DNA from: Pseudomonas sp. A34-9
GTDB lineage: Bacteria > Pseudomonadota > Gammaproteobacteria > Pseudomonadales > Pseudomonadaceae
Assembly: GCF_029543085.1 (NCBI RefSeq)
Contig: NZ_CP119967.1
Coordinates: forward strand, 4,862,501 to 4,926,500
Length of the DNA stretch: 64,000 nt
Reading direction: 5' to 3'
Shown here: positions 1 through 64,000 of the stretch, one piece after another
Layout of the letters: the number at the start of each line of letters is the position of its first letter
Position numbering within the stretch: position 1 is the first letter of the stretch
Translations under genes and position numbers: made by a program
The notes under the pieces: generated by a model
Database searches by the model: none
The model's input: only the letters and a program-made list of their open reading frames with translations
What the model was told of the DNA's origin: nothing

Positions 1-39
1 ACTGTCCTGCAAAGTGTCGTTATCTAAAGGGATCAAGGG

Positions 40-265
40 AATAAGGGAACAGCCCAGAAACTACGTGGCTTTCATCAATCCCTTAATAGATACGAGAGTA
101 GGGATAAGGGAATACAACTCTGTTCAATAAGGGCTCCCGTCACCGCACCATTCCCTGAAAAAAAAGACAGGGATTGTCACAAGGCTCTGAAAGGCCCGGT
201 TTATAAGGGTTAGCCCTTGATTCCTGAGATCCCTCGGGTTTTCGAAATCAGACGTTCAATAAGGG
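40..265. repeat. Iteron-like TAAGGG repeat tract
   Basis: The hexamer TAAGGG occurs at 42-47, 105-110, 128-133, 204-209 and 260-265, and in inverted form at 80-85. Two copies share the longer word GTTCAATAAGGG (122-133 and 254-265). Clustered direct and inverted short repeats next to satellite late genes resemble the ori/crr repeats bound by P4-type alpha replication proteins, but no alpha gene is in the window, so the replication role is inference. The 201-nt open frame inside the tract has no ribosome binding site or recognisable product. Apart from this tract, 1-420 shows nothing I can name. Confidence 0.4.
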
Positions 266-420
266 GGATGGTGTATTTTTTTGTTGACAGATCGCCAAAC
301 AGAATTAATAAAAAACTCAGCCTCAGCCAAATACTACCCAGATACACCTGGCGTCCGAAGTCCCCTACCTCTTGGCGAGCAGCTTTAAGCCCTTCAACAC
401 GACTGACTGAAAACTGAATG

Positions 421-460
421 AAAAAGCCCCGCTCGGTCTCCCGGCGGGGCTTTGTTTTTT
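421..460. terminator. Bidirectional Rho-independent terminator
   Basis: Perfect 8-bp stem AGCCCCGC (425-432) / GCGGGGCT (444-451) with an 11-nt loop. It is followed by T-runs on both strands (TTTGTTTTTT on plus, TTTTTC on minus). It sits just after the ogr-like gene on the minus strand and would also stop transcription arriving from the left. Confidence 0.85.
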
Positions 461-478
461 AGCGCTACCAGAGCTTGG

Positions 479-739
479 TCACGCTGACGAAATACCTAAC
501 TGCTCAAACATTTCACGCTGCTGCTTACGTGGGAGCGCGTGCAGCCGGTCGAACAGCATCCGATCTATCGGCTCTGCTGCCGGAACCAGTGCATGAGAGA
601 ACGCCAGGGTCATTACAAAGCGGTGACCACAGCCCTTGGCGTTCAAACACTGGCAGTAGAGCCGAGCGAATGATGGGGAAACGTCATCACGCGATGAAAT
701 CCGCGCTTTCTCTCCACACTCTTTGCAATAAACCCGCAC
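479..739 (-). CDS. ogr: Ogr/Delta-family zinc-finger late transcription activator
   Basis: Small zinc-finger protein of the P2 Ogr / P4 Delta family, which activates late promoters of P2-type phages and their satellites by contacting host RNA polymerase. The 86 residues show the family zinc ligands: Cys-x2-Cys near the N terminus (CKEC, residues 5-8) and a distal C-x4-C pair (CQCLNAKGC) followed by GHRF. The GTG start is forced, because an in-frame TAG lies immediately upstream. It is transcribed divergently from the capsid gene across a spacer with two palindromes, and it ends at a bidirectional terminator. In P4 the corresponding gene is delta; either name fits. It probably activates the capsid/Psu-like transcription unit of the same element. 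Confidence 0.85.
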   Translation of the reverse strand: MRVYCKECGEKARISSRDDVSPSFARLYCQCLNAKGCGHRFVMTLAFSHALVPAAEPIDRMLFDRLHALPRKQQREMFEQLGISSA

Positions 740-767
740 CTACCACCCCGTAAAGACATCGCTAAAA

Positions 768-815
768 ACACAACATATTGTGTCATGATGAAATTTATAA
801 CACCATATGTTGTGT
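768..815. promoter_or_regulatory. Paired 16-bp palindromic operator sites
   Basis: ACACAACATATTGTGT (768-783) and ACACCATATGTTGTGT (800-815) lie in opposite orientation 32 bp apart, about three helical turns. The reverse complement of the first differs from the second at one base. They occupy the spacer between the divergent ogr-like and capsid genes. They do not match the TGT-N12-ACA pattern I know for Ogr/Delta sites, so they may instead bind a separate repressor or activator of the element. Confidence 0.6.
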
Positions 816-896
816 TTTTCGTTTCTGTTCCTGGCCAGATAGGAATTCCGCTCAACCAATAGGCCAACTCTCTCTTGATAAAAAAAGGAAACATTT

Positions 897-1916
897 GTGA
901 GCCGCAGCCTCAGTTCTAGCGCCAGTTCAAAGTACCTGCACCTGCAAGAAGCTATCGCCGAAACCTACAAAACTGACAGTGTCACCCGTACCTTTGCGGT
1001 CGAGCCCTCAGTCGCCCAGGAACTCAATGATAAAATCGCTGCAAAGGCCGATTTTCTGGAGCGTATCAACGTGGTGCCGGTCAGTGAAATTAAAGGCGAC
1101 AAGGTCTTCCTCGGTGTCTCCAGCCCAGTCACAAGCCGCACCAACACCAAAACCACAGAGCGCGAAGCCAAGGACTTTTCCAGCCTGGAAAACAACTCCT
1201 ACGAACTGGCGTCAACAGAGTCAGACGTAGCCTTGCCATTCGCCAAGATCGACGCTTGGGCCAAGTTCCCGGACTTCCAGGACCGCTATACAGGGTCGGT
1301 GCAAAAACAAATTGCCCTTGATCGCATGCTGGTCGGATTCCATGGCACGCACGCAGCCCCGCAAACCGATATCAGTGCCTATCCAATGCTCCAGGACGTG
1401 AACAAGGGATGGCTCCAGCAGGCCCGCGAGCAAATCCCTGCCCAGGTACTCAGCGAGGGCACCACTGCAGGCAAGATCAGGCTCGGCACAGGTGGCGACT
1501 ATGCCAACCTCGATGCCCTGGTTCATGACGTTAAACAGATGGTTGACCTGGTGTTTCGTGACGCGGGCGACCTGATTGCAATCATCGGCGGCGACCTGCT
1601 GGCCGCTGACAAGGCGAAGCTGTACGCCAAGCAAGGCGATACCCCGAGCGAGAAAGAACGGATCGAGGGCGCCCAGGTCATCGCCACCTATGGCGGGTTG
1701 CCCGCCTTTAGCGTGCCGTTCTTCCCTGACAACGCCGTACTGGTCACCAGTTGGGAAAACCTGTCGATTTACTACCAGGCTTCCAGTTGGCGGCGTCACA
1801 TGATCGAGAACCCGAAACGCTCACGGGTCGAGGATTACAACAGTCGCAATGAAGGCTATGTGATTGAACAACTTGAGAAACTTGCCATGGCGGAAAACAT
1901 TGAGTTGGAAGGGTAA
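897..1916 (+). CDS. Phage major capsid protein, P2 gpN family
   Basis: Full-length homologue (339 aa) of the P2 major capsid protein N, the HK97-fold shell subunit. Recognisable gpN landmarks run in order: FAVEPSV near residue 34, RINVVPVSEIKG near 55-66, KDFSSL, PMLQDVNKGWL near 162, GGDYANLDALV near 200, VTSWENLSIYYQ near 288 and the C-terminal IENPKRSRVEDYNS. P2 gpN is about 357 aa and is cleaved near residue 31. The start is GTG at 897, preceded by AAAGGAAA. No portal, terminase, scaffold or tail gene neighbours it, which is unlike a P2 prophage but fits a satellite that carries its own shell protein. It is followed by a Psu-like gene after 49 nt. Confidence 0.93.
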   Translation: MSRSLSSSASSKYLHLQEAIAETYKTDSVTRTFAVEPSVAQELNDKIAAKADFLERINVVPVSEIKGDKVFLGVSSPVTSRTNTKTTEREAKDFSSLENNSYELASTESDVALPFAKIDAWAKFPDFQDRYTGSVQKQIALDRMLVGFHGTHAAPQTDISAYPMLQDVNKGWLQQAREQIPAQVLSEGTTAGKIRLGTGGDYANLDALVHDVKQMVDLVFRDAGDLIAIIGGDLLAADKAKLYAKQGDTPSEKERIEGAQVIATYGGLPAFSVPFFPDNAVLVTSWENLSIYYQASSWRRHMIENPKRSRVEDYNSRNEGYVIEQLEKLAMAENIELEG

Positions 1917-1965
1917 GCCCCACCGATCCGCGAACACCAGCACACGAATATTCAAAGGGAACACC

Positions 1966-2688
1966 ATGCAACTCACCACCATTGCCCGCGACGATTTGAG
2001 CCCAGAACTTCTGGAACAGTTGACCCGTTTCGAGCAAGACCTTGGCGTTTACACGGGCCTACAGGATCGGCTCACCGATCTAGTACAAGAAGAACAGCGG
2101 CTCAAGCAGCAGGCATCCACCTTTGAGGGACGGGCCGACCGTACGGACGCCTCTTGGAAGGCTATGGCGCAATCCGCCACCATTGACCAAGGCAAGATCA
2201 ATGAGGAAATCGAGCGTAGCGCACAGCTCAGAAAGGATGCCCAGGCGCTGCGCCTCACCGCCGAAGCGCGAAGCGGCGTCCAAGGGGCGGTAGTGATTCA
2301 ACTGGCAGAAGCCCGCATGAAACTGGGGCATGCCCCTGGCACGATCAACAAAGCGTATCAAGAGACCCTGCTGTCAAACGCGCTTGCACGGGAAGGCGTC
2401 CGGGAGACTCTTTTAGAACTGTTTGCCTTGTCTCGGGCACTGTTCCTCAAAAGCATTGATGAGCATGATGGAGTGTTGTCGAGCTGCAACGGTCAACGCG
2501 AAAGACAGGCAAAAACCCAGGAACTCACCTGGCGGACTTTCGGCTTGGAAGTCCAAAAGCTGTTTGACGGCGCCGAACATGGCATACAGGCCCCCGCCTT
2601 AGCAGTGATGCCGAGTACCGTCCAGAGAGAGGTGTTGGTAGAAACACCCGGCGACCTGATGAGGCTCCGGCAGGCATGCAAGGCATAA
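1966..2688 (+). CDS. Helical coiled-coil protein, possibly Psu-like
   Basis: 240-aa, almost entirely helical protein: a heptad-rich stretch at about residues 20-90 (QDRLTDLVQEEQRLKQQ), a second long helix pair (LRKDAQALRLTAEARSG; NALAREGVRETLLELF) and a looser C-terminal tail. ATG at 1966 is preceded by AAAGGGA. In P4-like satellites the gene at this place in the late operon is psu, which binds Rho to suppress termination and decorates the capsid. Length class (Psu is about 190 aa), helix pattern and position all agree, but I see no decisive sequence identity. Alternatives are a scaffold-like or head-size-determining (Sid-like) protein. It is co-directional with the capsid gene and ends at a terminator. 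Confidence 0.5.
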   Translation: MQLTTIARDDLSPELLEQLTRFEQDLGVYTGLQDRLTDLVQEEQRLKQQASTFEGRADRTDASWKAMAQSATIDQGKINEEIERSAQLRKDAQALRLTAEARSGVQGAVVIQLAEARMKLGHAPGTINKAYQETLLSNALAREGVRETLLELFALSRALFLKSIDEHDGVLSSCNGQRERQAKTQELTWRTFGLEVQKLFDGAEHGIQAPALAVMPSTVQREVLVETPGDLMRLRQACKA

Positions 2689-2723
2689 GCCCTGCAAAAC
2701 CAGTAAGTGTTGCCGTACTTTTT

Positions 2724-2752
2724 AGAAGCCGCCACTGTGCGGCTTTCTTTTG
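2724..2752 (+). terminator. Rho-independent terminator after late genes
   Basis: Stem AAGCCGC (2726-2732) / GCGGCTT (2739-2745) with a 6-nt loop, followed by TTCTTTT. It closes the capsid/Psu-like unit. Confidence 0.8.
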
Positions 2753-3507
2753 TCTGGGCGTTTTTGACCCGCGCACCTGCTGACAGTTGCACGACAAATA
2801 GTGAAGTTGCCAAAGCTCTGTGAAATGACTCGTAAGCCACGCTCTGTATGGCCTCTAGGCTTTTAGATTGCTGCCAGGCACTCGCCAACCAGCACATGAA
2901 ATGCGAGCGATTCATTTTGAAAAAAAACTACCAACCCCCTATGTGCGCTGGCTTTTTCGGCTTAAAACACTGCGCTCGGCCCGTTGCCGCCAGTGCGATT
3001 TCTCTGCACTTTTTTGCAAAACTTTGCACAAAATGAAATGGGCCATGACCTGCGAAGCCCCACGGCCAGCCTGGGCTAGCCCCCTGATTGCATTACCTTT
3101 GGAATTGCACAAAAAAATCACGCAGAGCGCGTCGGCGGGAGGGGGATAAGTGCTTTTTCATGCAGTTTTTTTTGCTGTCAGGTTATTCGCTTTTTTCGCC
3201 ACGCTACGGCAAGTAATGATGTGATCAAGTCTTAACCTGCCTACTGCATGATGAGAACCTATCCGTCGAAGTGCGCCCAGCTACCAGCTAGCCTTGCCTG
3301 CTGAGCAGCTTCAGTGGCGCACGAGAATCGTTATGGCCGGTTGGCAGGTATGGTCAGGCGAATATACATGTGCGCTAGTCCGCCATTTGCAGTTGGAAGC
3401 GAAGTACCAAAGCGGCGACCACACGGTAGTGTTTTACGACCCAGGCTGCCGCCAGGTTTCTCTCCGATCACAATCAACTAATTCATCTTGTGTGATCTTT
3501 TCAAAAA
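2753..3507. other. Non-coding stretch between satellite late genes and cargo
   Basis: About 750 bp without a convincing gene. Short open frames at 2848-3149 lack ribosome binding sites and recognisable products. The stretch holds T-rich tracts, several TGCAC words near 3006-3120 and a GC-rich box at 3134-3153 reminiscent of a P2-type cos site. This is where a packaging site would be expected after the late genes. I see nothing further in 3154-3507. Confidence 0.5.
3134..3153 (+). other. Candidate cos packaging site
   Basis: GGCGGGAGGGGGATAAGTGC resembles the P2/P4 cohesive-end sequence as I recall it (GGCGAGGCGGGGAAAGCAC): same GGCG start, G-run, AAG core and a similar 3' end. It lies downstream of the last late gene, next to psu in P4 terms, and is flanked by TGCAC-containing words. 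The similarity is partial and judged by eye. Confidence 0.35.
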
Positions 3508-4596
3508 TCAACTTTCGGGCGACACTCCGTACAACAAATCCAATAATTTAGTTTTAGCATTATCATTTGCAGTAGGATCAAATATATATTCATCTGCGAA
3601 GGCTTTATCGGTTCCATCCTGAAAGCCCTCTATAGCAATCCGCACGGAAAGATCTTTCATCGACAGCTTATGATCAAGCGGCCTTAACACCTCAAACCTT
3701 AAATGTTTCCCAGGAGCGACCACTACCTTTTTTTCACCTAGTAATGAATACGGCATCACATTATAACGAAGTTGTACTTCCTCAAAGGCTTTCCGGCGAG
3801 AGTCTGGATCTTTAATTTTATTCGCCTTTAAGTATTCATCTATATACTCGCGCCGATTGGCCACATCAAAACCATAAACCAACTCAATATCACTACTTGT
3901 ATTATTGACCAGCGTGAACACTAAACCAATTTCCCCGCTTCCCCCAAGCACCCCTGCGTAGGACAACGGATAGGTATTTTCAAACCACGGCGTACCACTT
4001 ACAAAATAATTATCCGACCTGCGAAAAGAATGAAAACCATCCATATAAAACGACCAATGCCTCATAGCCAGATATGGATAACTGGGCTCCTGCTCGGTCT
4101 TAGCAATGTAAACAAAGAAAGACATGAGCATTATTATCACAGACAAACCAAAAACCACAGGGCCAGCACTTATTGGCGCCCTACCACGCCCCTCATAAGT
4201 TTTTCCATTCGCAGTTTCAGATCTAAGCATCGGCTTATGCTTTTTCAAATCTGAAACACCATCAATCAGCACCACAAAATTCACTACTTGCCCGGCAAGT
4301 ACACGATCAATATTGACCGCATTTCCGGTCGATGAAATAGCCACGTAATCACAGGAGATAATTTTGCAAAGATTAGCATCAGGAAAAACAACTTCAACAG
4401 CCTTTTCCTTATCCTTACCTTTGTTAGATATTGTGACAGTTGCAGAGCAGCCAACTACACTTTTATCTACAGATCTGAAAACATCATAGAAAGCCAGATA
4501 AAGCTGCGGCGTCCTGAACAGAGAGATAATTTTATTCAACACAAAAGTCAAAATCACACCATAAACAACTTTTAGAAAAACGTTTAATTGCTCCAT
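3508..4596 (-). CDS. Two-TM membrane protein, satellite cargo, unknown function
   Basis: I do not recognise this 362-aa protein. Visible layout: a membrane helix at about residues 8-28 (VVYGVILTFVLNKII), a ~115-residue region of mostly short beta strands, a second strong helix at about 147-168 (FGLSVIIMLMSFFVYIA), then a ~190-residue beta-rich C-terminal domain that includes a charged helical insert (REYIDEYLKANKIKD). Both soluble parts contain Ig/beta-sandwich-like strand patterns. ATG at 4596 is preceded by a G-rich GGGGCGGGGC. Base composition is clearly more AT-rich than the core genes, indicating recent acquisition. It is on the minus strand, 97 bp downstream of the PIN gene, and could be co-transcribed with it. 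It may sense or act at the envelope. Confidence 0.7.
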   Translation of the reverse strand: MEQLNVFLKVVYGVILTFVLNKIISLFRTPQLYLAFYDVFRSVDKSVVGCSATVTISNKGKDKEKAVEVVFPDANLCKIISCDYVAISSTGNAVNIDRVLAGQVVNFVVLIDGVSDLKKHKPMLRSETANGKTYEGRGRAPISAGPVVFGLSVIIMLMSFFVYIAKTEQEPSYPYLAMRHWSFYMDGFHSFRRSDNYFVSGTPWFENTYPLSYAGVLGGSGEIGLVFTLVNNTSSDIELVYGFDVANRREYIDEYLKANKIKDPDSRRKAFEEVQLRYNVMPYSLLGEKKVVVAPGKHLRFEVLRPLDHKLSMKDLSVRIAIEGFQDGTDKAFADEYIFDPTANDNAKTKLLDLLYGVSPES

Positions 4597-4693
4597 GCCC
4601 CGCCCCTTTTTTTCATAAATTCTAGCAATCCAAGCATTAAGCCAATAAGACTTTTAACTGCACAACTCAAAGCCGCTAAAAAACAATTGGAGA

Positions 4694-5206
4694 TTAAGCG
4701 ATTTTTAATCCATTCACATCTTGGCACAGAGCGCGTTGCAATGTTCGATGAACTCTAGACGGGTAAGGATAGTCACGCCGAGACATGGTCTCTAACGTTT
4801 CACGCCTTCCATGCTTAACAAATCCACGTTCATCATTACTCACAAAGATGGTCTTACCGGTTCTGACGTGGGCTTGCACAATCAGAGCATCACGCCTTTG
4901 ATTTATTTGCTTTGGAGTTACGTTCTCCCGATTCTTCGGATACCCCTCACTTGAGATAACTCGCAAAATCTTTTCAAAATTATCATCGTCGGTCGCGGAG
5001 CCCCACATCATTCGCCCCCATGCTCCCTCGCCAAAATGGAAAGTCTCCACCGTCTCATTCAGCTTTCCCGCAGCCTCACTGAGATCAGTCCCTTGAAGCT
5101 CACGGTTCGTGACGGAAGTCACTTCCAGCGAATAGCCTGCTCTCGCGACCAGTTCTTCAATATCAGCAATGGGGAAAATATTGGTGTCGACTGTTACGGC
5201 TTCCAT
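4694..5206 (-). CDS. PIN-domain ribonuclease, satellite cargo
   Basis: 170-aa PIN-like nuclease. The N terminus has the defining strand with its first acidic ligand (VTVDTNIF, Asp near residue 7). A conserved Glu follows in VTNRELQG, and a C-terminal pair in RDALIVQAHV and IFVSNDERGF gives the remaining acidic ligands of a metal-dependent RNase site. No antitoxin-sized gene precedes it, so a classical VapBC arrangement is not evident; the partner may be the membrane protein downstream. AT-rich like its neighbour. The start at 5206 lacks a strong Shine-Dalgarno. It lies between the satellite late genes and the tRNA attachment site, the slot where P4-like elements carry variable anti-phage genes. 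Confidence 0.75.
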   Translation of the reverse strand: MEAVTVDTNIFPIADIEELVARAGYSLEVTSVTNRELQGTDLSEAAGKLNETVETFHFGEGAWGRMMWGSATDDDNFEKILRVISSEGYPKNRENVTPKQINQRRDALIVQAHVRTGKTIFVSNDERGFVKHGRRETLETMSRRDYPYPSRVHRTLQRALCQDVNGLKIA

Positions 5207-5257
5207 GCGGCGAGTCTCACGAGTTGTAGAAGCCGAAAGAGTAGGTTACCGAATTAC

Positions 5258-5298
5258 AAAAAATGCTCCGTCAGGAGGATCCCGAGCGGAGCATTTTT
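5258..5298. terminator. Bidirectional terminator at the satellite edge
   Basis: Stem AAAATGCTCCG (5260-5270) / CGGAGCATTTT (5287-5297), with A- and T-runs forming the stem base. It lies between the tRNA-Arg 3' end and the PIN gene, and would end tRNA-Arg transcription on the minus strand. Confidence 0.75.
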
Positions 5299-5374
5299 AA
5301 TGCCTCCTGCTGTCACCCTGCTGTCAGGAAGTAAATCTGAAGTCGGGAGAACTGCTCAAAAGGCCTGAATTATA

Positions 5375-5451
5375 TGGTGTCCCAGGGCAGGTTCGAACTG
5401 CCAACCTTCCCCTTAGGAGGGGGATGCTCTATCCAATTGAGCTACTGAGAC
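5375..5451 (-). tRNA. tRNA-Arg (anticodon CCT)
   Basis: 77-nt cloverleaf on the minus strand. Acceptor GTCTCAG pairs with CTGGGAC (one G-U), the T-loop GTTCGAACC is present, the anticodon loop reads CTCCTAA and the 3' CCA is encoded. The 3' end faces the satellite, the usual geometry when an element has integrated into a tRNA gene and restored its 3' part. Confidence 0.97.
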
Positions 5452-5691
5452 ATACGCTTGTCGCAGCAGACGCTGCATGACGGACGGCGTGCATGTTAAC
5501 CACCGGGCCCGGATTTGTCATGTCGTCCGTAGGGCTTTTTAAGTGTAGGCAGCCGCCCTGCCATGTCGCGGGAAGAATTACCGTGCATTTTGCACTCATC
5601 CCAAAAAGCCTTCATTGCAGATTGCAATCCAAGCAAGCCGAAACCCCCTCTCAAATGCTTGTTTTTTAAGGACTTAACAGAGGTTAAACTG

Positions 5692-5708
5692 TTGGCACGA
5701 CGGCTGCT
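5692..5708 (+). promoter_or_regulatory. Sigma54-type promoter
   Basis: TTGGCACGACGGCTGCT has GG (5694-5695) and GC (5706-5707) separated by exactly 10 nt. It matches TGGCACG-N4-TTGCW with one deviation. It lies 38 nt upstream of the small exported-protein gene. A palindrome TTAAC-AGAG-GTTAA (5674-5687) sits just upstream. Confidence 0.6.
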
Positions 5709-5746
5709 TTGCCTGTTCTATAAAAGAACATTCGGAGCCACGCCCC

Positions 5747-5983
5747 ATGAACAGCACTCTTTTGCTTGCAAACGCAATTGCTCTAGCGGTTTTGGTGAGC
5801 TCCCAATTTATCCCCGAGAGCTCCGCACCAGAGCCATTGGCTCAGCGTATGCCACATTACCTGCAGGTACAGAGAACACCGCAACTGGCGGTGCTGAGTG
5901 ATCAAGTCAACTCCACCCCACAAGCCGTCAGTGATTCCGGGCAGACGCTGCCAGCACTGACCTCAGAACATCTGGTTTTTTGA
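5747..5983 (+). CDS. Small exported or membrane-anchored hypothetical protein
   Basis: 78-aa protein with an N-terminal hydrophobic segment (LLLANAIALAVLVSS, about residues 4-18) that could be a signal peptide or anchor. A polar Pro/Gln/Ser-rich remainder follows, with no recognisable domain. ATG at 5747 has CGGAG upstream. The next gene starts 20 nt after its stop, suggesting a two-gene unit read from the sigma54-type promoter. No function can be assigned. Confidence 0.6.
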   Translation: MNSTLLLANAIALAVLVSSQFIPESSAPEPLAQRMPHYLQVQRTPQLAVLSDQVNSTPQAVSDSGQTLPALTSEHLVF

Positions 5984-6003
5984 AATATCTTCAGGAGTAC
6001 AAC

Positions 6004-6183
6004 ATGTCCAAGTCAGCTGCAGGATTTCTGATCCTCGCCTTATTGAGCGGCGTTGTGCATTTATCGCTGTTCGAGGGTACCGAAATCACCCTGCCACTGA
6101 TTGGCTGCGGTGTCTTTGCAGTGCTGTTCGTACTTGCACTGGCTGCAGGACGGAAGATCAAATTTGATCCGGTTTTACGTTGA
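6004..6183 (+). CDS. Small two-helix membrane protein
   Basis: 59-aa protein made almost wholly of two hydrophobic helices (AAGFLILALLSGVVHLSLF and LIGCGVFAVLFVLALAAG) joined by a short acidic loop, with a basic C-terminal tail (GRKIKF). ATG at 6004 is preceded by CAGGAG. It probably forms a unit with the upstream small exported protein. Its last 26 nt overlap the 3' end of phnN on the other strand. Function unknown; the size and topology are like small inner-membrane stress or regulatory peptides. Confidence 0.7.
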   Translation: MSKSAAGFLILALLSGVVHLSLFEGTEITLPLIGCGVFAVLFVLALAAGRKIKFDPVLR

Positions 6184-6727
6184 GCTCGATCAGGCGCAGA
6201 AGATCACTGACGGCATCCGCCAGATTTCCGGAATTATCGATGTGATATACCGGCCCATCACTTGACCTCCGATCCTTGAACAACGCATTGCGAGCCAGTC
6301 TTGCCTCAATCTGCTCAGGCGTCTCTCGACCACGTCTGAGCAGGCGCTCTCGCAACACATCATTCCTGACCGTAAGCAAAACCGGCAGCAGCGCTGGGTA
6401 GCGCTCCAATGCCTGGCGCAGATTGGCGCGGGACCCGTTGACCAACACATGCTGTCCAGCTTTCAGCCGCCGATCCATTTCCACCGCAACCCCATAGGCA
6501 AGACCATTGGCACGCCAGGCCAGCGAGAAGTCACCAGCGCGCTCGCGTCGCTCGAACTCCTCCGGCGTCACCCCAATGGCATCCTCCCCTACCGATTCAG
6601 CCGATCGCGTTATCACCCGGCGCATCACCTCGCAGTTCAGCGCACGCAATGGCACCCGTGCAGCTTCAATCAAACTGTCCTTTCCCGAACCGGACGGCCC
6701 CATCAAGTAAATCAGCTTGCCATCCAT
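6158..6727 (-). CDS. phnN: Ribose 1,5-bisphosphate phosphokinase PhnN
   Basis: Nucleoside-kinase-fold enzyme that phosphorylates ribose 1,5-bisphosphate to PRPP in phosphonate catabolism or NAD-related salvage. The P-loop is GPSGSGKDS near the N terminus (LIYLMGPSGSGKD), followed by the guanylate-kinase-like RVITRSA and DFSLAWRANGLAYG segments and the LID-like RRGRETPEQI. The 189-aa version starting MDGKLIYLMG (6727, GGAGG upstream) matches the family; the 18 extra codons of the longer frame do not. No other phn gene is nearby, so it acts as a stand-alone PRPP-forming enzyme here. Convergent with the small membrane gene. Confidence 0.9.
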   Translation of the reverse strand: MDGKLIYLMGPSGSGKDSLIEAARVPLRALNCEVMRRVITRSAESVGEDAIGVTPEEFERRERAGDFSLAWRANGLAYGVAVEMDRRLKAGQHVLVNGSRANLRQALERYPALLPVLLTVRNDVLRERLLRRGRETPEQIEARLARNALFKDRRSSDGPVYHIDNSGNLADAVSDLLRLIELNVKPDQI

Positions 6728-6811
6728 CCTGAAAACGCCCTCCAGCAGGTGTCTGCCACTAGTAAATCGGCAATTTGCCACTATCCTGTACAGGTAGGGA
6801 ACAAGGATTTA

Positions 6812-6837
6812 GAACCCGCATAGCATGCACGTTCTGA
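6812..6837 (+). promoter_or_regulatory. AlgU (sigma22)-type promoter of amrZ
   Basis: GAAC (6812-6815) and TCTGA (6833-6837) are separated by 17 nt, close to the GAACTT-N16/17-TCTGA consensus of the envelope-stress sigma factor AlgU. The predicted start near 6844 gives a leader of about 270 nt before amrZ. In P. aeruginosa, amrZ (algZ) transcription is AlgU-dependent with a similarly long leader. Confidence 0.5.
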
Positions 6838-6932
6838 TGCCTTCGGACATCAATTGATGTGCGGCAGGAAGCGGACAAGGATGCGGACAGAGGCGAAGAT
6901 TTCAAACCAGTCCGCATTTCTGATAATTGGTG

Positions 6933-6945
6933 CTGGCATTACGCC
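6933..6945 (+). promoter_or_regulatory. Putative AmrZ autoregulatory site
   Basis: CTGGCATTACGCC resembles the AmrZ operator core (GGCCATTACCAGCC type). It lies about 175 bp upstream of amrZ, inside its leader. AmrZ is known to repress its own promoter in P. aeruginosa; binding here is inferred. Confidence 0.45.
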
Positions 6946-7117
6946 TTTACCCAGCTCAATATTTGTCACAGAATTGACGCCAATGATCTGGCAATTTTGA
7001 GGCATGATGCGGGCCTCTTAACAATTCAGGTTGAACCATTTGGCGCGGATGCTTGTCCTACCACACATCCTGCGGCCAATCCCGAGAACCGCTCCCCTGA
7101 ACTAACCGGTTAAATAT

Positions 7118-7444
7118 ATGCGCCCATTGAAACAGGCAATTTATTCCAGCCGTACGGCTGACAAGTTCGTCGTACGTCTGCCAGACGGAATGCGGGAACG
7201 CATTGCCGAGGTGGCTCGCAATCATCATCGCAGCATGAACTCCGAAATCATTGCGCGCCTTGAGCAGAGTCTTATTCAGGAAGGCGCACTGGGCGAAGAG
7301 CTGAGCATGCGCCTGGACAGCCCGGAGCTGTCGCTGCACGAGCGTGAGCTGTTGCAACGTTTCCGCCAGCTGTCTCACCGCCAGCAGAATGCCTTGGTGT
7401 CCTTGATTGCCCACGACGCAGAAATGGCAGCAGACGCGTCCTGA
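7118..7444 (+). CDS. amrZ: Arc-type ribbon-helix-helix regulator AmrZ/AlgZ
   Basis: 108-aa global regulator of alginate, motility and c-di-GMP genes. After a flexible N terminus, the DNA-contacting beta strand is KFVVRLP (residues 16-22), followed by the two RHR helices ([20 protein letters not shown]) and the C-terminal tetramerisation segment ([21 protein letters not shown]). These match P. aeruginosa AmrZ almost throughout. ATG at 7118 is shared with the family. Upstream features suggest AlgU-driven transcription and autorepression; a strong terminator follows. Its products of control (cyclases, BdlA-like receptors) are also represented at the far end of this window. Confidence 0.95.
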
Positions 7445-7461
7445 GCCATACCGAACATCTC

Positions 7462-7489
7462 AAGCCAGCTTAATTGCTGGCTTTTTTTT
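7462..7489 (+). terminator. amrZ terminator
   Basis: Hairpin with arms GCCAGC/GCTGGC around TTAATT, followed by eight T residues. Confidence 0.9.
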
Positions 7490-7516
7490 GCGCGGATTTT
7501 GGGTAATCGTGGGCAC

Positions 7517-7546
7517 AAAAAAAGCCCGCCAATTGGCGGGCTTTTT
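7517..7546. terminator. Bidirectional terminator for mgtE
   Basis: Perfect palindrome GCCCGCCAATTGGCGGGC (7524-7541) with an A-run before and a T-run after it. It lies 12 nt beyond the mgtE stop on the minus strand and also backs up the amrZ terminator. Confidence 0.9.
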
Positions 7547-7558
7547 AATTGCAGCCGG

Positions 7559-9001
7559 TTAGAGCAGGAAGATTGTCGCCAACCCCAGGAATATGAAGAA
7601 GCCACCACTGTCGGTCATCGCAGTGATCATCACGCTGGCGCCCATTGCCGGATCTCGCCCCATCTTCGCCAGGGTCATAGGGATCAAAACCCCCATCAAT
7701 GCAGCCAGTAACAGGTTAAGTGTCATCGCCGCGGTCATTACCACGCCCAGGGACCAACTCCCGTAGAGCAGATAAGCGACGACACCGATCACACCCCCCC
7801 AGACCAAGCCATTGATCAAACCTACCGCCAACTCCTTGCGCATCAGGCGCGAAGTATTACCGGTACTGACCTGATCGAGCGCCATGGCGCGAACGATCAT
7901 GGTGATCGTCTGGTTACCGGAATTACCGCCAATACCCGCCACGATCGGCATGAGTGCCGCCAGTGCTACCAGCTTCTCGATCGAACCCTCGAACAGACCG
8001 ATCACTCGCGACGCGACAAATGCAGTGATCAAGTTGACCGCAAGCCACGCCCAACGGTTACGCAGAGACTTCCAGACCGAAGCGAAGATATCTTCCTCTT
8101 CACGCAGACCGGCCATGTTGAGGACTTCGCTCTCGCTTTCCTCACGAATCAGATCGACCATTTCGTCAATCGTCAGACGGCCGATCAACTTGCCGTTTTT
8201 ATCGACTACCGGAGCGGAGATCAAGTCGTAACGCTCGAAGGCCTGCGCGGCGTCATAGGCATCTTCGTCCGGATGGAAACTTACCGGATCGCTGGCCATC
8301 ACCTCGGCAACTTGTTTGTCCGGGTCATTGACCAAAAGGCGCTTGATCGGCAGCACACCTTTGAGCACACCATCGTAATCAACGACAAAGAGCTTGTCGG
8401 TATGGCCCGGAAGCTCTTTGAGTCGACGCAGATAACGCAGAACCACCTCAAGACTGACATCCTCACGGATAGTCACCATCTCAAAGTCCATCAACGCACC
8501 GACCTGATCCTCGTCGTAAGACAGGGCCGAACGCACGCGCTCACGCTGCTGGTTATCCAGACTCTCCATCAGCTCATGGACGACGTCTCGCGGCAGCTCG
8601 GAAGCCAGGTCAGCAAGTTCGTCGGCGTCCATGTCCTTGGCGGCAGCCAGGAGCTCGTGATCGTCCATGTCGGCGATCAACGTTTCACGAACGGAGTCGG
8701 ATACTTCGAGAAGAATGTCGCCGTCGCGATCGGCCTTGACCAATTGCCAGAGCGTCAGACGATCGTCCAGCGGCAAGGCTTCAAGAATGTAGGCGACGTC
8801 GGCAGAGTGCAAATCATCAAGCTTGCGTTGCAGCTCGACGAGATTTTGTCGATGAACCAGGTTTTCGACGCGATCGTGATGCGCGCCTTCCTGGCGATGA
8901 GTCAGGTCTTCAACGACGCGCTGACGCTGCAGCAACTCGACAACCTGAGCCAGGCGATCCTGCAGGCTTTCTTGTGTTTTCTTTACTTCGATTTCGGACA
9001 T
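7559..9001 (-). CDS. mgtE: Magnesium transporter MgtE
   Basis: 480-aa inner-membrane Mg2+ channel. Domain order follows the family: N-terminal superhelical Mg2+-sensing domain (about residues 30-155, with repeated acidic DMDDHELLAAAKDMDADELADL), two CBS domains (about 160-285, e.g. LFVVDYDGVLKGVL and VSFHPDEDAYDAA), a plug helix, then five membrane helices (about 310-480). The pore signature PIVAGIGGNSGNQ is present. MSEIEVKK at 9001 is the start; the 10 upstream codons of the open frame lack a ribosome site. The terminator at 7517-7546 ends the transcript. Gating by the cytosolic domains keeps Mg2+ homeostatic without transcriptional control. Confidence 0.95.
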   Translation of the reverse strand: MSEIEVKKTQESLQDRLAQVVELLQRQRVVEDLTHRQEGAHHDRVENLVHRQNLVELQRKLDDLHSADVAYILEALPLDDRLTLWQLVKADRDGDILLEVSDSVRETLIADMDDHELLAAAKDMDADELADLASELPRDVVHELMESLDNQQRERVRSALSYDEDQVGALMDFEMVTIREDVSLEVVLRYLRRLKELPGHTDKLFVVDYDGVLKGVLPIKRLLVNDPDKQVAEVMASDPVSFHPDEDAYDAAQAFERYDLISAPVVDKNGKLIGRLTIDEMVDLIREESESEVLNMAGLREEEDIFASVWKSLRNRWAWLAVNLITAFVASRVIGLFEGSIEKLVALAALMPIVAGIGGNSGNQTITMIVRAMALDQVSTGNTSRLMRKELAVGLINGLVWGGVIGVVAYLLYGSWSLGVVMTAAMTLNLLLAALMGVLIPMTLAKMGRDPAMGASVMITAMTDSGGFFIFLGLATIFLL

Positions 9002-9322
9002 AGGCGAACTCCACTCCCAGCAGCGGGGCACGCCGGAAGGATCAATCAGTCAATTCATGATTGGTGAAACGGGGTACTGAGTAACTACTGGGTAAGTCCA
9101 TGGAGGTTTTCCACAAGCCCCGGCGGGGCTGACGGGCGCAATGATACACCGCCTGACGGTTTAAAACGTTAAAAAATCGCGGTCGAAACAAGCGCTTGCG
9201 AAACAATCCTGAGCGCTGTCGTGATCCTTGCAAATGCGACGACGCATCCTGAAAAGAAAACACACCTGCACCGGAAAATGTAGCGACTACCCTTGAGCGT
9301 AGATCGTCATGGAGGACGTCGA
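9002..9322. other. Divergent spacer mgtE / BamE-like gene
   Basis: 321 bp between divergent genes. It contains a GC-rich inverted segment (CCCCGGCGGGGC, 9118-9129) in the mgtE leader. I can point to no specific operator, riboswitch or small gene. Confidence 0.4.
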
Positions 9323-9841
9323 ATGCCATTTAAACCATCGCACATTACCCTCATCGGCCTGCTTTGCCTGCCACCCAGTGGCGCTGCCGTCACCTTCCAT
9401 CGCTGCGAAGCAGTCGACGGCAGCATCACCTTCACATCAATGAGCTGCGTTCAAGGTGAACGACGCTCAGTGCAGGACGTTCACCCCTACTTGCCCGGAT
9501 CAGTCGCGGCAGTGATGCCGGAGCACAATCACGAAGAAACATCCGGCATGACAAACCGAATTCGAGAACCCGTCATTGTTGGCCGCGCAGAAGACCGATG
9601 CGGCAATCTGATCGACGCAAGACAACGTCGCGAAGCGATCATCAATCGACGTGTGATTGCCGGCATGAGCCAGCAAGACGTCGAAAGCGCGCTAGGCAAA
9701 CCGGACAAGGTGAACATTCGAACATCGACGACAAGCTATCGATACGACCTCAAGCGAGGCCGTAGTGCTCAAATAGATTTTGATGAGAGAGGATGCGTGA
9801 AGGAAAAAGCCAAATCCCGGACAGCAAAAAGCCCGCGTTAA
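9323..9841 (+). CDS. Exported protein: DUF4124-like N-terminus and BamE/SmpA-like motif
   Basis: 172-aa secreted protein. A signal peptide (ITLIGLLCLPPSGAA) is followed by a DUF4124-like strand pattern with conserved Cys (FHRCEAVDGSITFTSMSC). The C-terminal half has the BamE/OmlA-type signature (VIAGMSQQDVESALGKPDKV, residues about 116-135) before a Tyr-containing strand and a lysine-rich tail. ATG at 9323 follows GGAGG. Proteins with this mix are typical uncharacterised Pseudomonas periplasmic proteins, and an envelope-associated role is inferred. A terminator follows directly, then the tRNA cluster on the other strand. Confidence 0.8.
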   Translation: MPFKPSHITLIGLLCLPPSGAAVTFHRCEAVDGSITFTSMSCVQGERRSVQDVHPYLPGSVAAVMPEHNHEETSGMTNRIREPVIVGRAEDRCGNLIDARQRREAIINRRVIAGMSQQDVESALGKPDKVNIRTSTTSYRYDLKRGRSAQIDFDERGCVKEKAKSRTAKSPR

Positions 9842-9855
9842 ACGCGGGCTTTTCG
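9826..9855. terminator. Terminator between BamE-like gene and tRNA cluster
   Basis: AAAAAGCCCGCG-TTAAA-CGCGGGCTTTT, symmetrical with A- and T-runs. It serves the plus-strand gene and the minus-strand tRNA array. Confidence 0.85.
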
Positions 9856-9860
9856 GTATA

Positions 9861-9937
9861 TGGTGCACTCGACAGGATTCGAACCTGTGACCGCTCGGTT
9901 CGTAGCCGAGTACTCTATCCAGCTGAGCTACGAGTGC
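9861..9937 (-). tRNA. tRNA-Arg (ACG), copy 1
   Basis: 77 nt, minus strand. Acceptor GCACTCG, anticodon loop CTACGAA, T-loop GTTCGAATC and encoded CCA. Identical to the next two copies. Confidence 0.97.
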
Positions 9938-10009
9938 AATTTGTGTTTTTAGACCAGACCACAACTGGCTGAAACCAAGTTATTCACATTGCTGCAACTA
10001 ACTCTTAAA

Positions 10010-10086
10010 TGGTGCACTCGACAGGATTCGAACCTGTGACCGCTCGGTTCGTAGCCGAGTACTCTATCCAGCTGAGCTACGAGTGC
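10010..10086 (-). tRNA. tRNA-Arg (ACG), copy 2
   Basis: Same 77-nt sequence as copy 1, 149 bp further on. The spacer to copy 3 is nearly identical to the spacer from copy 1, showing tandem duplication of tRNA plus spacer. Confidence 0.97.
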
Positions 10087-10157
10087 ATTTGTGTTTTTAG
10101 ACCAGATCACATCTGGTTGAAGCCAAGCTATTTACATCGCTGTAACTAACTCTTAAA

Positions 10158-10234
10158 TGGTGCACTCGACAGGATTCGAACCTGTGACCGCTCGGTTCGT
10201 AGCCGAGTACTCTATCCAGCTGAGCTACGAGTGC
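10158..10234 (-). tRNA. tRNA-Arg (ACG), copy 3
   Basis: Third identical 77-nt copy, 148 bp from copy 2 and first in the direction of transcription after tRNA-Ser. Confidence 0.97.
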
Positions 10235-10341
10235 ATTTGTTGCGCCGCATTATAGCCCGTCTAATCTCTATTCCAACCACTTTTTCTATTAATTTCAACA
10301 ACTTACAGAAAAAGCCAGATTACGACGTACTAAGCAAATAA

Positions 10342-10432
10342 TGGCGGAGAACGGGGGATTCGAACCCCCGACACCCTTTTGAGGTGTACTCCCTTAGCAG
10401 GGGAGCGCCTTCGGCCACTCGGCCAGCTCTCC
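10342..10432 (-). tRNA. tRNA-Ser (GCT)
   Basis: 91-nt class II tRNA with a long variable arm, acceptor GGAGAGC, anticodon loop containing GCT and encoded CCA. It lies immediately downstream of rsmA on the same strand, the same csrA-serV-argVYZQ-like order seen in enterobacteria. Confidence 0.95.
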
Positions 10433-10494
10433 GCAACACGGGGCGTATCTTAACCAACCTTTTCCCCGTTTGCAAACATAAAAATCGATAAAAA

Positions 10495-10683
10495 TTAATG
10501 GCTTGGTTCTTCGTCCTTCTCTTTCTTTATACGCAGGTAAATTTCCTCACGGTGCACGGCAACCTCTTTCGGGGCATTGACGCCGATACGCACTTGATTT
10601 CCTTTAACGCCGAGCACGGTCACGGTGATTTCGCCATCACCGATAATCAGGCTTTCTGCGCACCGACGAGTCAGAATCAGCAT
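10495..10683 (-). CDS. rsmA: Carbon storage regulator RsmA/CsrA
   Basis: 62-aa RNA-binding post-transcriptional repressor that binds GGA motifs in mRNA leaders and is titrated by RsmY/Z-type sRNAs. The canonical start MLILTRR, the core [18 protein letters not shown] and the RNA-contact region [13 protein letters not shown] with conserved Arg44 are all present. ATG at 10683 has AAGGAG upstream, which excludes the six extra codons of the longer frame. It lies downstream of lysC on the same strand, as in P. aeruginosa (alaS-lysC-rsmA), and upstream of tRNA-Ser. Confidence 0.97.
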
Positions 10684-10822
10684 ACCTTTCTCCTTACGCA
10701 ATTCAGTTCAGGGACAACAGTCTGCAAAAAAAAGGCACCCGACCTACAACCGGAGCGATCGTAGCCCTACATGCCTGAGTATTGACCAGCGCGAGCAAAA
10801 GAACAGTTCAGGGCCCGCGCCA

Positions 10823-10858
10823 TTCAAAAAATAAAGGGCGCGGTCAGACCGCGCCCTT
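10823..10858 (-). terminator. lysC terminator
   Basis: On the minus strand AAGGGCGCGGT / ACCGCGCCCTT (10834-10858), followed by TTATTTTTT. It separates lysC from rsmA, which must have its own promoter in the 150-bp gap. Confidence 0.85.
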
Positions 10859-10870
10859 CAAGAAATGGAG

Positions 10871-12112
10871 TTACTCGCCTTGACGGGCCGGAGCATCCAG
10901 TTCGAAAGCCGTGTGCAGGGCGCGCACAGCCAGTTCCAGATACTTCTCTTCAATCACTACGGAAACCTTGATTTCCGAAGTCGAGATCATCTGGATGTTG
11001 ATGCTTTCTTTCGCCAGGGATTCGAACATGCGACTGGCCACACCTGCGTGGGAACGCATGCCGACGCCGACGATCGAGACCTTGGCAATCTTGGTGTCGC
11101 CAACCACTTCACGGGCACCGATCTCGCGAGCGGTGTTTTCCAGCACGGTCTGTGCGGCCTGGTAGTCGTTGCGGTGCACGGTGAAGGTGAAGTCGGTGGT
11201 GTTATCGTGCGCGACGTTCTGCACGATCATGTCGACTTCGATGTTCGCGGCACTGATCGGGCCGAGAATCTTGAACGCCACACCCGGGGTGTCTGGCACG
11301 CCACGGATGGTCAGCTTGGCTTCATCGCGGTTGAAAGCGATGCCGGAAATGATCGGCTGTTCCATGGTTTCCTCTTCATCAATAGTAATGAGGGTGCCCG
11401 GACCCTCCTTGAAGCTGTGCAGTACGCGCAGCGGAACGTTGTACTTGCCGGCGAATTCCACCGCACGGATCTGCAACACCTTGGAGCCGAGGCTGGCCAT
11501 TTCCAGCATCTCTTCGAAGGTGATCTTGTCCAGACGCTGAGCGACCGGCACAACGCGCGGGTCAGTGGTGTAAACACCATCCACGTCGGTGTAGATCTGG
11601 CACTCGTCAGCTTTCAACGCGGCAGCCAAAGCCACGCCGGTCGTGTCGGAACCGCCACGACCGAGCGTGGTGATGTTGCCGTGCTCGTCGACGCCCTGGA
11701 AACCGGCGACAACCACCACGCGACCCGCTTTCAGATCACCGCGAATCTTCTGGTCATCAATCTGCAAGATACGCGCTTTATTGTGCGCACTGTCGGTCAG
11801 GATCCGCACCTGATTACCGGTGTACGACACCGCCGGCACACCGCGCTTGATCAGCGCCATGGCCAGCAGGGCAATCGTCACCTGCTCACCGGTGGAAACA
11901 ATCACGTCCAGCTCACGCGGAACCGGTTGAGTGTCGCCACTGATTTGCTTGGCCAGATCGATCAGACGGTTGGTTTCGCCGCTCATTGCAGACAGCACAA
12001 CCACCAGGTCATCGCCGGCATCGCGGAATTTCTTAACCTTGTCGGCGACCTGCTCGATTCTCTCGACAGTGCCGACCGAGGTGCCTCCAAATTTCTGTAC
12101 GATCAAAGCCAT
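10871..12112 (-). CDS. lysC: Aspartate kinase
   Basis: 413-aa aspartokinase that phosphorylates aspartate at the entry to Lys/Thr/Met and diaminopimelate synthesis. The N-terminal kinase domain carries KFGGTSVG (residues 7-14), SAMSGETNRL and GRGGSDTTGVALAAAL. The C-terminal half has two ACT domains (IVQNVAHDNTTDF; VSIVGVGMRSHAGVA) for allosteric inhibition. MALIVQKFGG at 12112 is the conserved start; seven upstream codons are spurious. Pseudomonas lysC can also yield a shorter beta chain from an internal start. It follows alaS after 90 bp on the same strand. Confidence 0.97.
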   Translation of the reverse strand: MALIVQKFGGTSVGTVERIEQVADKVKKFRDAGDDLVVVLSAMSGETNRLIDLAKQISGDTQPVPRELDVIVSTGEQVTIALLAMALIKRGVPAVSYTGNQVRILTDSAHNKARILQIDDQKIRGDLKAGRVVVVAGFQGVDEHGNITTLGRGGSDTTGVALAAALKADECQIYTDVDGVYTTDPRVVPVAQRLDKITFEEMLEMASLGSKVLQIRAVEFAGKYNVPLRVLHSFKEGPGTLITIDEEETMEQPIISGIAFNRDEAKLTIRGVPDTPGVAFKILGPISAANIEVDMIVQNVAHDNTTDFTFTVHRNDYQAAQTVLENTAREIGAREVVGDTKIAKVSIVGVGMRSHAGVASRMFESLAKESINIQMISTSEIKVSVVIEEKYLELAVRALHTAFELDAPARQGE

Positions 12113-12202
12113 TTCAAAGCCGCCTCTGCCCATGAAGGGCGCCCAATAATCACTCGAACAGCCGCCGGGCCCGCCACTAGACTGCGGGCCCGACAGACCG
12201 TC

Positions 12203-14821
12203 TTATAAAGCCTGCTCGACGAATGGAGCGGTCAGCGCCAGTGCGCCATCCAGTGCGCCAGCGTCGACACCGCCGCCCTGCGCCATGTCCGGACGACCAC
12301 CGCCCTTCCCGCCCACTGCCGCAGCAGCCTGTTTCATCAAATCACCGGCTTTGAGTTGGCCAGTCAGGTCCTTGGTTACACCTGCAACCAATACGACCTT
12401 TTCCTCATGGACACTGCCGAGCAGGATCACTGCGCGACCGAGTTTGTTCTTCAACTGATCAACCAGCGCCAGCAGCGCCTTGGCGTCCTGACCATCCAGG
12501 CGTGCAGCCAAAACCTTCACGCCTTTGACGTCCAGCGCCGAGGACGACAGATCGTCGCCCGCAGCACTGGCTGCCTTGGCTTGCAACTGTTCGAGTTGCT
12601 TCTCCAGTTGGCGATTGCGCTCCAGCACAGCCGACAGCTTGTCGATCAGGTTGTCGCGGCTGCCCTTGACCAGGCTGGCCGCTTCCTTGAGTTGTTCTTC
12701 TGCTGCATTCAAATACGCCAGTGCCGCAGCACCCGTGACGGCCTCGATACGACGCACGCCCGAAGCCACACCGCCTTCGCTGATGATCTTCAGCAGGCCG
12801 ATGTCACCGGTACGGTTGGCGTGGATACCGCCGCACAGTTCGACGGAGAAATCACCGCCCATGCTCAGCACACGCACGTTGTCGCCATACTTCTCGCCGA
12901 ACAGCGCCATCGCGCCTTTGTTCTTCGCGGTTTCGATGTCGGTTTCTTCAGTTTCAACCGCGGAGTTCTTGCGAATCTCGGCGTTGACGATGTCTTCCAG
13001 TGCCTTGATCTGTTCCGGCTTGATCGCTTCAAAGTGGCTGAAATCGAAACGCAGACGCTGGCTATCCACCAACGAGCCTTTCTGCTGAACGTGCTCACCC
13101 AGAACCTGACGCAGTGCAGCGTGCAGCAAGTGGGTGGCCGAGTGGTTCAACGAAGTGGCGTGACGCACCTCGGCATCCACGTGGGTTTCCACTGGCGCGC
13201 CGATGGTCAGGCTGCCCGAATCCAGCACACCGTGGTGAAGGAATGCGCCGCCGGTCTTGGTGGTGTCGCGTACGTCGAAACGTGCGCTGCCCGCCTGTAG
13301 ATAACCGCAGTCGCCAATCTGGCCGCCGGACTCAGCGTAGAACGGTGTCTGATTCAGAACGATCACCGCCTCTTCGCCTTCATTCAAGACGTCGACCGAC
13401 TGGCCGTCTTTATAGATAGCGACGATTTTTGCCGAACCGCGGGTGTCTTTGTAACCGGTGAACTCGGTGGCCACATCAACCTTGACCAAGGTGTTGTAGT
13501 CCAGACCGAACGAGCTGGCCGAACGCGCACGAACACGCTGGGCTTCCATCTCACGCTCGAAACCGGCTTCGTCGACGGTCAGGCCGCGCTCGCGCGCGAT
13601 GTCGGCGGTCAGGTCCATCGGGAAACCGTAGGTGTCGTAGAGTTTGAACACCACGTCGCCCGGCACCACGGTGCCTTTGAGCTCTGCCAGATCCTGCTCG
13701 AGAATCTTCAGGCCGTGCTCCAGAGTCTTGGAGAACTGCTCTTCTTCGGCCTTGAGCACGCGTTCGATGTTGCTCTGCTGCTTCTTCAGTTCCGGGAAGG
13801 CATCGCCCATCTCGGCAACCAGTGCGGCGACGATCTTGTAGAAGAAGCTGCCGGTCGCGCCCAGCTTGTTACCGTGACGGCAGGCGCGACGAATGATCCG
13901 GCGCAGTACATAACCGCGACCTTCGTTGGACGGCAGCACGCCGTCGGCGATCAGGAAACCGCACGAACGGATGTGGTCGGACACTACTTTGAGCGAAGAC
14001 TGATCGCCATTTTCGCAACCGATTGCCTCAGCCGAAGCCTTCAGCAGGTTCTTGAACAGGTCGATGTCATAGTTGGAATTGACGTGCTGCATCACCGCAC
14101 TGATCCGCTCCAGGCCCATGCCGGTGTCGACCGACGGTGCTGGCAACGGATGCAACACGCCATCGGCGGTGCGGTTGAACTGCATGAACACGTTGTTCCA
14201 GATCTCGATGTAACGGTCGCCGTCCTCTTCCGGCGAGCCGGGTGGGCCGCCCCAGATGTGGTCGCCGTGATCGTAGAAAATCTCGGTGCAAGGGCCGCAC
14301 GGGCCGGTATCGCCCATGGTCCAGAAGTTATCGGAGGCGTACGGCGCGCCTTTGTTGTCGCCGATGCGGATCATGCGCTCGACCGGCACACCGATCTCTT
14401 TGGTCCAGATGTCATACGCTTCGTCGTCGGAGGCGTAGACGGTGACCCAGAGTTTTTCCTTCGGCAGTTTCAGAACGCCGGTCAGGAAGGTCCAGGCAAA
14501 GGTAATCGCGTCGTGCTTGAAATAGTCGCCGAAGCTGAAGTTACCGAGCATTTCGAAGAACGTGTGGTGACGAGCGGTATAACCGACGTTTTCCAGGTCG
14601 CTGTTCTTGCCACCGGCACGCACGCATTTCTGGCTGCTGGTCGCGCGGGTGTACGCACGTTTTTCCTGGCCCAGGAAGCAGTCCTTGAACTGGTTCATCC
14701 CCGCGTTAGTGAACAGCAGGGTTGGGTCGTTGCCCGGAATCAAAGAGCTGGAGGCTACACGGGTGTGGCCTTGCTCTTCGAAGAAGCGAAGGAAGGCTTC
14801 ACGGATTTCTGCGCTTTTCAT
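12203..14821 (-). CDS. alaS: Alanine-tRNA ligase
   Basis: 872-aa class II synthetase charging tRNA-Ala. Start [14 protein letters not shown] at 14821. The aminoacylation core has the motif [16 protein letters not shown] and motif 3 region GMGLERI. The editing domain carries HSATHLLH and the zinc ligands [13 protein letters not shown], which clear mischarged Ser/Gly. The C-terminal domain ends in the glycine-rich [15 protein letters not shown]. Length is normal for the family. It lies first in alaS-lysC order; the 146-bp gap to ltaE holds its promoter. Confidence 0.98.
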
Positions 14822-14967
14822 TAGGTTCTTCCACGGAGGCTGCGGCCAAAGGCCTGTTCGAAACGTCAACAGACGAAGCGACGGCAAAGGGCCGCATTAT
14901 ATCGGCCCTGCGCGCGGGGTACAGCGTGTTTATACGATAGAAACGGTCAATTGGACGGCTAACGCTG

Positions 14968-15972
14968 TCACTTGCGCGAAAACTCGACGAATGTCGCGAC
15001 CACTTGCTCGATTTGCGAGCGATTGACGTCCATGTGCGTGACCATGCGCAGACGTGGGGCGGCACTCAACTTGATCCCCCATCCGGCGGCAAACGCCTTG
15101 ATCGCTTCGGCTTTATCGCCCATTTGCACATAAACCATGTTTGTCTGCACCGGTTCGACGATGAAACCGGCTTCACGCAGACCGTCGGCCAAAAACTGCG
15201 CGTTGGCGTGGTCGTCCGCCAGACGCTCAACGTTGTGATCCAGTGCATACAGCCCTGCTGCTGCCAGCAGGCCGGCCTGACGCATGCCGCCGCCGACCAT
15301 TTTGCGCAGACGGCGCGCCTTGCCGATCAGTTGCTCAGAACCACACAACACCGACCCCACCGGTGCACCGAGGCCTTTGGACAGGCACACCGACACCGAA
15401 TCGAAATATTGGGTGATTTCCCGCGCATCGACACCCAGTTTGACCGCCGCGTTGTACAGGCGCGCGCCGTCGAGGTGCAGTTGCAAGCCATTGTCCTGAG
15501 TGAAGCGGCGGGCGCGTGCCAGATACTCCAGCGGCAGGACTTTGCCCTGCATAGTGTTTTCCAGCGCCAGCAGGCGAGTGCGGGCAAAATGGAAGTCATC
15601 CGGTTTGATTGCCGCCGCGACCTGATCCAGATCCAGCGAACCATCGGCCTGCACTTCCAGCGGCTGCGGTTGAATCGAACCGAGCACTGCCGCGCCACCG
15701 CCCTCGTACTTGTAGGTATGCGCCTGCTGACCAACGATGTATTCATCACCGCGTTCGCAATGTGCCATTAGCCCCAGCAGGTTGCTCATGGTGCCGGTCG
15801 GCACGAACAGCGCCGCAGCGAAGCCCAAACGCTTGGCCAACTCCGCTTCCAGACGATTGACCGTCGGGTCTTCGCCGTACACGTCGTCACCGGTGTCCGC
15901 CGCGGTCATCGCGTCGAGCATGGCGGGAGTCGGTCGGGTGACGGTGTCGCTGCGAAGATCGATAACGCTCAT
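14968..15972 (-). CDS. ltaE: Low-specificity L-threonine aldolase
   Basis: 334-aa PLP fold-type I enzyme cleaving threonine/allo-threonine to glycine and acetaldehyde. Conserved start IDLRSDTVTRPTPAM. PLP-binding features are GTMSNLLGLMAHC, the Asp of LHLDGARLYNAAV and the Schiff-base lysine in SVCLSKGLGAPVGS (about residue 200), plus RKMVGGGMRQ. ATG at 15972 is followed by the full family length. It sits on the same strand as alaS, as in P. aeruginosa, but with its own upstream spacer. Confidence 0.93.
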   Translation of the reverse strand: MSVIDLRSDTVTRPTPAMLDAMTAADTGDDVYGEDPTVNRLEAELAKRLGFAAALFVPTGTMSNLLGLMAHCERGDEYIVGQQAHTYKYEGGGAAVLGSIQPQPLEVQADGSLDLDQVAAAIKPDDFHFARTRLLALENTMQGKVLPLEYLARARRFTQDNGLQLHLDGARLYNAAVKLGVDAREITQYFDSVSVCLSKGLGAPVGSVLCGSEQLIGKARRLRKMVGGGMRQAGLLAAAGLYALDHNVERLADDHANAQFLADGLREAGFIVEPVQTNMVYVQMGDKAEAIKAFAAGWGIKLSAAPRLRMVTHMDVNRSQIEQVVATFVEFSRK

Positions 15973-16173
15973 GAACCTGGCCTCTAATCAGCAGGGGAAA
16001 TCCCTTTACGAAGTGGAATTACTGCGGTCATCGCGTGGATTAATCAAGCCTTGCGCAAGGAAAAGTCGTTTCGAGCCTGCAAAAAATTCGATGGCAATCA
16101 TCAGAAAGGCGCAATGCACAGACACACAATCTGTGTTAAAAACGCTGCGCCGCCCGAGAAAGGGCGGCGAAAA

Positions 16174-16341
16174 CGTTCTCAGGGCGGGGTGCAATTCCCC
16201 ACCGGCGGTAATTGCGCGCAACGCGCATAGCCCGCGAGCGCTTGGCGACGAATGCGACTTCGGTTGAGATCGGCGACAAGGTCAGCAGACCCGGTGTGAT
16301 TCCGGGGCCGACGGTCATAGTCCGGATGAAGAGAGAACGGG
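16174..16341 (+). ncRNA. FMN riboswitch (RFN element)
   Basis: The conserved RFN landmarks are in order: CTCAGGGCGGGG, AATTCCCCACCGGCGGTAA, AGCCCGCGAGCG, GGTCAGCAGACCCGGTG, TCCGGGGCCGACGGTCA and TAGTCCGGATG, closing with GAGAGAACG. It senses flavin mononucleotide and lies about 100 nt upstream of the lumazine synthase gene. Confidence 0.95.
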
Positions 16342-16413
16342 ATTAACGCCAAAGGGCCGTCCGCGCGATGTTGTGCGTGTGCGCACCCTTGAATCCCTTT
16401 CGATTCATAACGC

Positions 16414-16436
16414 CCTGTTTTTCACACAAACAGGAG
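16414..16436 (+). promoter_or_regulatory. Shine-Dalgarno-sequestering hairpin of ribH
   Basis: CCTGTTT (16414-16420) pairs with AAACAGG (16428-16434), trapping part of the AGGAG ribosome site (16432-16436) eight bases before the ATG. No T-run follows, so translational rather than termination control by the riboswitch is inferred. Confidence 0.65.
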
Positions 16437-16443
16437 TCAGAAC

Positions 16444-16953
16444 ATGCAACCCACCGCTATCGACAGCAAAAGCAAACATCCACACGGCGAGCGCGTTGCG
16501 TTCATCCAGGCCTGCTGGCACAAGGAAATCGTCGACCAGAGCCGGAAAGGCTTCGTCGCCGAAATGATTGCCCTGGGTTATCAGGAATCGGACATCGATA
16601 TCTTCGAAGTCGGCGGTGCCTTTGAAATGCCACTGCACGCCAAATTGCTGGCCAAGACCGGACGCTATGCCGGCATCGTCGCCGCAGCCCTCGTCGTGGA
16701 CGGCGGCATCTACCGTCACGAATTCGTCGCCCAGTCGGTGGTCAGCGGCCTGATGCAGGTCCAGCTGGAAACCGAAGTGCCGGTGTTCTCGGTATCCCTG
16801 ACCCCGCATCACTTCCATGCGGGCGACGAACATCAGAAGTTCTTCTTCGAGCACTTTGTGCACAAGGGTCAGGAAGCGGCGCGGACTTGCGCGGATACGT
16901 TGCGCAAGGTTCGTGCACTGCGCCGCACCGAGCCGCACGCGGTAGCCGTGTAA
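16444..16953 (+). CDS. ribH: 6,7-dimethyl-8-ribityllumazine synthase, type II-like
   Basis: 169-aa enzyme condensing 5-amino-6-ribitylaminouracil with dihydroxybutanone phosphate, the penultimate step of riboflavin synthesis. Core motifs: VAFIQACWHKEIVDQSR near the N terminus (substrate aromatic Trp), FEVGGAFEMPLHAKLLAKTG, ALVVDGGIYRHEFVAQSV and VFSVSLTPHHFH. The spacing and DGGIYRHEFV variant resemble the decameric RibH2 type known from Brucella rather than the icosahedral enzyme of the main rib operon. It is the only gene after the FMN riboswitch, so it is a separately controlled paralogue. Followed by a REP pair. Confidence 0.9.
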   Translation: MQPTAIDSKSKHPHGERVAFIQACWHKEIVDQSRKGFVAEMIALGYQESDIDIFEVGGAFEMPLHAKLLAKTGRYAGIVAAALVVDGGIYRHEFVAQSVVSGLMQVQLETEVPVFSVSLTPHHFHAGDEHQKFFFEHFVHKGQEAARTCADTLRKVRALRRTEPHAVAV

Positions 16954-16987
16954 CGTCGAGTGAGTTTTTGACCTCACTCAAATCAAA

Positions 16988-17076
16988 TGTGGGAGCGAGC
17001 CTGCTCGCGAAGAGGGACTGCCAGCCGACGACAAGTTGACTGGTAGACCGCTTTCGCGAGCAGGCTCGCTCCCACA
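16988..17076. repeat. REP doublet (REPIN), family 1
   Basis: TGTGGGAGCGAGCCTGCTCG (from 16988) and its inverted copy ending 17076, separated by about 43 bp. Intergenic between convergent ribH and aruE. Same family at 19897, 23579, 39092, 57245 and 59899. Confidence 0.9.
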
Positions 17077-17105
17077 TTGGTTTTGTGCCGATTCAGATGT
17101 CGCTA

Positions 17106-18116
17106 TCAGGCGAGGTTTTCGTCGGTGGTCGGGACGATCAGGATGCCCGCGCGCAAGCCGCTCTTGACCTTGGGATTGGGAAAGATGATTCGCGCCCCTT
17201 CTTCCTCGATGATCCAGCGGGTATTGGCCAGATCTTCGGCCAGCACGTAACCCACCTCCAACTCGGAAAAGTTTTCGATGTCCTGCGGCAGGTTTAAGCG
17301 AAAGGCATCGCTGTGCTTGATGATTTCCCGCGCCACACTGAAAAGCTGCAAACCATCCAGTTGCGCTTCTGCCATCTGCGGCTCAGTGCCTTCGATAATC
17401 TGCTTCAAACGAGTTTCCAGCAGCGAGACGTTAACCCCGTCGTTCTGCCCGAATGGCCGCGCCTTGCCCAACTCCAGCGTGAAAGCCTCGGCACCGAGCT
17501 TGTCGTAGGTGTAGGCGCTGAACACGATCGACGGCTTGTTCTGCAATAGCACCGCCTCCATCCCGGCAGCGCGCAGACGCGCCAGCTCAAGACGCGAATG
17601 CTGGCGACCTTCCTTCCACGGATACAACGCGAATTGCTCGATCTTCGAGCCTCGAATCGCCGTGTGCAGGTCGTAGTGCAGACGCTGGCGATCCGGCAGG
17701 CTGAAGAAACTCGCCGCCAGGCGCTCCAGCTCGCAGGCACGCAGCGCTTCGCTGCCACTGCTTTGTTCGTGACGGCCATTGAACAGCCGATTGACGTCCT
17801 GCTCGACGAAACGCTCGCCCTTGCGAATCGCTTCCGGGTTGCCGAACAGGAACAGAATGCGTGCGCGCGGCTTCAGATCGCCGCGTGCGATGTCGTGCAG
17901 CAGCCGATCAAGCAACTCGATCGGCGCTGTTTCGTTGCCGTGGATGCCTGCTGAAAGCAGCAGGTCCAGGCCATTGTCGCGCGCTTCGGGTGGCCGGACT
18001 TCCAGCGCACCTTCGCTCAACCAGCGCATGCGCACGCCTTCGACAGTCAGTTGAGTCTTCTCCGCCGGTTCGCGGCCGGCGAGGGTCAGTTCAAGCAGTT
18101 TGCCGAGGGCGAGCAT
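17106..18116 (-). CDS. aruE: Succinylglutamate desuccinylase
   Basis: 336-aa zinc hydrolase of the last step of the arginine succinyltransferase (AST) pathway: N-succinylglutamate to succinate plus glutamate. The zinc site is visible as [14 protein letters not shown] (His, Glu) and [11 protein letters not shown] (His), with the catalytic Glu in [13 protein letters not shown]. Full family length; ATG at 18116. Last gene of aruCFGDBE. A small acidic protein gene lies between it and aruB. Confidence 0.95.
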
Positions 18117-18128
18117 AGAGCGGTTTCC

Positions 18129-18419
18129 TTAGTGGTCGTGGTTGCAATCCGGGCCGTGCACGTGGTCTTCGTCGTCGCCGACGTCAGCCGGTTCCATTTC
18201 CAGTTGCAGACTTACCAGATTAGTCGCCAATGGGCGCAGCAGCAGGTTGGCGTATTCCGCGTCACCTTCTTCAACGTCCACGCCGATCAGCAGTTGGCCA
18301 CGGCCGTCCTGCTGGATCCACAGCTCTTTGCCTTGCCACATGACCGCGACGCGGGTGCAGGAGGTCTCCAGTTGCGTGCCGTCGGTGTCTTCAAGGATCA
18401 GCTGCAGGGAATCGCTCAT
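18129..18419 (-). CDS. Small acidic protein with His/Cys-rich tail, in aru operon
   Basis: 96-aa hypothetical protein, conserved at this place in Pseudomonas aru operons as far as I recall (the P. aeruginosa PA0900 position). The body is beta-rich (LQLILEDTDGTQLE, VAVMWQGKELWIQ). It ends in an acidic, metal-ligand-rich tail DHVHGPDCNHDH that could bind zinc or nickel. It starts at MSDSLQ (18419), 12 nt upstream of aruE, so the two are probably co-translated. Since AruE is a zinc enzyme, metal supply is an attractive but unproven role. Confidence 0.75.
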   Translation of the reverse strand: MSDSLQLILEDTDGTQLETSCTRVAVMWQGKELWIQQDGRGQLLIGVDVEEGDAEYANLLLRPLATNLVSLQLEMEPADVGDDEDHVHGPDCNHDH

Positions 18420-18476
18420 GTTTTTACTCTCTAGGTGAGACAAGCCGCGCGCCGCGTTCAGGCGACGCGCCGGCCA

Positions 18477-19823
18477 TCAATTGATCTGGAATGGATAAAC
18501 CGCGCCCAGTTTAAGGATTTGCGTCAGTTCATCCAGTGCCGTCCGGCATTCAAGCAGCAATTGCGGGTCCGCCAGATCGGTTTCGCTCAGGCGGTCGCGG
18601 TAGTGCTTTTCAACCCATGCGGTCAGCGAACCGTACAACGGTGGCGTCATGATAACCCCTGGGTTGACCGCCGCCAGTTCGGTTTCGTTAAGCGCCACGC
18701 GCAGTCGCAGGCACGCCGGGCCGCCGCCGTTCTGCATGCTTTGCTTGAGATCGAAGACTTTCACTTCGCGGATCAGACCGCCGGAGCTGGTCAGGCTTTG
18801 CAGGTAAGCCCAGACGCGCTCGTTGGCCTGGCACTCTTGCGGCACGATCAGCAGCATCGAACCGTCAGCACGCGACAGCAACTGGCTGTTGAACAAGTAG
18901 GAACGGACCGCGTCATCCACCGTGACTGCCGAACGCGGCACACACACGGACTGGAAGTTGCCGCCAACCTTGGCGAGTTTGCTTTGCAGTTCGGCCAGCA
19001 TCGCCTCGGTGTCGAGGAATGCATCCTCGTGATAGAACAGCACCTCACCGTTACCCACTGCGATCACGTCGTTGTGGAACACGCCCTGATCAATCACGTT
19101 CGGGTTCTGTTGGGCGTAGACCACGCCCTCATCACGCAACCCGTGCAAACGGGCAACCGCTTGCGACGCTTCGAGGGTCTGACGGGCCGGGTACTTCTGC
19201 GGCGCAGGGAAACGGTTGTCGAACGCGCTGCGACCAAACACGAAGAACTCGACGCCCGCCTCGCCATACTCACGGCAGAAACGCGTGTGGTTGGCCGCGC
19301 CTTCGTCACCGAACTGTGCCACCGCCGGCAGAGCGGCGTGATGAGCGAAATGCTGCTGATTGGCGAACATCGCGCCGAGCACGCGGCTGGTGGTCGGGTG
19401 CTCGATGCTGCGGTGGTATTTGCAGTTGAGGTTGGCGGCGGTGAAATGCACGCGACCGTCAGCGGTGTCGGCACTCGGGCTGACGGTGGCGGCGTTGGCC
19501 ACCCACATGCTCGACGCCGAGCAACTGGCGACCAGCAGCGGCATGGCTTCTTTGGCGGCGCGCTCGATCACTTGTGCGTCAGTGCCGCTGAAACCCAGAC
19601 GGCGCAAAGCGGCCACGTCCGGGCGCTCTTGCGGTGCCAGCACACCCTGCTGAAAGCCCATCTCCATCAGCGCTTTCATCTTCGCCAGACCTTGCAGCGC
19701 CGCTTCTTTCGGGTTCGAAGATTGCTGGCTGTTGCTCTGGGAGGCAACGTTGCCGTAGGACAGACCACCGTAGTTATGGGTCGGCCCCACTAGACCGTCA
19801 AAATTGACTTCATAGGATTTCAT
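18477..19823 (-). CDS. aruB: N-succinylarginine dihydrolase
   Basis: 448-aa guanidino-group hydrolase (amidinotransferase fold) converting succinylarginine to succinylornithine, CO2 and ammonia. Conserved features: start [17 protein letters not shown], the acidic/His catalytic environment ([27 protein letters not shown]) and the nucleophile Cys in [11 protein letters not shown] near residue 365. ATG at 19823. It is separated from aruD by 142 bp containing a REP pair, so expression from the same operon probably depends on read-through. Confidence 0.96.
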
Positions 19824-19896
19824 CAGCGAGGCTCCACGAGAATCTGTTGTTATAGGCTTCAGTAACTAACTGTTCAGTGCGACCGCGTCGCGGCCA

Positions 19897-19958
19897 TCGC
19901 GAGCAGGCTCGCTCCCACAGGGAAATGCATTCCAATGTGGGAGCGAGCCTGCTCGCGA
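19897..19958. repeat. REP doublet, family 1
   Basis: Inverted pair of the GTGGGAGCGAGC palindrome inside the aru operon between aruD and aruB, with a short 17-bp spacer. It can form a large mRNA hairpin and may tune relative expression. Confidence 0.88.
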
Positions 19959-19965
19959 ATGGGCA

Positions 19966-22457
<2,492 letters not shown>

Positions 22458-22508
22458 GCTATCTCCTCAAACGGGCCGCCTTCGCCACCCGTGAAACTCG
22501 CTAAGGCG

Positions 22509-23528
22509 TTAAACCGCCACCAGGCGCACGCTGGCACCTTCACCGACGCCCAGGGCTTCGGCCGCTTCCATATCCAGCGTCACCGGTTTGCCCGGCGCGT
22601 AATCCAGTTCCAGCAGCACCGCGCGGTAATCCTGCAACTGCGCGTTGGCCACCAGATACTGACGCCCGGCACCTTTGACCGGCTCGCCGATCTTCACCGG
22701 CACCACACGACTCTGGGCGATCGAACGGATCCCCGAGACACGCGCATGCAGGGTCGGGCCACCGTCGAAAATATCGATGTAATGATCGGTCTCGAAGCCT
22801 TCGCGCATCAGGATATCGAAGGTGATCTGCGCACGCGGGTGCACCTGGCCCATCGCCTCTTGGGCGGAGTCCGGCAGCAGCGGCACGTAGATCGGGTAAT
22901 GCGGCATCAGCTCGGCGAGGAACGTGCGGCTTTTCAGTCCGCACAGACGCTCGGCTTCGGCGTAGTTGAGGTCGAAGAAGTTGCGCCCGATCGCGTCCCA
23001 GAATGGCGAGTCGCCGTTCTCATCGCTGTAACCGACGATCTCGGTGACCACCGAATCAGCGAAACGCTCCGGGTGGCTGGCGACGAATAACAGACGGCCA
23101 CGGGAGTTGAGCTCCGACCACGGCGAGCCGACCAGCTCACGCTGCACGTAGAAACTGGTCAACAAACTGTTGCCGGTCAGGTCGTGGCACTGCGAGAGCA
23201 CGTGGATCTTGTTGTGGATCTTCAACTCGCGCGAGGCGTGGACGAAGGTCTCGTTGCGGAAGCTGTAGAACGGTTCCGAGTAACCGGCCGAAGCGACAAT
23301 CGCCGAGCAGCCGACCAGCTTGCCGGTAGTGGAATCTTCGAGGACGAAGAAGTAACTCTCTTCACCGTTGAAGCTCACTTCAGCAGCGAACGAGGCTTCG
23401 CTCGCGGCGATCTTGTCGCTCAGACGTTCCACGTCATCCGGCAAGGAAGTGACACCAATCGGGCTGTCCGCAGCCAGACGCTGTACCTCGCCCAGATCAG
23501 CCATTTGCGCGGGGCGCATCACCAGCAT
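22509..23528 (-). CDS. aruF: Arginine N-succinyltransferase, alpha (AruF-type) subunit
   Basis: 339-aa partner of AruG. Shared signatures: MRPAQMADLGEVQRLA, SYFFVLEDSTTGKLVG, SRGRLLFVASHPERF, GQVHPRAQITFDILMREGF and GGPTLHARVSGIRS. ATG at 23528 has AGGAGTG upstream. It lies 51 bp upstream of aruG and 205 bp downstream of aruC; that gap holds a REP pair. Confidence 0.94.
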   Translation of the reverse strand: MLVMRPAQMADLGEVQRLAADSPIGVTSLPDDVERLSDKIAASEASFAAEVSFNGEESYFFVLEDSTTGKLVGCSAIVASAGYSEPFYSFRNETFVHASRELKIHNKIHVLSQCHDLTGNSLLTSFYVQRELVGSPWSELNSRGRLLFVASHPERFADSVVTEIVGYSDENGDSPFWDAIGRNFFDLNYAEAERLCGLKSRTFLAELMPHYPIYVPLLPDSAQEAMGQVHPRAQITFDILMREGFETDHYIDIFDGGPTLHARVSGIRSIAQSRVVPVKIGEPVKGAGRQYLVANAQLQDYRAVLLELDYAPGKPVTLDMEAAEALGVGEGASVRLVAV

Positions 23529-23578
23529 GGTGTCACTCCTTTCTCTTATAAAAATTTACTGAAAAAAACACCGGATAC

Positions 23579-23668
23579 TGTGGGAGCGAGCCTGCTCTCG
23601 AAAGCGGTCTATCTGTCAGCAAAAATGTTGACTGACACGCCCTCTTCGCGAGCAGGCTCGCTCCCACA
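23579..23668. repeat. REP doublet, family 1, between aruC and aruF
   Basis: TGTGGGAGCGAGCCTGCTC and its inverted partner 67 bp later. Together with 19897-19958 this places two REP pairs within one catabolic operon. Confidence 0.88.
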
Positions 23669-23733
23669 ATGGAACTCGCCCGGTATCAAAAATTTTGATC
23701 GACGCCTGAAATCCTCAGGCGTCGAAAGGCCTA

Positions 23734-25259
<1,526 letters not shown>

Positions 25260-28200
25260 ATGCATTTGTCAGAAGGACAGCTCCCGGCTGTCGCAACCGA
25301 CATCACCGTCGCACAACATCCCGACAGTCACTACGAGACACTCAAGGACGCCCTCCCCGCCTGGCTCGGCAACGTCTCGTCGACCAGGCGTCAGGCACTG
25401 AAAGACTCCCGGCCGGCGCTGCCCGTCAAGCTCCAGAACGCCTCAAGCACCGAGCATCAGACCCTCAAGAGTCTCAACGCCGCACATCTCACGGCGCAAA
25501 GTGAAGTCGACAAACAATTTGAACACCTGCAGGACGCCAGTGCCTTTGCCGAACCCTTGCTCAAGACGGCGTTGAAAAGCCGCTTCGATCTGGACCTCGA
25601 CGTTAGAACAACTTTTTTGCGCCTGTACATTCCTGCGACCACGGCGCTGTTTCCGATCAAGACCGGCGCCCGCACCTGGACCGTTTCGCTGCTGGACGCG
25701 GCCCTGCATAACTTCGACGAGGACGAGATCAAGGACAACGCCTTCGAATCCGAGTCGTCCTTCATCACCCAACCTTCGGCCAGCGGCCAGTTCGACACCT
25801 TGCCGGCGATCAAGAGCAAGCTGAGCATTGCGGCGTTTACCCGGCTGTGCCGTGAGCTGGACATTGGCAAGCAGTACAACACCTACCTTGAAAGCAACCT
25901 CGGGATTTCCGATCCGGCCGTGGCGGCGCCGTTGCGACTCAAGATCGACAAAAGTCAAAAAGCCGCGATACGGGCAGCGCTGCAAATGGCGCAAATGAAC
26001 AGGGACATCAGCGCCAGCCATTTCCGTCTGGTCAATGCGTTACTGGACGGGTTCACCAACATTCGCAGTGAAGGTTATGCCTGGATTTGTCATGACCTGA
26101 CCATGATGTCCGCACCGCTTACCGGCATTCTGGTGTTTATCCCGGACCCGGAGAAAGCCAGAAAAGTGAAACACGTGGTGGCCTATGTCCCGGATGATCC
26201 CGATCATCCGATCAAGGAGTATGCCTCGACGGCCGAGATGGCGGTTGAACTGACCCGGCAGTTGCGCTCAAAAGACTACCAGCAGTTCTTCAGCCGTTTC
26301 GTCAATCACGAACAGCGTGGTTTTTTCTTCGCCAGCCTCAACGAGCGTCTGAGCCAGATCAAATGGCACCCACCGGTGGCCGGGAGTTCCGAGCCAACAT
26401 GGCGAGAGACACCGGTCGACAAGCCTGACCTGCAATTTGATGTCACTGCAATCAAGGGCGATCTGTGGGAGCACCTCTATCAAGCGCGCCTGAACAAGAT
26501 CCTCAACGACGCCCGAACCCTCGCAGTACCCACCGCCGTGGTCGATCAGAAAAAACGCTGGGCGTTCTGGGATTCACTGATCAGCATCGCCAGCAGCATT
26601 TTGCAGACCGCCGCCTTCGTCATTGCGCCGTTCGTGCCGGTGCTGGGTGAAGCGATGATGGCGTACATGGCCTATCAGTTTCTCGACGAGGCTTTCGAAG
26701 GGATTATCGAATGGGCGCAGGGGCGTACCAAAGAAGCGTTCGAGCACTTGATGGGCACGCTGGAGTCGTTGATTCAACTCGGGGCGTTCGCAATTGGCGG
26801 CAACATCGCCGCCGCCGAGTTACCCAAGATCCTGCCCAAGGAGATCATGGCATTCATCAACCGGTTCAAATCGGTGAAAATGGCCGACGGCAAGACCCGT
26901 TACTGGGACCCGGATCTTGCCCGCTACCAACAGGAAAGCCTGCCGGGCGCTGACTCAAAACCCAATCAACTGGGCTTGCATGAACATCAGGGCAAACTGC
27001 TGTTGCCCCTCGACGATGCGCATTTCGCAGTTAAAGAAAGCGCCACCCCCGGCCAGTACCTTATCGAACACCCGACCCGCCCCGACGCTTACCAACCGTT
27101 GGTGCGACACAACGGCGACGGCGCCTGGCACACCGAGTTCGAACAACCGCTGGAATGGGACACGCCTACGGCACTGCGTCGCATCGGCCCGTCGGTGGAG
27201 TCTTTCACCCCGGCCGAGCGCGAGACGATCCGGCAGGTCAGCGGCGTCAGCGAAGATACCTTGCGCAAAATGCACGCCGATCAGGACTCCGTTCCGCCGC
27301 TGCTGGCCGACAGCATCCAGCGCTTCAAGCTTGACCAGCAACTGCAACGTTTCGTCAACGCCCTGAGCAGCGAGGTGCCGGAAGATTACCTGCGCGCCGA
27401 TCCGGTCATGCAGTTGCAACTGCTGACCGAACATGGCCGCTGGCCCACTGGCGAACGTTTGCGCTTGATCGATCAACAGGGCGATCTCGTCTGGCAATCT
27501 TCGAGTGATGAAGCTCTGCCGCTGACCGAAATCCATAGCAACGGCAACCTGCTCAAAACCCTGCTGCAAGCCTTGGATGAAACCCGCATCAAAACCCTGC
27601 TGGGCGAAGAATTCGCCGGCCCGACGCCGTCTCTGGAAGTACGTAGCCAAACCCTGCGCAAACAACTCGCCCAGCTCGCCGGACAACACCGAGCATCGAT
27701 GTTCGAAGCACGCTACCAGGCGCTGCAAGTCAGCAAAGAGCCACTGGCGCAACCCATCGTCCAGCATGATCCCACCCTGCCCGCCAGCATCACCCGCGAA
27801 CTGCTCGACACGGCCACCGGCGACGAACTGCTGGCGATGAGCGAAGGACAACTGCCGGCGCGCCAGCAGCAACTGATGCAACTGGCCAGTCAGGAAGTAC
27901 GCGTCACCCGTGCCTACGAAGGCTTGGAACTCGACTCGGTCAACAACCCGGATTCCGACACCCTGGCCCTGCACAGCCTGCAACAGTTACCCGGCTGGAG
28001 CGGCGACGTGCGCATCGAAATCCGCGACGGCCGCTACGAAGGCCCCATGCTCGCCAGCACTGGCCGCGCCCACGCACCGGCACAAAAAATACTGGTTCGC
28101 CAGGCTGACGGCCGCTACCAACCCTACGACGACCGCGGCCAGCAACTGCACTCGGTTACCGATTTTTATACCGGCATCTTGTATGCCTTGCCGGACGCAG

Positions 28201-31200
28201 AACGGCAAAAGCTGAACATACAGATAGGCCAGGGCGCCACGCTGAAAGCGGCCATCCGCAAGCAACCCATGCCACGCAACGAGCTACGGGTGGCGATCGC
28301 CCATCCGCCGAATCCGGAGCCGAAGGTCGATACTCTGCGCCTGTTAGGCCGCAGAAGCACCCCGACGCAGGCCAGAGAAATCATCGACCAGGACAACTTT
28401 TTCGAAGTGGATGAAGCCGGCATCATCATTCAGGACAACCTTTTCACCCAGGGTGAGCCCCCCATCACCCCGGAACAGCGGGTACAGGCGATTCTGCGCG
28501 GGTATTCCCTCGAAGAGGCGCGGGCATTCGTCGCCCGGTTTCCGAACGACCCGGCAGGCTTCAATGCCGAACTCGTCCGCCTGCGCAACGAGTTTCTCCA
28601 GCTCACTGAATACCTGCGTCACTGGGAAACCGATGTGCCGGCTTACGATCCTTTCAACGGTCTGCCGCTGTCGGACATACAGCGCAACGCGGCCGTGCGA
28701 AACCGTGAACTCTTCGCCAGCGCCATCGAGAGCTGCTGGCGCAGACAAACCGACAGCAGGCTCGGCCCCATTCTCCAGATCGCGCAGCCGATACTCGGTG
28801 ACCTGCCTGTGCTGGACGCAGACTTCAGCCATGTCACCATTCTGTCGCTCAACGGCAACCGCAGTACCACCGGCTTCGAAGCTTTTCTGCAGCGTCTCCC
28901 GGGATTGCAGACCTTCGGCGCGCAAAACCTCAACCTGCCACAGCTGCCCCAGGCTTTGACGTCGATGCCGTCGCTGCGTCAGTTGATCCTGCGCGACTGC
29001 GGCGTCACGCTCTCGCCTGCCAACCAGTCCGTGCTGGCCTCGTTGCGCGAACTCGACCTGCTGGATCTGCGCAACAATCCCCTTGGCGCGGCACCTGACC
29101 TCAACGCGATGCCGGCGCTGCGTGAAATCAATCTGAACGACACCGAGATCACGTCGGTGCCACTCGACCTGCTGGACCATCCTCGACTGATCAAGGGCAG
29201 TTTCGAAGGCAATCAGATCAGCGAGGTGCCTGCTGCGTTTTTCGACCTGGCCAACGCCCTCAGCGATGGCTTCAACTTTGCTCGCAACCCACTGTCGGCG
29301 GCCAGTCGCGAGCAGGTGAAACTTTTCTACGGGCGAACCGGCAAGCATTTGGGGGTTGTGCCCGAGCTTGCGGATATCACCCGCACTACAGCGCTGTATC
29401 CGGCCCTGAATGCCGATCAAGCGGTGGACCTGCTGTATCGCTTGCCCGGGACACTGGTTGAAGGTCGCGCGCAACTCTCGGCCTGGGAAACTGAAATCAG
29501 CCGCTTGAGCGACGACCTCGACCAATGGTCTGCCAACATTCCCGCACAAAACCCGCTGACCGACCTGCCGTTTACGGCTCAGCAAGTGCTGGATGAAGGT
29601 GTGGCCAGGAAGGAATTCGCGACCCGGCTCAAACAGTTCTGGCGTAACCGATCGCCGAATCAACCGAGTATCAGAGACAGCCATTTCATGGCGGCACCGT
29701 CCTTCATCGGCGACATGCCGGTCCTCAGCGCGGATTTCAGCCATGTGTCGCGACTCACGCTTACGGGCATCCGTACCGTTTCGGGCATGCAGCGGTTCCT
29801 GCAACGGTTTGCCAACGTGAACATTCTGGAGCTGCGCCACTTCGACTTGCCAGCCGGCCTGCTGCCCGCTCTCGAGATGCCCCGGCTCAATACACTGGAA
29901 CTGAAAAACTGCGGATTGGTGATGACGCCGGAAAACCAGGCAGCGCTGATTGCCATGAACCGCCTGCAGTTTCTGGAGTTGAGCGACAACCTGTTGACGA
30001 CATTTCCCGACGTAAAACTGTTGCCGGAACTGACCTACCTCGACCTGTCCAACAATGGCATTTCCGTGGCTCCCGACAGCCTGGCAGAACATCCCAAACT
30101 GCAGACGGCAATTCTCAGCGCAAACTTGATCAGCGAGATACCCACAGGCGTTTTCGAGCTACCCGCCAATCGCGGCGACGGCATCGACTTTGCCAACAAC
30201 CCCTTGTCGCCAGAAAGCCGCGAGCAGATAAAAGCCTATTACCGTAAAACCGGATACGACTTCGGCGTGCCCGCCGATGCGGCCGACGTCAATCTGGCGC
30301 GGGAACTGTTTCCGGGTCTGGACCAGCAAGATGCCAGCGACATCATTTATGACCTGGGCGGCACCCTGGCGGACGGCCGTGCGCGGCTGCAGGGCTGGAG
30401 AGCCGAGCTGGAGCGCATGACCGCAGACCTGACCGCTTGGGCGCCACAGGTGCCCAGCGTACACCCCGTAACCGGCGATGTACTGTCGGCCATCGAGCTG
30501 TTCGACCAGTACGCTGCCCGCTCGGACTTCGCGCAACGGCTGGAACGACTCTGGCGCAAACGCTCAGGGATGACCGGGATGCGCGAAGATTTCTTTGGCG
30601 CGGATTTGAAGTTCATCGGTGAAATGCCACGCCTGACAGTCGATTTCAATCACCTTTCAACGGTGATACTCAGAGGTAATCCGGCGATCCAGAACACCGA
30701 AGCATTCCTTGAACTTTTTCCGCATTTGCAAATGCTGGAGATGCATGACTTCGACCTGGGCCAAGTGCCAAACGTCCTCACCCGGATGACGGACCTCAAG
30801 GAGCTGACGCTGGCCAAGTGCAACCTTGTACTCACGCCCGATGGCCAGAATGTCCTGAAGTCACTGAGCGAGCTTGAGCTGCTGGATCTGAGCAACAATG
30901 AAACGCTCGGCATGGCGCCGGATCTGCCAGGCCTGCCGGCGGTAAGCGATCTGCGGCTGTCCAACACCGGTCTGTCCACCCTTCCCGATGGCATCGTCGA
31001 TCATCCGCAGCTGGAAAGCGTCGAGCTCGATGGCAACCACATTACCGAGCTGCCGGAGTCATTGTTCGACCCGATCGCGGAGCTGGTGGAGGGTGTCAAT
31101 CTTGCCAACAATCCACTGTCGACGGCGGCTCGCGAGCGTATCAAGGCGTACTTTGTCGAGCAGCACATTGACTTTGGCGTACTGCCCGATCCGGGTGACA

Positions 31201-33047
31201 TGGCCAAAGCGAAAGAGCTGTTTCCGGTGCTGAGCGATAAAGCCGCACGCGATTTGATTTACGGCCTGCCCGGAACGCTGGAAGCCGGTAGCGCTCAGTT
31301 GGTTGCATGGGAAGCAGAGCTCGCCCGGATGAACAGCGATCTGGAACTTTGGGTCAGCCGGGTTCCGATGGGTTCCCCTGCGGGCGGGCGAGTGCTGGAC
31401 GCTGCCGAACTGGTGACCCAGCGCAGCGCCCGCGAAGCATTCAGGCGGAAACTGGAACAACGCTGGCGTAACAGAATCAGCGATCAGCAGGGCCTCCCCG
31501 GCATCACATTCTTCGCCGACCTGAAGCTGATCGGTGAACTCCCGACGCTGACAGCCGACTTCAGTTTTGTCACGCAGCTCACGCTTCTGGGTGGAAAAGC
31601 GCTGAACGTGCCCGACGGCTTCCTTGGCTGTTTTACCGGGCTGCGCGGCCTGGAGATCCGCAGTTTGAACCTCGGCCGGTTCCCCCGGGCACTCTCGCGG
31701 ATGCCCTCGCTGCAAACGCTGATGCTGAGCAGCTGCGATGTGGTCTTCGATGCGCAGGCGCAAACCACACTGACTGCCATGCACCGCTTGACGGCGCTGA
31801 ATCTGTTCAACAATGCACTCGGCAGCGTGCCGGATGTCTCCTCTCTGCAAGAGCTGGGCTTTCTCAATCTGTCCAGCACCGGGATCGACCGCGTGCCCCC
31901 GGGCGTAGCGCGATTACCGCGTCTTGGAACCACGCTCCTGGCCGACAACCAGATAGCCGAGCTACCCGAGAGCCTCACCGGATTCTCCCGCGCAGGGGTC
32001 AATCTGAAGGGTAATCAGCTCTCTGCCACATCACGGGAACGGATCAAAACCTACTACAAGGTCACCAGTCGAAACCTCGGCATCATGGCCGAGCAGGCCG
32101 ATATCGATCTGGCGCAATCGCTCTACCCGCATCTGGGCAAGGCAAAAGCCAGTGATGTCATCTATCGTCTGCCCGGGACGCTGGCCGAAGGACGTGCGGA
32201 GCTGCTTCGGCGGGAGACCGAACTGACCACCCTTCTCGGCAATCTGGAAAGCTGGACCCACGAAATCCCTCTCGACCCCGTCACCGGCGCACGTATGGAG
32301 GCCGGCGCATGGGCCGAGGAAAAGTCCGGAAAAATGCAGTTCATGGCACAGCTGGAGCAGTGCTGGCGCAGCTTCCCCGGCACAGCGGACACCAACGATT
32401 TCACCTGCAATCTGTCGTTCAGCGCAGAACTGCCGCTGATCAGTGCGCAGTTTGCCCATATCCGTAAACTGAAACTGACGAGTTCGGCTTCCGCCTCGCC
32501 ACGGCTCGACCGGTTACTGGACTTGTTCCCGCATTTGCAAGAGTTGCAGATCAGCGCTTATCCGTTGCACGACTTGCCTGCGCAAGTTCTGCTCATGCCC
32601 GATCTCGATACGCTGAGCCTGCCGGACTGCCGCATTGTCCTGACCCGACAAAGCGCTGATGCACTGGCGAGCATGAGTGGCTTGCAAACATTGAACCTGC
32701 GCGGCAATCCCCTTGGCATGGCGCCCAACGTGTCGCGCCTGACACAATGCCGCTTGCTGGATCTAAGCAATACCGAGCTGACCGAAACACCGGAGGGATT
32801 GTTCGAGCTCGCTCAATTGCAACATGCCAATCTGTCCGGCAATGCCATCGGTGAGTTACCGGCGCAACTGTTGTCCCCGCCACCCGGCACCACTGCTTAT
32901 TTCGACTTCGCTGGCAACCCGTTGAGTGCCGAGAGCGAGCAACGTCTGGTGGCGCTTAACGCTGCCAATCAGGCAAGGCTGGCCGAGCAGCGAAGAGCGC
33001 ACGCGGTCGTTCAGCCGGATCCGGTAGCGCTCGAAGGCTCTGACTGA
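25260..33047 (+). CDS. Giant LRR toxin-like protein (DUF6543-type N-half, five LRR cassettes)
   Basis: 2,595-aa protein of the Pseudomonas dermonecrotic-toxin-like/LRR effector class. Start ATG at 25260 with AAGGAA six bases upstream; an in-frame ATG at 25224 lacks such a site. Residues 1 to about 1050 match the DUF6543-type pattern, with a hydrophobic hairpin around 435-480 (SSILQTAAFVIAPFVPVLG) and at about 505-520. From about 1060 to 2575, five cassettes repeat. Each has a helical segment (DIIYDLGGTLADGRA; WRAELERM; LERLWRKR), an IGELPxLxADFSHV strand and about seven leucine-rich repeats ending NPLSxxSREqIKxYY. Cassette anchors at residues 1181, 1485, 1788, 2093 and 2390 give a ~303-residue period. 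Relatives normally end in a NEL E3-ligase domain; here only ~20 residues follow the last LRR block. No signal peptide is visible. Antisense to the aru and aot operons. Confidence 0.85.
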   Translation: MHLSEGQLPAVATDITVAQHPDSHYETLKDALPAWLGNVSSTRRQALKDSRPALPVKLQNASSTEHQTLKSLNAAHLTAQSEVDKQFEHLQDASAFAEPLLKTALKSRFDLDLDVRTTFLRLYIPATTALFPIKTGARTWTVSLLDAALHNFDEDEIKDNAFESESSFITQPSASGQFDTLPAIKSKLSIAAFTRLCRELDIGKQYNTYLESNLGISDPAVAAPLRLKIDKSQKAAIRAALQMAQMNRDISASHFRLVNALLDGFTNIRSEGYAWICHDLTMMSAPLTGILVFIPDPEKARKVKHVVAYVPDDPDHPIKEYASTAEMAVELTRQLRSKDYQQFFSRFVNHEQRGFFFASLNERLSQIKWHPPVAGSSEPTWRETPVDKPDLQFDVTAIKGDLWEHLYQARLNKILNDARTLAVPTAVVDQKKRWAFWDSLISIASSILQTAAFVIAPFVPVLGEAMMAYMAYQFLDEAFEGIIEWAQGRTKEAFEHLMGTLESLIQLGAFAIGGNIAAAELPKILPKEIMAFINRFKSVKMADGKTRYWDPDLARYQQESLPGADSKPNQLGLHEHQGKLLLPLDDAHFAVKESATPGQYLIEHPTRPDAYQPLVRHNGDGAWHTEFEQPLEWDTPTALRRIGPSVESFTPAERETIRQVSGVSEDTLRKMHADQDSVPPLLADSIQRFKLDQQLQRFVNALSSEVPEDYLRADPVMQLQLLTEHGRWPTGERLRLIDQQGDLVWQSSSDEALPLTEIHSNGNLLKTLLQALDETRIKTLLGEEFAGPTPSLEVRSQTLRKQLAQLAGQHRASMFEARYQALQVSKEPLAQPIVQHDPTLPASITRELLDTATGDELLAMSEGQLPARQQQLMQLASQEVRVTRAYEGLELDSVNNPDSDTLALHSLQQLPGWSGDVRIEIRDGRYEGPMLASTGRAHAPAQKILVRQADGRYQPYDDRGQQLHSVTDFYTGILYALPDAERQKLNIQIGQGATLKAAIRKQPMPRNELRVAIAHPPNPEPKVDTLRLLGRRSTPTQAREIIDQDNFFEVDEAGIIIQDNLFTQGEPPITPEQRVQAILRGYSLEEARAFVARFPNDPAGFNAELVRLRNEFLQLTEYLRHWETDVPAYDPFNGLPLSDIQRNAAVRNRELFASAIESCWRRQTDSRLGPILQIAQPILGDLPVLDADFSHVTILSLNGNRSTTGFEAFLQRLPGLQTFGAQNLNLPQLPQALTSMPSLRQLILRDCGVTLSPANQSVLASLRELDLLDLRNNPLGAAPDLNAMPALREINLNDTEITSVPLDLLDHPRLIKGSFEGNQISEVPAAFFDLANALSDGFNFARNPLSAASREQVKLFYGRTGKHLGVVPELADITRTTALYPALNADQAVDLLYRLPGTLVEGRAQLSAWETEISRLSDDLDQWSANIPAQNPLTDLPFTAQQVLDEGVARKEFATRLKQFWRNRSPNQPSIRDSHFMAAPSFIGDMPVLSADFSHVSRLTLTGIRTVSGMQRFLQRFANVNILELRHFDLPAGLLPALEMPRLNTLELKNCGLVMTPENQAALIAMNRLQFLELSDNLLTTFPDVKLLPELTYLDLSNNGISVAPDSLAEHPKLQTAILSANLISEIPTGVFELPANRGDGIDFANNPLSPESREQIKAYYRKTGYDFGVPADAADVNLARELFPGLDQQDASDIIYDLGGTLADGRARLQGWRAELERMTADLTAWAPQVPSVHPVTGDVLSAIELFDQYAARSDFAQRLERLWRKRSGMTGMREDFFGADLKFIGEMPRLTVDFNHLSTVILRGNPAIQNTEAFLELFPHLQMLEMHDFDLGQVPNVLTRMTDLKELTLAKCNLVLTPDGQNVLKSLSELELLDLSNNETLGMAPDLPGLPAVSDLRLSNTGLSTLPDGIVDHPQLESVELDGNHITELPESLFDPIAELVEGVNLANNPLSTAARERIKAYFVEQHIDFGVLPDPGDMAKAKELFPVLSDKAARDLIYGLPGTLEAGSAQLVAWEAELARMNSDLELWVSRVPMGSPAGGRVLDAAELVTQRSAREAFRRKLEQRWRNRISDQQGLPGITFFADLKLIGELPTLTADFSFVTQLTLLGGKALNVPDGFLGCFTGLRGLEIRSLNLGRFPRALSRMPSLQTLMLSSCDVVFDAQAQTTLTAMHRLTALNLFNNALGSVPDVSSLQELGFLNLSSTGIDRVPPGVARLPRLGTTLLADNQIAELPESLTGFSRAGVNLKGNQLSATSRERIKTYYKVTSRNLGIMAEQADIDLAQSLYPHLGKAKASDVIYRLPGTLAEGRAELLRRETELTTLLGNLESWTHEIPLDPVTGARMEAGAWAEEKSGKMQFMAQLEQCWRSFPGTADTNDFTCNLSFSAELPLISAQFAHIRKLKLTSSASASPRLDRLLDLFPHLQELQISAYPLHDLPAQVLLMPDLDTLSLPDCRIVLTRQSADALASMSGLQTLNLRGNPLGMAPNVSRLTQCRLLDLSNTELTETPEGLFELAQLQHANLSGNAIGELPAQLLSPPPGTTAYFDFAGNPLSAESEQRLVALNAANQARLAEQRRAHAVVQPDPVALEGSD
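28440..33000 (+). repeat. Five tandem ~906-bp coding cassettes
   Basis: In-frame internal repeats of the giant LRR gene. The GELP/ADFSHV anchor recurs at nt 28800, 29712, 30621, 31536 and 32427 (spacing 912, 909, 915, 891). The upstream LPGTL-type motif recurs at 29442, 30354, 31266 and 32169. Copies are diverged at the protein level, so the expansion is not recent. Confidence 0.85.
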
Positions 33048-33061
33048 AGCCGGCGCTGCGC

Positions 33062-34054
33062 CTAGCCGCGCTCGGGGGGCACTGACGACAATTCGAACGG
33101 GCTGCTGCTGCGCCGCTGGTTGCGATCTTCCCGCGGCGTGGCACCGAAGAAGTTGCGATAGGCGCTGGAGAAGTGCGGCCCCGAGGAGAAGCCACACGAG
33201 AGGCCGATCTGGATGATCGACTTGCTGGTTTGCATCAACATCTGCCGGGCCTTGTTCAGGCGCAGTTCCAGGTAGTACTGGCTCGGCACACGGTTGAGGT
33301 ATTGCTTGAAGATTCGCTCCAGCTGGCGACGGGATACGCACACATGCTGGGCGATTTCGTCGGTGGTCAGCGGCTCTTCGATGTTGGCTTCCATCAGCAA
33401 CACCGCTTGGGTGAGCTTCGGATGGCTGGAGCCGAGGCGGTTCTGCAACGGGATGCGCTGACGCTCGCCCCCTTCGCGGATGCGCTCGACCACCAGTTCT
33501 TCCGAGACGGCGCCGGCCAGTTCTGCACCGTGATCGCGGGCGAGTACTGCCAGCAACAGATCGAGAACGGACATGCCACCGCACGCCGTCAGGCGATCGC
33601 GATCCCAGTCGAACAGGTGGCTGGTGGCGATGACTTTCGGGAAACGCTCGGCGAAATCGTCCTGCCAGCGCCAGTGCACGGCGGCGCGATAACCGTCGAG
33701 CAAACCGAGTTGCGCCAATGGATACACGCCGGCAGACAGACCGCCAATGACCGTGCCAGCACGCACCAACTGCTTCAGTGCACTGCTGAGGGCCGGGGCC
33801 AACGTGGTCGGCGGCTCGTCAGCGAGCAGGAACAGTTTCTGGAAGTTCTCGAGCTTGCCGGCCCACGGTTCGCCGGGCAATTGCCAGGCGCCTTCGGCCC
33901 CAGCGACTGTAACGGCTTCGGCCTGCAGGAACGACAGTTCGTAAACCACGTCCGGGTGCACCCGCTGCGCAACACGCAAGGCCTCCTCCGCCAGCGCCAA
34001 AGTCAGAGCTTTAGTGCTGGGCCAAATCAGGAAACCAATTCGATGGGCAGTCAT
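33062..34054 (-). CDS. argR: AraC-family arginine regulator ArgR
   Basis: 330-aa Pseudomonas-type ArgR, not the hexameric enterobacterial one. The N-terminal DJ-1/PfpI (GATase-like) sensor domain (FLIWPSTKALTLALAEEAL ... GGLSAGVYPLAQLGLLDG) is followed by an AraC HTH pair (TTDEIAQHVCVSRRQLERIF; SIIQIGLSCGFSSGPHFSSAYR). With arginine it activates aru and aot and represses biosynthetic genes. Start MTAHRIGF at 34054; the 13 upstream codons are unlikely. Last gene of aotJQMOP-argR in P. aeruginosa order, but here 245 bp with a repeat separate it from aotP. Confidence 0.95.
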   Translation of the reverse strand: MTAHRIGFLIWPSTKALTLALAEEALRVAQRVHPDVVYELSFLQAEAVTVAGAEGAWQLPGEPWAGKLENFQKLFLLADEPPTTLAPALSSALKQLVRAGTVIGGLSAGVYPLAQLGLLDGYRAAVHWRWQDDFAERFPKVIATSHLFDWDRDRLTACGGMSVLDLLLAVLARDHGAELAGAVSEELVVERIREGGERQRIPLQNRLGSSHPKLTQAVLLMEANIEEPLTTDEIAQHVCVSRRQLERIFKQYLNRVPSQYYLELRLNKARQMLMQTSKSIIQIGLSCGFSSGPHFSSAYRNFFGATPREDRNQRRSSSPFELSSVPPERG

Positions 34055-34148
34055 GGGCGGGCAATCCGAAGCGAAAAACAGTGATGAAGGCATGGGCCAA
34101 TGCTAGCCCGGAAATGAACACAAATCTTGAGTCTGACGCGGATCACCC

Positions 34149-34232
34149 GTAGGAGCTGTCGAGTGAAACGAGGCTGCGATCTTTTGATCTTGAAAGCAAA
34201 GTCAAAAGATCGCAGCCTGCGGCAGCTCCTAC
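34149..34232. repeat. Inverted repeat, family 2 (GTAGGAGCTG type)
   Basis: GTAGGAGCTG ... GGCTGCGATCTTTTGATCTTG and its inverted complement ending CAGCTCCTAC. A second copy is at 41276-41358. Lies between aotP and argR. Confidence 0.88.
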
Positions 34233-34299
34233 AGGGGGATTGTAGCCAGCCATCAGGCTGCGAAGCATGCACTATTCCGGTGCATATCGGCAGCTCTGA

Positions 34300-35064
34300 T
34301 TACTTGAGGCTACCCGACAGGAACTGCTGCAAACGCTCCGATTGCGGATTGACCAGCACTTCGCGCGGGTTGCCGCTTTCTTCCACCACACCTTTGTGCA
34401 GGAACACCAACTGGTTCGACACTTCACGGGCAAAACCCATTTCGTGCGTGACCACGACCATGGTGCGACCTTCCTGCGCCAGCGCTTGCATGACCTTCAG
34501 CACGTCGCCAACCAATTCCGGGTCGAGGGCCGAAGTCGGCTCGTCGAACAGCATCACCTCCGGCTCCATCGCCAGCGCACGGGCAATTGCCACACGCTGC
34601 TGCTCGCCACCGGACATGTGCCCAGGGAAAGCATCCTTACGATGCGCCACACCGACCTTGTTCAGGTAGTGCTCGGCTTTCTCGCGGGCTTCGGCCTTGG
34701 ACACGCCGAGTACGTGCACCGGCGCTTCCATGATGTTTTCCAGCGCGGTCATGTGCGACCACAGGTTGAAATGCTGGAACACCATCGACAGGCGCGAACG
34801 CATGCGCTGCAGCTGTTTCGGATCAGCGGCCTTCAGCGCGCCGTCCTTGTTCGCTACCAGCTTCAGCTCTTCGTTGTTGAGCAGGATCTTGCCCGCGTGC
34901 GGCTGCTCGAGCAGGTTGATGCAGCGCAGGAAAGTACTTTTGCCGGAGCCACTGGAGCCGATGATGCTGATCACATCGCCGGCTGCCGCTTTCAGGGACA
35001 CGCCCTTGAGCACTTCGTGACTGCCATAGCGTTTATGCAGGTCTTGGACTTCAAGTTTGTACAT
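34300..35064 (-). CDS. aotP: Arginine/ornithine ABC transporter ATP-binding protein
   Basis: 254-aa polar-amino-acid ABC ATPase. Walker A GSSGSGKST (about residues 37-45), Q-loop, signature MSGGEQQRVAIARAL, Walker B VMLFDEPTSALDPEL and H-loop VVVTHEMGFA. The MYKLEVQDLHKRYG start at 35064 excludes five extra codons. It drives import of arginine and ornithine bound by AotJ through AotQ/AotM. Confidence 0.97.
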   Translation of the reverse strand: MYKLEVQDLHKRYGSHEVLKGVSLKAAAGDVISIIGSSGSGKSTFLRCINLLEQPHAGKILLNNEELKLVANKDGALKAADPKQLQRMRSRLSMVFQHFNLWSHMTALENIMEAPVHVLGVSKAEAREKAEHYLNKVGVAHRKDAFPGHMSGGEQQRVAIARALAMEPEVMLFDEPTSALDPELVGDVLKVMQALAQEGRTMVVVTHEMGFAREVSNQLVFLHKGVVEESGNPREVLVNPQSERLQQFLSGSLK

Positions 35065-35091
35065 GCGGTCGGTTCTCACAAAAACAGTCAG

Positions 35092-36204
35092 TCAGTCGTT
35101 GAGCAAGCGCCCGTGACGCAGCGCTTCGCGCCCCGCCACCTTGGCCAGCCAGAAACCGGGTTGGGCATAACGCAGCCGTTCAATGGCAAACAGCACCCCG
35201 GAGGTACCAGCACACACCGTGCTGACCCGATCGGACACAGGATCAATCACTTCAAAAATCTCGTCACCGGCCTCGACCCATTCGCCGGGCTTGCGCAGAA
35301 AACTTACGACGCCAGGGTGCGGTGCGAGCAGCAACTCGGTGCCCTCGAACGGCATGCCTTCGCAGGCTTCGTGCGCCGGGTTCGGCCACTCGCCAGTAAT
35401 CAAACCTTGCTCGGCGAGGAACGCAAGAATGCCTTCAGCATACGCGCAGGCTTCGGCGCGACCCGTGTCGGCCTGACCGCCCAGCTCAATCGTGGTCGCC
35501 AGACACGCCAGTGGAATCTGCGCATCGGGGAACTGCCGCGACAAACGCAACCACGGCAACGAGCAGGCTTCATCGAACGAACTGCCGCCGGAATCTTCCG
35601 CCAGCAAACCCACCTTCACGTTCAGATGCGCAGCCAGCGAACGCCACTGCGGCCAGTGCTGCGGCAACGCATACATGTGCAGCGCGGCTTCGGCATCGCA
35701 ATGCAGATCGAGCACCACATCGGCGGTGCAGGCATGGCTGAGCAACACACGCTGCATGCCTTGCAACTGGCTGCTCGCTGGCGGCAATGCCGCCAGATGA
35801 TCGGCCATGGCCTGACGAATCAGGCGCACATTGGCGTGCGGATCATCACCGAGGCTGTCAGCCAATGCGGCCGCAACCGGCGCGCTCAGCTCAACGAAAT
35901 CACGGTTGAAATTCTTGCCGCTGCCCGCTTCGAAACGGCCTTGATGATTGCCTTGCAGCAATTGCCCAAGACCCAACGGATTGGCCACCGGCACCAGTTC
36001 GATGACACCGTTGAGCAAGCCCTTGGCTTCGAGTTCGCCGAGGCGCTTTTTCAGCTCCCAGGCGGTGCGCATGCCCGGCAATTCGTCAGCGTGCAGGCTG
36101 GCCTGAATGTAGGCCTTGCGCTCGCCACTGCCGAAGCGGAAAACCGAAATCTTGCGCTCGCTGCCCAGATGGCTCCACGGCAATACGTGGTCGATGCGTT
36201 CCAT
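35092..36204 (-). CDS. aotO: AotO, succinylglutamate desuccinylase/aspartoacylase-family protein
   Basis: 370-aa M14-like zinc hydrolase family member encoded inside the transporter operon. Zinc-site elements: QASLHADELPGMRTAWEL (His/Glu), DVVLDLHCDAEAALHMY (His) and TTIELGGQADTGR (catalytic Glu). The C-terminal biotinyl-like beta barrel (PHPGVVSFLRKPGEWVEAGDEIFEV) is typical of this branch. In P. aeruginosa aotO is not needed for transport, and its substrate is unknown as far as I recall. Spacing to aotM is 1 bp. Confidence 0.9.
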   Translation of the reverse strand: MERIDHVLPWSHLGSERKISVFRFGSGERKAYIQASLHADELPGMRTAWELKKRLGELEAKGLLNGVIELVPVANPLGLGQLLQGNHQGRFEAGSGKNFNRDFVELSAPVAAALADSLGDDPHANVRLIRQAMADHLAALPPASSQLQGMQRVLLSHACTADVVLDLHCDAEAALHMYALPQHWPQWRSLAAHLNVKVGLLAEDSGGSSFDEACSLPWLRLSRQFPDAQIPLACLATTIELGGQADTGRAEACAYAEGILAFLAEQGLITGEWPNPAHEACEGMPFEGTELLLAPHPGVVSFLRKPGEWVEAGDEIFEVIDPVSDRVSTVCAGTSGVLFAIERLRYAQPGFWLAKVAGREALRHGRLLND

Positions 36205-36205
36205 A

Positions 36206-36904
36206 TCAGTGCTTCCGCGGCGCGAGGTAGCTCAACCAGCGACGCTCGGCCAGTTTGAACAGCTTGACCAGAATGAAGGTCAGGCACAGATAGAACACGC
36301 CGGCGGTGATGTACGCCTCGAATGGCAGATAGAACTGCGCGTTGACGGTACGTGCCGCGCCGGTGATGTCGATCAACGTCACGATGGACGCCAGACTGGT
36401 GGTCTGCAGCATCATGATCACTTCGTTGCTGTACTGCGGCAGTGCCCGGCGCAGGGCCGATGGCAGCAGGATGCGCTTGTACAGTTTGAAGCGCGACATG
36501 CCCATGGCCTTGGCCGCTTCGATCTCACCGTTCGGCGTGGCCTTGAGGCTGCCGGCGATGATCTCCGCGGTGTAGGCGCTGGTGTTGATCGCGAACGCCA
36601 GGCACGCACAGAACGTTGCGCTGGACAGCCACGGCCACAAGAAGCTTTCACGTACCGCTTCAAACTGCGCCAGACCGTAGTAGATCAGGAACAGTTGCAC
36701 CAGCATCGGCGTACCGCGAATCACGTAGGTGTACAGCCACGCGGCGCCGTTGACGACCGGGTTCTTGGAGACGCGCATCAGCCCCAGCGGCAAGGCCGCG
36801 AGCAAACCGAAAAACAGCGACAGCGCGAGCAATTTGAGGGTGGTCACCAGGCCGCCAAGGTACAGCGGCAGGGCCTCCCAAATGACGTTGTAGTCGAAGA
36901 TCAT
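36206..36904 (-). CDS. aotM: Arginine/ornithine ABC permease AotM
   Basis: 232-aa inner-membrane permease of the HisM type with five hydrophobic helices (e.g. LYLGGLVTTLKLLALSLFFG) and the EAA loop (GEIEAAKAMGMSRFKLYKRILLPSAL) that docks AotP. Conserved YVIRGTPMLVQLFLIYYGL. Overlaps the end of aotQ by 4 nt (ATGA), so translation is coupled. Confidence 0.95.
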   Translation of the reverse strand: MIFDYNVIWEALPLYLGGLVTTLKLLALSLFFGLLAALPLGLMRVSKNPVVNGAAWLYTYVIRGTPMLVQLFLIYYGLAQFEAVRESFLWPWLSSATFCACLAFAINTSAYTAEIIAGSLKATPNGEIEAAKAMGMSRFKLYKRILLPSALRRALPQYSNEVIMMLQTTSLASIVTLIDITGAARTVNAQFYLPFEAYITAGVFYLCLTFILVKLFKLAERRWLSYLAPRKH

Positions 36905-37590
36905 AGATCAGCCGCCCTTACGCCTACCGAGTAGCGCTTCTCAAGGTGACGCAGCGCCAGCAACGAGACACTGGTGATCACCAGGTACATCGCCGCCACT
37001 GCGAGGAAGAAGGTGAAAGGCTCGCGAGTGGCATCTGCCGCCTGCTTGGCCTTGAACATCATGTCTTGCAGACCGACCACGGAAATCAGCGCGGTGGCCT
37101 TGGTCAGTACCAGCCAGTTGTTGGTGAAGCCCGGAATCGCCAGACGAATCATCTGCGGCACCATCACCCGGAAAAACACCTGAAAACTGCTCATGCCGTA
37201 CGCCATGCCCGCCTCGGCCTGACCTTTCGGGATGGCCATGAAGGCGCCACGGAAGGTTTCCGACAGGTAAGCACCGAAGATGAAACCGAGGGTGCCGATA
37301 CCGGCGGCCAGCGGATTCAAATCGATGTAGTCGTCGTAGCCAAGCATCGGCGCCACACGGTTGAGCAAATCCTGGCCGCCGTAGAAGATCAGCAGGATCA
37401 GCACCAGATCGGGAATCCCGCGGATCACCGTGGAATACAGATCGCCCAGCCAGGCCAGCCAGCGCACCGGCGACAGGCGCAACGCGACACCGATCAGCCC
37501 GAGAACGATGGCCAGAGCCATGGACGACAAGGCGAGCTGAAGCGTCAGCCATGCGCCATCGAGGATGACAGCCCCGTAGCCTTTCAACAT
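36901..37590 (-). CDS. aotQ: Arginine/ornithine ABC permease AotQ
   Basis: 229-aa HisQ-type permease pairing with AotM. Membrane helices begin at GAVILDGAWLTLQLALS. STVIRGIPDLVLILLIFYGG and the EAA loop (GQAEAGMAYGMSSFQVFFRVMVPQM) are present. ATG at 37590 has GAGGAC upstream. It follows aotJ after 91 bp. Confidence 0.95.
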   Translation of the reverse strand: MLKGYGAVILDGAWLTLQLALSSMALAIVLGLIGVALRLSPVRWLAWLGDLYSTVIRGIPDLVLILLIFYGGQDLLNRVAPMLGYDDYIDLNPLAAGIGTLGFIFGAYLSETFRGAFMAIPKGQAEAGMAYGMSSFQVFFRVMVPQMIRLAIPGFTNNWLVLTKATALISVVGLQDMMFKAKQAADATREPFTFFLAVAAMYLVITSVSLLALRHLEKRYSVGVRAADL

Positions 37591-37681
37591 GATTCAGGTC
37601 CTCGAAAGTTGGGATGAAAAAATGGCGCAAACCGCAGAGATCCTGTTGCTTGCGCCATTTCGGACTTGTCGCAGAGACGTG

Positions 37682-38458
37682 TTACTTGCCGTAGATATCG
37701 AAGGCGAAGTACTTGTCCTGGATTGCCTTGTATTTGCCGTTTTCGCGGATGGCCGCGATGGCCGCGTTGATCTTGTCTTTCAGCGCGTCGCCTTTACGTA
37801 CTGCGATGCCTACGCCGTCGCCGAAGTATTTGACGTCGGTGAACGCCGGGCCGGCGAACGCGAAGCCTTTGCCGGCGTCGGTGTTCAGGAAGCCGTCTTG
37901 CAGCAGGGTGGCGTCAGCCACGGTACCGTCGAGGCGACCGGCGGCCACGTCGAGGTAGATTTCGTTCTGCGAACCGTACGGCTTGATCTCGGCACCCAGT
38001 GGCGCGAGAACTTCGCGAGCGAAACGCTCGTGGATCGAACCACGTTGCACGCCGATGTTTTTACCCTTCAGCTCGCTCAGGTTTTCGCTGACCTGAGTAC
38101 CGGCCTTCATGACCAGACGTGCCGGGGTGTTGTAGTACTTGTTGGTGAAGTCGACCGACTTCTTGCGGTCTTCGGTGATCGACATCGACGACAGGATCGC
38201 GTCGATCTTGCGCACTTTCAGTGCCGGGATCAGACCGTCGAACTCTTGCTCGACCCACACACACTTGACCTGCATCTGCTCGCACAGAGCGTTGCCGATG
38301 TCGTAGTCAAAACCGACGATGCTGCCATCCGGCGCTTTCGAGGCGAACGGAGGGTACGCCGCTTCGATACCGATCTTCAGAGGTTTTTCATCAGCGAAGG
38401 AATTCAGCGACAGCACGGAGGACAGTGCCAGGGCGCCAAGCAGCACAAGTTTCTTCAT
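37682..38458 (-). CDS. aotJ: Arginine/ornithine-binding periplasmic protein AotJ
   Basis: 258-aa solute-binding protein of the LAO/HisJ family. Signal peptide [21 protein letters not shown], then [59 protein letters not shown] (ligand contacts) and [14 protein letters not shown]. Start MKKLVLLG at 38458; the long upstream extension of the frame is spurious. First gene of the aot operon, with an ArgR-type site about 190 bp upstream. Confidence 0.96.
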
Positions 38459-38641
38459 CTTGGGACTCCATCGGTAAAGGGCAAAAACGGCAGAGTGAGC
38501 GACAGCCCAATATGCGAATGGGTGAATCGGGAAATCGGTTGCTGCATCGGTGGGAAATTTCCCATTGAAACCGTCAGAGATTTCAACGTCAGCCACGATG
38601 AGCGAGTGATCGGCATTCTAACGACAGGCCCGAAGCCGATA

Positions 38642-38657
38642 TTTCTTCAATGCGACA
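38642..38657 (-). promoter_or_regulatory. ArgR-type half-site upstream of aotJ
   Basis: Minus strand TGTCGC-ATTGAAGA-AA, fitting TGTCGC-N8-AA and sharing TGTCGCATTG with the aruC site. A partial second copy (AGTCGCTTTC on minus, 38677-38686) lies upstream. Confidence 0.6.
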
Positions 38658-38962
38658 ACTAATTACAGATGCACAGAGAAAGCGACTTTGGCACATTGAC
38701 AGCCCTGCAAATTCATGCAAGAGCGCACGATTGTGAACCGATCTATGCTGCAAATTGCGGGCCTATTATTCGCAAACCCTTCTAATCCGGCAAGCGCAGC
38801 GTTGTGTCTTATTTTTCACCGCAGGTTTTAAGGCTCTAAAACGGGGCGATGCGTTTCCCTTTGCCCCGCTCCGGGGCGGGAGGTTACACATTCGGTTACG
38901 TGGAGGGCCGCGGGTAACAGGGGGAAATGTCTTACGGCACAGATCGATAATTATTGACCGCC

Positions 38963-39069
38963 GATCGTTCCCACGCTCCGCGTGGGAATGCAGCAAAGGA
39001 CGCTCCGCGTCCCAGGAGCCGACGCAGAGCGTCGAGGGAGGCATTCCCACGCAGAGCGTGGGAACGATC
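38963..39069. repeat. Inverted repeat, family 3 (GATCGTTCCCACGC type)
   Basis: Outer arms GATCGTTCCCACGC ... GCGTGGGAACGATC (38963 to 39069) with inner nested palindromes (CACGCTCCGCGTG; GGACGCTCCGCGTCC; GACGCAGAGCGTC). Strongly structured and intergenic, typical of Pseudomonas multi-copy repeats. Only one copy in this window. Confidence 0.75.
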
Positions 39070-39091
39070 ATCTGAAGAAACCCGGTCAAAC

Positions 39092-39114
39092 TGTGGGAGC
39101 GAGCCTGCTCGCGA
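39092..39114 (+). repeat. Single REP, family 1
   Basis: TGTGGGAGCGAGCCTGCTCG without an inverted partner, between family 3 repeat and the acs terminator. Confidence 0.85.
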
Positions 39115-39150
39115 AGAGGCCCGCCCTGCCACCACAAAACCTGCAGACAC

Positions 39151-39192
39151 AAAAAAGCCCCACCCGGCATACACCGGACAGGGCTTTCTTTT
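39151..39192 (-). terminator. acs terminator
   Basis: AAAGCCC (39154-39160) / GGGCTTT (39181-39187) enclosing a second CCGG-based hairpin; minus-strand T-run (CTTTTTTG). Lies 12 nt beyond the acs stop. Confidence 0.8.
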
Positions 39193-39204
39193 CAGACCCG
39201 CTAC

Positions 39205-41160
<1,956 letters not shown>

Positions 41161-41275
41161 CTTTCCTACCTCGGTGTAATAGTTGTTTTTGTATGACCCT
41201 GTTGTAACGGGGCGGGGGCCATAGAACCATTCGACGATGGTAGTAACAAGCCCTCGCCCACCAGCCGCGCCCCGT

Positions 41276-41358
41276 GTAGGAGCTGCCGAAGGCTGCGATC
41301 TTTTGATCTTGCCTCTAGAAATCAAAGTCAAAAGATCGCAGCCTTCGGCAGCTCCTAC
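41276..41358. repeat. Inverted repeat, family 2, second copy
   Basis: GTAGGAGCTGCCGAAGGCTG ... CAGCCTTCGGCAGCTCCTAC, nearly perfect 35-bp arms; same family as 34149-34232. Lies in the acs upstream region. Confidence 0.9.
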
Positions 41359-41545
41359 AGGGGTTATTTCGGGGATTGTTACCAAATCTGCCAAAGGTGT
41401 TTATCAAAACCCGCTCTGTTTACCCCCGCCCCTTCTCCCTAAAATTCACCTCGCCGACAAGGCAAACGCGATTAACAACGTTACAGCCCCCACGAAGGCC
41501 GTTAATCCAGCTCTCAAGTAATAACTGCAAACGATGAAGTTCCAC

Positions 41546-41568
41546 ACGCAACCCTAAAAAGGTTGCGT
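41546..41568 (+). promoter_or_regulatory. Leader hairpin upstream of DUF2790 gene
   Basis: Perfect stem ACGCAACC / GGTTGCGT with loop CTAAAAA, ending 33 nt before the ATG and without a T-run. It could be an mRNA stability or regulatory element. Confidence 0.5.
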
Positions 41569-41601
41569 GACCCCACTCGACCTCAAAAAGGTAAATTTGA
41601 A

Positions 41602-41862
41602 ATGAAAGCTTTATTGGTTCTGGCCCTCAGCAGTCTGTGCGCAACCGCCATGGCAGACGAGGTCCCGACTGATGTCGCACAGCAACAACCAGTGATCGAG
41701 GAATACACTTACTCCACCCATCTGGACATCGCCAACGTTGTATCGATGAGTGAAATTCCGAACGTCTGCGAAGTAGTACCGGCAAAAATGGAGTACGACG
41801 ACTCCAAGGGTCAGCGCCACATCCTGCGCTACAGCGTGATGGGTAACGGCTGCACCAATTGA
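41602..41862 (+). CDS. DUF2790 small periplasmic protein
   Basis: 86-aa exported protein: signal peptide KALLVLALSSLCATAMA, mature domain with the DUF2790 pattern (EEYTYSTHLDIANVVSMSE, two conserved Cys, then KMEYDDSKGQRHILRYSVMGNGC). The family is Pseudomonas-restricted and is often linked to copper or envelope conditions, but its function is not established. Start MKALLV at 41602; the longer frame runs through the leader hairpin. Monocistronic. Confidence 0.85.
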   Translation: MKALLVLALSSLCATAMADEVPTDVAQQQPVIEEYTYSTHLDIANVVSMSEIPNVCEVVPAKMEYDDSKGQRHILRYSVMGNGCTN

Positions 41863-41972
41863 TGATTCGAGACTGCACCGAATCGGATCTCTCAGCGCTT
41901 CATTGAGGGTCGATTCCAGCCCGGCTTCGGTCGGGCTCAGTTGTGTCTGGAGTCGTCAAAAGTGCTTGCAAA

Positions 41973-41986
41973 ACACTAGATGTAGT
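41973..41986 (+). promoter_or_regulatory. NrdR-box-like palindrome upstream of nrdB
   Basis: ACACTAGATGTAGT resembles the NrdR operator (ACACWATATATWGTGT type). It lies about 430 bp upstream of nrdB in AT-rich DNA. Only one copy is convincing, whereas NrdR usually uses two. Confidence 0.4.
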
Positions 41987-42347
41987 AAAAAACGTGAATT
42001 TTTGTTCGTTTTTTGAGCGATTCCACATTTGCGAGATTTTTGCGAAAAAAAATCTATCCCCGGCAAAGCCCTGTAAACCCACGCTCTCATCGAAAAACCA
42101 GCCTCCTCGACCGCTTCATGCGGGGATTCGCCTCAGCACAGCCGTGTTTTTTTCCCTATAATGCCGCCCTAATCGGGTCAGCAATATTCCCTTACAGGGA
42201 TCAAAAGCCATTCTGAAGCCCCGCAGTCGCGCTCAACGTGATCTGCGCCCGTCAGAGGCTCTCGGAAACCCGTACAAAATTCTGTTTGATGCCTGCGTTT
42301 AGCTGCTGCAAAGAACGATTCCTTTAGATCCAACGCGGTCTGTACGA

Positions 42348-42382
42348 CCGTGTGAAAAACCAACCAATCAGGTTTCACACGG
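42348..42382 (+). promoter_or_regulatory. 5'-UTR hairpin of nrdB
   Basis: CCGTGTGAAA-AA-CC pairs with GGTTTCACACGG around a 9-nt loop, a 12-bp stem with a two-base bulge, ending 32 nt before the ATG and 17 nt before the AGGAG site. No T-run, so a regulatory or stability element rather than a terminator. Confidence 0.55.
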
Positions 42383-42414
42383 GCGACAGGCCCTCACGCA
42401 GGAGACGACACGTC

Positions 42415-43665
42415 ATGCTGAGCTGGGACGAATTCGACAAAGAAGACAGTGAAGTAGCAACCGTGAAAGGCGCCAACGCCGGCCACGCTACTGAAGCCAA
42501 CATGGACCGCCTCGACAACGCCGGCGGCGCCGCGGCACTCGAAGCCCGCGCCGTCACCGCCGCCGACTCGGCCGCCGTGGCCCGCGCCAAGGCTGCACTG
42601 AACTCCCTCGACGTCGCCGAAGGCCTCGCCGAACTCGAAGGCGCCTCCGCCCGTGTCGCCGTTGACGAAAAGCGCATGATCAACTGCCGCGCCGACCTTA
42701 ACCAACTCGTGCCATTCAAGTACGACTGGGCCTGGCAGAAATACCTGGACGGTTGCGCAAACCACTGGATGCCGCAAGAAGTCAACATGACCGCCGACAT
42801 CGCCCTCTGGAAAGATCCGGAAGGCCTGACCGACGACGAGCGCCGCATCGTCATGCGCAACCTCGGCTTCTTCTCCACCGCCGACTCCCTGGTTGCCAAC
42901 AACCTGGTACTGGCCGTGTACCGCCTGATCACCAACCCTGAATGCCGCCAGTACATCCTGCGCCAAGCCTTCGAAGAGGCGATCCACACCCACGCCTACC
43001 AGTACTGCATCGAATCGCTGGCCATGGATGAAGGCGAAATCTTCAACATGTACCACGAGATCCCATCGGTCGCGAAAAAGGCAGCCTGGGGCCTGAAATA
43101 CACCCGTTCGATCTCCGATCCGAAGTTCGAAACCGGCACCCCGGACACCGACAAAGAACTGCTGCGCAACCTGATCGCCTACTACTGCGTTCTGGAAGGC
43201 ATCTTCTTCTACTGCGGCTTCACCCAAATCCTCTCCATGGGCCGCCGCAACAAAATGACCGGCGTCGCCGAGCAGTTCCAATACATCCTGCGCGACGAAT
43301 CCATGCACCTGAACTTCGGCATCGACGTGATCAACCAGATCAAAATCGAAAACCCACACCTGTGGGATGCCGAAATGAAGGAAGAAGCGACCCAGATGAT
43401 CCTGCAGGGTACGCAGCTGGAGATCGAATACGCACGTGACACCATGCCTCGCGGCGTACTGGGCATGAACGCAGCGATGATGGAGGACTACCTGAAGTTC
43501 ATCGCTAACCGTCGTTTGTCGCAGATCGGTCTTAAAGAGGAATATCCAGGGACGACTAACCCGTTCCCTTGGATGAGCGAGATTATGGACTTGAAGAAAG
43601 AGAAGAATTTCTTTGAGACGCGGGTTATTGAGTATCAGACTGGTGGGGCGTTGAGCTGGGATTGA
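42415..43665 (+). CDS. nrdB: Class Ia ribonucleotide reductase, small subunit NrdB
   Basis: 416-aa radical-generating subunit. After an Ala-rich N-terminal extension of about 90 residues (absent in E. coli NrdB, normal in Pseudomonas) comes the ferritin-like di-iron fold: ligands in DIALW (Asp), [16 protein letters not shown] (Glu, His, and the radical Tyr), [15 protein letters not shown] (Glu) and [11 protein letters not shown] (Glu, His). It ends in the NrdA-docking tail with a conserved Tyr ([14 protein letters not shown]). AGGAG upstream of ATG 42415. nrdA is not adjacent on either side in this window. Confidence 0.97.
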
Positions 43666-43683
43666 TCCTTCCCCATCATGACT

Positions 43684-43718
43684 AAAGGGGTGCTACCACT
43701 AGGTAGCACCCCTTTTTT
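43684..43718 (+). terminator. nrdB terminator
   Basis: 13-bp perfect stem AAGGGGTGCTACC / GGTAGCACCCCTT with a 4-nt loop and T-run. Confidence 0.95.
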
Positions 43719-43723
43719 ATGCT

Positions 43724-45555
43724 TAAGAAACACCTCAAACTAGACATAAAATCAATGTGCCAGTATCTTCTATAAAACCATTGCCAATACTAATTATATA
43801 ATTTAAAAACTTTAACTGTGGCCACTGGGGATCTGAAAAGTGAAGTACAGCGAAAGCGAAAAAGATAGAAAACTACGTAAGTGGTTTATTAACGACTTCA
43901 CTCACACACATCTCCGGCGCATACACGTATACCAAGGCAACATCAGAGGCGTTTCAAAACTAGAACTACCGATAAGCTTTCCACTTATTTGCATCGCGGG
44001 AAAAAATGGGTGTGGAAAATCTACTATTCTAGCACTTGCATGCTGCGCCTATCACAATAAAAAAGATGGATTCAAGGCATCTAACAGACAGCGCCCCTAC
44101 TATACCTTTGCCGACTTCTTTATCCAGCACAGTGAAGAAGTATCACCTGAAGGAATAACTATAGTTTTTGATTTTGCGCACGATAATTGGAGAATAACTA
44201 GCACAAACAAAGAAGCCAAACGAATCGGCACGCAAGTTCGACGTAAAAACAAAGGTGGCAAATGGAGCGACTATGCTTCACGCGTCGATCGAAATTGTGT
44301 TTTCATCGGAATAGAGCGAATAGTCCCACACAGTGAAAAGAGCCAATCGAGAAGTTATAAAAGACGCTTTCTCAGCACTGGCCCAAAAGGGTGGGAAAAC
44401 TCGGTAAAAGAAATAGTTGGTCGCATTCTAAATAAGGACTATGAAGAGTTCCGGCTCACGTCTCATTCAAAATATAGATTACCACTCGCAAAGTCGTCTG
44501 GAATTTCATTTTCAGGCTTCAATATGGGGGCGGGAGAAAATGCTTTATTTGAAATTTTCTCAACCATATTCAGCTGCCCTGATGGCGCATTATTCGTAAT
44601 TGACGAAATCGAGTTGGGGCTACACATCGAAGCGCAAAAACGCTTTATTAATGAATTGAAAAGCGTATGTTTGGAAAGAAAAATCCAAGTAATTTGCACT
44701 ACCCACTCGAAAGAAATATTTGAGTGCCTTCCTTATGATGCAAGATTTTTCATTGAAAAAAATGGCGTTCAAACAACAGCAAAAATGGGTGTATCCGCCG
44801 AGTACGCCTTCTCAAAATTGAGTGCCGAAAAAACAAGCGAAGTAGATGTTTTTGTCGAAGATGTTATCGCTCAGGCGCTTATTTCTAATGTGACCCCCAG
44901 CAGCATCCGCTCGAGAATCAACATAGAACCTATCGGCTCAGCTACTGCTCTTTGCATTCAACTGGCCGCGCTGCATCGCCGAGCTAACACTGAAAAAACA
45001 CTCGTAGTTTTTGACGGTGACCAAAGAGCCAAAGAAACAAACAACAAAAATCTTGCCCTGAGAACATCCGAAAAAGCTGACAAAAATTTTGATACGTGGT
45101 TCAAAACCAAAACAGAATATTTGCCAGGAAATACCTGGCCAGAATTGTGGATAATGCAAAAATGCAAAGAAACTCCTGATACGCTAGCAACAATTTCAGG
45201 CACTGACAAAATTGAGCTGACACAAATAATAGATTCGGGAATACGAGCAGGGAAACACAAAGAATTCCATGAGGTCGCAAAGTTACTTGGAGTAACCAAA
45301 GATCATGCAATTTTCATGTTTTGCAGTAGCATATCAATCACACACAAACATCTATTTTCAGACATTATTGAAAAAATATCTTCAATACTAAATGAGACAC
45401 ACCAAGCTATTGCATGAGCAATTTTTAAAGCGCCGTAAAAAGTAACCGTACGAAAAATCTTTATTTTTTAAGGATTTTTCCGAAGAGTGGTATCTGCATT
45501 GACCACGGTCTTATCACACCATAATCTCTGTAGCTGGTGCCTAAGAAACACCTCA
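43724..45555. repeat. 14-nt direct repeats bracketing an AT-rich insert
   Basis: TAAGAAACACCTCA occurs at 43724-43737, directly after the nrdB terminator, and again at 45542-45555. The match extends to 17 nt (GCyTAAGAAACACCTCA) with one mismatch. The ~1.8 kb between them holds only the AT-rich AAA-TOPRIM gene. No transposase or recombinase lies inside. Confidence 0.6.
43840..45417 (+). CDS. AAA ATPase with TOPRIM domain, OLD-family-like
   Basis: 525-aa protein with an SMC/ABC-type ATPase: Walker A GKNGCGKST (about residues 54-62), a signature-like region FSGFNMGAGENALFE, Walker B ALFVIDEIELGLH and H-loop ICTTHSKEI. The C-terminal third fits a TOPRIM nuclease: acidic strand VDVFVEDVIAQAL, then LVVFDGDQRAKE with the DxD pair. 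That order is the OLD nuclease layout, shared with anti-phage ATPases such as GajA and fused PARIS (AriA-AriB) proteins. No UvrD helicase or second defence gene adjoins it. GTG start at 43840. The DNA is strikingly AT-rich against the neighbouring nrdB and is bracketed by direct repeats, pointing to recent acquisition. Confidence 0.8.
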   Translation: MKYSESEKDRKLRKWFINDFTHTHLRRIHVYQGNIRGVSKLELPISFPLICIAGKNGCGKSTILALACCAYHNKKDGFKASNRQRPYYTFADFFIQHSEEVSPEGITIVFDFAHDNWRITSTNKEAKRIGTQVRRKNKGGKWSDYASRVDRNCVFIGIERIVPHSEKSQSRSYKRRFLSTGPKGWENSVKEIVGRILNKDYEEFRLTSHSKYRLPLAKSSGISFSGFNMGAGENALFEIFSTIFSCPDGALFVIDEIELGLHIEAQKRFINELKSVCLERKIQVICTTHSKEIFECLPYDARFFIEKNGVQTTAKMGVSAEYAFSKLSAEKTSEVDVFVEDVIAQALISNVTPSSIRSRINIEPIGSATALCIQLAALHRRANTEKTLVVFDGDQRAKETNNKNLALRTSEKADKNFDTWFKTKTEYLPGNTWPELWIMQKCKETPDTLATISGTDKIELTQIIDSGIRAGKHKEFHEVAKLLGVTKDHAIFMFCSSISITHKHLFSDIIEKISSILNETHQAIA

Positions 45556-45610
45556 CGCAGCGGACTGACCGCACCCGACAGTAGCGGCTTTTTGTGCCTA
45601 CGGTTTCCCC

Positions 45611-45742
45611 GTGCGCATCAAAAACTCTGTTATGCCGGGAGTGGGCGAATACAAGACCCGAAAGGGGAATATGTCCGGCCCTCTGTGTGGGGTTTCTTAG
45701 CTCCCGGCACCCAGCCTTAAGAAAGCTGACATCACACAGAGG
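45611..45742 (+). promoter_or_regulatory. Structured leader with overlapping pairings (possible pseudoknot)
   Basis: TGCCGGGAG (45633-45641) is perfectly complementary to CTCCCGGCA (45701-45709). CCTCTGTGTG (45680-45689), inside that loop, is perfectly complementary to CACACAGAGG (45733-45742), which contains the ribosome site of the next short gene. The interleaved order makes a pseudoknot or two exclusive states. A 29-codon frame (GTG 45611 to TAG 45700) covers both 5' arms. A second open frame (45487-45720) also crosses it; neither is proven coding. Confidence 0.55.
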
Positions 45743-45751
45743 TAAATGGAT

Positions 45752-45844
45752 ATGCCTAAAAATTTCTCCTTCGGCACGAAGGAAATCTGCTTCAACCTCA
45801 ACATCATCTACATGCTTCCAGCACTGGAGGCCCACCATGTCTGA
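45752..45844 (+). CDS. 30-aa short ORF coupled to Bro-N gene
   Basis: Begins MPKNFSF at 45752 with AGAGG nine bases upstream (an ATG at 45746 is too close to that site). It ends at TGA 45842-45844, overlapping the Bro-N start codon region (45837) by 8 nt, which is good for translational coupling. The ribosome site is one arm of the 10-bp leader pairing. The sequence has no recognisable domain. Real translation is uncertain. Confidence 0.45.
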   Translation: MPKNFSFGTKEICFNLNIIYMLPALEAHHV

Positions 45845-46370
45845 ACCGCACAGTTCGACTGTCTTCACTCTGCACAAGCTCTCTCTTCACGCCCTCCTCC
45901 TCGAAGGTCAGCCATGGTTTTGCGCCCGCGATATTGGTCGTTTGATGGGCGTCCATCTCAGTGATCGAATGGTCAGCAAACTGGACAAGGATCAGCATCG
46001 TTTTCTGTGGATTGAGTATCACCGGCAACCTGAAAAGCAACTGATGCTCAGTGAGTCAGGCGTGTATGCGCTGTTGGTGTATCACTACGTCCCAGGGAAT
46101 CGGCTTTTGCGTGAATGGCTGACCCATCAGGTGGTTCCAGCCTTACGCGATGCTGCGTCCTCGGAAAATTCGGTTCTGCCTATGCTGAGTTTTTTGAAAT
46201 GGCCTGAAATGACGGTGAGTCTGTTGCATTGGCAGGATGAAAGCTGGATACGGCTACGAGATATGCCGTATCTATTGCAGGATCAGACTCATCAGCGAGT
46301 AACTGTCACCAAGCCTTGGTGGCGGAAGGCTGCGGAGGTGTTTCAGTCTTCGAAGCATCTGATGGGCTAG
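45837..46370 (+). CDS. Bro-N (BRO family N-terminal) domain protein
   Basis: 177-aa protein with the Bro-N DNA-binding domain found in phage antirepressors: VFTLHKLSLHALLLEGQPWFCARDIGRLMG, then RMVSKLDKDQH, MLSESGVYALLVYHY and RLLREWLTHQVVPALRD. A ~60-residue C-terminal region (SLLHWQDESWIRLRDMPYLL) does not resemble the usual antirepressor C-domains. ATG at 45837 has GGAGG seven bases upstream; the long in-frame extension to 45594 runs through the structured leader and is not coding. It may be a prophage or island remnant regulator. Confidence 0.8.
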   Translation: MSEPHSSTVFTLHKLSLHALLLEGQPWFCARDIGRLMGVHLSDRMVSKLDKDQHRFLWIEYHRQPEKQLMLSESGVYALLVYHYVPGNRLLREWLTHQVVPALRDAASSENSVLPMLSFLKWPEMTVSLLHWQDESWIRLRDMPYLLQDQTHQRVTVTKPWWRKAAEVFQSSKHLMG

Positions 46371-46458
46371 GTGCCGTGCTTGTAAGATCACTTGCAAGAA
46401 CTGTCGCTAACCTCTGTAGGAATTTTCCTAGACAGCCGTAATGGCCACTCAGTATCGT

Positions 46459-46479
46459 CCGAGGGTTTTCAACCCTCGG
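46459..46479 (+). promoter_or_regulatory. Hairpin abutting the HNH gene start
   Basis: CCGAGGGTT-TTC-AACCCTCGG, a perfect 9-bp stem ending 7 nt before ATG 46487, followed by CGATTTT. It could terminate upstream transcription weakly or hide the ribosome site of the HNH gene, which shows no clear Shine-Dalgarno. Confidence 0.55.
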
Positions 46480-46486
46480 CGATTTT

Positions 46487-47203
46487 ATGAGCGACAAGAA
46501 AAAAGACACTGACTGGACTGTTGCTGAGATTGAGGCAGCGGTTGACACCTATCTCAGAATGCTTGACCTAGAGCTCGCGGGCCAAAAATTCAACAAGGCA
46601 CATGAGAATCGCGAACTACGCGCATCAGCCTTGTTGACTCGCACAAAAGGCTCAGTCGAATTCCGAATGCAGAACATTTCCAGAGTCCTGACGACGATGG
46701 ATCGGAAACCCATTAAGGGTTACAAACCGGCGAAAAACGTTGGTTCGAATGTTGAGCAGTTAATTCAAACAGCTCTCACAAATCGCGGCTTCCAGCCGGG
46801 CGACCCTGCTATTCCAACAGCCGACGAAGAAACACTAGAGCGTCGCGCCGCTGCAATTCAGAAGAAGCACATAAAAGAGCCGCCGAAAGGCATAAAGAAA
46901 CCGAAGAAAGCGTCGAGTACTCGCACGGTTTACGTACGCGATCCCGAGGTTAGAGCCTGGGTTCGAAATGAAGCTGAGGCGCATTGCGAAGGCTGTGGCG
47001 ACCCGGCTCCGTTTCAAATGCATGATCTGCCGTTTCTAGAAGTCCACCATGTCAAACCACTTGCAGATAAAGGTTCGGATCAAGTCTCAAACGCTGTAGC
47101 ACTTTGTCCGAATTGCCATCGTCGTTGTCACCATTCGAATGATCGCGTGGCGTTTACAGCTTCGCTTTATCAAAGGGTAAAAAGGCTGATTCCAGAAAAA
47201 TAA
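46487..47203 (+). CDS. HNH endonuclease, McrA-like
   Basis: 238-aa protein. The N-terminal ~90 residues form a helical domain (TVAEIEAAVDTYLRMLDLELAG; VEFRMQNISRVLTTM) reminiscent of specificity regions of modification-dependent restriction nucleases. The C-terminal zinc-HNH (about 163-222) shows CEGCGDPAPF, LEVHHVKPLADKG (catalytic His), NAVALCPNCHRRCHH. This layout fits single-protein nucleases that cut modified or foreign DNA. Between the two lies a charged linker (IKEPPKGIKKPKKAS). It is part of the accessory stretch between nrdB and 48378, so a restriction role is inferred. Confidence 0.8.
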   Translation: MSDKKKDTDWTVAEIEAAVDTYLRMLDLELAGQKFNKAHENRELRASALLTRTKGSVEFRMQNISRVLTTMDRKPIKGYKPAKNVGSNVEQLIQTALTNRGFQPGDPAIPTADEETLERRAAAIQKKHIKEPPKGIKKPKKASSTRTVYVRDPEVRAWVRNEAEAHCEGCGDPAPFQMHDLPFLEVHHVKPLADKGSDQVSNAVALCPNCHRRCHHSNDRVAFTASLYQRVKRLIPEK

Positions 47204-47272
47204 AACTCTGTGACTTGGAGAGTTTTTGCTGCTGAGTGGGTGTCTGGATTCGGTATTCAGTTGATACCACCA

Positions 47273-47297
47273 ACTAGCCAGCAGGCTGGCTCCCACA
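47273..47297. repeat. Degenerate REP-like half
   Basis: AGCCAGCAGGCTGGCTCCCAC is a variant of the family 1 REP with GCCAGC replacing GCGAGC; no partner nearby. Confidence 0.45.
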
Positions 47298-47387
47298 AAT
47301 CCCGCATCATCCTGAAAACAATCAGTGCAACCCGCGCCGCCTCCCGCTATTAATACCCCTCCCCCACTCAAGGATCCGAGCCCCACC

Positions 47388-48374
47388 ATGAAATTCGATC
47401 TCGCCTACTGCCTCAGCCTCGACGACAAGTTGTCGATCTATGACGTTCGCGATCTCAATTTCGATGAGACGATGGCGTTCGACTCGGCGAAGGAGCACTT
47501 CCAGTGCCCCAACGATGCCTGTCGTTCGGCGTTCGAGGTTTCCAATGAGTTGGGTACGTTCAACGCCAAGAACGTGAATTACGTGCGCACGCCGCACTTC
47601 AAGAATTTGCCCACTACGCAGCATGTGCCGGGTTGTCCGTATGTGAGTGTGAAGGCTTCAGCGTCTGGCGTTGAGACGGCGGATGGTGAGGTGGATGACG
47701 GACGCGAGGACCACTTCCCATCAGAGTTGTTGCTGACGCGGCGTGAGTATGTGCGCAAGCCTGTCGCGCCAGCGGGGGCGGCGGATGTGTTGCGCGATGA
47801 TCCGGTGCGGGTGGCGGCGGACAGTGGTAAAGAGTCGGCGAGTCGTGAATCGGCACCGGACAAGACCAGTGTGTTTGCGCATCCGGTGGAGTGTTTTGTT
47901 TCCAACTTCGCCGACAAGGAGTTGCTTAAGCGCATGCCGTTGAAAGTCGGTGAACATTCGGCGCCGTACAGTTCGTTCTTCAAGAAGATTGAGTATCTGA
48001 CGGACAACAAGGGGCTGATTTACTGGGGGCGGATCAAGAAGATCGAGGACTTCCACAGTGCCAGTTTTCGTATCGATTTCGAGGACAAGGTCTGGTTCAA
48101 GAAGCCCGAGGACAGTAAGAAGAAGCCGTATCCGGTCAGCGTTTATCTGAACAAGAAGCTGATCGACAACTACCGCAAGCGCAAGGCGTTTCTGGAGGAG
48201 ATCAAGCACGCGGTGGATAGCGACAAGGCGTTGTTCTGTTTCTTCTATGGGGTGACGCCGGAGTTGAAGCAGGTGCCCGGCAAGAAGAACCCCGAAAAGC
48301 CTTTCGAGGTCTTCAATGCCAATATCGAGAACCTGGATCACTTCATTATTCGTGAAGCGCCGGGCCTGGAGTGA
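47388..48374 (+). CDS. Hypothetical protein with N-terminal Cys/His cluster
   Basis: 328-aa protein I do not recognise. The first ~95 residues hold FQCPNDACRSAF and PHFKNLPTTQHVPGCPY, a spacing that could form a zinc site, loosely like the N terminus of CoiA-type competence or nuclease proteins. A low-complexity, acidic/Ala-rich linker follows (about 100-170). A structured C-terminal domain has alternating aromatics (GLIYWGRIKKIEDFHSASFRIDFE), a helix (LIDNYRKRKAFLEEIKHAV) and a final strand set (FCFFYGVTPELK). ATG at 47388 has AAGGATCCG upstream. GC content matches the core genome, unlike the AAA-TOPRIM gene. Co-directional with HNH after 184 bp. Confidence 0.65.
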   Translation: MKFDLAYCLSLDDKLSIYDVRDLNFDETMAFDSAKEHFQCPNDACRSAFEVSNELGTFNAKNVNYVRTPHFKNLPTTQHVPGCPYVSVKASASGVETADGEVDDGREDHFPSELLLTRREYVRKPVAPAGAADVLRDDPVRVAADSGKESASRESAPDKTSVFAHPVECFVSNFADKELLKRMPLKVGEHSAPYSSFFKKIEYLTDNKGLIYWGRIKKIEDFHSASFRIDFEDKVWFKKPEDSKKKPYPVSVYLNKKLIDNYRKRKAFLEEIKHAVDSDKALFCFFYGVTPELKQVPGKKNPEKPFEVFNANIENLDHFIIREAPGLE

Positions 48375-48377
48375 CGG

Positions 48378-49568
48378 TTAGCCTTGGGGCAGTTGCAGTT
48401 TGACGGCGCCGGGGTGTTGTTTGACGAGGGAGTACGGCAGGATCGACCAATCGGGCCTGTCGCAAGAGCGTTGCACGCGAGCGAAGTAAGCACCGAGGTA
48501 CAAGCCCTTCTCGGTGAAGTACCAAGGTGAAGTCCCCCAGATGCTCTCATCCTGGAAGTTGCAGTCGTCATCTCCCGTCGGTGTCTTCATTTCTGTGGGG
48601 TACAGGGCGGTGAATTGCTTGATCACCCAAGGTACCAACTCTTTGCTGACATACTGATAGCGCGCGTCACTTTCGGCCTCGCTCAGCGGTTTGTCGCCCA
48701 GGCTGTCACGTTCGGCATGTAGCAGCGGTTTATCTTCTCCGACCCACAGCACATCTTCGAGTGACAATGGGTGTCCGGTTTTCACATCGATGTTGAGCGG
48801 AGAATCGCCAAAGTCCGGATGCGCGCCGCCGCAGTAATAGCTGGTCGAGATGTTCAGGCTGACCACGGCTGGCGAGATCATTTTGGGTTCTGCCTGTTGC
48901 ATGAAATCGACGTTCTCTCCGCCACTCAATTGGCAACTGTGATAACGGATGACTTCAAGCCAGAGCCGCCCCAGCAATTGCTGATTGACCCGCTGCAGGT
49001 CATCTTTCGGCAAACCGGATTCCACACTGAAGAGGGCAATTTTCGATTCGGGCTCTGTCCACCATTGCAGGGTATAGCCCATGAAGGTGTCTTTCTTTGT
49101 CTCTTTGAGTTTGAGCCCCTGCACTCGCAAGTATTCGTATAACTCGCCGCTCGGTAGCGCGGCGATGATTGGCAGCGTGTTAGCGCCAGGCGTCGGAGCT
49201 TTGGCCTCGGTGAGTTGCACTGACAGCTTTTTGCCCTGCGGACTTTGCCACTCGCCCTGCCAACCGTCGCCAGTTTCTTCCAGCTTCAGCGTAGGCAGCG
49301 GCTTGTCGTCGCCGTAACGATTGTTGCCCTCGGTCAGGGTTAGTGTGCTGTCCTGCAACGCGCCGCTGAGAGGCAGGTCGCGATGATACTTCTCGTAGAA
49401 ATAACGCCCAGTCACTTCGTCCGGCTGCGTGGTGTTGAGCTCCACGACAATCGCGGTCTTGCCCAGCGTACCGGTGAACACACGCCGGCCATCTTCGGCA
49501 TGTACAGTGGAAATCAGTGAGAACAGTACAGCGGCGCACGGTGCCAGGCGCATCAGTCCCTTGAGCAT
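48378..49568 (-). CDS. Exported hypothetical protein, DUF3298/RsiV-like C-terminus
   Basis: 396-aa secreted protein: signal peptide RLAPCAAVLFSLISTVHA, an N-terminal beta domain (about 25-125) with FTGTLGKTAIVVELN resembling envelope lipocalin-like folds, and a C-terminal region (about 230-390) with SYYCGGAHPDFGDSPLNIDVKTG followed by LEDVLW. That DUF4163/DUF3298 pattern is shared with RsiV and PdaC. Periplasmic location is expected. ATG at 49568 has AAGGA eight bases upstream. Single gene; convergent with the accessory region. Function unknown; ligand or glycan binding is conceivable. Confidence 0.75.
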   Translation of the reverse strand: MLKGLMRLAPCAAVLFSLISTVHAEDGRRVFTGTLGKTAIVVELNTTQPDEVTGRYFYEKYHRDLPLSGALQDSTLTLTEGNNRYGDDKPLPTLKLEETGDGWQGEWQSPQGKKLSVQLTEAKAPTPGANTLPIIAALPSGELYEYLRVQGLKLKETKKDTFMGYTLQWWTEPESKIALFSVESGLPKDDLQRVNQQLLGRLWLEVIRYHSCQLSGGENVDFMQQAEPKMISPAVVSLNISTSYYCGGAHPDFGDSPLNIDVKTGHPLSLEDVLWVGEDKPLLHAERDSLGDKPLSEAESDARYQYVSKELVPWVIKQFTALYPTEMKTPTGDDDCNFQDESIWGTSPWYFTEKGLYLGAYFARVQRSCDRPDWSILPYSLVKQHPGAVKLQLPQG

Positions 49569-49655
49569 GAATCAATCCTTGAAGGAGTCGTTGGGCGCGT
49601 CGGCACACAGGCGCCGGCGCTGAAAAATACGCTGCGGATTATGGCGGGGGGTCGC

Positions 49656-50375
49656 TTAACTATTCGAGTTTTCTTGCTCGTACTTTTTAAGCCAGGCTTC
49701 GCGCTCGAGGGCAGCAATTTCCCGAACCATTTGTTTGCGACGCTCCTTGGCAGCATGAAACTGGACGTCATCCAGAAAGCAATAATGACGCAGCCAGTGA
49801 AGCGCCATTTCCTCATTCGGAAAATAGTAAGACTTGGCGCCCTTGCTGTTCCTCGGCGTGTCATTCATTTGCTCGTCAAATACCATCGCTGTGATTTCAT
49901 CCGGTGGCAAAGATCCCGTATGGGCGACCTTGTCCTGGAAAATCCATGCAATCTCATCAATGTGTTTTTGCGCGCTGCGATGGCTACGTCGATAGAACCG
50001 TTGATGCTCACAAGTCTGTTTCAGACGCGCCAACATCAACTCAGGGTTAAGCCACTGCCCGAGGTCATGATGATGTGCGTTGATCACTATCCCCTTGACC
50101 CAACGATCCACAAATCGATCAACAAAGTCTTCCGTGTCAGCCTTTTTCGCATCAGCGAAAATCAGGCAATAGCGGGTTTTGACGTGAATGACCAGTAACA
50201 CATGCTTGCGTTGTACCGTTATCGCGTGCACCAGCCACTGTTCGTCAGCGCCGTTCGACTCATCATCTTCGATGATTGCGGACGGCGGATTAGTATCCAC
50301 CGGCGTAATCTTTTTGCCTTTGTGAACACGGCTGAAAAACTTGCTGGCGGCTTCGGTGCAATTGAAGATCAACAT
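49656..50375 (-). CDS. Cytoplasmic hypothetical protein (DUF6933-like)
   Basis: 239-aa soluble protein starting MLIFNCTEAASKFFS. The middle is beta-alpha (WLVHAITVQRKHVLLVIHVKTRYCLIFADAKK) and the C-terminal half is helical and charged (HRSAQKHIDEIAWIFQDKV; FPNEEMALHWLRHYC; a Lys/Glu-rich end). The start resembles DUF6933 members as I recall them. No catalytic motif stands out. Located between an exported protein and a permease, both on the same strand, with no obvious functional link. Confidence 0.6.
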   Translation of the reverse strand: MLIFNCTEAASKFFSRVHKGKKITPVDTNPPSAIIEDDESNGADEQWLVHAITVQRKHVLLVIHVKTRYCLIFADAKKADTEDFVDRFVDRWVKGIVINAHHHDLGQWLNPELMLARLKQTCEHQRFYRRSHRSAQKHIDEIAWIFQDKVAHTGSLPPDEITAMVFDEQMNDTPRNSKGAKSYYFPNEEMALHWLRHYCFLDDVQFHAAKERRKQMVREIAALEREAWLKKYEQENSNS

Positions 50376-50452
50376 CCTGGTTCTCTGGTTATTGCTGGAG
50401 GACAGCGTTCAGTTATCGATTCTGGTTGCTTGCGCTGTAGCCTGGCAATGGT

Positions 50453-51268
50453 TCATTTAAGCGAAATACACAGCAGCACGATAATCAACAATCCAATATA
50501 AACCCAGGCATGCACCCGATCCGGTATCCGCCCGATCCATGGCGCGGCCAAGCGAATCCCGATGAGCGAGCCAAGCGTCAGCACCGCAAACGCGAGCAAA
50601 TCCACATACCCGATAAACCACGCCCCCAGATCCGTCTCGCTAAACCCGGCCAACGCCATGTACGTCAGCGTTCCCGCCACTGCTACCGGCAGGCTCAGCG
50701 GATTGGCCATGGATGTCGCTTGCGACATGCTCAGTCCACAACGGCGCAACAGCGGCACGGTCATGACGCTGCCTCCTACACCGAGAAACGTCGCAATGGC
50801 GCCGATGCCTACACCACCTGCGGAGGTTTCCATAGCGCCAAGTCGGCGTGGGATGACGTCTGCGTTCTGAGTGAGAAAGCCGCGGCGCAGCAGGCAGTCG
50901 ACGATGGTCACGCCGAGGTAGCCGATGAATGCGTAGCGAATCACTTCGCCACTGACCCAAACCGCGGCTATTGCGCCAACGATCGCACCCAATCCGATAA
51001 ACCCTGCCAACGGCCACAGGTAATGACGGATGAGATTGCCGGCGCGGCGGTGTTTGTCGGTGGCGATCAGGGCGTTGACGATCATCACACAGGTCGAAGT
51101 GGCGACGGCGATGTGCATCGCCGATTGGCCGATCGGGTCGTCGGCGCCGTGGCTGGCGGTGAGCATGCGATACAGCAGCGGTACAGCCACAAAGCCGCCA
51201 CCGAAGCCGAACAGCACGGCAGTGATGCCGGTCAGGCAGCCGAAGAGAGTCAGCAGTAAATAGAACAT
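50453..51268 (-). CDS. TauE/SafE-family sulfite/anion permease
   Basis: 271-aa inner-membrane protein with about eight hydrophobic helices and the duplicated TauE/SafE signature: FGFGGGFVAVPLLYRM near the N terminus and FLGVGGSVMTVPLLRRCG in the second half, typical of exporters of sulfite or organosulfur anions. Start MFYLLLTLFG at 51268 with AAGGAC upstream; the 15 extra codons are unlikely. Divergent from an AraC-type regulator 112 bp away, which probably controls it. Confidence 0.85.
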   Translation of the reverse strand: MFYLLLTLFGCLTGITAVLFGFGGGFVAVPLLYRMLTASHGADDPIGQSAMHIAVATSTCVMIVNALIATDKHRRAGNLIRHYLWPLAGFIGLGAIVGAIAAVWVSGEVIRYAFIGYLGVTIVDCLLRRGFLTQNADVIPRRLGAMETSAGGVGIGAIATFLGVGGSVMTVPLLRRCGLSMSQATSMANPLSLPVAVAGTLTYMALAGFSETDLGAWFIGYVDLLAFAVLTLGSLIGIRLAAPWIGRIPDRVHAWVYIGLLIIVLLCISLK

Positions 51269-51380
51269 GTCGAGACGTCCTTGGAGGGAGAGCCGTCGAC
51301 GATAGAGCGGCATTGCCTGGCCTGCCTCAGCAAGTCAGCCAATACTGTTTGCGTTTACGCCAACCACCGAGAAACGCCTG

Positions 51381-52148
51381 ATGCGCAATGTTTCGATCAA
51401 ACAGCTGGATGACACGCCACGCCCAGTGGTGGCGATCGGCACCGATTATTCCCACGGTCACCTACTGCCTATTCATACGCATCGGCGGGCGCAGTTGTTG
51501 TACGGCGCGACCGGCGTGATGCAGGTCAGCACCCATGACGGCAACTGGGTGGTGCCACCGCAGCGGGCGGTGTGGATTCCGCCGGGGGTGGCGCATGAGG
51601 TGTTGATGCTCGGGGTCAGTACTCGCAGTTTGTACATCGAGCCGGGCGTGGTGGAGTTGGGTGAGCACTGCCAGGTGATTAGTGTTTCGCCTTTGATGCG
51701 GCATTTACTGATGGAAGCGGTGGAAGTGCCGCTGGCCTATGACTTGGGCGGGCGGGATGGCGTGTTGATCGATCTGTTGCTGCATGAACTGGCGCGCAGT
51801 GCGCCGCTGCCGTTGCACATTCCGCTGCCGACTGACGGAAAACTCCTGTCTCTGTGTCAGAACTTTCTGCATCAGCCGTACGCCCATCAATCTCCACAAC
51901 AGTGGGCCGAGCAGTTACACATAAGCTTGCGCACCTTCAACAGGATGTTTCGGCAACAGACCGGATTGAGCTTCAGGCACTGGCGGCAGCAGGCCTGCGT
52001 GGTCCTGGCGCTGGCGCGACTGGCCTCGGGTGAAGCGGTGACGCGAATCGCGCTGGACTTCGGCTACGAGAGCCCGGCGGCGTTCTCGACGATGTTCCGG
52101 CGGATTCTCGGTCAGGCACCGTCCGTCTGGTTGGAGGCGGCGAATTAG
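51381..52148 (+). CDS. AraC-family regulator with cupin sensor
   Basis: 255-aa regulator. The N-terminal cupin strand set (LLPIHTHRRAQLLYGATGVMQV ... WVVPPQRAVWIPPGVAHEV) carries His residues for a metal or small ligand. The C-terminal AraC domain has two HTH motifs (SPQQWAEQLHISLRTFNRMFRQ; TRIALDFGYESPAAFSTMFRR). ATG at 51381 follows GAAACG without a strong Shine-Dalgarno. It is divergent from the TauE/SafE permease gene, so direct control of that transporter is the simplest inference. Confidence 0.88.
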   Translation: MRNVSIKQLDDTPRPVVAIGTDYSHGHLLPIHTHRRAQLLYGATGVMQVSTHDGNWVVPPQRAVWIPPGVAHEVLMLGVSTRSLYIEPGVVELGEHCQVISVSPLMRHLLMEAVEVPLAYDLGGRDGVLIDLLLHELARSAPLPLHIPLPTDGKLLSLCQNFLHQPYAHQSPQQWAEQLHISLRTFNRMFRQQTGLSFRHWRQQACVVLALARLASGEAVTRIALDFGYESPAAFSTMFRRILGQAPSVWLEAAN

Positions 52149-52241
52149 GGCAAATCAAAAAATGCGTTTGATCCCGGCCGAAAACAACTGTACAAAAACA
52201 CAGTATATTTTCAATCAGCACTCTTGAGCCCGGAGCACACC

Positions 52242-52559
52242 ATGGCCTCTCTTGCGATGAACCACATCCTCGAACGCATTGCCCTTTTCCAGTTCACCCC
52301 GACGCACTGCGTCCAGGCCCGAGCAATGCTGGGCTGGAGCGTGGAACAGCTATCGCGGGAAGCTGAGGTTTCGGTTGAAGACATTCAACGGTTTGAAGCG
52401 CAGCAGGACGTGGCGGATGCGGCGCGACTGGCGCTGGCTTACCGGTTCGAGGCGCAGGGGCTGGTGTTCTTTCCCGGGTTTGCGCCGGGGCGTAGTGCGA
52501 GTGTTCAGGGTGCGCCATTGGAGTCGGTGGGGCGTGGGGATTTTGCGATGGCTGAGTAA
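52242..52559 (+). CDS. Small helix-turn-helix protein
   Basis: 105-aa XRE-like protein: after a short N terminus the HTH is ARAMLGWSVEQLSREAEVSVEDIQRFE (about residues 27-53), then a helix with RLALAYRFEAQGLVFFPG. It ends in a short Gly/Ser tail. ATG at 52242 has GGAG seven bases upstream. A hairpin CGCCCC-CGAA-GGGGCG follows (52566-52581). The DNA target is unknown; such single-domain proteins often accompany mobile or stress loci. Confidence 0.75.
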   Translation: MASLAMNHILERIALFQFTPTHCVQARAMLGWSVEQLSREAEVSVEDIQRFEAQQDVADAARLALAYRFEAQGLVFFPGFAPGRSASVQGAPLESVGRGDFAMAE

Positions 52560-52595
52560 GACAATCGCCCCCGAAGGGGCGAACTGGGCGAGCTA

Positions 52596-53651
52596 TCAAG
52601 CGCTTCGCACCACCGCCTCACTCTCCCCTTCAACCGCCAACCACCACGCCTCACCGCGTTGCGGTTGAGCGATGTTAAACGCCTCACCCATCCGCGGCGT
52701 GGTAATTGAAACACTGCGTTCCCACGCCAGTGCCAGAATCCGGTCGAACGGCTCATGCCAGGCGTGCATCGCCAGGTCGAAGGTGCCGTTGTGGATCGGG
52801 AAGAGCCAGTGGCCCTTGAGGTCGATGTGCGCTTGCAAGGTTTCTTCGGGCTGCATGTGCACGTGCGGCCATTCGACGTTGTAGGCGCCGGTTTCCATCA
52901 GGGTCAGGTCGAACGGGCCGTATTGTTCGCCGATGCGTTTGAAGCCGTCGAAGTAGCCGCTGTCGCCGCTGAAGAAGATCCGCGTGTCGCCGTCGATCAT
53001 CACCCAAGATGCCCACAGCGTGCTGTTGCCGTCGAACAGGCCACGGCCGGAAAAGTGTTGCGACGGTGTGGCGACGAAGCGGATGCCGGCAATCTCGGCG
53101 CCCTGCCACCAATCGTACTGACGGACTTTACTGGCATCGATACCCCATTTGATCAGGGTGTCGCCGACGCCCAGCGGGGTCAGGAACAGGTTGGTCTTGG
53201 CGGCCAGTCTGAGCACGGCCTGGTAATCGAGGTGGTCGTAGTGGTTGTGCGACAGGATCACCGCTTCGATCGGCGGCAACTGGTCGATGCTGATTGGTGG
53301 CTGATGGAAGCGTTTCGGGCCGGCCCACTGCACCGGCGATGCGCGCTCGGCGAAGACCGGGTCGGTGATGAAGAATTTGTCGCGCAGCTTCAGCAGCAGG
53401 GTCGAGTGGCCGAGGCGATAGACGCTATGGTTGGGCGCCGCCATCAGCGCTTCACGGGTCAACGTTTGCACCGGGATCGGCGCGGCGGGCCGGGTATTGC
53501 GCGGTTTGTGGAAAATCATGTTCCACATGATCCGCAGCATTTTGCGCAGACCTTCGCGTTGCACGGGTGCGTGGTTGCGAAACAGCCCCTGGTGCTGCCG
53601 CGAGGCTTCAGGCGTGGATGCGTGATCCGGGATCGAAACTGGATTGGCCAT
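52596..53651 (-). CDS. Metallo-beta-lactamase-fold hydrolase (NAPE-PLD/RomA-like)
   Basis: 351-aa enzyme with the MBL zinc site: SHNHYDHLDYQAV (HxHxDH), TPSQHFSGRG (His), FFSGDSGYFDGF (bridging Asp) and a final His in WLFPIHNGTFDLA. The family includes N-acyl-phosphatidylethanolamine phospholipase D and UlaG/RomA. The N-terminal ~80 residues are basic and may bind membrane. Start MANPVSIPDH at 53651 with GGAG upstream. Divergent from a TetR gene whose likely operator lies between them. Confidence 0.88.
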   Translation of the reverse strand: MANPVSIPDHASTPEASRQHQGLFRNHAPVQREGLRKMLRIMWNMIFHKPRNTRPAAPIPVQTLTREALMAAPNHSVYRLGHSTLLLKLRDKFFITDPVFAERASPVQWAGPKRFHQPPISIDQLPPIEAVILSHNHYDHLDYQAVLRLAAKTNLFLTPLGVGDTLIKWGIDASKVRQYDWWQGAEIAGIRFVATPSQHFSGRGLFDGNSTLWASWVMIDGDTRIFFSGDSGYFDGFKRIGEQYGPFDLTLMETGAYNVEWPHVHMQPEETLQAHIDLKGHWLFPIHNGTFDLAMHAWHEPFDRILALAWERSVSITTPRMGEAFNIAQPQRGEAWWLAVEGESEAVVRSA

Positions 53652-53774
53652 GACTGAATGACTCCAGAAAAACCGCGCAATTCGCGGTTTTTCCACGGTG
53701 GGACGATAAATGGCCAAAGCTGCACGCATAGGCCGAACTGTCTGGTTTTTAGGCTGCGCGGATTAACGCAACAT

Positions 53775-53790
53775 TACACTGACCGGTGTA
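53775..53790. promoter_or_regulatory. Putative TetR operator
   Basis: TACACTGACCGGTGTA, a near-palindrome with 5-bp outer arms TACAC/GTGTA, in the spacer between the divergent MBL-fold and TetR genes. A related half-site AAGTGTAATT follows at 53831-53840. Confidence 0.6.
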
Positions 53791-53867
53791 GTTTCTAGGT
53801 TGCATCAAAGCGGATGACAAGTAAACTGCCAAGTGTAATTTCACCTTTTCTCTGCCGAAGCGTACTT

Positions 53868-54476
53868 ATGACAGCTCCACAGCGCCTCACCGACCGTAAA
53901 CGCGAAGCCATTATTCAGGCGGCGATTGCCGAATTCCGTGCGAACGGTTTCGAGATCACCAGCATGGACAAGATTGCGGCCACCGCCGGTGTGTCGAAGC
54001 GTACGGTGTACAACCATTTCCCCAGCAAAGAAGAGTTGTTCGCCGAGATTCTCAACCAGTTGTGGGCACGAATCAGCGCCGAGCAAGCCGTGACCTACAG
54101 CCGCGATCAGCCGTTGCGCGAGCAGCTATTGAAAATGCTGCAGGCCAAAGTGCAGTTGATGGCTGACGAGAATTTTCTGACCCTGGCCCGGGTGGCGATT
54201 GCCGCGACCATTCACTCGCCGGAGCGCGCGCAGAACATGGTCGAGCGTATGGGCGAGCGAGAAGAAGGCCTGACCGTGTGGATTCGCGCCGCACAGGCCG
54301 ATGGTCGATTGAAACCGGTCGACCCGGAGTTTGCCGCCCATCAAGTGCAAGGCTTGCTCAAGACCTTTGGCTTCTGGCCACAGATGTCGATGGGCCGTGC
54401 TGCCCTCGATGTCGACATGCAGACCCTCGTCGCCGAATCGGCGCTGGAGATGTTTCTGGCCTGCTATCAGCTCTAA
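53868..54476 (+). CDS. TetR-family repressor
   Basis: 202-aa AcrR/TetR-type regulator. HTH at about residues 28-52 (ITSMDKIAATAGVSKRTVYNHF), followed by the typical PSKEELFAEIL. The all-helical ligand domain is of the AefR-like class (LARVAIAATIHSPERAQ; HQVQGLLKTFGFWPQM). Start MTAPQRLTDRK at 53868; 18 further codons of the frame overlap the operator region. It probably represses itself and the divergent hydrolase gene. Confidence 0.9.
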   Translation: MTAPQRLTDRKREAIIQAAIAEFRANGFEITSMDKIAATAGVSKRTVYNHFPSKEELFAEILNQLWARISAEQAVTYSRDQPLREQLLKMLQAKVQLMADENFLTLARVAIAATIHSPERAQNMVERMGEREEGLTVWIRAAQADGRLKPVDPEFAAHQVQGLLKTFGFWPQMSMGRAALDVDMQTLVAESALEMFLACYQL

Positions 54477-54633
54477 ATCGCTCTTCTCCTGCGTGAGTCA
54501 CCGATTAATGGCTCGGAAGGACACTGATTATTCCCGTTGGAATAAATGACAATGTCCGACAATCGACCGACGAACGGTTGGCCTGAAGAAATATACTGCA
54601 AAGTATTTCAGGATGAATTTCGCGCAGGGCACC

Positions 54634-55701
54634 ATGGAAAACCAACGCGGCAAAGGCTTGTCATTCGCCAGACGTATTTACCTGCCCCGAGCCATTGGTC
54701 TGGGGGTCGGTTTCTTCAGCGTCGGTGCTGCGTTGTATCCGCTGAACATGCCCGTCTGGGTCTGGGGGCTGCTGTTGTTCAACGGCTTCGCCTGGCCACA
54801 TCTGGCTTATCAGATGTCTACTCGCTCGGCATTCCCGTATCAGGCGGAACGCCGCAACCTGTTGTATGACTCGCTGTGCGGGGGATTCTGGGCGGCGAGT
54901 TTTCAGTTCAGTCCGCTGACCACCGTGACCATCCTGTCGATGATGACCATGAACAACGTCGCCGCTGGCGGACACCGCTTGTTCGTGTTCGGCGCACTCG
55001 CCCAACTCGCCGGTGTGTTGTTGGGCTGGACGATCTTTGGCGTCAAGTTCAGCCTGACAATGACGCAGGCGCAAATCTGGGCCTGCCTGCCGATGCTCAC
55101 CCTGTATCCGCTGGCGCTGGGCATGGTCTGTTATCGCCTGGCGATCAAGCTCTCCCAACACAAACGCACACTCAGTGCCCTCAGCCGTACCGACAGCCTC
55201 ACCGGCCTGCTCAACCACGGTGCCTGGAAAGACCTGCTGCACCTGAAATTTCAGCAATGTCGCCAACACAACACCCAAGCCACGCTGGCGTTGATCGACA
55301 TTGATCACTTCAAGGAGATCAACGACAGCTTCGGGCACATCGTCGGCGATGAGGTGCTGCGGCAATTGAGTCACGACCTCAAACGCCTGCTCGATCAATA
55401 CGAACTGGCCGGACGCTACGGCGGTGACGAGTTCTGCGTGATCCTGCCGACACTGCCGCTGCACAAGGCCGAAGCCCTGATGGAGCAATTGCGCGAGGCA
55501 TTGCAGCAGTATCGTCATCCGCAGGTGCCAGAGTTGCGAGTGGGCCTGAGTATCGGTCTTGCGCGGCATCAGCCCTTGTACAAGGATGCACTGGACTGGC
55601 TGGACGATGCCGATAAAGCGCTCTACACCGCTAAACACAAGGGCCGCAACACCATCAGCGTGGCCTTGAGCCGTGCCGCGACAGACAACGTCAGCGCCTG
55701 A
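54634..55701 (+). CDS. Diguanylate cyclase, MASE2-GGDEF (AdrA/DgcC-like)
   Basis: 355-aa inner-membrane c-di-GMP synthase. The MASE2 sensor region (about residues 12-165) has several hydrophobic helices and the motifs RIYLPRAIGLG, MNNVAAGGHR. The GGDEF domain (about 190-345) carries DSLTGLLNHG, the metal Asp in LALIDIDHFKEIND and the active site RYGGDEFCV. I see no RxxD inhibitory site at the usual five residues before GGDEF. MENQRGKG at 54634 (AGGG six bases upstream) is preferred to the ATG at 54613. It precedes a BdlA-like receptor, suggesting a shared role in biofilm/dispersal switching. Confidence 0.9.
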   Translation: MENQRGKGLSFARRIYLPRAIGLGVGFFSVGAALYPLNMPVWVWGLLLFNGFAWPHLAYQMSTRSAFPYQAERRNLLYDSLCGGFWAASFQFSPLTTVTILSMMTMNNVAAGGHRLFVFGALAQLAGVLLGWTIFGVKFSLTMTQAQIWACLPMLTLYPLALGMVCYRLAIKLSQHKRTLSALSRTDSLTGLLNHGAWKDLLHLKFQQCRQHNTQATLALIDIDHFKEINDSFGHIVGDEVLRQLSHDLKRLLDQYELAGRYGGDEFCVILPTLPLHKAEALMEQLREALQQYRHPQVPELRVGLSIGLARHQPLYKDALDWLDDADKALYTAKHKGRNTISVALSRAATDNVSA

Positions 55702-55705
55702 AAAG

Positions 55706-55761
55706 TTATACAAAATTACAAATAATTACTTCCTTGTACAACTTTATGAAGTTTTGTATAA
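55706..55761. promoter_or_regulatory. Three related TTGTAYAA sites upstream of bdlA-like gene
   Basis: TTATACAA (55706-55713), TTGTACAA (55734-55741) and TTGTATAA (55754-55761). The outer two are exact reverse complements within the 10-bp inverted repeat TTATACAAAA / TTTTGTATAA, and the centre one is a perfect palindrome. They lie in an AT-rich patch just after the cyclase gene, about 130-190 bp before the receptor gene. Confidence 0.55.
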
Positions 55762-55891
55762 GTAGCCATCTGCCAGTTAAGGAATGCTGGCATTGAGCAG
55801 TCACCGCCGAATGCCGTCCGCGCATTCGGTCTGCCAGCGCGGAAATAGGGACTGAATCCTCGATCCTCCCCACTTCCAGAGTACTGCGAGC

Positions 55892-57211
55892 ATGTTCTTC
55901 AATCGCCACAAATCCGCCATCGACGACCTTCAGCGCACCCTCACCGAACAAGCCGGACTGCTCGATGCGATCAATCGCTCGATGGCGGTGATCGAGTTCA
56001 ACCTCGATGGCGTGGTGCTGCGTGCCAATGACAACTTTCTCAAGACCATGGGTTACACCGCCGAACAAGCGATCGGCCAGCCCCATCGACGCTTCTGCAC
56101 GCCAGAGTTCGGGCGCAGCGCCCAATACACGGAGTTGTGGTCACGCCTGAAAAACGGCCAGTTTCAGTCCGGTACGTTTGAGCGGGTCGACAGCAAGGGT
56201 CAGCCGATCTGGCTTGAAGCCAGCTACAACCCGATCAAGGATGCCTCGGGTCGTGTGGTGAAAGTGGTCAAGTACGCCATGGACGTGACCGCCAAGGTGC
56301 AGCAGGAAAGCGAGGCCAACGCCAAGTTGCAGGCCATTGACCGGGCGATGGCGGTCATCGAATTCAATCTCGACGGCAGTATTCTCACGGCCAATCAGAA
56401 TTTTCTGACGCGAATGGGTTACACCCTTGCCGAGCTGAAAGGTAAACACCACCGTTTGTTCTGTACGCCGGAACTGGTCAACAGCAGCGCTTATCAGGAT
56501 TTCTGGCGGCGCTTGAACCAGGGCGAGCTGTTCCACGGTCAGTTCGAGCGCGTGGATAAACGCGGGCAAATCGTCTGGCTCGAAGCCAATTACAACCCGG
56601 TTTACGATGCGGCCGGGCGCCTGTGCAAAGTGGTGAAGTTCGCCTCCGATGTGACCGCGCGCGTTGAGCAACACGAGCAGGATGCGCGCAGTGCCAGCGC
56701 GGCGTATCACATCTCGGTGGCCACGCGAAAAGTCGCCGAACAAGGTACGCAGGTGATCCAGCAAGCCGCCAGCGAAATGCGCGAAATCGCCGAGGACATC
56801 GCCCAATCTTCAACGTTGATTGCGCAACTGGGGGAGCGCTCCGAGCAGATCACCGCCATCGTCAACACCATCCGCGCGATTGCCGACCAGACCAATCTGC
56901 TGGCGCTCAACGCCGCGATTGAAGCCGCGCGCGCCGGTGAGCAGGGCCGCGGGTTTGCCGTAGTTGCCGATGAAGTACGACAACTGGCGGCACGTACCAG
57001 CGGCTCGACGGCGGAGATATCCAGCATGATCGGTTTGATCCAGAGCGAAACCCGCCAGGCCATCAAGAGCATGGAAGGCACTCGGGGTCGCGCGGCTGAA
57101 GGGGTCGAATTGGCGAATCAGGCGGGGACGGTGATCTTGCAGATTCGTGATGGCGCCAGTGAGGCGGTGGATGCCGTGAGCATGTTTGCCAATGAGCGGG
57201 CGCCGGGGTAA
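55892..57211 (+). CDS. BdlA-like chemoreceptor, PAS-PAS-MCP
   Basis: 439-aa soluble methyl-accepting-type protein: two tandem PAS domains (about residues 25-130 and 147-252), each with [10 protein letters not shown] and WLEA-YNP motifs, and a C-terminal MCP signalling hairpin with the invariant tip [20 protein letters not shown]. No transmembrane segment or HAMP, as in P. aeruginosa BdlA, which triggers biofilm dispersion with c-di-GMP turnover. ATG at 55892; upstream GAG only, so the start is slightly uncertain. Three possible operator sites precede it. The MCP helices are short, lacking the long methylation bundles. Confidence 0.88.
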
Positions 57212-57244
57212 TCGCTGCAGGGACAGTAGACCGAGGCGCGACCT

Positions 57245-57306
57245 TCGCGAGCAGGCTCGCTCCCACAGGGAAATGCAATCCAATGTGGGAGCGAGCCTGC
57301 TCGCGA
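57245..57306. repeat. REP doublet, family 1
   Basis: Inverted pair with a 16-bp spacer (GGGAAATGCAATCCAA) nearly identical to that of the doublet at 19897-19958, so the whole doublet, not only the arms, is conserved. Confidence 0.9.
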
Positions 57307-57370
57307 AAGGGCCATGAGCCGCAATGCAGGACAATAGTGAGCTTCAGTCTCAAGTCCTGCCGAGTGCACC

Positions 57371-57904
57371 ATGACCACTGAAAAACCCGCAACACCTGAA
57401 GCAGTCCCCGTCGATCACCTGCGCTTCCACCGCCCCCACGCCCATCTCAGCACCACGTTCGGCAACGACACCTTCGCCCTGCGCGCCGAGGCGTTTGCGC
57501 GGTTCTTCGGCACGCCGATGTTCCTCGGCGCGCAAACCCTGATTGTGCTGTTGTGGGTCTGCCTCAACGTGTTTGGCGTGACCACCTTCGACGTTTACCC
57601 GTTCATCCTGTTGAACCTCGCCTTCAGCCTGCAATCGGCCTACGCCGCGCCGCTGATTCTGCTCGCACAAACACGCCAGGCCGCGCGCGACAAAGCGCAA
57701 GCCGATGCTGACGCACAACACCGTGAAGCGCTGGCACAGGCCAATACCGAGCGTCAGGCCCAAGCCGCGAAGAACACCACGCAACTGCTTGAGCTGCTTG
57801 AGCAGAACACCCGCCTCACCGAAATGACCAAAAACCTCACCGAACGTATCGCCAGCCTGACCAGCGAGTTGCACGATCACATGCGCCAGAATCCGCAGCG
57901 CTGA
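57371..57904 (+). CDS. DUF1003 membrane protein
   Basis: 177-aa protein of the DUF1003 family: an N-terminal cytoplasmic part, two membrane helices (FLGAQTLIVLLWVCLNVFG; PFILLNLAFSLQSAYAAPLILL) with the conserved FDVYPFILLNL, then a C-terminal coiled coil of about 80 residues (RDKAQADADAQHREALAQAN ... ERIASLTSELHD). ATG at 57371. It ends one base from the LysR gene stop on the opposite strand. Function unknown. Confidence 0.85.
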   Translation: MTTEKPATPEAVPVDHLRFHRPHAHLSTTFGNDTFALRAEAFARFFGTPMFLGAQTLIVLLWVCLNVFGVTTFDVYPFILLNLAFSLQSAYAAPLILLAQTRQAARDKAQADADAQHREALAQANTERQAQAAKNTTQLLELLEQNTRLTEMTKNLTERIASLTSELHDHMRQNPQR

Positions 57905-58783
57905 TCACGGCAAACGCAGCGCTCGCCCCAACTCATCGAACAACGTCACCACCGAACGCAACGCCCGGCAATCCGGACGGGTCAGCAGCCAAAGCGCGGT
58001 GTCATAACCGTGCAGCGGTTCGCTCAATGCCTGTAAGCCCTCGGTGATCAGAAAGTCCGGTAACGCTGCAACGCCGAGGCCCGCACGCACCAGCTCCGTG
58101 ACTGACAACATACTGTTGCAGCGATAACCCGGTGTAACGCCGGGTAGATGCTGACGACGCCAGGCGATGGTCGGATGATCGGGTAGAAAATCATCCGGGG
58201 CGATCCAGGTCAGCGCCGCCAGATCCGACGCATCGACGTTCTGCAGATAACGCGAACTGGCGCAGACCCTGTAGGAAACCTTCGCCAGTTGCCGTCCGAC
58301 CAGATGCTCGGGCGGTGTGCGCGTCAGGCGCAGGGCGATGTCGGCGTCGCGGCGGCTGAGGTTGGCGAAATCGTTGGAGGTGCTCAGCTCAATGGTCAGC
58401 GCCGGGTAATTGGGCATGAACTGCGCCAGCGCCGGCAGCAGCAAGCCTTGCAACACAGAGTCAGTGCAGGTCAGGCGCACCGTGCCGCTGACCACCTCGC
58501 CGCCCTGCTCCACACCAATGCGCGCAGCCTCCAGTGCCTGCTCGGCGCGTTCGGCTTGCTCGGCCAGCGTCTGCGCGAGAGTTGTCGGTAAATAGCCGGC
58601 GCGGCTTTTTTCGAACAATTGCTGACCCAGTGCAGCTTCAAGACGGCGCACGGCGCGAAACACCGTTGACACGTCGACCTTCAACAGCTGCGACGCCCGG
58701 GCCAGAGAGCCGCCGCGCACCAAGGCAAGAATCAGGGCCAGATCGGGGTAGTCGAGCTGATAGTGCGTCGCTGCATTGATCAC
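57905..58783 (-). CDS. LysR-family regulator
   Basis: 292 aa from the GTG at 58783, close to family length. HTH at the N terminus (LALILALVRGGSLARASQLLKVDVSTVFRAVRRLE) and a periplasmic-binding-fold effector domain (GTVRLTCTDSVLQGLLLPAL; ADIALRLTRTP; AGLGVAALPDFL). The longer frame from 58879 would overlap the divergent amidotransferase gene start and is unlikely. No clear Shine-Dalgarno precedes the chosen GTG. It probably controls the divergent amidotransferase/ABM pair. Confidence 0.8.
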   Translation of the reverse strand: MINAATHYQLDYPDLALILALVRGGSLARASQLLKVDVSTVFRAVRRLEAALGQQLFEKSRAGYLPTTLAQTLAEQAERAEQALEAARIGVEQGGEVVSGTVRLTCTDSVLQGLLLPALAQFMPNYPALTIELSTSNDFANLSRRDADIALRLTRTPPEHLVGRQLAKVSYRVCASSRYLQNVDASDLAALTWIAPDDFLPDHPTIAWRRQHLPGVTPGYRCNSMLSVTELVRAGLGVAALPDFLITEGLQALSEPLHGYDTALWLLTRPDCRALRSVVTLFDELGRALRLP

Positions 58784-58862
58784 TTGGGGAAACGCCCATA
58801 TTGAGTGCGTGAACGCCAATCTATAGTGAGTGCCATCGATCAACAAGCGCAGGGAACCCCCA

Positions 58863-59567
58863 ATGGAAAACAGCGCCATCCGTATCGCCCTGATCGGCGA
58901 TTACGACCCGCAAGTCACCGCCCACCAAGCCATTCCCGTCGCCCTCGGTCTGGTCGCCGAACACCTCGACCGCAACGTGCAATTCGAATGGCTGCCCACC
59001 GAGCAGATTCACGCCGACACGCCGCTCGGGCACTTCGACGGTTTCTGGTGCGTCCCCGCCAGTCCTTACAAGAGTGAAGCCGGCGCACTGCGGGCGATCC
59101 GTTTTGCCCGCGAACAGCAGCGTCCTTTCCTCGGCACCTGCGGCGGTTTTCAGCATGCGGTGCTGGAGTTTTCCCGCAACGTGTTGGGTTGGACGGATGC
59201 TGAGCATGGCGAGACATCGCCCGACTCCGAGCGAGCGGTACTCACGCCGTTGACCTGCTCACTGGTCGAAACGGTGGACAGCATTCATCTCGTGCCCGGT
59301 TCGTTGATCGCCAAGGCGTACGAAACGTCGCAGATTCATGAAGGCTATCGCTGCCGCTTCGGTGTGAATCCGCTGTTCGAACAGCAACTGTTGAAGGATC
59401 GGCTACACGCCGTGGGTCATGATTCGTCGGGGGATTTGCGTGCGATTGAACTCAAGGATCACCGGTTCTTTGTCGCCACGCTATTTCAGCCGGAACGTGC
59501 CGCGCTCAAAGGGTTGATGCCGCCGCTGGTGCGCGCGTTTGTCGAAGCTTGCGTGGAGCCGCGTTGA
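58863..59567 (+). CDS. CTP-synthase-like class I glutamine amidotransferase domain protein
   Basis: 234-aa stand-alone GATase1 protein of the CTP synthase C-terminal-related (seleno)protein family. The nucleophile elbow is FLGTCGGFQHAVLEFSRNVLG, with Cys where some family members have selenocysteine. The downstream catalytic segment is FVATLFQPERAAL, in which the usual His-x-Glu dyad reads Gln-Pro-Glu, so the catalytic His appears replaced. ATG at 58863 follows AGGGA. The stop overlaps the next start by one base (TGATG). Substrate unknown. Confidence 0.82.
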   Translation: MENSAIRIALIGDYDPQVTAHQAIPVALGLVAEHLDRNVQFEWLPTEQIHADTPLGHFDGFWCVPASPYKSEAGALRAIRFAREQQRPFLGTCGGFQHAVLEFSRNVLGWTDAEHGETSPDSERAVLTPLTCSLVETVDSIHLVPGSLIAKAYETSQIHEGYRCRFGVNPLFEQQLLKDRLHAVGHDSSGDLRAIELKDHRFFVATLFQPERAALKGLMPPLVRAFVEACVEPR

Positions 59568-59872
59568 TGGCCTCCTGCTTTGCGGTGATTTTTACGTCGA
59601 CCCGCACCGAGGGTGACAACGGTTATGCCGAGGCGGCTGAGCGCATGGCCGAATTGGTGAGTGAGCAGCCGGGGTTTCTCGGGGTGGAGTCGGTTCGAGG
59701 GGCAGATGGCGTCGGGATTACGGTGTCGTATTGGGAAAGCGAAGCGGCGATTCTGGCGTGGCGGCAGCACCCTGAGCATCGGCTGATTCAGGAGCGTGGG
59801 CGCTCGCAGTGGTATTCGGCGTTTCACACGCGGGTGTGTCGGGTTGAGCGTGAGTATCGGTTCAATCAGTAA
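59567..59872 (+). CDS. ABM-family monooxygenase-like protein
   Basis: 101-aa ferredoxin-like alpha-beta barrel protein of the antibiotic biosynthesis monooxygenase superfamily: FAVIFTSTRT, GYAEAAERMAELVSEQPGFLGVES, YWESEAAILAWRQHPEHR. Members are heme-degrading or quinol-oxidising enzymes or enzyme-free stress proteins. It is translationally coupled to the amidotransferase gene through a 1-nt overlap and would share its regulation. Confidence 0.85.
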   Translation: MASCFAVIFTSTRTEGDNGYAEAAERMAELVSEQPGFLGVESVRGADGVGITVSYWESEAAILAWRQHPEHRLIQERGRSQWYSAFHTRVCRVEREYRFNQ

Positions 59873-59898
59873 TTGCAGGGGCATACTTTCGGCCGCCT

Positions 59899-59971
59899 TC
59901 GCGAGCAAGCTCGCTCCCACAGGGGATTTGTGAACGCTACAGATCCATTGTGGGAGCGAGCTTGCTCGCGA
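59899..59971. repeat. REP doublet, family 1 variant
   Basis: Inverted pair with AGCTTGCTCG instead of AGCCTGCTCG in both arms. The same substitution in both arms keeps the palindrome, a compensatory change. Confidence 0.88.
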
Positions 59972-59997
59972 AGAGGCCCGCACTGCAACAAAAAATA

Positions 59998-60324
59998 TCA
60001 GCCCCGCACCAGACTGCGTACCGCCTCAATCTCCGGCACCTCAACCTTGCTCATATACACCCGCAACGGCTCGGTGATGTTGATCCGCTCATCGATGTTC
60101 TGATCCAGCAACAACTGAATCAACGCGCGTTTAAGCGTCATTGTCTGCGCTGTCGCCGGCGCCCAGACAAATTCATTCACAGGAATGATGCCGTCATCGG
60201 CCACGTCCATGCCGAACGAGTCTTCGCTGAATCGCACGATGTACTGACCGGTCTTGCGGTTGAGGCCGACAAAGCCCTTGAGGTCGTCGGCGGCCTGGCA
60301 GATGAGTTGAGAGGTGATGCGCAT
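59998..60324 (-). CDS. DUF2025 family protein
   Basis: 108-aa Pseudomonas-restricted protein (DUF2025): MRITSQLICQAADDLKGFVG, then YIVRFSEDSFGMDVADDGI and a C-terminal helical part (TLKRALIQLLLDQNIDERINI). ATG at 60324. The long upstream extension of the frame crosses non-coding sequence. Function unknown. Upstream 60325-60544 holds divergent promoters for this gene and glpQ, without a distinct motif I can name. Confidence 0.88.
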   Translation of the reverse strand: MRITSQLICQAADDLKGFVGLNRKTGQYIVRFSEDSFGMDVADDGIIPVNEFVWAPATAQTMTLKRALIQLLLDQNIDERINITEPLRVYMSKVEVPEIEAVRSLVRG

Positions 60325-60544
60325 GGTAAACCTCACGAAAGTTGATCGATGGTTTACACGCAGGGCAACTGACGGCGCGCCCTCTGCCGGGACGTCTGCC
60401 GAGGGCAAGCGTACTGCAAACCGCGCCACAAAAGTGCAGGAAAAATCGCTTTTAATACGTTTATGTCGGTCCTGCGATAGCACCCGAGCGCTTCAGTTGT
60501 TAAAAGGTACGTCTTTGAAATTGCCCCGCGAAAGGAACTCGAAC

Positions 60545-61672
60545 ATGCCCGCTACTTTCACCAAAAGCGCTCTGGTACTGAGCCTGCTGCTCGGCCTCGG
60601 TCAGGCGCATGCCGCCAGCCAGACTGATCCGCATGCAGTCGCTGCCGCCAACGGCATCCCGCACCCGGCGGTGATCGCCCACCGTGGCGCGTCCTTCGAT
60701 GCACCGGAATCCACTGCGGCGTCCTACAAACTGGCCCGTGATCTCGGCGCCGACTACCTGGAAATGGACTTGCAGCGCAGCAAGGACGGCGTGCTCTTCG
60801 CCCTGCACGACAACAATCTGCAACGCACCACCGACGTCGCGACCAAGTTCCCGGATCGCAAGGACAGCCCGGCCAACGCCTTCACCATGGCCGAACTGAA
60901 AACCCTCGATGCCGGTAGCTGGTACAACACGGCCTACCCCGATCGCGCGCGCCCGACCTATGCCGGGCTGAAAATTCTGACCCTCGATGAAATCATCGAC
61001 ATCGCCCAAGCCAATCCGCAACACAAGCCTGGCCTGTATATCGAGACCAAAGAGCCGCAGTTGTTTCCCGGGATCGAGAAAGACCTGAAAGAGAAACTGC
61101 AGGATCGCGGCTGGCTGAGCCCGGCCGGTTCGAAGCTGGCAAAAAGTGCTCTGGGTGTCGGTCAGGGCAAAGGCAAGGTGATTCTGCAAACGTTCGAGAA
61201 AAACAGCCTCGAACTGCTGCAAAAGGAGATGCCGCAGGTGCCGAAGATTCTGTTGCTGTGGGTCGGTGAAGGCAGCATCGAGCCGAAATCCAAGGTGACC
61301 TTCGCCGAGTCCGGCGAGAAGGACAAAAACGTTTTCTACGGCAAACAAGAGCCGAAGTCCGAAGCCGAATTCAAGCAATGGGTGGATTACGCCAAGGCTC
61401 AAGGTGCAATCGGCACCGGTCCTTCGGCGAAGCTGACCAAGGGCGGCGATCAGAGCTATTCGGATCTGGTGCAACCGTGGATGAACCAATACACCCACGA
61501 TCAGGGCCTGCTGGTGCACGTCTACACCGTCGATGAGCCAGTGGATTTCGAGAAAGTCATGGCGGCCGGTGTCGACGGTATCTTCACCAACCGTGCCAGC
61601 GAACTGTTGAAGTTCTATAAACGCCCGGCCGCTGCCAGTGTCGATCAGGTGTTGAAGAACAACGGTTTCTGA
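60545..61672 (+). CDS. glpQ: Periplasmic glycerophosphodiester phosphodiesterase
   Basis: 375-aa GDPD-family enzyme hydrolysing glycerophosphodiesters to glycerol-3-phosphate and an alcohol. Signal peptide KSALVLSLLLGLGQAHA. The TIM-barrel active site has AHRGASFDAPESTAASY (His-Arg, Glu), DYLEMDLQRSKDGVLFALHDNNLQRTT (Glu, Asp, His) and YIETKEP. C-terminal AGVDGIFTNRASELL. ATG at 60545 is preceded by AAAGGAAC. It supplies phosphate and glycerol-3-phosphate from phospholipid headgroups. An AraC gene follows directly at its stop. Confidence 0.95.
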   Translation: MPATFTKSALVLSLLLGLGQAHAASQTDPHAVAAANGIPHPAVIAHRGASFDAPESTAASYKLARDLGADYLEMDLQRSKDGVLFALHDNNLQRTTDVATKFPDRKDSPANAFTMAELKTLDAGSWYNTAYPDRARPTYAGLKILTLDEIIDIAQANPQHKPGLYIETKEPQLFPGIEKDLKEKLQDRGWLSPAGSKLAKSALGVGQGKGKVILQTFEKNSLELLQKEMPQVPKILLLWVGEGSIEPKSKVTFAESGEKDKNVFYGKQEPKSEAEFKQWVDYAKAQGAIGTGPSAKLTKGGDQSYSDLVQPWMNQYTHDQGLLVHVYTVDEPVDFEKVMAAGVDGIFTNRASELLKFYKRPAAASVDQVLKNNGF

Positions 61673-62356
61673 GTGACCACACACACCGAGTGGACAGGCC
61701 GCCTCTGGCTGGGGCACGACTATGGCCTGATCCACGGAGTGTCGGGGCGCACGGCGCCCCATTGCCACTACGCCCACCAGATTATTCTTGCCCCCGAGCG
61801 CCCCGTAACGGTGTTGCTCGATGGCGAAACCCTCAGCAGCTCGCGGCTGTTGATTGCCTCAAACGTGCGCCATGCAATTGTTGAAGCGCCGGATCCGCTG
61901 TTTACCGTTTACGCCGAACCGTTGCTGTTTGCTGCACACGCGTTGCGTGATGCGTTGTTTAACGCCGAACTGACGTTGCCAGCGCTTGATCTGGCGATCC
62001 GCCAATGCCCGCGTCGTTCACTGAGTGACCCGCGTATCGAACGTGCGCTGACGGCGCTGGACGCTTCACTGACCGATAAAGTCGCCGCCCGCGCCGTGGC
62101 CGACACGGCGAATTTATCCCTGAGCCAGTTGCAGCGACTGTTGGTCAGCCAGGTCGGTTTGCCAGTGCGCAGGCTGGTGTTGTGGCGGCGTCTGCGCAGG
62201 GCAATGGCCTCGATTCTGGCGGGCGAGCCGGTGACATCCGCTGCGCACAACGCAGGTTTTGCCGATTCGGCGCACTTCTCACGCAGTCTGAAAAAACTCT
62301 TCGGCGTGACTGCGCGCCAGGCCTTGCAACACATCGACCTGAAACTGCTCGACTGA
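61673..62356 (+). CDS. AraC-family regulator
   Basis: 227-aa short AraC protein starting at GTG 61673, directly after the glpQ TGA. The N-terminal cupin-like part (HCHYAHQIILAPERPVTVLLDG) is reduced. The C-terminal HTH pair is complete (ARAVADTANLSLSQLQRLLVSQVG; VTSAAHNAGFADSAHFSRSLKKLFG). Position suggests co-transcription with glpQ and possible feedback on it or on the convergent hydroxylase gene. Confidence 0.85.
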   Translation: MTTHTEWTGRLWLGHDYGLIHGVSGRTAPHCHYAHQIILAPERPVTVLLDGETLSSSRLLIASNVRHAIVEAPDPLFTVYAEPLLFAAHALRDALFNAELTLPALDLAIRQCPRRSLSDPRIERALTALDASLTDKVAARAVADTANLSLSQLQRLLVSQVGLPVRRLVLWRRLRRAMASILAGEPVTSAAHNAGFADSAHFSRSLKKLFGVTARQALQHIDLKLLD

Positions 62357-62357
62357 C

Positions 62358-63236
62358 TCAGCGGCGCAGCGCATCGGGCACTTGCGGTTCGCGACTCAAC
62401 TTCACTGCTTCGAACGGATCGAGCAATTGCGCCACATAGTCGCGAGGGAAATCCGGGCGACTGCCAATCCCCAAATCGCCCTGGCCGATCCGGTAACTCT
62501 CGGTGTAGAAACCGGTGCCCAGCAGCCGGTCCCACACGGTAAAGAACAGCCCGAAATTCACGTCTCCCGCGCGTCCGTACTTCATGTGATGGAAACGATG
62601 CAGCGGCGCCCAGGCGAAAATACGGCGCAAAAAACCGATACGCATGTCGACATTCGAATGCTGCAACAACAGCTGGATCGCGATGGCGAACGCCAGCAGC
62701 GTCGCGACCTGTAACGGAATGCCCAGCACCAGCAACGGCAACAGCCCCGCCGATGCTTCGAGCAATTGATGCAAAGGATGCTTCATCAATCCGTTGAAGC
62801 CATATAAACGTTCAACACTGTGATGCACGGCATGCAATCGCCACAGCCACGACACGCGATGACTGGCGTAATGCATCAGGCTGATACCGGCATCGGCAAT
62901 AACAATCGCCAGCCCCAGTTGCAGCCACAACGGCCAGCCCCTTGGCCACACACCGTCAATCGCGAGCACGGCAACCAGTCCCGGTAATGCCAGTAACCCC
63001 AACGCACTCAACGCTTCGTTGACCAGCGCATGGAGTATGTCGCGTCGGCGATCATCGGCCGCACGATTCCAATGCACCTCATAAGGCAGCGCCCACTCCG
63101 CCATGAACGACACTACCAGCGCGGCAAGAAACAGCGGCAACAGCCATAGGGTCGAGGCCTCTGCCAGCCACACACCCAACCCGATAAAGCCGCCCCAGAA
63201 CAGTGGCGCGTACAACCCGGCAATCAAACGTTTCAT
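62358..63236 (-). CDS. Fatty acid hydroxylase / sterol desaturase-family membrane protein
   Basis: 292-aa integral membrane di-iron enzyme family member. Helices cover residues 1-50 and 85-125. The histidine clusters appear in order: HYASH (residues about 121-125), HAVHH (about 135-139) and HRFHH (about 225-229). Start MKRLIAG at 63236, with GGAGGT six bases upstream. Such proteins hydroxylate or desaturate lipids; the substrate here is unknown. Convergent with the AraC gene, one base apart. Confidence 0.9.
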   Translation of the reverse strand: MKRLIAGLYAPLFWGGFIGLGVWLAEASTLWLLPLFLAALVVSFMAEWALPYEVHWNRAADDRRRDILHALVNEALSALGLLALPGLVAVLAIDGVWPRGWPLWLQLGLAIVIADAGISLMHYASHRVSWLWRLHAVHHSVERLYGFNGLMKHPLHQLLEASAGLLPLLVLGIPLQVATLLAFAIAIQLLLQHSNVDMRIGFLRRIFAWAPLHRFHHMKYGRAGDVNFGLFFTVWDRLLGTGFYTESYRIGQGDLGIGSRPDFPRDYVAQLLDPFEAVKLSREPQVPDALRR

Positions 63237-63403
63237 CTGCACCTCCATTGATCGAGGGCACAGCATGAAATGTCACGACGTGGGGTAATTGAACAAACGA
63301 CGCAATCGAACGGGCGGTTTTAAGGGTGAGTTAAGTTGCGCTGGTTAATCTGAACTCACTGAAACAGCACACCCGCTCAGACAAACACTAAAGGATTGAA
63401 CCG

Positions 63404-63709
63404 ATGAAAACTTTGACTGCCCTGTTTACCGCCGCTGCCCTGACCCTCACTGCTGGCCTGGCCCAAGCTGACGTACGCGTCGACCAGATCCCTGAGTTGG
63501 TTAAGTCCGGCAAGATCAAGTCGCTGGAGTCGATGAACGCCGAAGCGCTGAAACTGCATCCGGGTGCGACCATTACTGACACTGACCTGGATAACCACTT
63601 CAACGGTTATGAGTATGAAGTTGAATTGAAAACCGCTGATGGCAAAGAGTTCGATGTGGACTTCGATGCGACTACCGGTAAGGTGTTGAGCAACAAGCAA
63701 GACACTTGA
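63404..63709 (+). CDS. PepSY-domain small periplasmic protein
   Basis: 101-aa exported protein: signal peptide KTLTALFTAAALTLTAGLAQA, then one PepSY-type domain (IPELVKSGKIKSLESMNAEAL; GYEYEVELKTADGKEFDVDFDATTGKVL). PepSY modules bind or inhibit peptidases or act in envelope stress responses. ATG at 63404, with no near-perfect Shine-Dalgarno (AAAGGATTG upstream). Followed by a strong terminator. Confidence 0.88.
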   Translation: MKTLTALFTAAALTLTAGLAQADVRVDQIPELVKSGKIKSLESMNAEALKLHPGATITDTDLDNHFNGYEYEVELKTADGKEFDVDFDATTGKVLSNKQDT

Positions 63710-63723
63710 TTGAACGCACCACC

Positions 63724-63759
63724 AAAAGCCGCACGATTGAAAGATCGTGCGGCTTTTTT
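63724..63759 (+). terminator. PepSY gene terminator
   Basis: AAAAGCCGCACGAT / ATCGTGCGGCTTTT with loop TGAAAG and a T-run: a 14-bp stem. Confidence 0.95.
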
Positions 63760-63804
63760 GCGTTTGGTGTCTGGCTTGATTGATGTGTTGTCAGTGGCAT
63801 TTTC

Positions 63805-63951
63805 TCCCCCTCACCCCAGCCCTCCCGAAACGTCGGACCGCCCCCAAGGGGGCGAGGGGGAAAGGGAGCTAATCGGGGGATATTCAAGACCTGAGTTCGA
63901 CTCGCAATCTTGCAGCCGACAAGGAAACACCAAGGACCTGAGTACGACTCG
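63805..63951. repeat. Intergenic repeats at the right edge
   Basis: CCCCCTCACCCCAGCCCTC ... GGGCGAGGGGGAAAGGGAG (63806-63868) forms an imperfect palindrome like multi-copy Pseudomonas intergenic elements. Downstream, GACCTGAGTTCGACTCG (63889-63905) and GACCTGAGTACGACTCG (63935-63951) form a direct repeat with one mismatch. No gene seen from 63760 to the end. Confidence 0.6.
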
Positions 63952-64000
63952 ATATTTCAGGTCGGCGTACCTCGAAAGAACACCGCGGTCAGTCCCCTCT

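Follow-up and report, generated by a model that had tools for sequence, protein, structure and literature searches.

A phrog_17621 membrane gene in the cargo slot of a Pseudomonas satellite is probably independent of the frameshifted PIN-like gene beside it

At the attachment end of an integrated satellite, the genome of Pseudomonas sp. A34-9 carries two adjacent minus-strand ORFs, one for a membrane protein and one for a PIN-like protein, which raises the question of whether the two form one system or share no more than a place. The window, by which we mean the whole analysed stretch of 64,000 nucleotides, is part of a single-contig genome of 6.54 Mb. A preliminary description had proposed an abortive-infection pair, with the membrane protein as the sensor of infection and the PIN enzyme as its RNA-cleaving part. 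Our analysis does not support this pair because the PIN-like ORF is frameshifted, the membrane protein family travels without PIN and few contigs are shared by both families. The two ORFs are probably independent cargo of a variable slot and not a working two-component system. To the reading we prefer, namely that the membrane protein is a stand-alone gene which would serve in superinfection exclusion or defence and lies beside separate, decaying PIN cargo, we assign a probability of roughly 0.5.

Both minus-strand ORFs are present exactly as the preliminary description had delimited them. They lie on the same strand, separated by a gap of 97 bp, with the PIN-like ORF transcribed first (Table 1). 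Since both have homologues, they are not chance ORFs. The tRNA attachment end which had been assumed next to them is corroborated by a 48-bp perfect direct repeat which covers the 3' part of the tRNA-Arg(CCT) gene and is found again where the element terminates on its other side, in the stretch L017 upstream of the window. The two copies enclose 12,140 bp. The GC content of the element amounts to 52.5%, that of window positions 5500-64000 to 57.8%. Read from its far end, the element encodes a tyrosine integrase (PF00589, 1.1e-32), a 178-aa ORF, a small HTH protein, a 325-aa protein, a Toprim protein and a DUF927 protein, which are followed, within the window, by the Ogr/Delta activator, the P2-type capsid gene, the 241-aa protein and the two cargo ORFs. 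The 325-aa protein (L017:14067-15044) is rich in glycine-alanine repeats and shows a weak DUF4774 match; a 204-aa ORF in the sister element L022 looks similar to it by eye. The tyrosine integrase, the tRNA attachment repeat and the Ogr/Delta activator are P4-type features. P4 itself is characterised by a single alpha primase-helicase. Here, the primase-like and the helicase-like protein are separate (Toprim_3, 337 aa; DUF927, 595 aa) and a P2-type capsid gene is present, so that the earlier assignment as a P4-like element holds for the layout but not for a textbook P4. Since none of the eleven element ORFs run against Pfam matched a tail, portal or terminase family, the element is taken for a satellite which presumably depends on a P2-like helper.

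Table 1. Positions of the satellite features within the window
Feature	Position	Strand	Remark
Ogr/Delta late-gene activator of the satellite	479..739	-	PF04606, 1.4e-11
P2-type major capsid protein (GpN family) of the satellite	897..1916	+	PF05125, 4.1e-120
241-aa satellite protein without family	1963..2688	+	ORF listed from 1864, 274 aa; marker for sister elements
362-aa membrane protein, phrog_17621 family	3508..4596	-	TM ~6-24, beta-sandwich 31-136, TM ~147-165, variable beta domain ~188-339
PIN-like ORF, 170 aa	4694..5206	-	D7, E36, D106, D125 present; frameshifted near codon 142
Out-of-frame remnant of the PIN C-terminus (last strand and helix)	4720..4785	-	18/20 aligned residues identical to relative P0001
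Attachment core	5374..5421		48-bp perfect direct repeat of L017:11282-11329
tRNA-Arg (CCT), integration target	5375..5451	-	3' part covered by the 48-bp repeat

The slot itself is variable, as had been supposed. Sister elements were sought with the 241-aa protein as marker, which gave matches in 3 of 398 genomes of the genus, the window's own included. One sister, L022, lies between two copies of a 45-bp repeat (272-316 and 12242-12286) at tRNA-Met, and its slot, extending from the marker gene to the att end, holds the gene of an AAA protein followed by PADLOC matches to PDC-M11A (7e-140) and PDC-M11B (2e-51), where PDC stands for phage defence candidate. The other sister, L021, the element end of which was not located, has, past the marker gene, an ORF of 210 aa with no family match. 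The view of a cargo slot is thus supported by one well-bounded and one partial sister. At the place of the capsid gene, where the present satellite encodes the GpN protein, both sisters harbour a PF05929 GpO scaffold-protease gene (L021:10184-10984, L022:7931-8524), the match covering about the first half of the profile. Perhaps, kin satellites took up different capsid genes to redirect the capsid assembly of the helper. The AT-richness attributed to the cargo applies to the membrane gene (40.8% GC), whereas the PIN-like ORF (48.1% GC) deviates only mildly from the element.

For the PIN-like ORF we found 13 homologue clusters, among them P0002 (P. chlororaphis), P0003 and P0011. It has no match to the Pfam PIN family, and PADLOC matched neither this ORF nor its relative P0001. 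The structure model of one relative suggests a PIN-like fold, and the residues D7, E36, D106 and D125, which we take to be the catalytic acidic set of PIN, are invariant in 12 of 12 full-length relatives. The acidic residues and the fold suggested by the model would suit the PIN ribonuclease of the preliminary description, but the window copy is not intact. Its last approximately 27 residues cannot be aligned with those of the relatives, whose C-terminus continues in another frame. By this frameshift the ORF has lost the C-terminal strand and helix (residues 145-162), which are modelled in the relative with pLDDT values of 88-95, and it is probably inactive here. The locus being represented by one sequence, the frameshift could also be an assembly error. 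The nearest relative, P0012 on a contig of 14228 bp, comprises 101 aa and carries E in place of D125. Loci homologous to the PIN-like ORF were restricted to the window's own copy in viral contigs, which were queried both with the single protein and with the alignment, in phages and plasmids (tblastn) and sets of 144, 398 and 342 genomes, which overlap and of which the last was searched without a positive control.

The membrane protein corresponds well to what had been described, i.e. a beta-rich protein with two TM helices from an uncharacterised family. It matches phrog_17621 (PHROGs v4) with 2.7e-54, residues 7-351 of 362 being aligned with positions 8-360 of the 363-position profile. A single-sequence search returned 6 homologues at E<=1e-3, a profile search at least 50. 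For the window protein, PADLOC and NCBIfam gave no match and Pfam chance-level models only. Across 48 family members, DUF11 was matched by nine (best 3.8e-5), and PADLOC (PADLOC-DB 2.0.0) returned weak matches to REase_II models in two members and in one member (0.005-0.03). The structure model (pLDDT 83.6, pTM 0.60) consists of a helix (2-26), a beta-sandwich (32-135) which contains the charged NKGKDKEK motif at residues 58-65, a further helix (145-167) and a second beta domain; for domain 1, the fold comparison gave generic beta-sandwiches. Counted by hydropathy, two helices are present in 34 of the 48 members, three in 12 and one in 2. The charges flanking the helices lead to conflicting topologies since they place domain 1 inside in 46 of 48 rows if TM1 is considered and in only 4 of 48 if TM2 is considered. 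In the 48-member alignment 11 columns are invariant, nine of them within the first 131 residues (N58, G60, K61, K63, E64, R98, P122, S126 and G131) and two further on (G187 and N231). Mean column identity amounts to 0.42 for TM1, 0.44 for domain 1, 0.28 for the TM2 region and 0.21 for domain 2. Enterobacterial copies are under purifying selection: three pairs of these, which lie outside the window's lineage, yield dN/dS values of about 0.1 (dN 0.007, dS 0.071; 6 nonsynonymous differences), 0.03 (dN 0.002, dS 0.072; 2 differences) and 0.05 (dN 0.037, dS 0.681; 31 differences). The gene is split in L013 and L026.

Outside the window's genome the membrane family is found in 15 records, several of which are close kin and hence represent fewer independent cases. 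These records comprise a P. peli filamentous prophage (L015, the same stretch as viral contig L001/L005 and counted once), E. coli filamentous prophages or phage DNA (L010, L023, L024, L025 and L026), a viral contig with Zot (L016), Enterobacter IncF plasmids (L009, L011 and L027, the copy in the latter being cut), an integrase element at tRNA-Ser (L006, also L002), late regions with GpD or tail-tip genes (L007, L012 and L013) and a Serratia chromosome (L014). The filamentous prophages of E. coli carry the membrane gene as their last gene, on the strand opposite to that of the structural genes; two genes upstream of it, L010 and L023 have an annotated HTH gene, and L024-L026 lack this annotation. 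The copy of the P. peli filamentous prophage is oriented opposite to Zot and followed by a further ORF. The prophages L023 and L024 are tandem filamentous prophages in E. coli chromosomes, L024 having the membrane gene in both copies. In L007, a late region with GpD, PADLOC matches to PDC-M38A (1e-260) and PDC-M38B (8e-79), an AAA protein and its partner, occupy 4467-7546, and the very next ORF is the membrane gene. Just upstream of the membrane gene of an IncF plasmid, a 76-aa ORF without family is present (L009:7664-7894), and an ORF of equal length, with which it was not aligned, at L025:8698-8928 suggests that a piece of filamentous phage entered the plasmid.

The family is rare. A genome-contig scan with a narrow pattern gave 4 loci, and 4 viral contigs were found to carry it; DNA resembling each of two queries occurs in 18 of 5426 E. 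coli genomes, the records being nearly the same for both. A single-sequence search of 292 other genomes, all near that of the window, did not detect the family, and tblastn with the window protein revealed no relative at 1e-3 in 50,697 records of isolated phages. In a tree of 27 rows the satellite copies are placed beside the P. peli filamentous-phage copy (support 94/93, not starred and subject to a long-branch warning), and filamentous-phage copies appear in two separate places. This placement suggests that the membrane gene may have been exchanged between element types.

Whether the two genes go together was assessed by running PIN and membrane profiles (E<=1) on 5289 six-frame ORFs of 28 loci, the window included. 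While the membrane profile matched in all 15 records outside the window's genome, the PIN profile matched in none of them; within the 28 loci it recovered only the window's own ORF and three duplicates of the same locus. The homologues are not strictly separated, however. For 2 of the 13 PIN clusters (2 of 7 on contigs longer than 7 kb) a membrane cluster is assigned to a contig of equal length in bp, which is an indirect sign of an identical contig and refers to the longest contig per cluster only. The contigs concerned, of 17830 bp (PIN P0001, membrane P0016) and 14228 bp (PIN P0012, membrane P0014), both belong to near kin of the satellite, where the two genes probably co-occur. For the other 11 PIN clusters, of which six lie on contigs shorter than 4 kb and five on contigs longer than 7 kb, there is no equal-length membrane cluster among the matches listed. 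Compared with the 14228-bp contig, the window differs at 6 of 362 positions of the membrane protein and at 9 of 78 in the PIN piece (Fisher p=2e-4 for a comparison chosen after seeing the data), which fits a loss of constraint on PIN in this lineage. Compared with the 17830-bp contig, the closest full-length kin, the membrane protein is 84% identical (58 of 362 positions differ) and PIN differs at 16 of 140 positions (p=0.21). Since no excess divergence of PIN is evident here, the pair may be kept in this kin. In the Serratia record L014, an ORF on the other strand about 1 kb from the membrane gene matches PF01850 PIN (8.9e-5; 23.5 bits against a cut-off of 23.6), the two ORFs in between presumably being IS66-type transposon genes. 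The window family's own PIN profile does not pick up this ORF, so we treat it as unrelated; it is the one result a supporter of a pair could cite. With no PIN match in the 15 other records and equal-length contigs for 2 of 13 PIN clusters, a regular co-occurrence of PIN and membrane gene was not observed, and we dropped the pair as the main reading. A few literature searches retrieved no paper on PIN combined with a phrog_17621-type membrane protein.

The main rival of a stand-alone exclusion or defence gene is, in our opinion, a lysogenic-conversion factor which would alter the host envelope (pili, surface polymer or transport) and have no direct anti-phage role. Two membrane helices together with an Ig/CBM-like beta-sandwich would suit such a factor, as would the occurrence in filamentous prophages and plasmids, where host fitness matters. 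Yet, gene or slot neighbour defence candidates in two places (L007 and the slot of L022), and no envelope-enzyme family was matched. We consider this explanation less likely than exclusion or defence, though more likely than any other rival. The abortive-infection pair, of which the window copy would have lost the PIN half, is a minority view which we consider improbable. The absence of the PIN profile from the other membrane-gene records, the purifying selection on membrane copies which lack this PIN, the frameshift in the window and the PIN clusters without an equal-length membrane cluster (the six on contigs below 4 kb having little weight) speak against it, while its supporters may point to the shared strand with PIN first and the 97-bp gap, to the two contigs on which close relatives of both appear to meet, to the conservation of the acidic residues in full-length PIN relatives and to the two-gene PIN defence system DS-5 described elsewhere (PMC13092281). 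Just as improbable is the variant according to which the membrane protein would be a general infection sensor, used alone elsewhere, to which the satellite lineage added an RNA-cutting PIN protein, the window having just lost this effector. If a sensor-effector reading were true, intact satellite relatives would hold a membrane sensor joined to a PIN effector.

That the frameshifted PIN ORF still encodes a working nuclease, either alone or with its new tail, appears quite unlikely. Indeed, all four acidic residues precede codon 142, and with DS-3 a one-protein PIN defence is on record (PMC13092281). However, the model of the relative's fold reaches some of its highest confidence in the very strand and helix that are lost here, the nearest relative is likewise short and has exchanged D125, and the PIN sequences of window and P0012 diverge faster than their membrane partners. 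A toxin-antitoxin module with PIN as toxin and the membrane protein as antitoxin is hardly credible: the presumed antitoxin is kept elsewhere without the toxin family, and a toxin gene which comes first and is accompanied by a large membrane partner is unlike VapBC. Nor is an ORF of at least 60 aa, which might encode a small VapBC-type antitoxin, present on the minus strand in the interval from the PIN start to the tRNA (5207 to 5374); the downstream neighbour is the membrane gene.

The stand-alone reading of the membrane gene is backed by its accessory positions, by its occurrence without PIN in 15 records and by the selection acting on it. Against this reading count that PADLOC matches neither ORF and at most 2 of 48 family members weakly, that the 50,697 phage records contain no relative of this rare family, and that a non-defence role at the envelope fits the same contexts. 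We know of no phage phenotype for the phrog_17621 family. An exclusion or defence function is favoured because filamentous Pseudomonas phages carry exclusion genes (PMC6813254, PMC8764522) and P4-type slots defence genes (PMC9122126), as far as these accounts go. According to the stand-alone reading, the inner-membrane protein would act on its own in superinfection exclusion or phage defence. The first TM helix and the conserved beta-sandwich with its NKGKDKEK loop would constitute the common working part, while the fast-changing second beta domain might recognise an incoming phage or a host factor. Lysogenic elements would keep the protein for their own benefit or that of their host, and the PIN-like ORF would be a separate gene for a divergent PIN ribonuclease, decayed by frameshift.

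The membrane family is a known but unstudied kind of gene and the more interesting half of the locus. It is common to elements which share little else, namely filamentous and tailed prophages, satellites and integrase elements, and IncF plasmids, from both Pseudomonas and Enterobacterales. A gene of use to such diverse elements, and conserved in enterobacteria, may well have a general role in exclusion or defence, and the copies in E. coli filamentous prophages make such a function easy to test. The locus also illustrates that neighbouring cargo genes should not automatically be read as one system.

In comparison with known families and systems, the window protein is a member of phrog_17621 from which it does not differ in any respect we found, PHROGs listing the family as of unknown function. 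The PIN-like ORF is, by its lack of a Pfam PIN match and its frameshift, unlike the PIN proteins of DS-3 and DS-5 as described in PMC13092281, VapC and protein-only RNase P, and no antitoxin-sized ORF accompanies it as would be the case for VapC. Since PIN proteins with a partner (the two-gene DS-5) and without (the one-protein DS-3) protect against phages elsewhere, according to the same source, the intact PIN of the relatives may, by analogy, serve in defence independently of the membrane gene. In being an accessory gene of filamentous phages, the membrane gene resembles the exclusion genes of inoviruses. For Pseudomonas inoviruses, 2 of 10 tested hypothetical proteins are reported to limit infection by other phages (PMC6813254), and the exclusion protein PfsE, as characterised in PMC8764522, differs from what we propose in that it works through binding to PilC, a protein of the type IV pilus. 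Finally, the psu-int interval of E. coli P4-like satellites is an anti-phage hotspot (Rousset et al. 2022, PMC9122126). With this hotspot the present locus has in common a changeable cargo slot which, in a sister element, holds defence candidates. It differs from it, as far as that account goes, by the tRNA-Arg of Pseudomonas as target, by a P2-type capsid gene in place of psu and by cargo families other than those named there. In a circular form of the element, with the att sites joined, the slot would again be situated between late genes and integrase, which would correspond to the psu-int position of the E. coli hotspot (PMC9122126).
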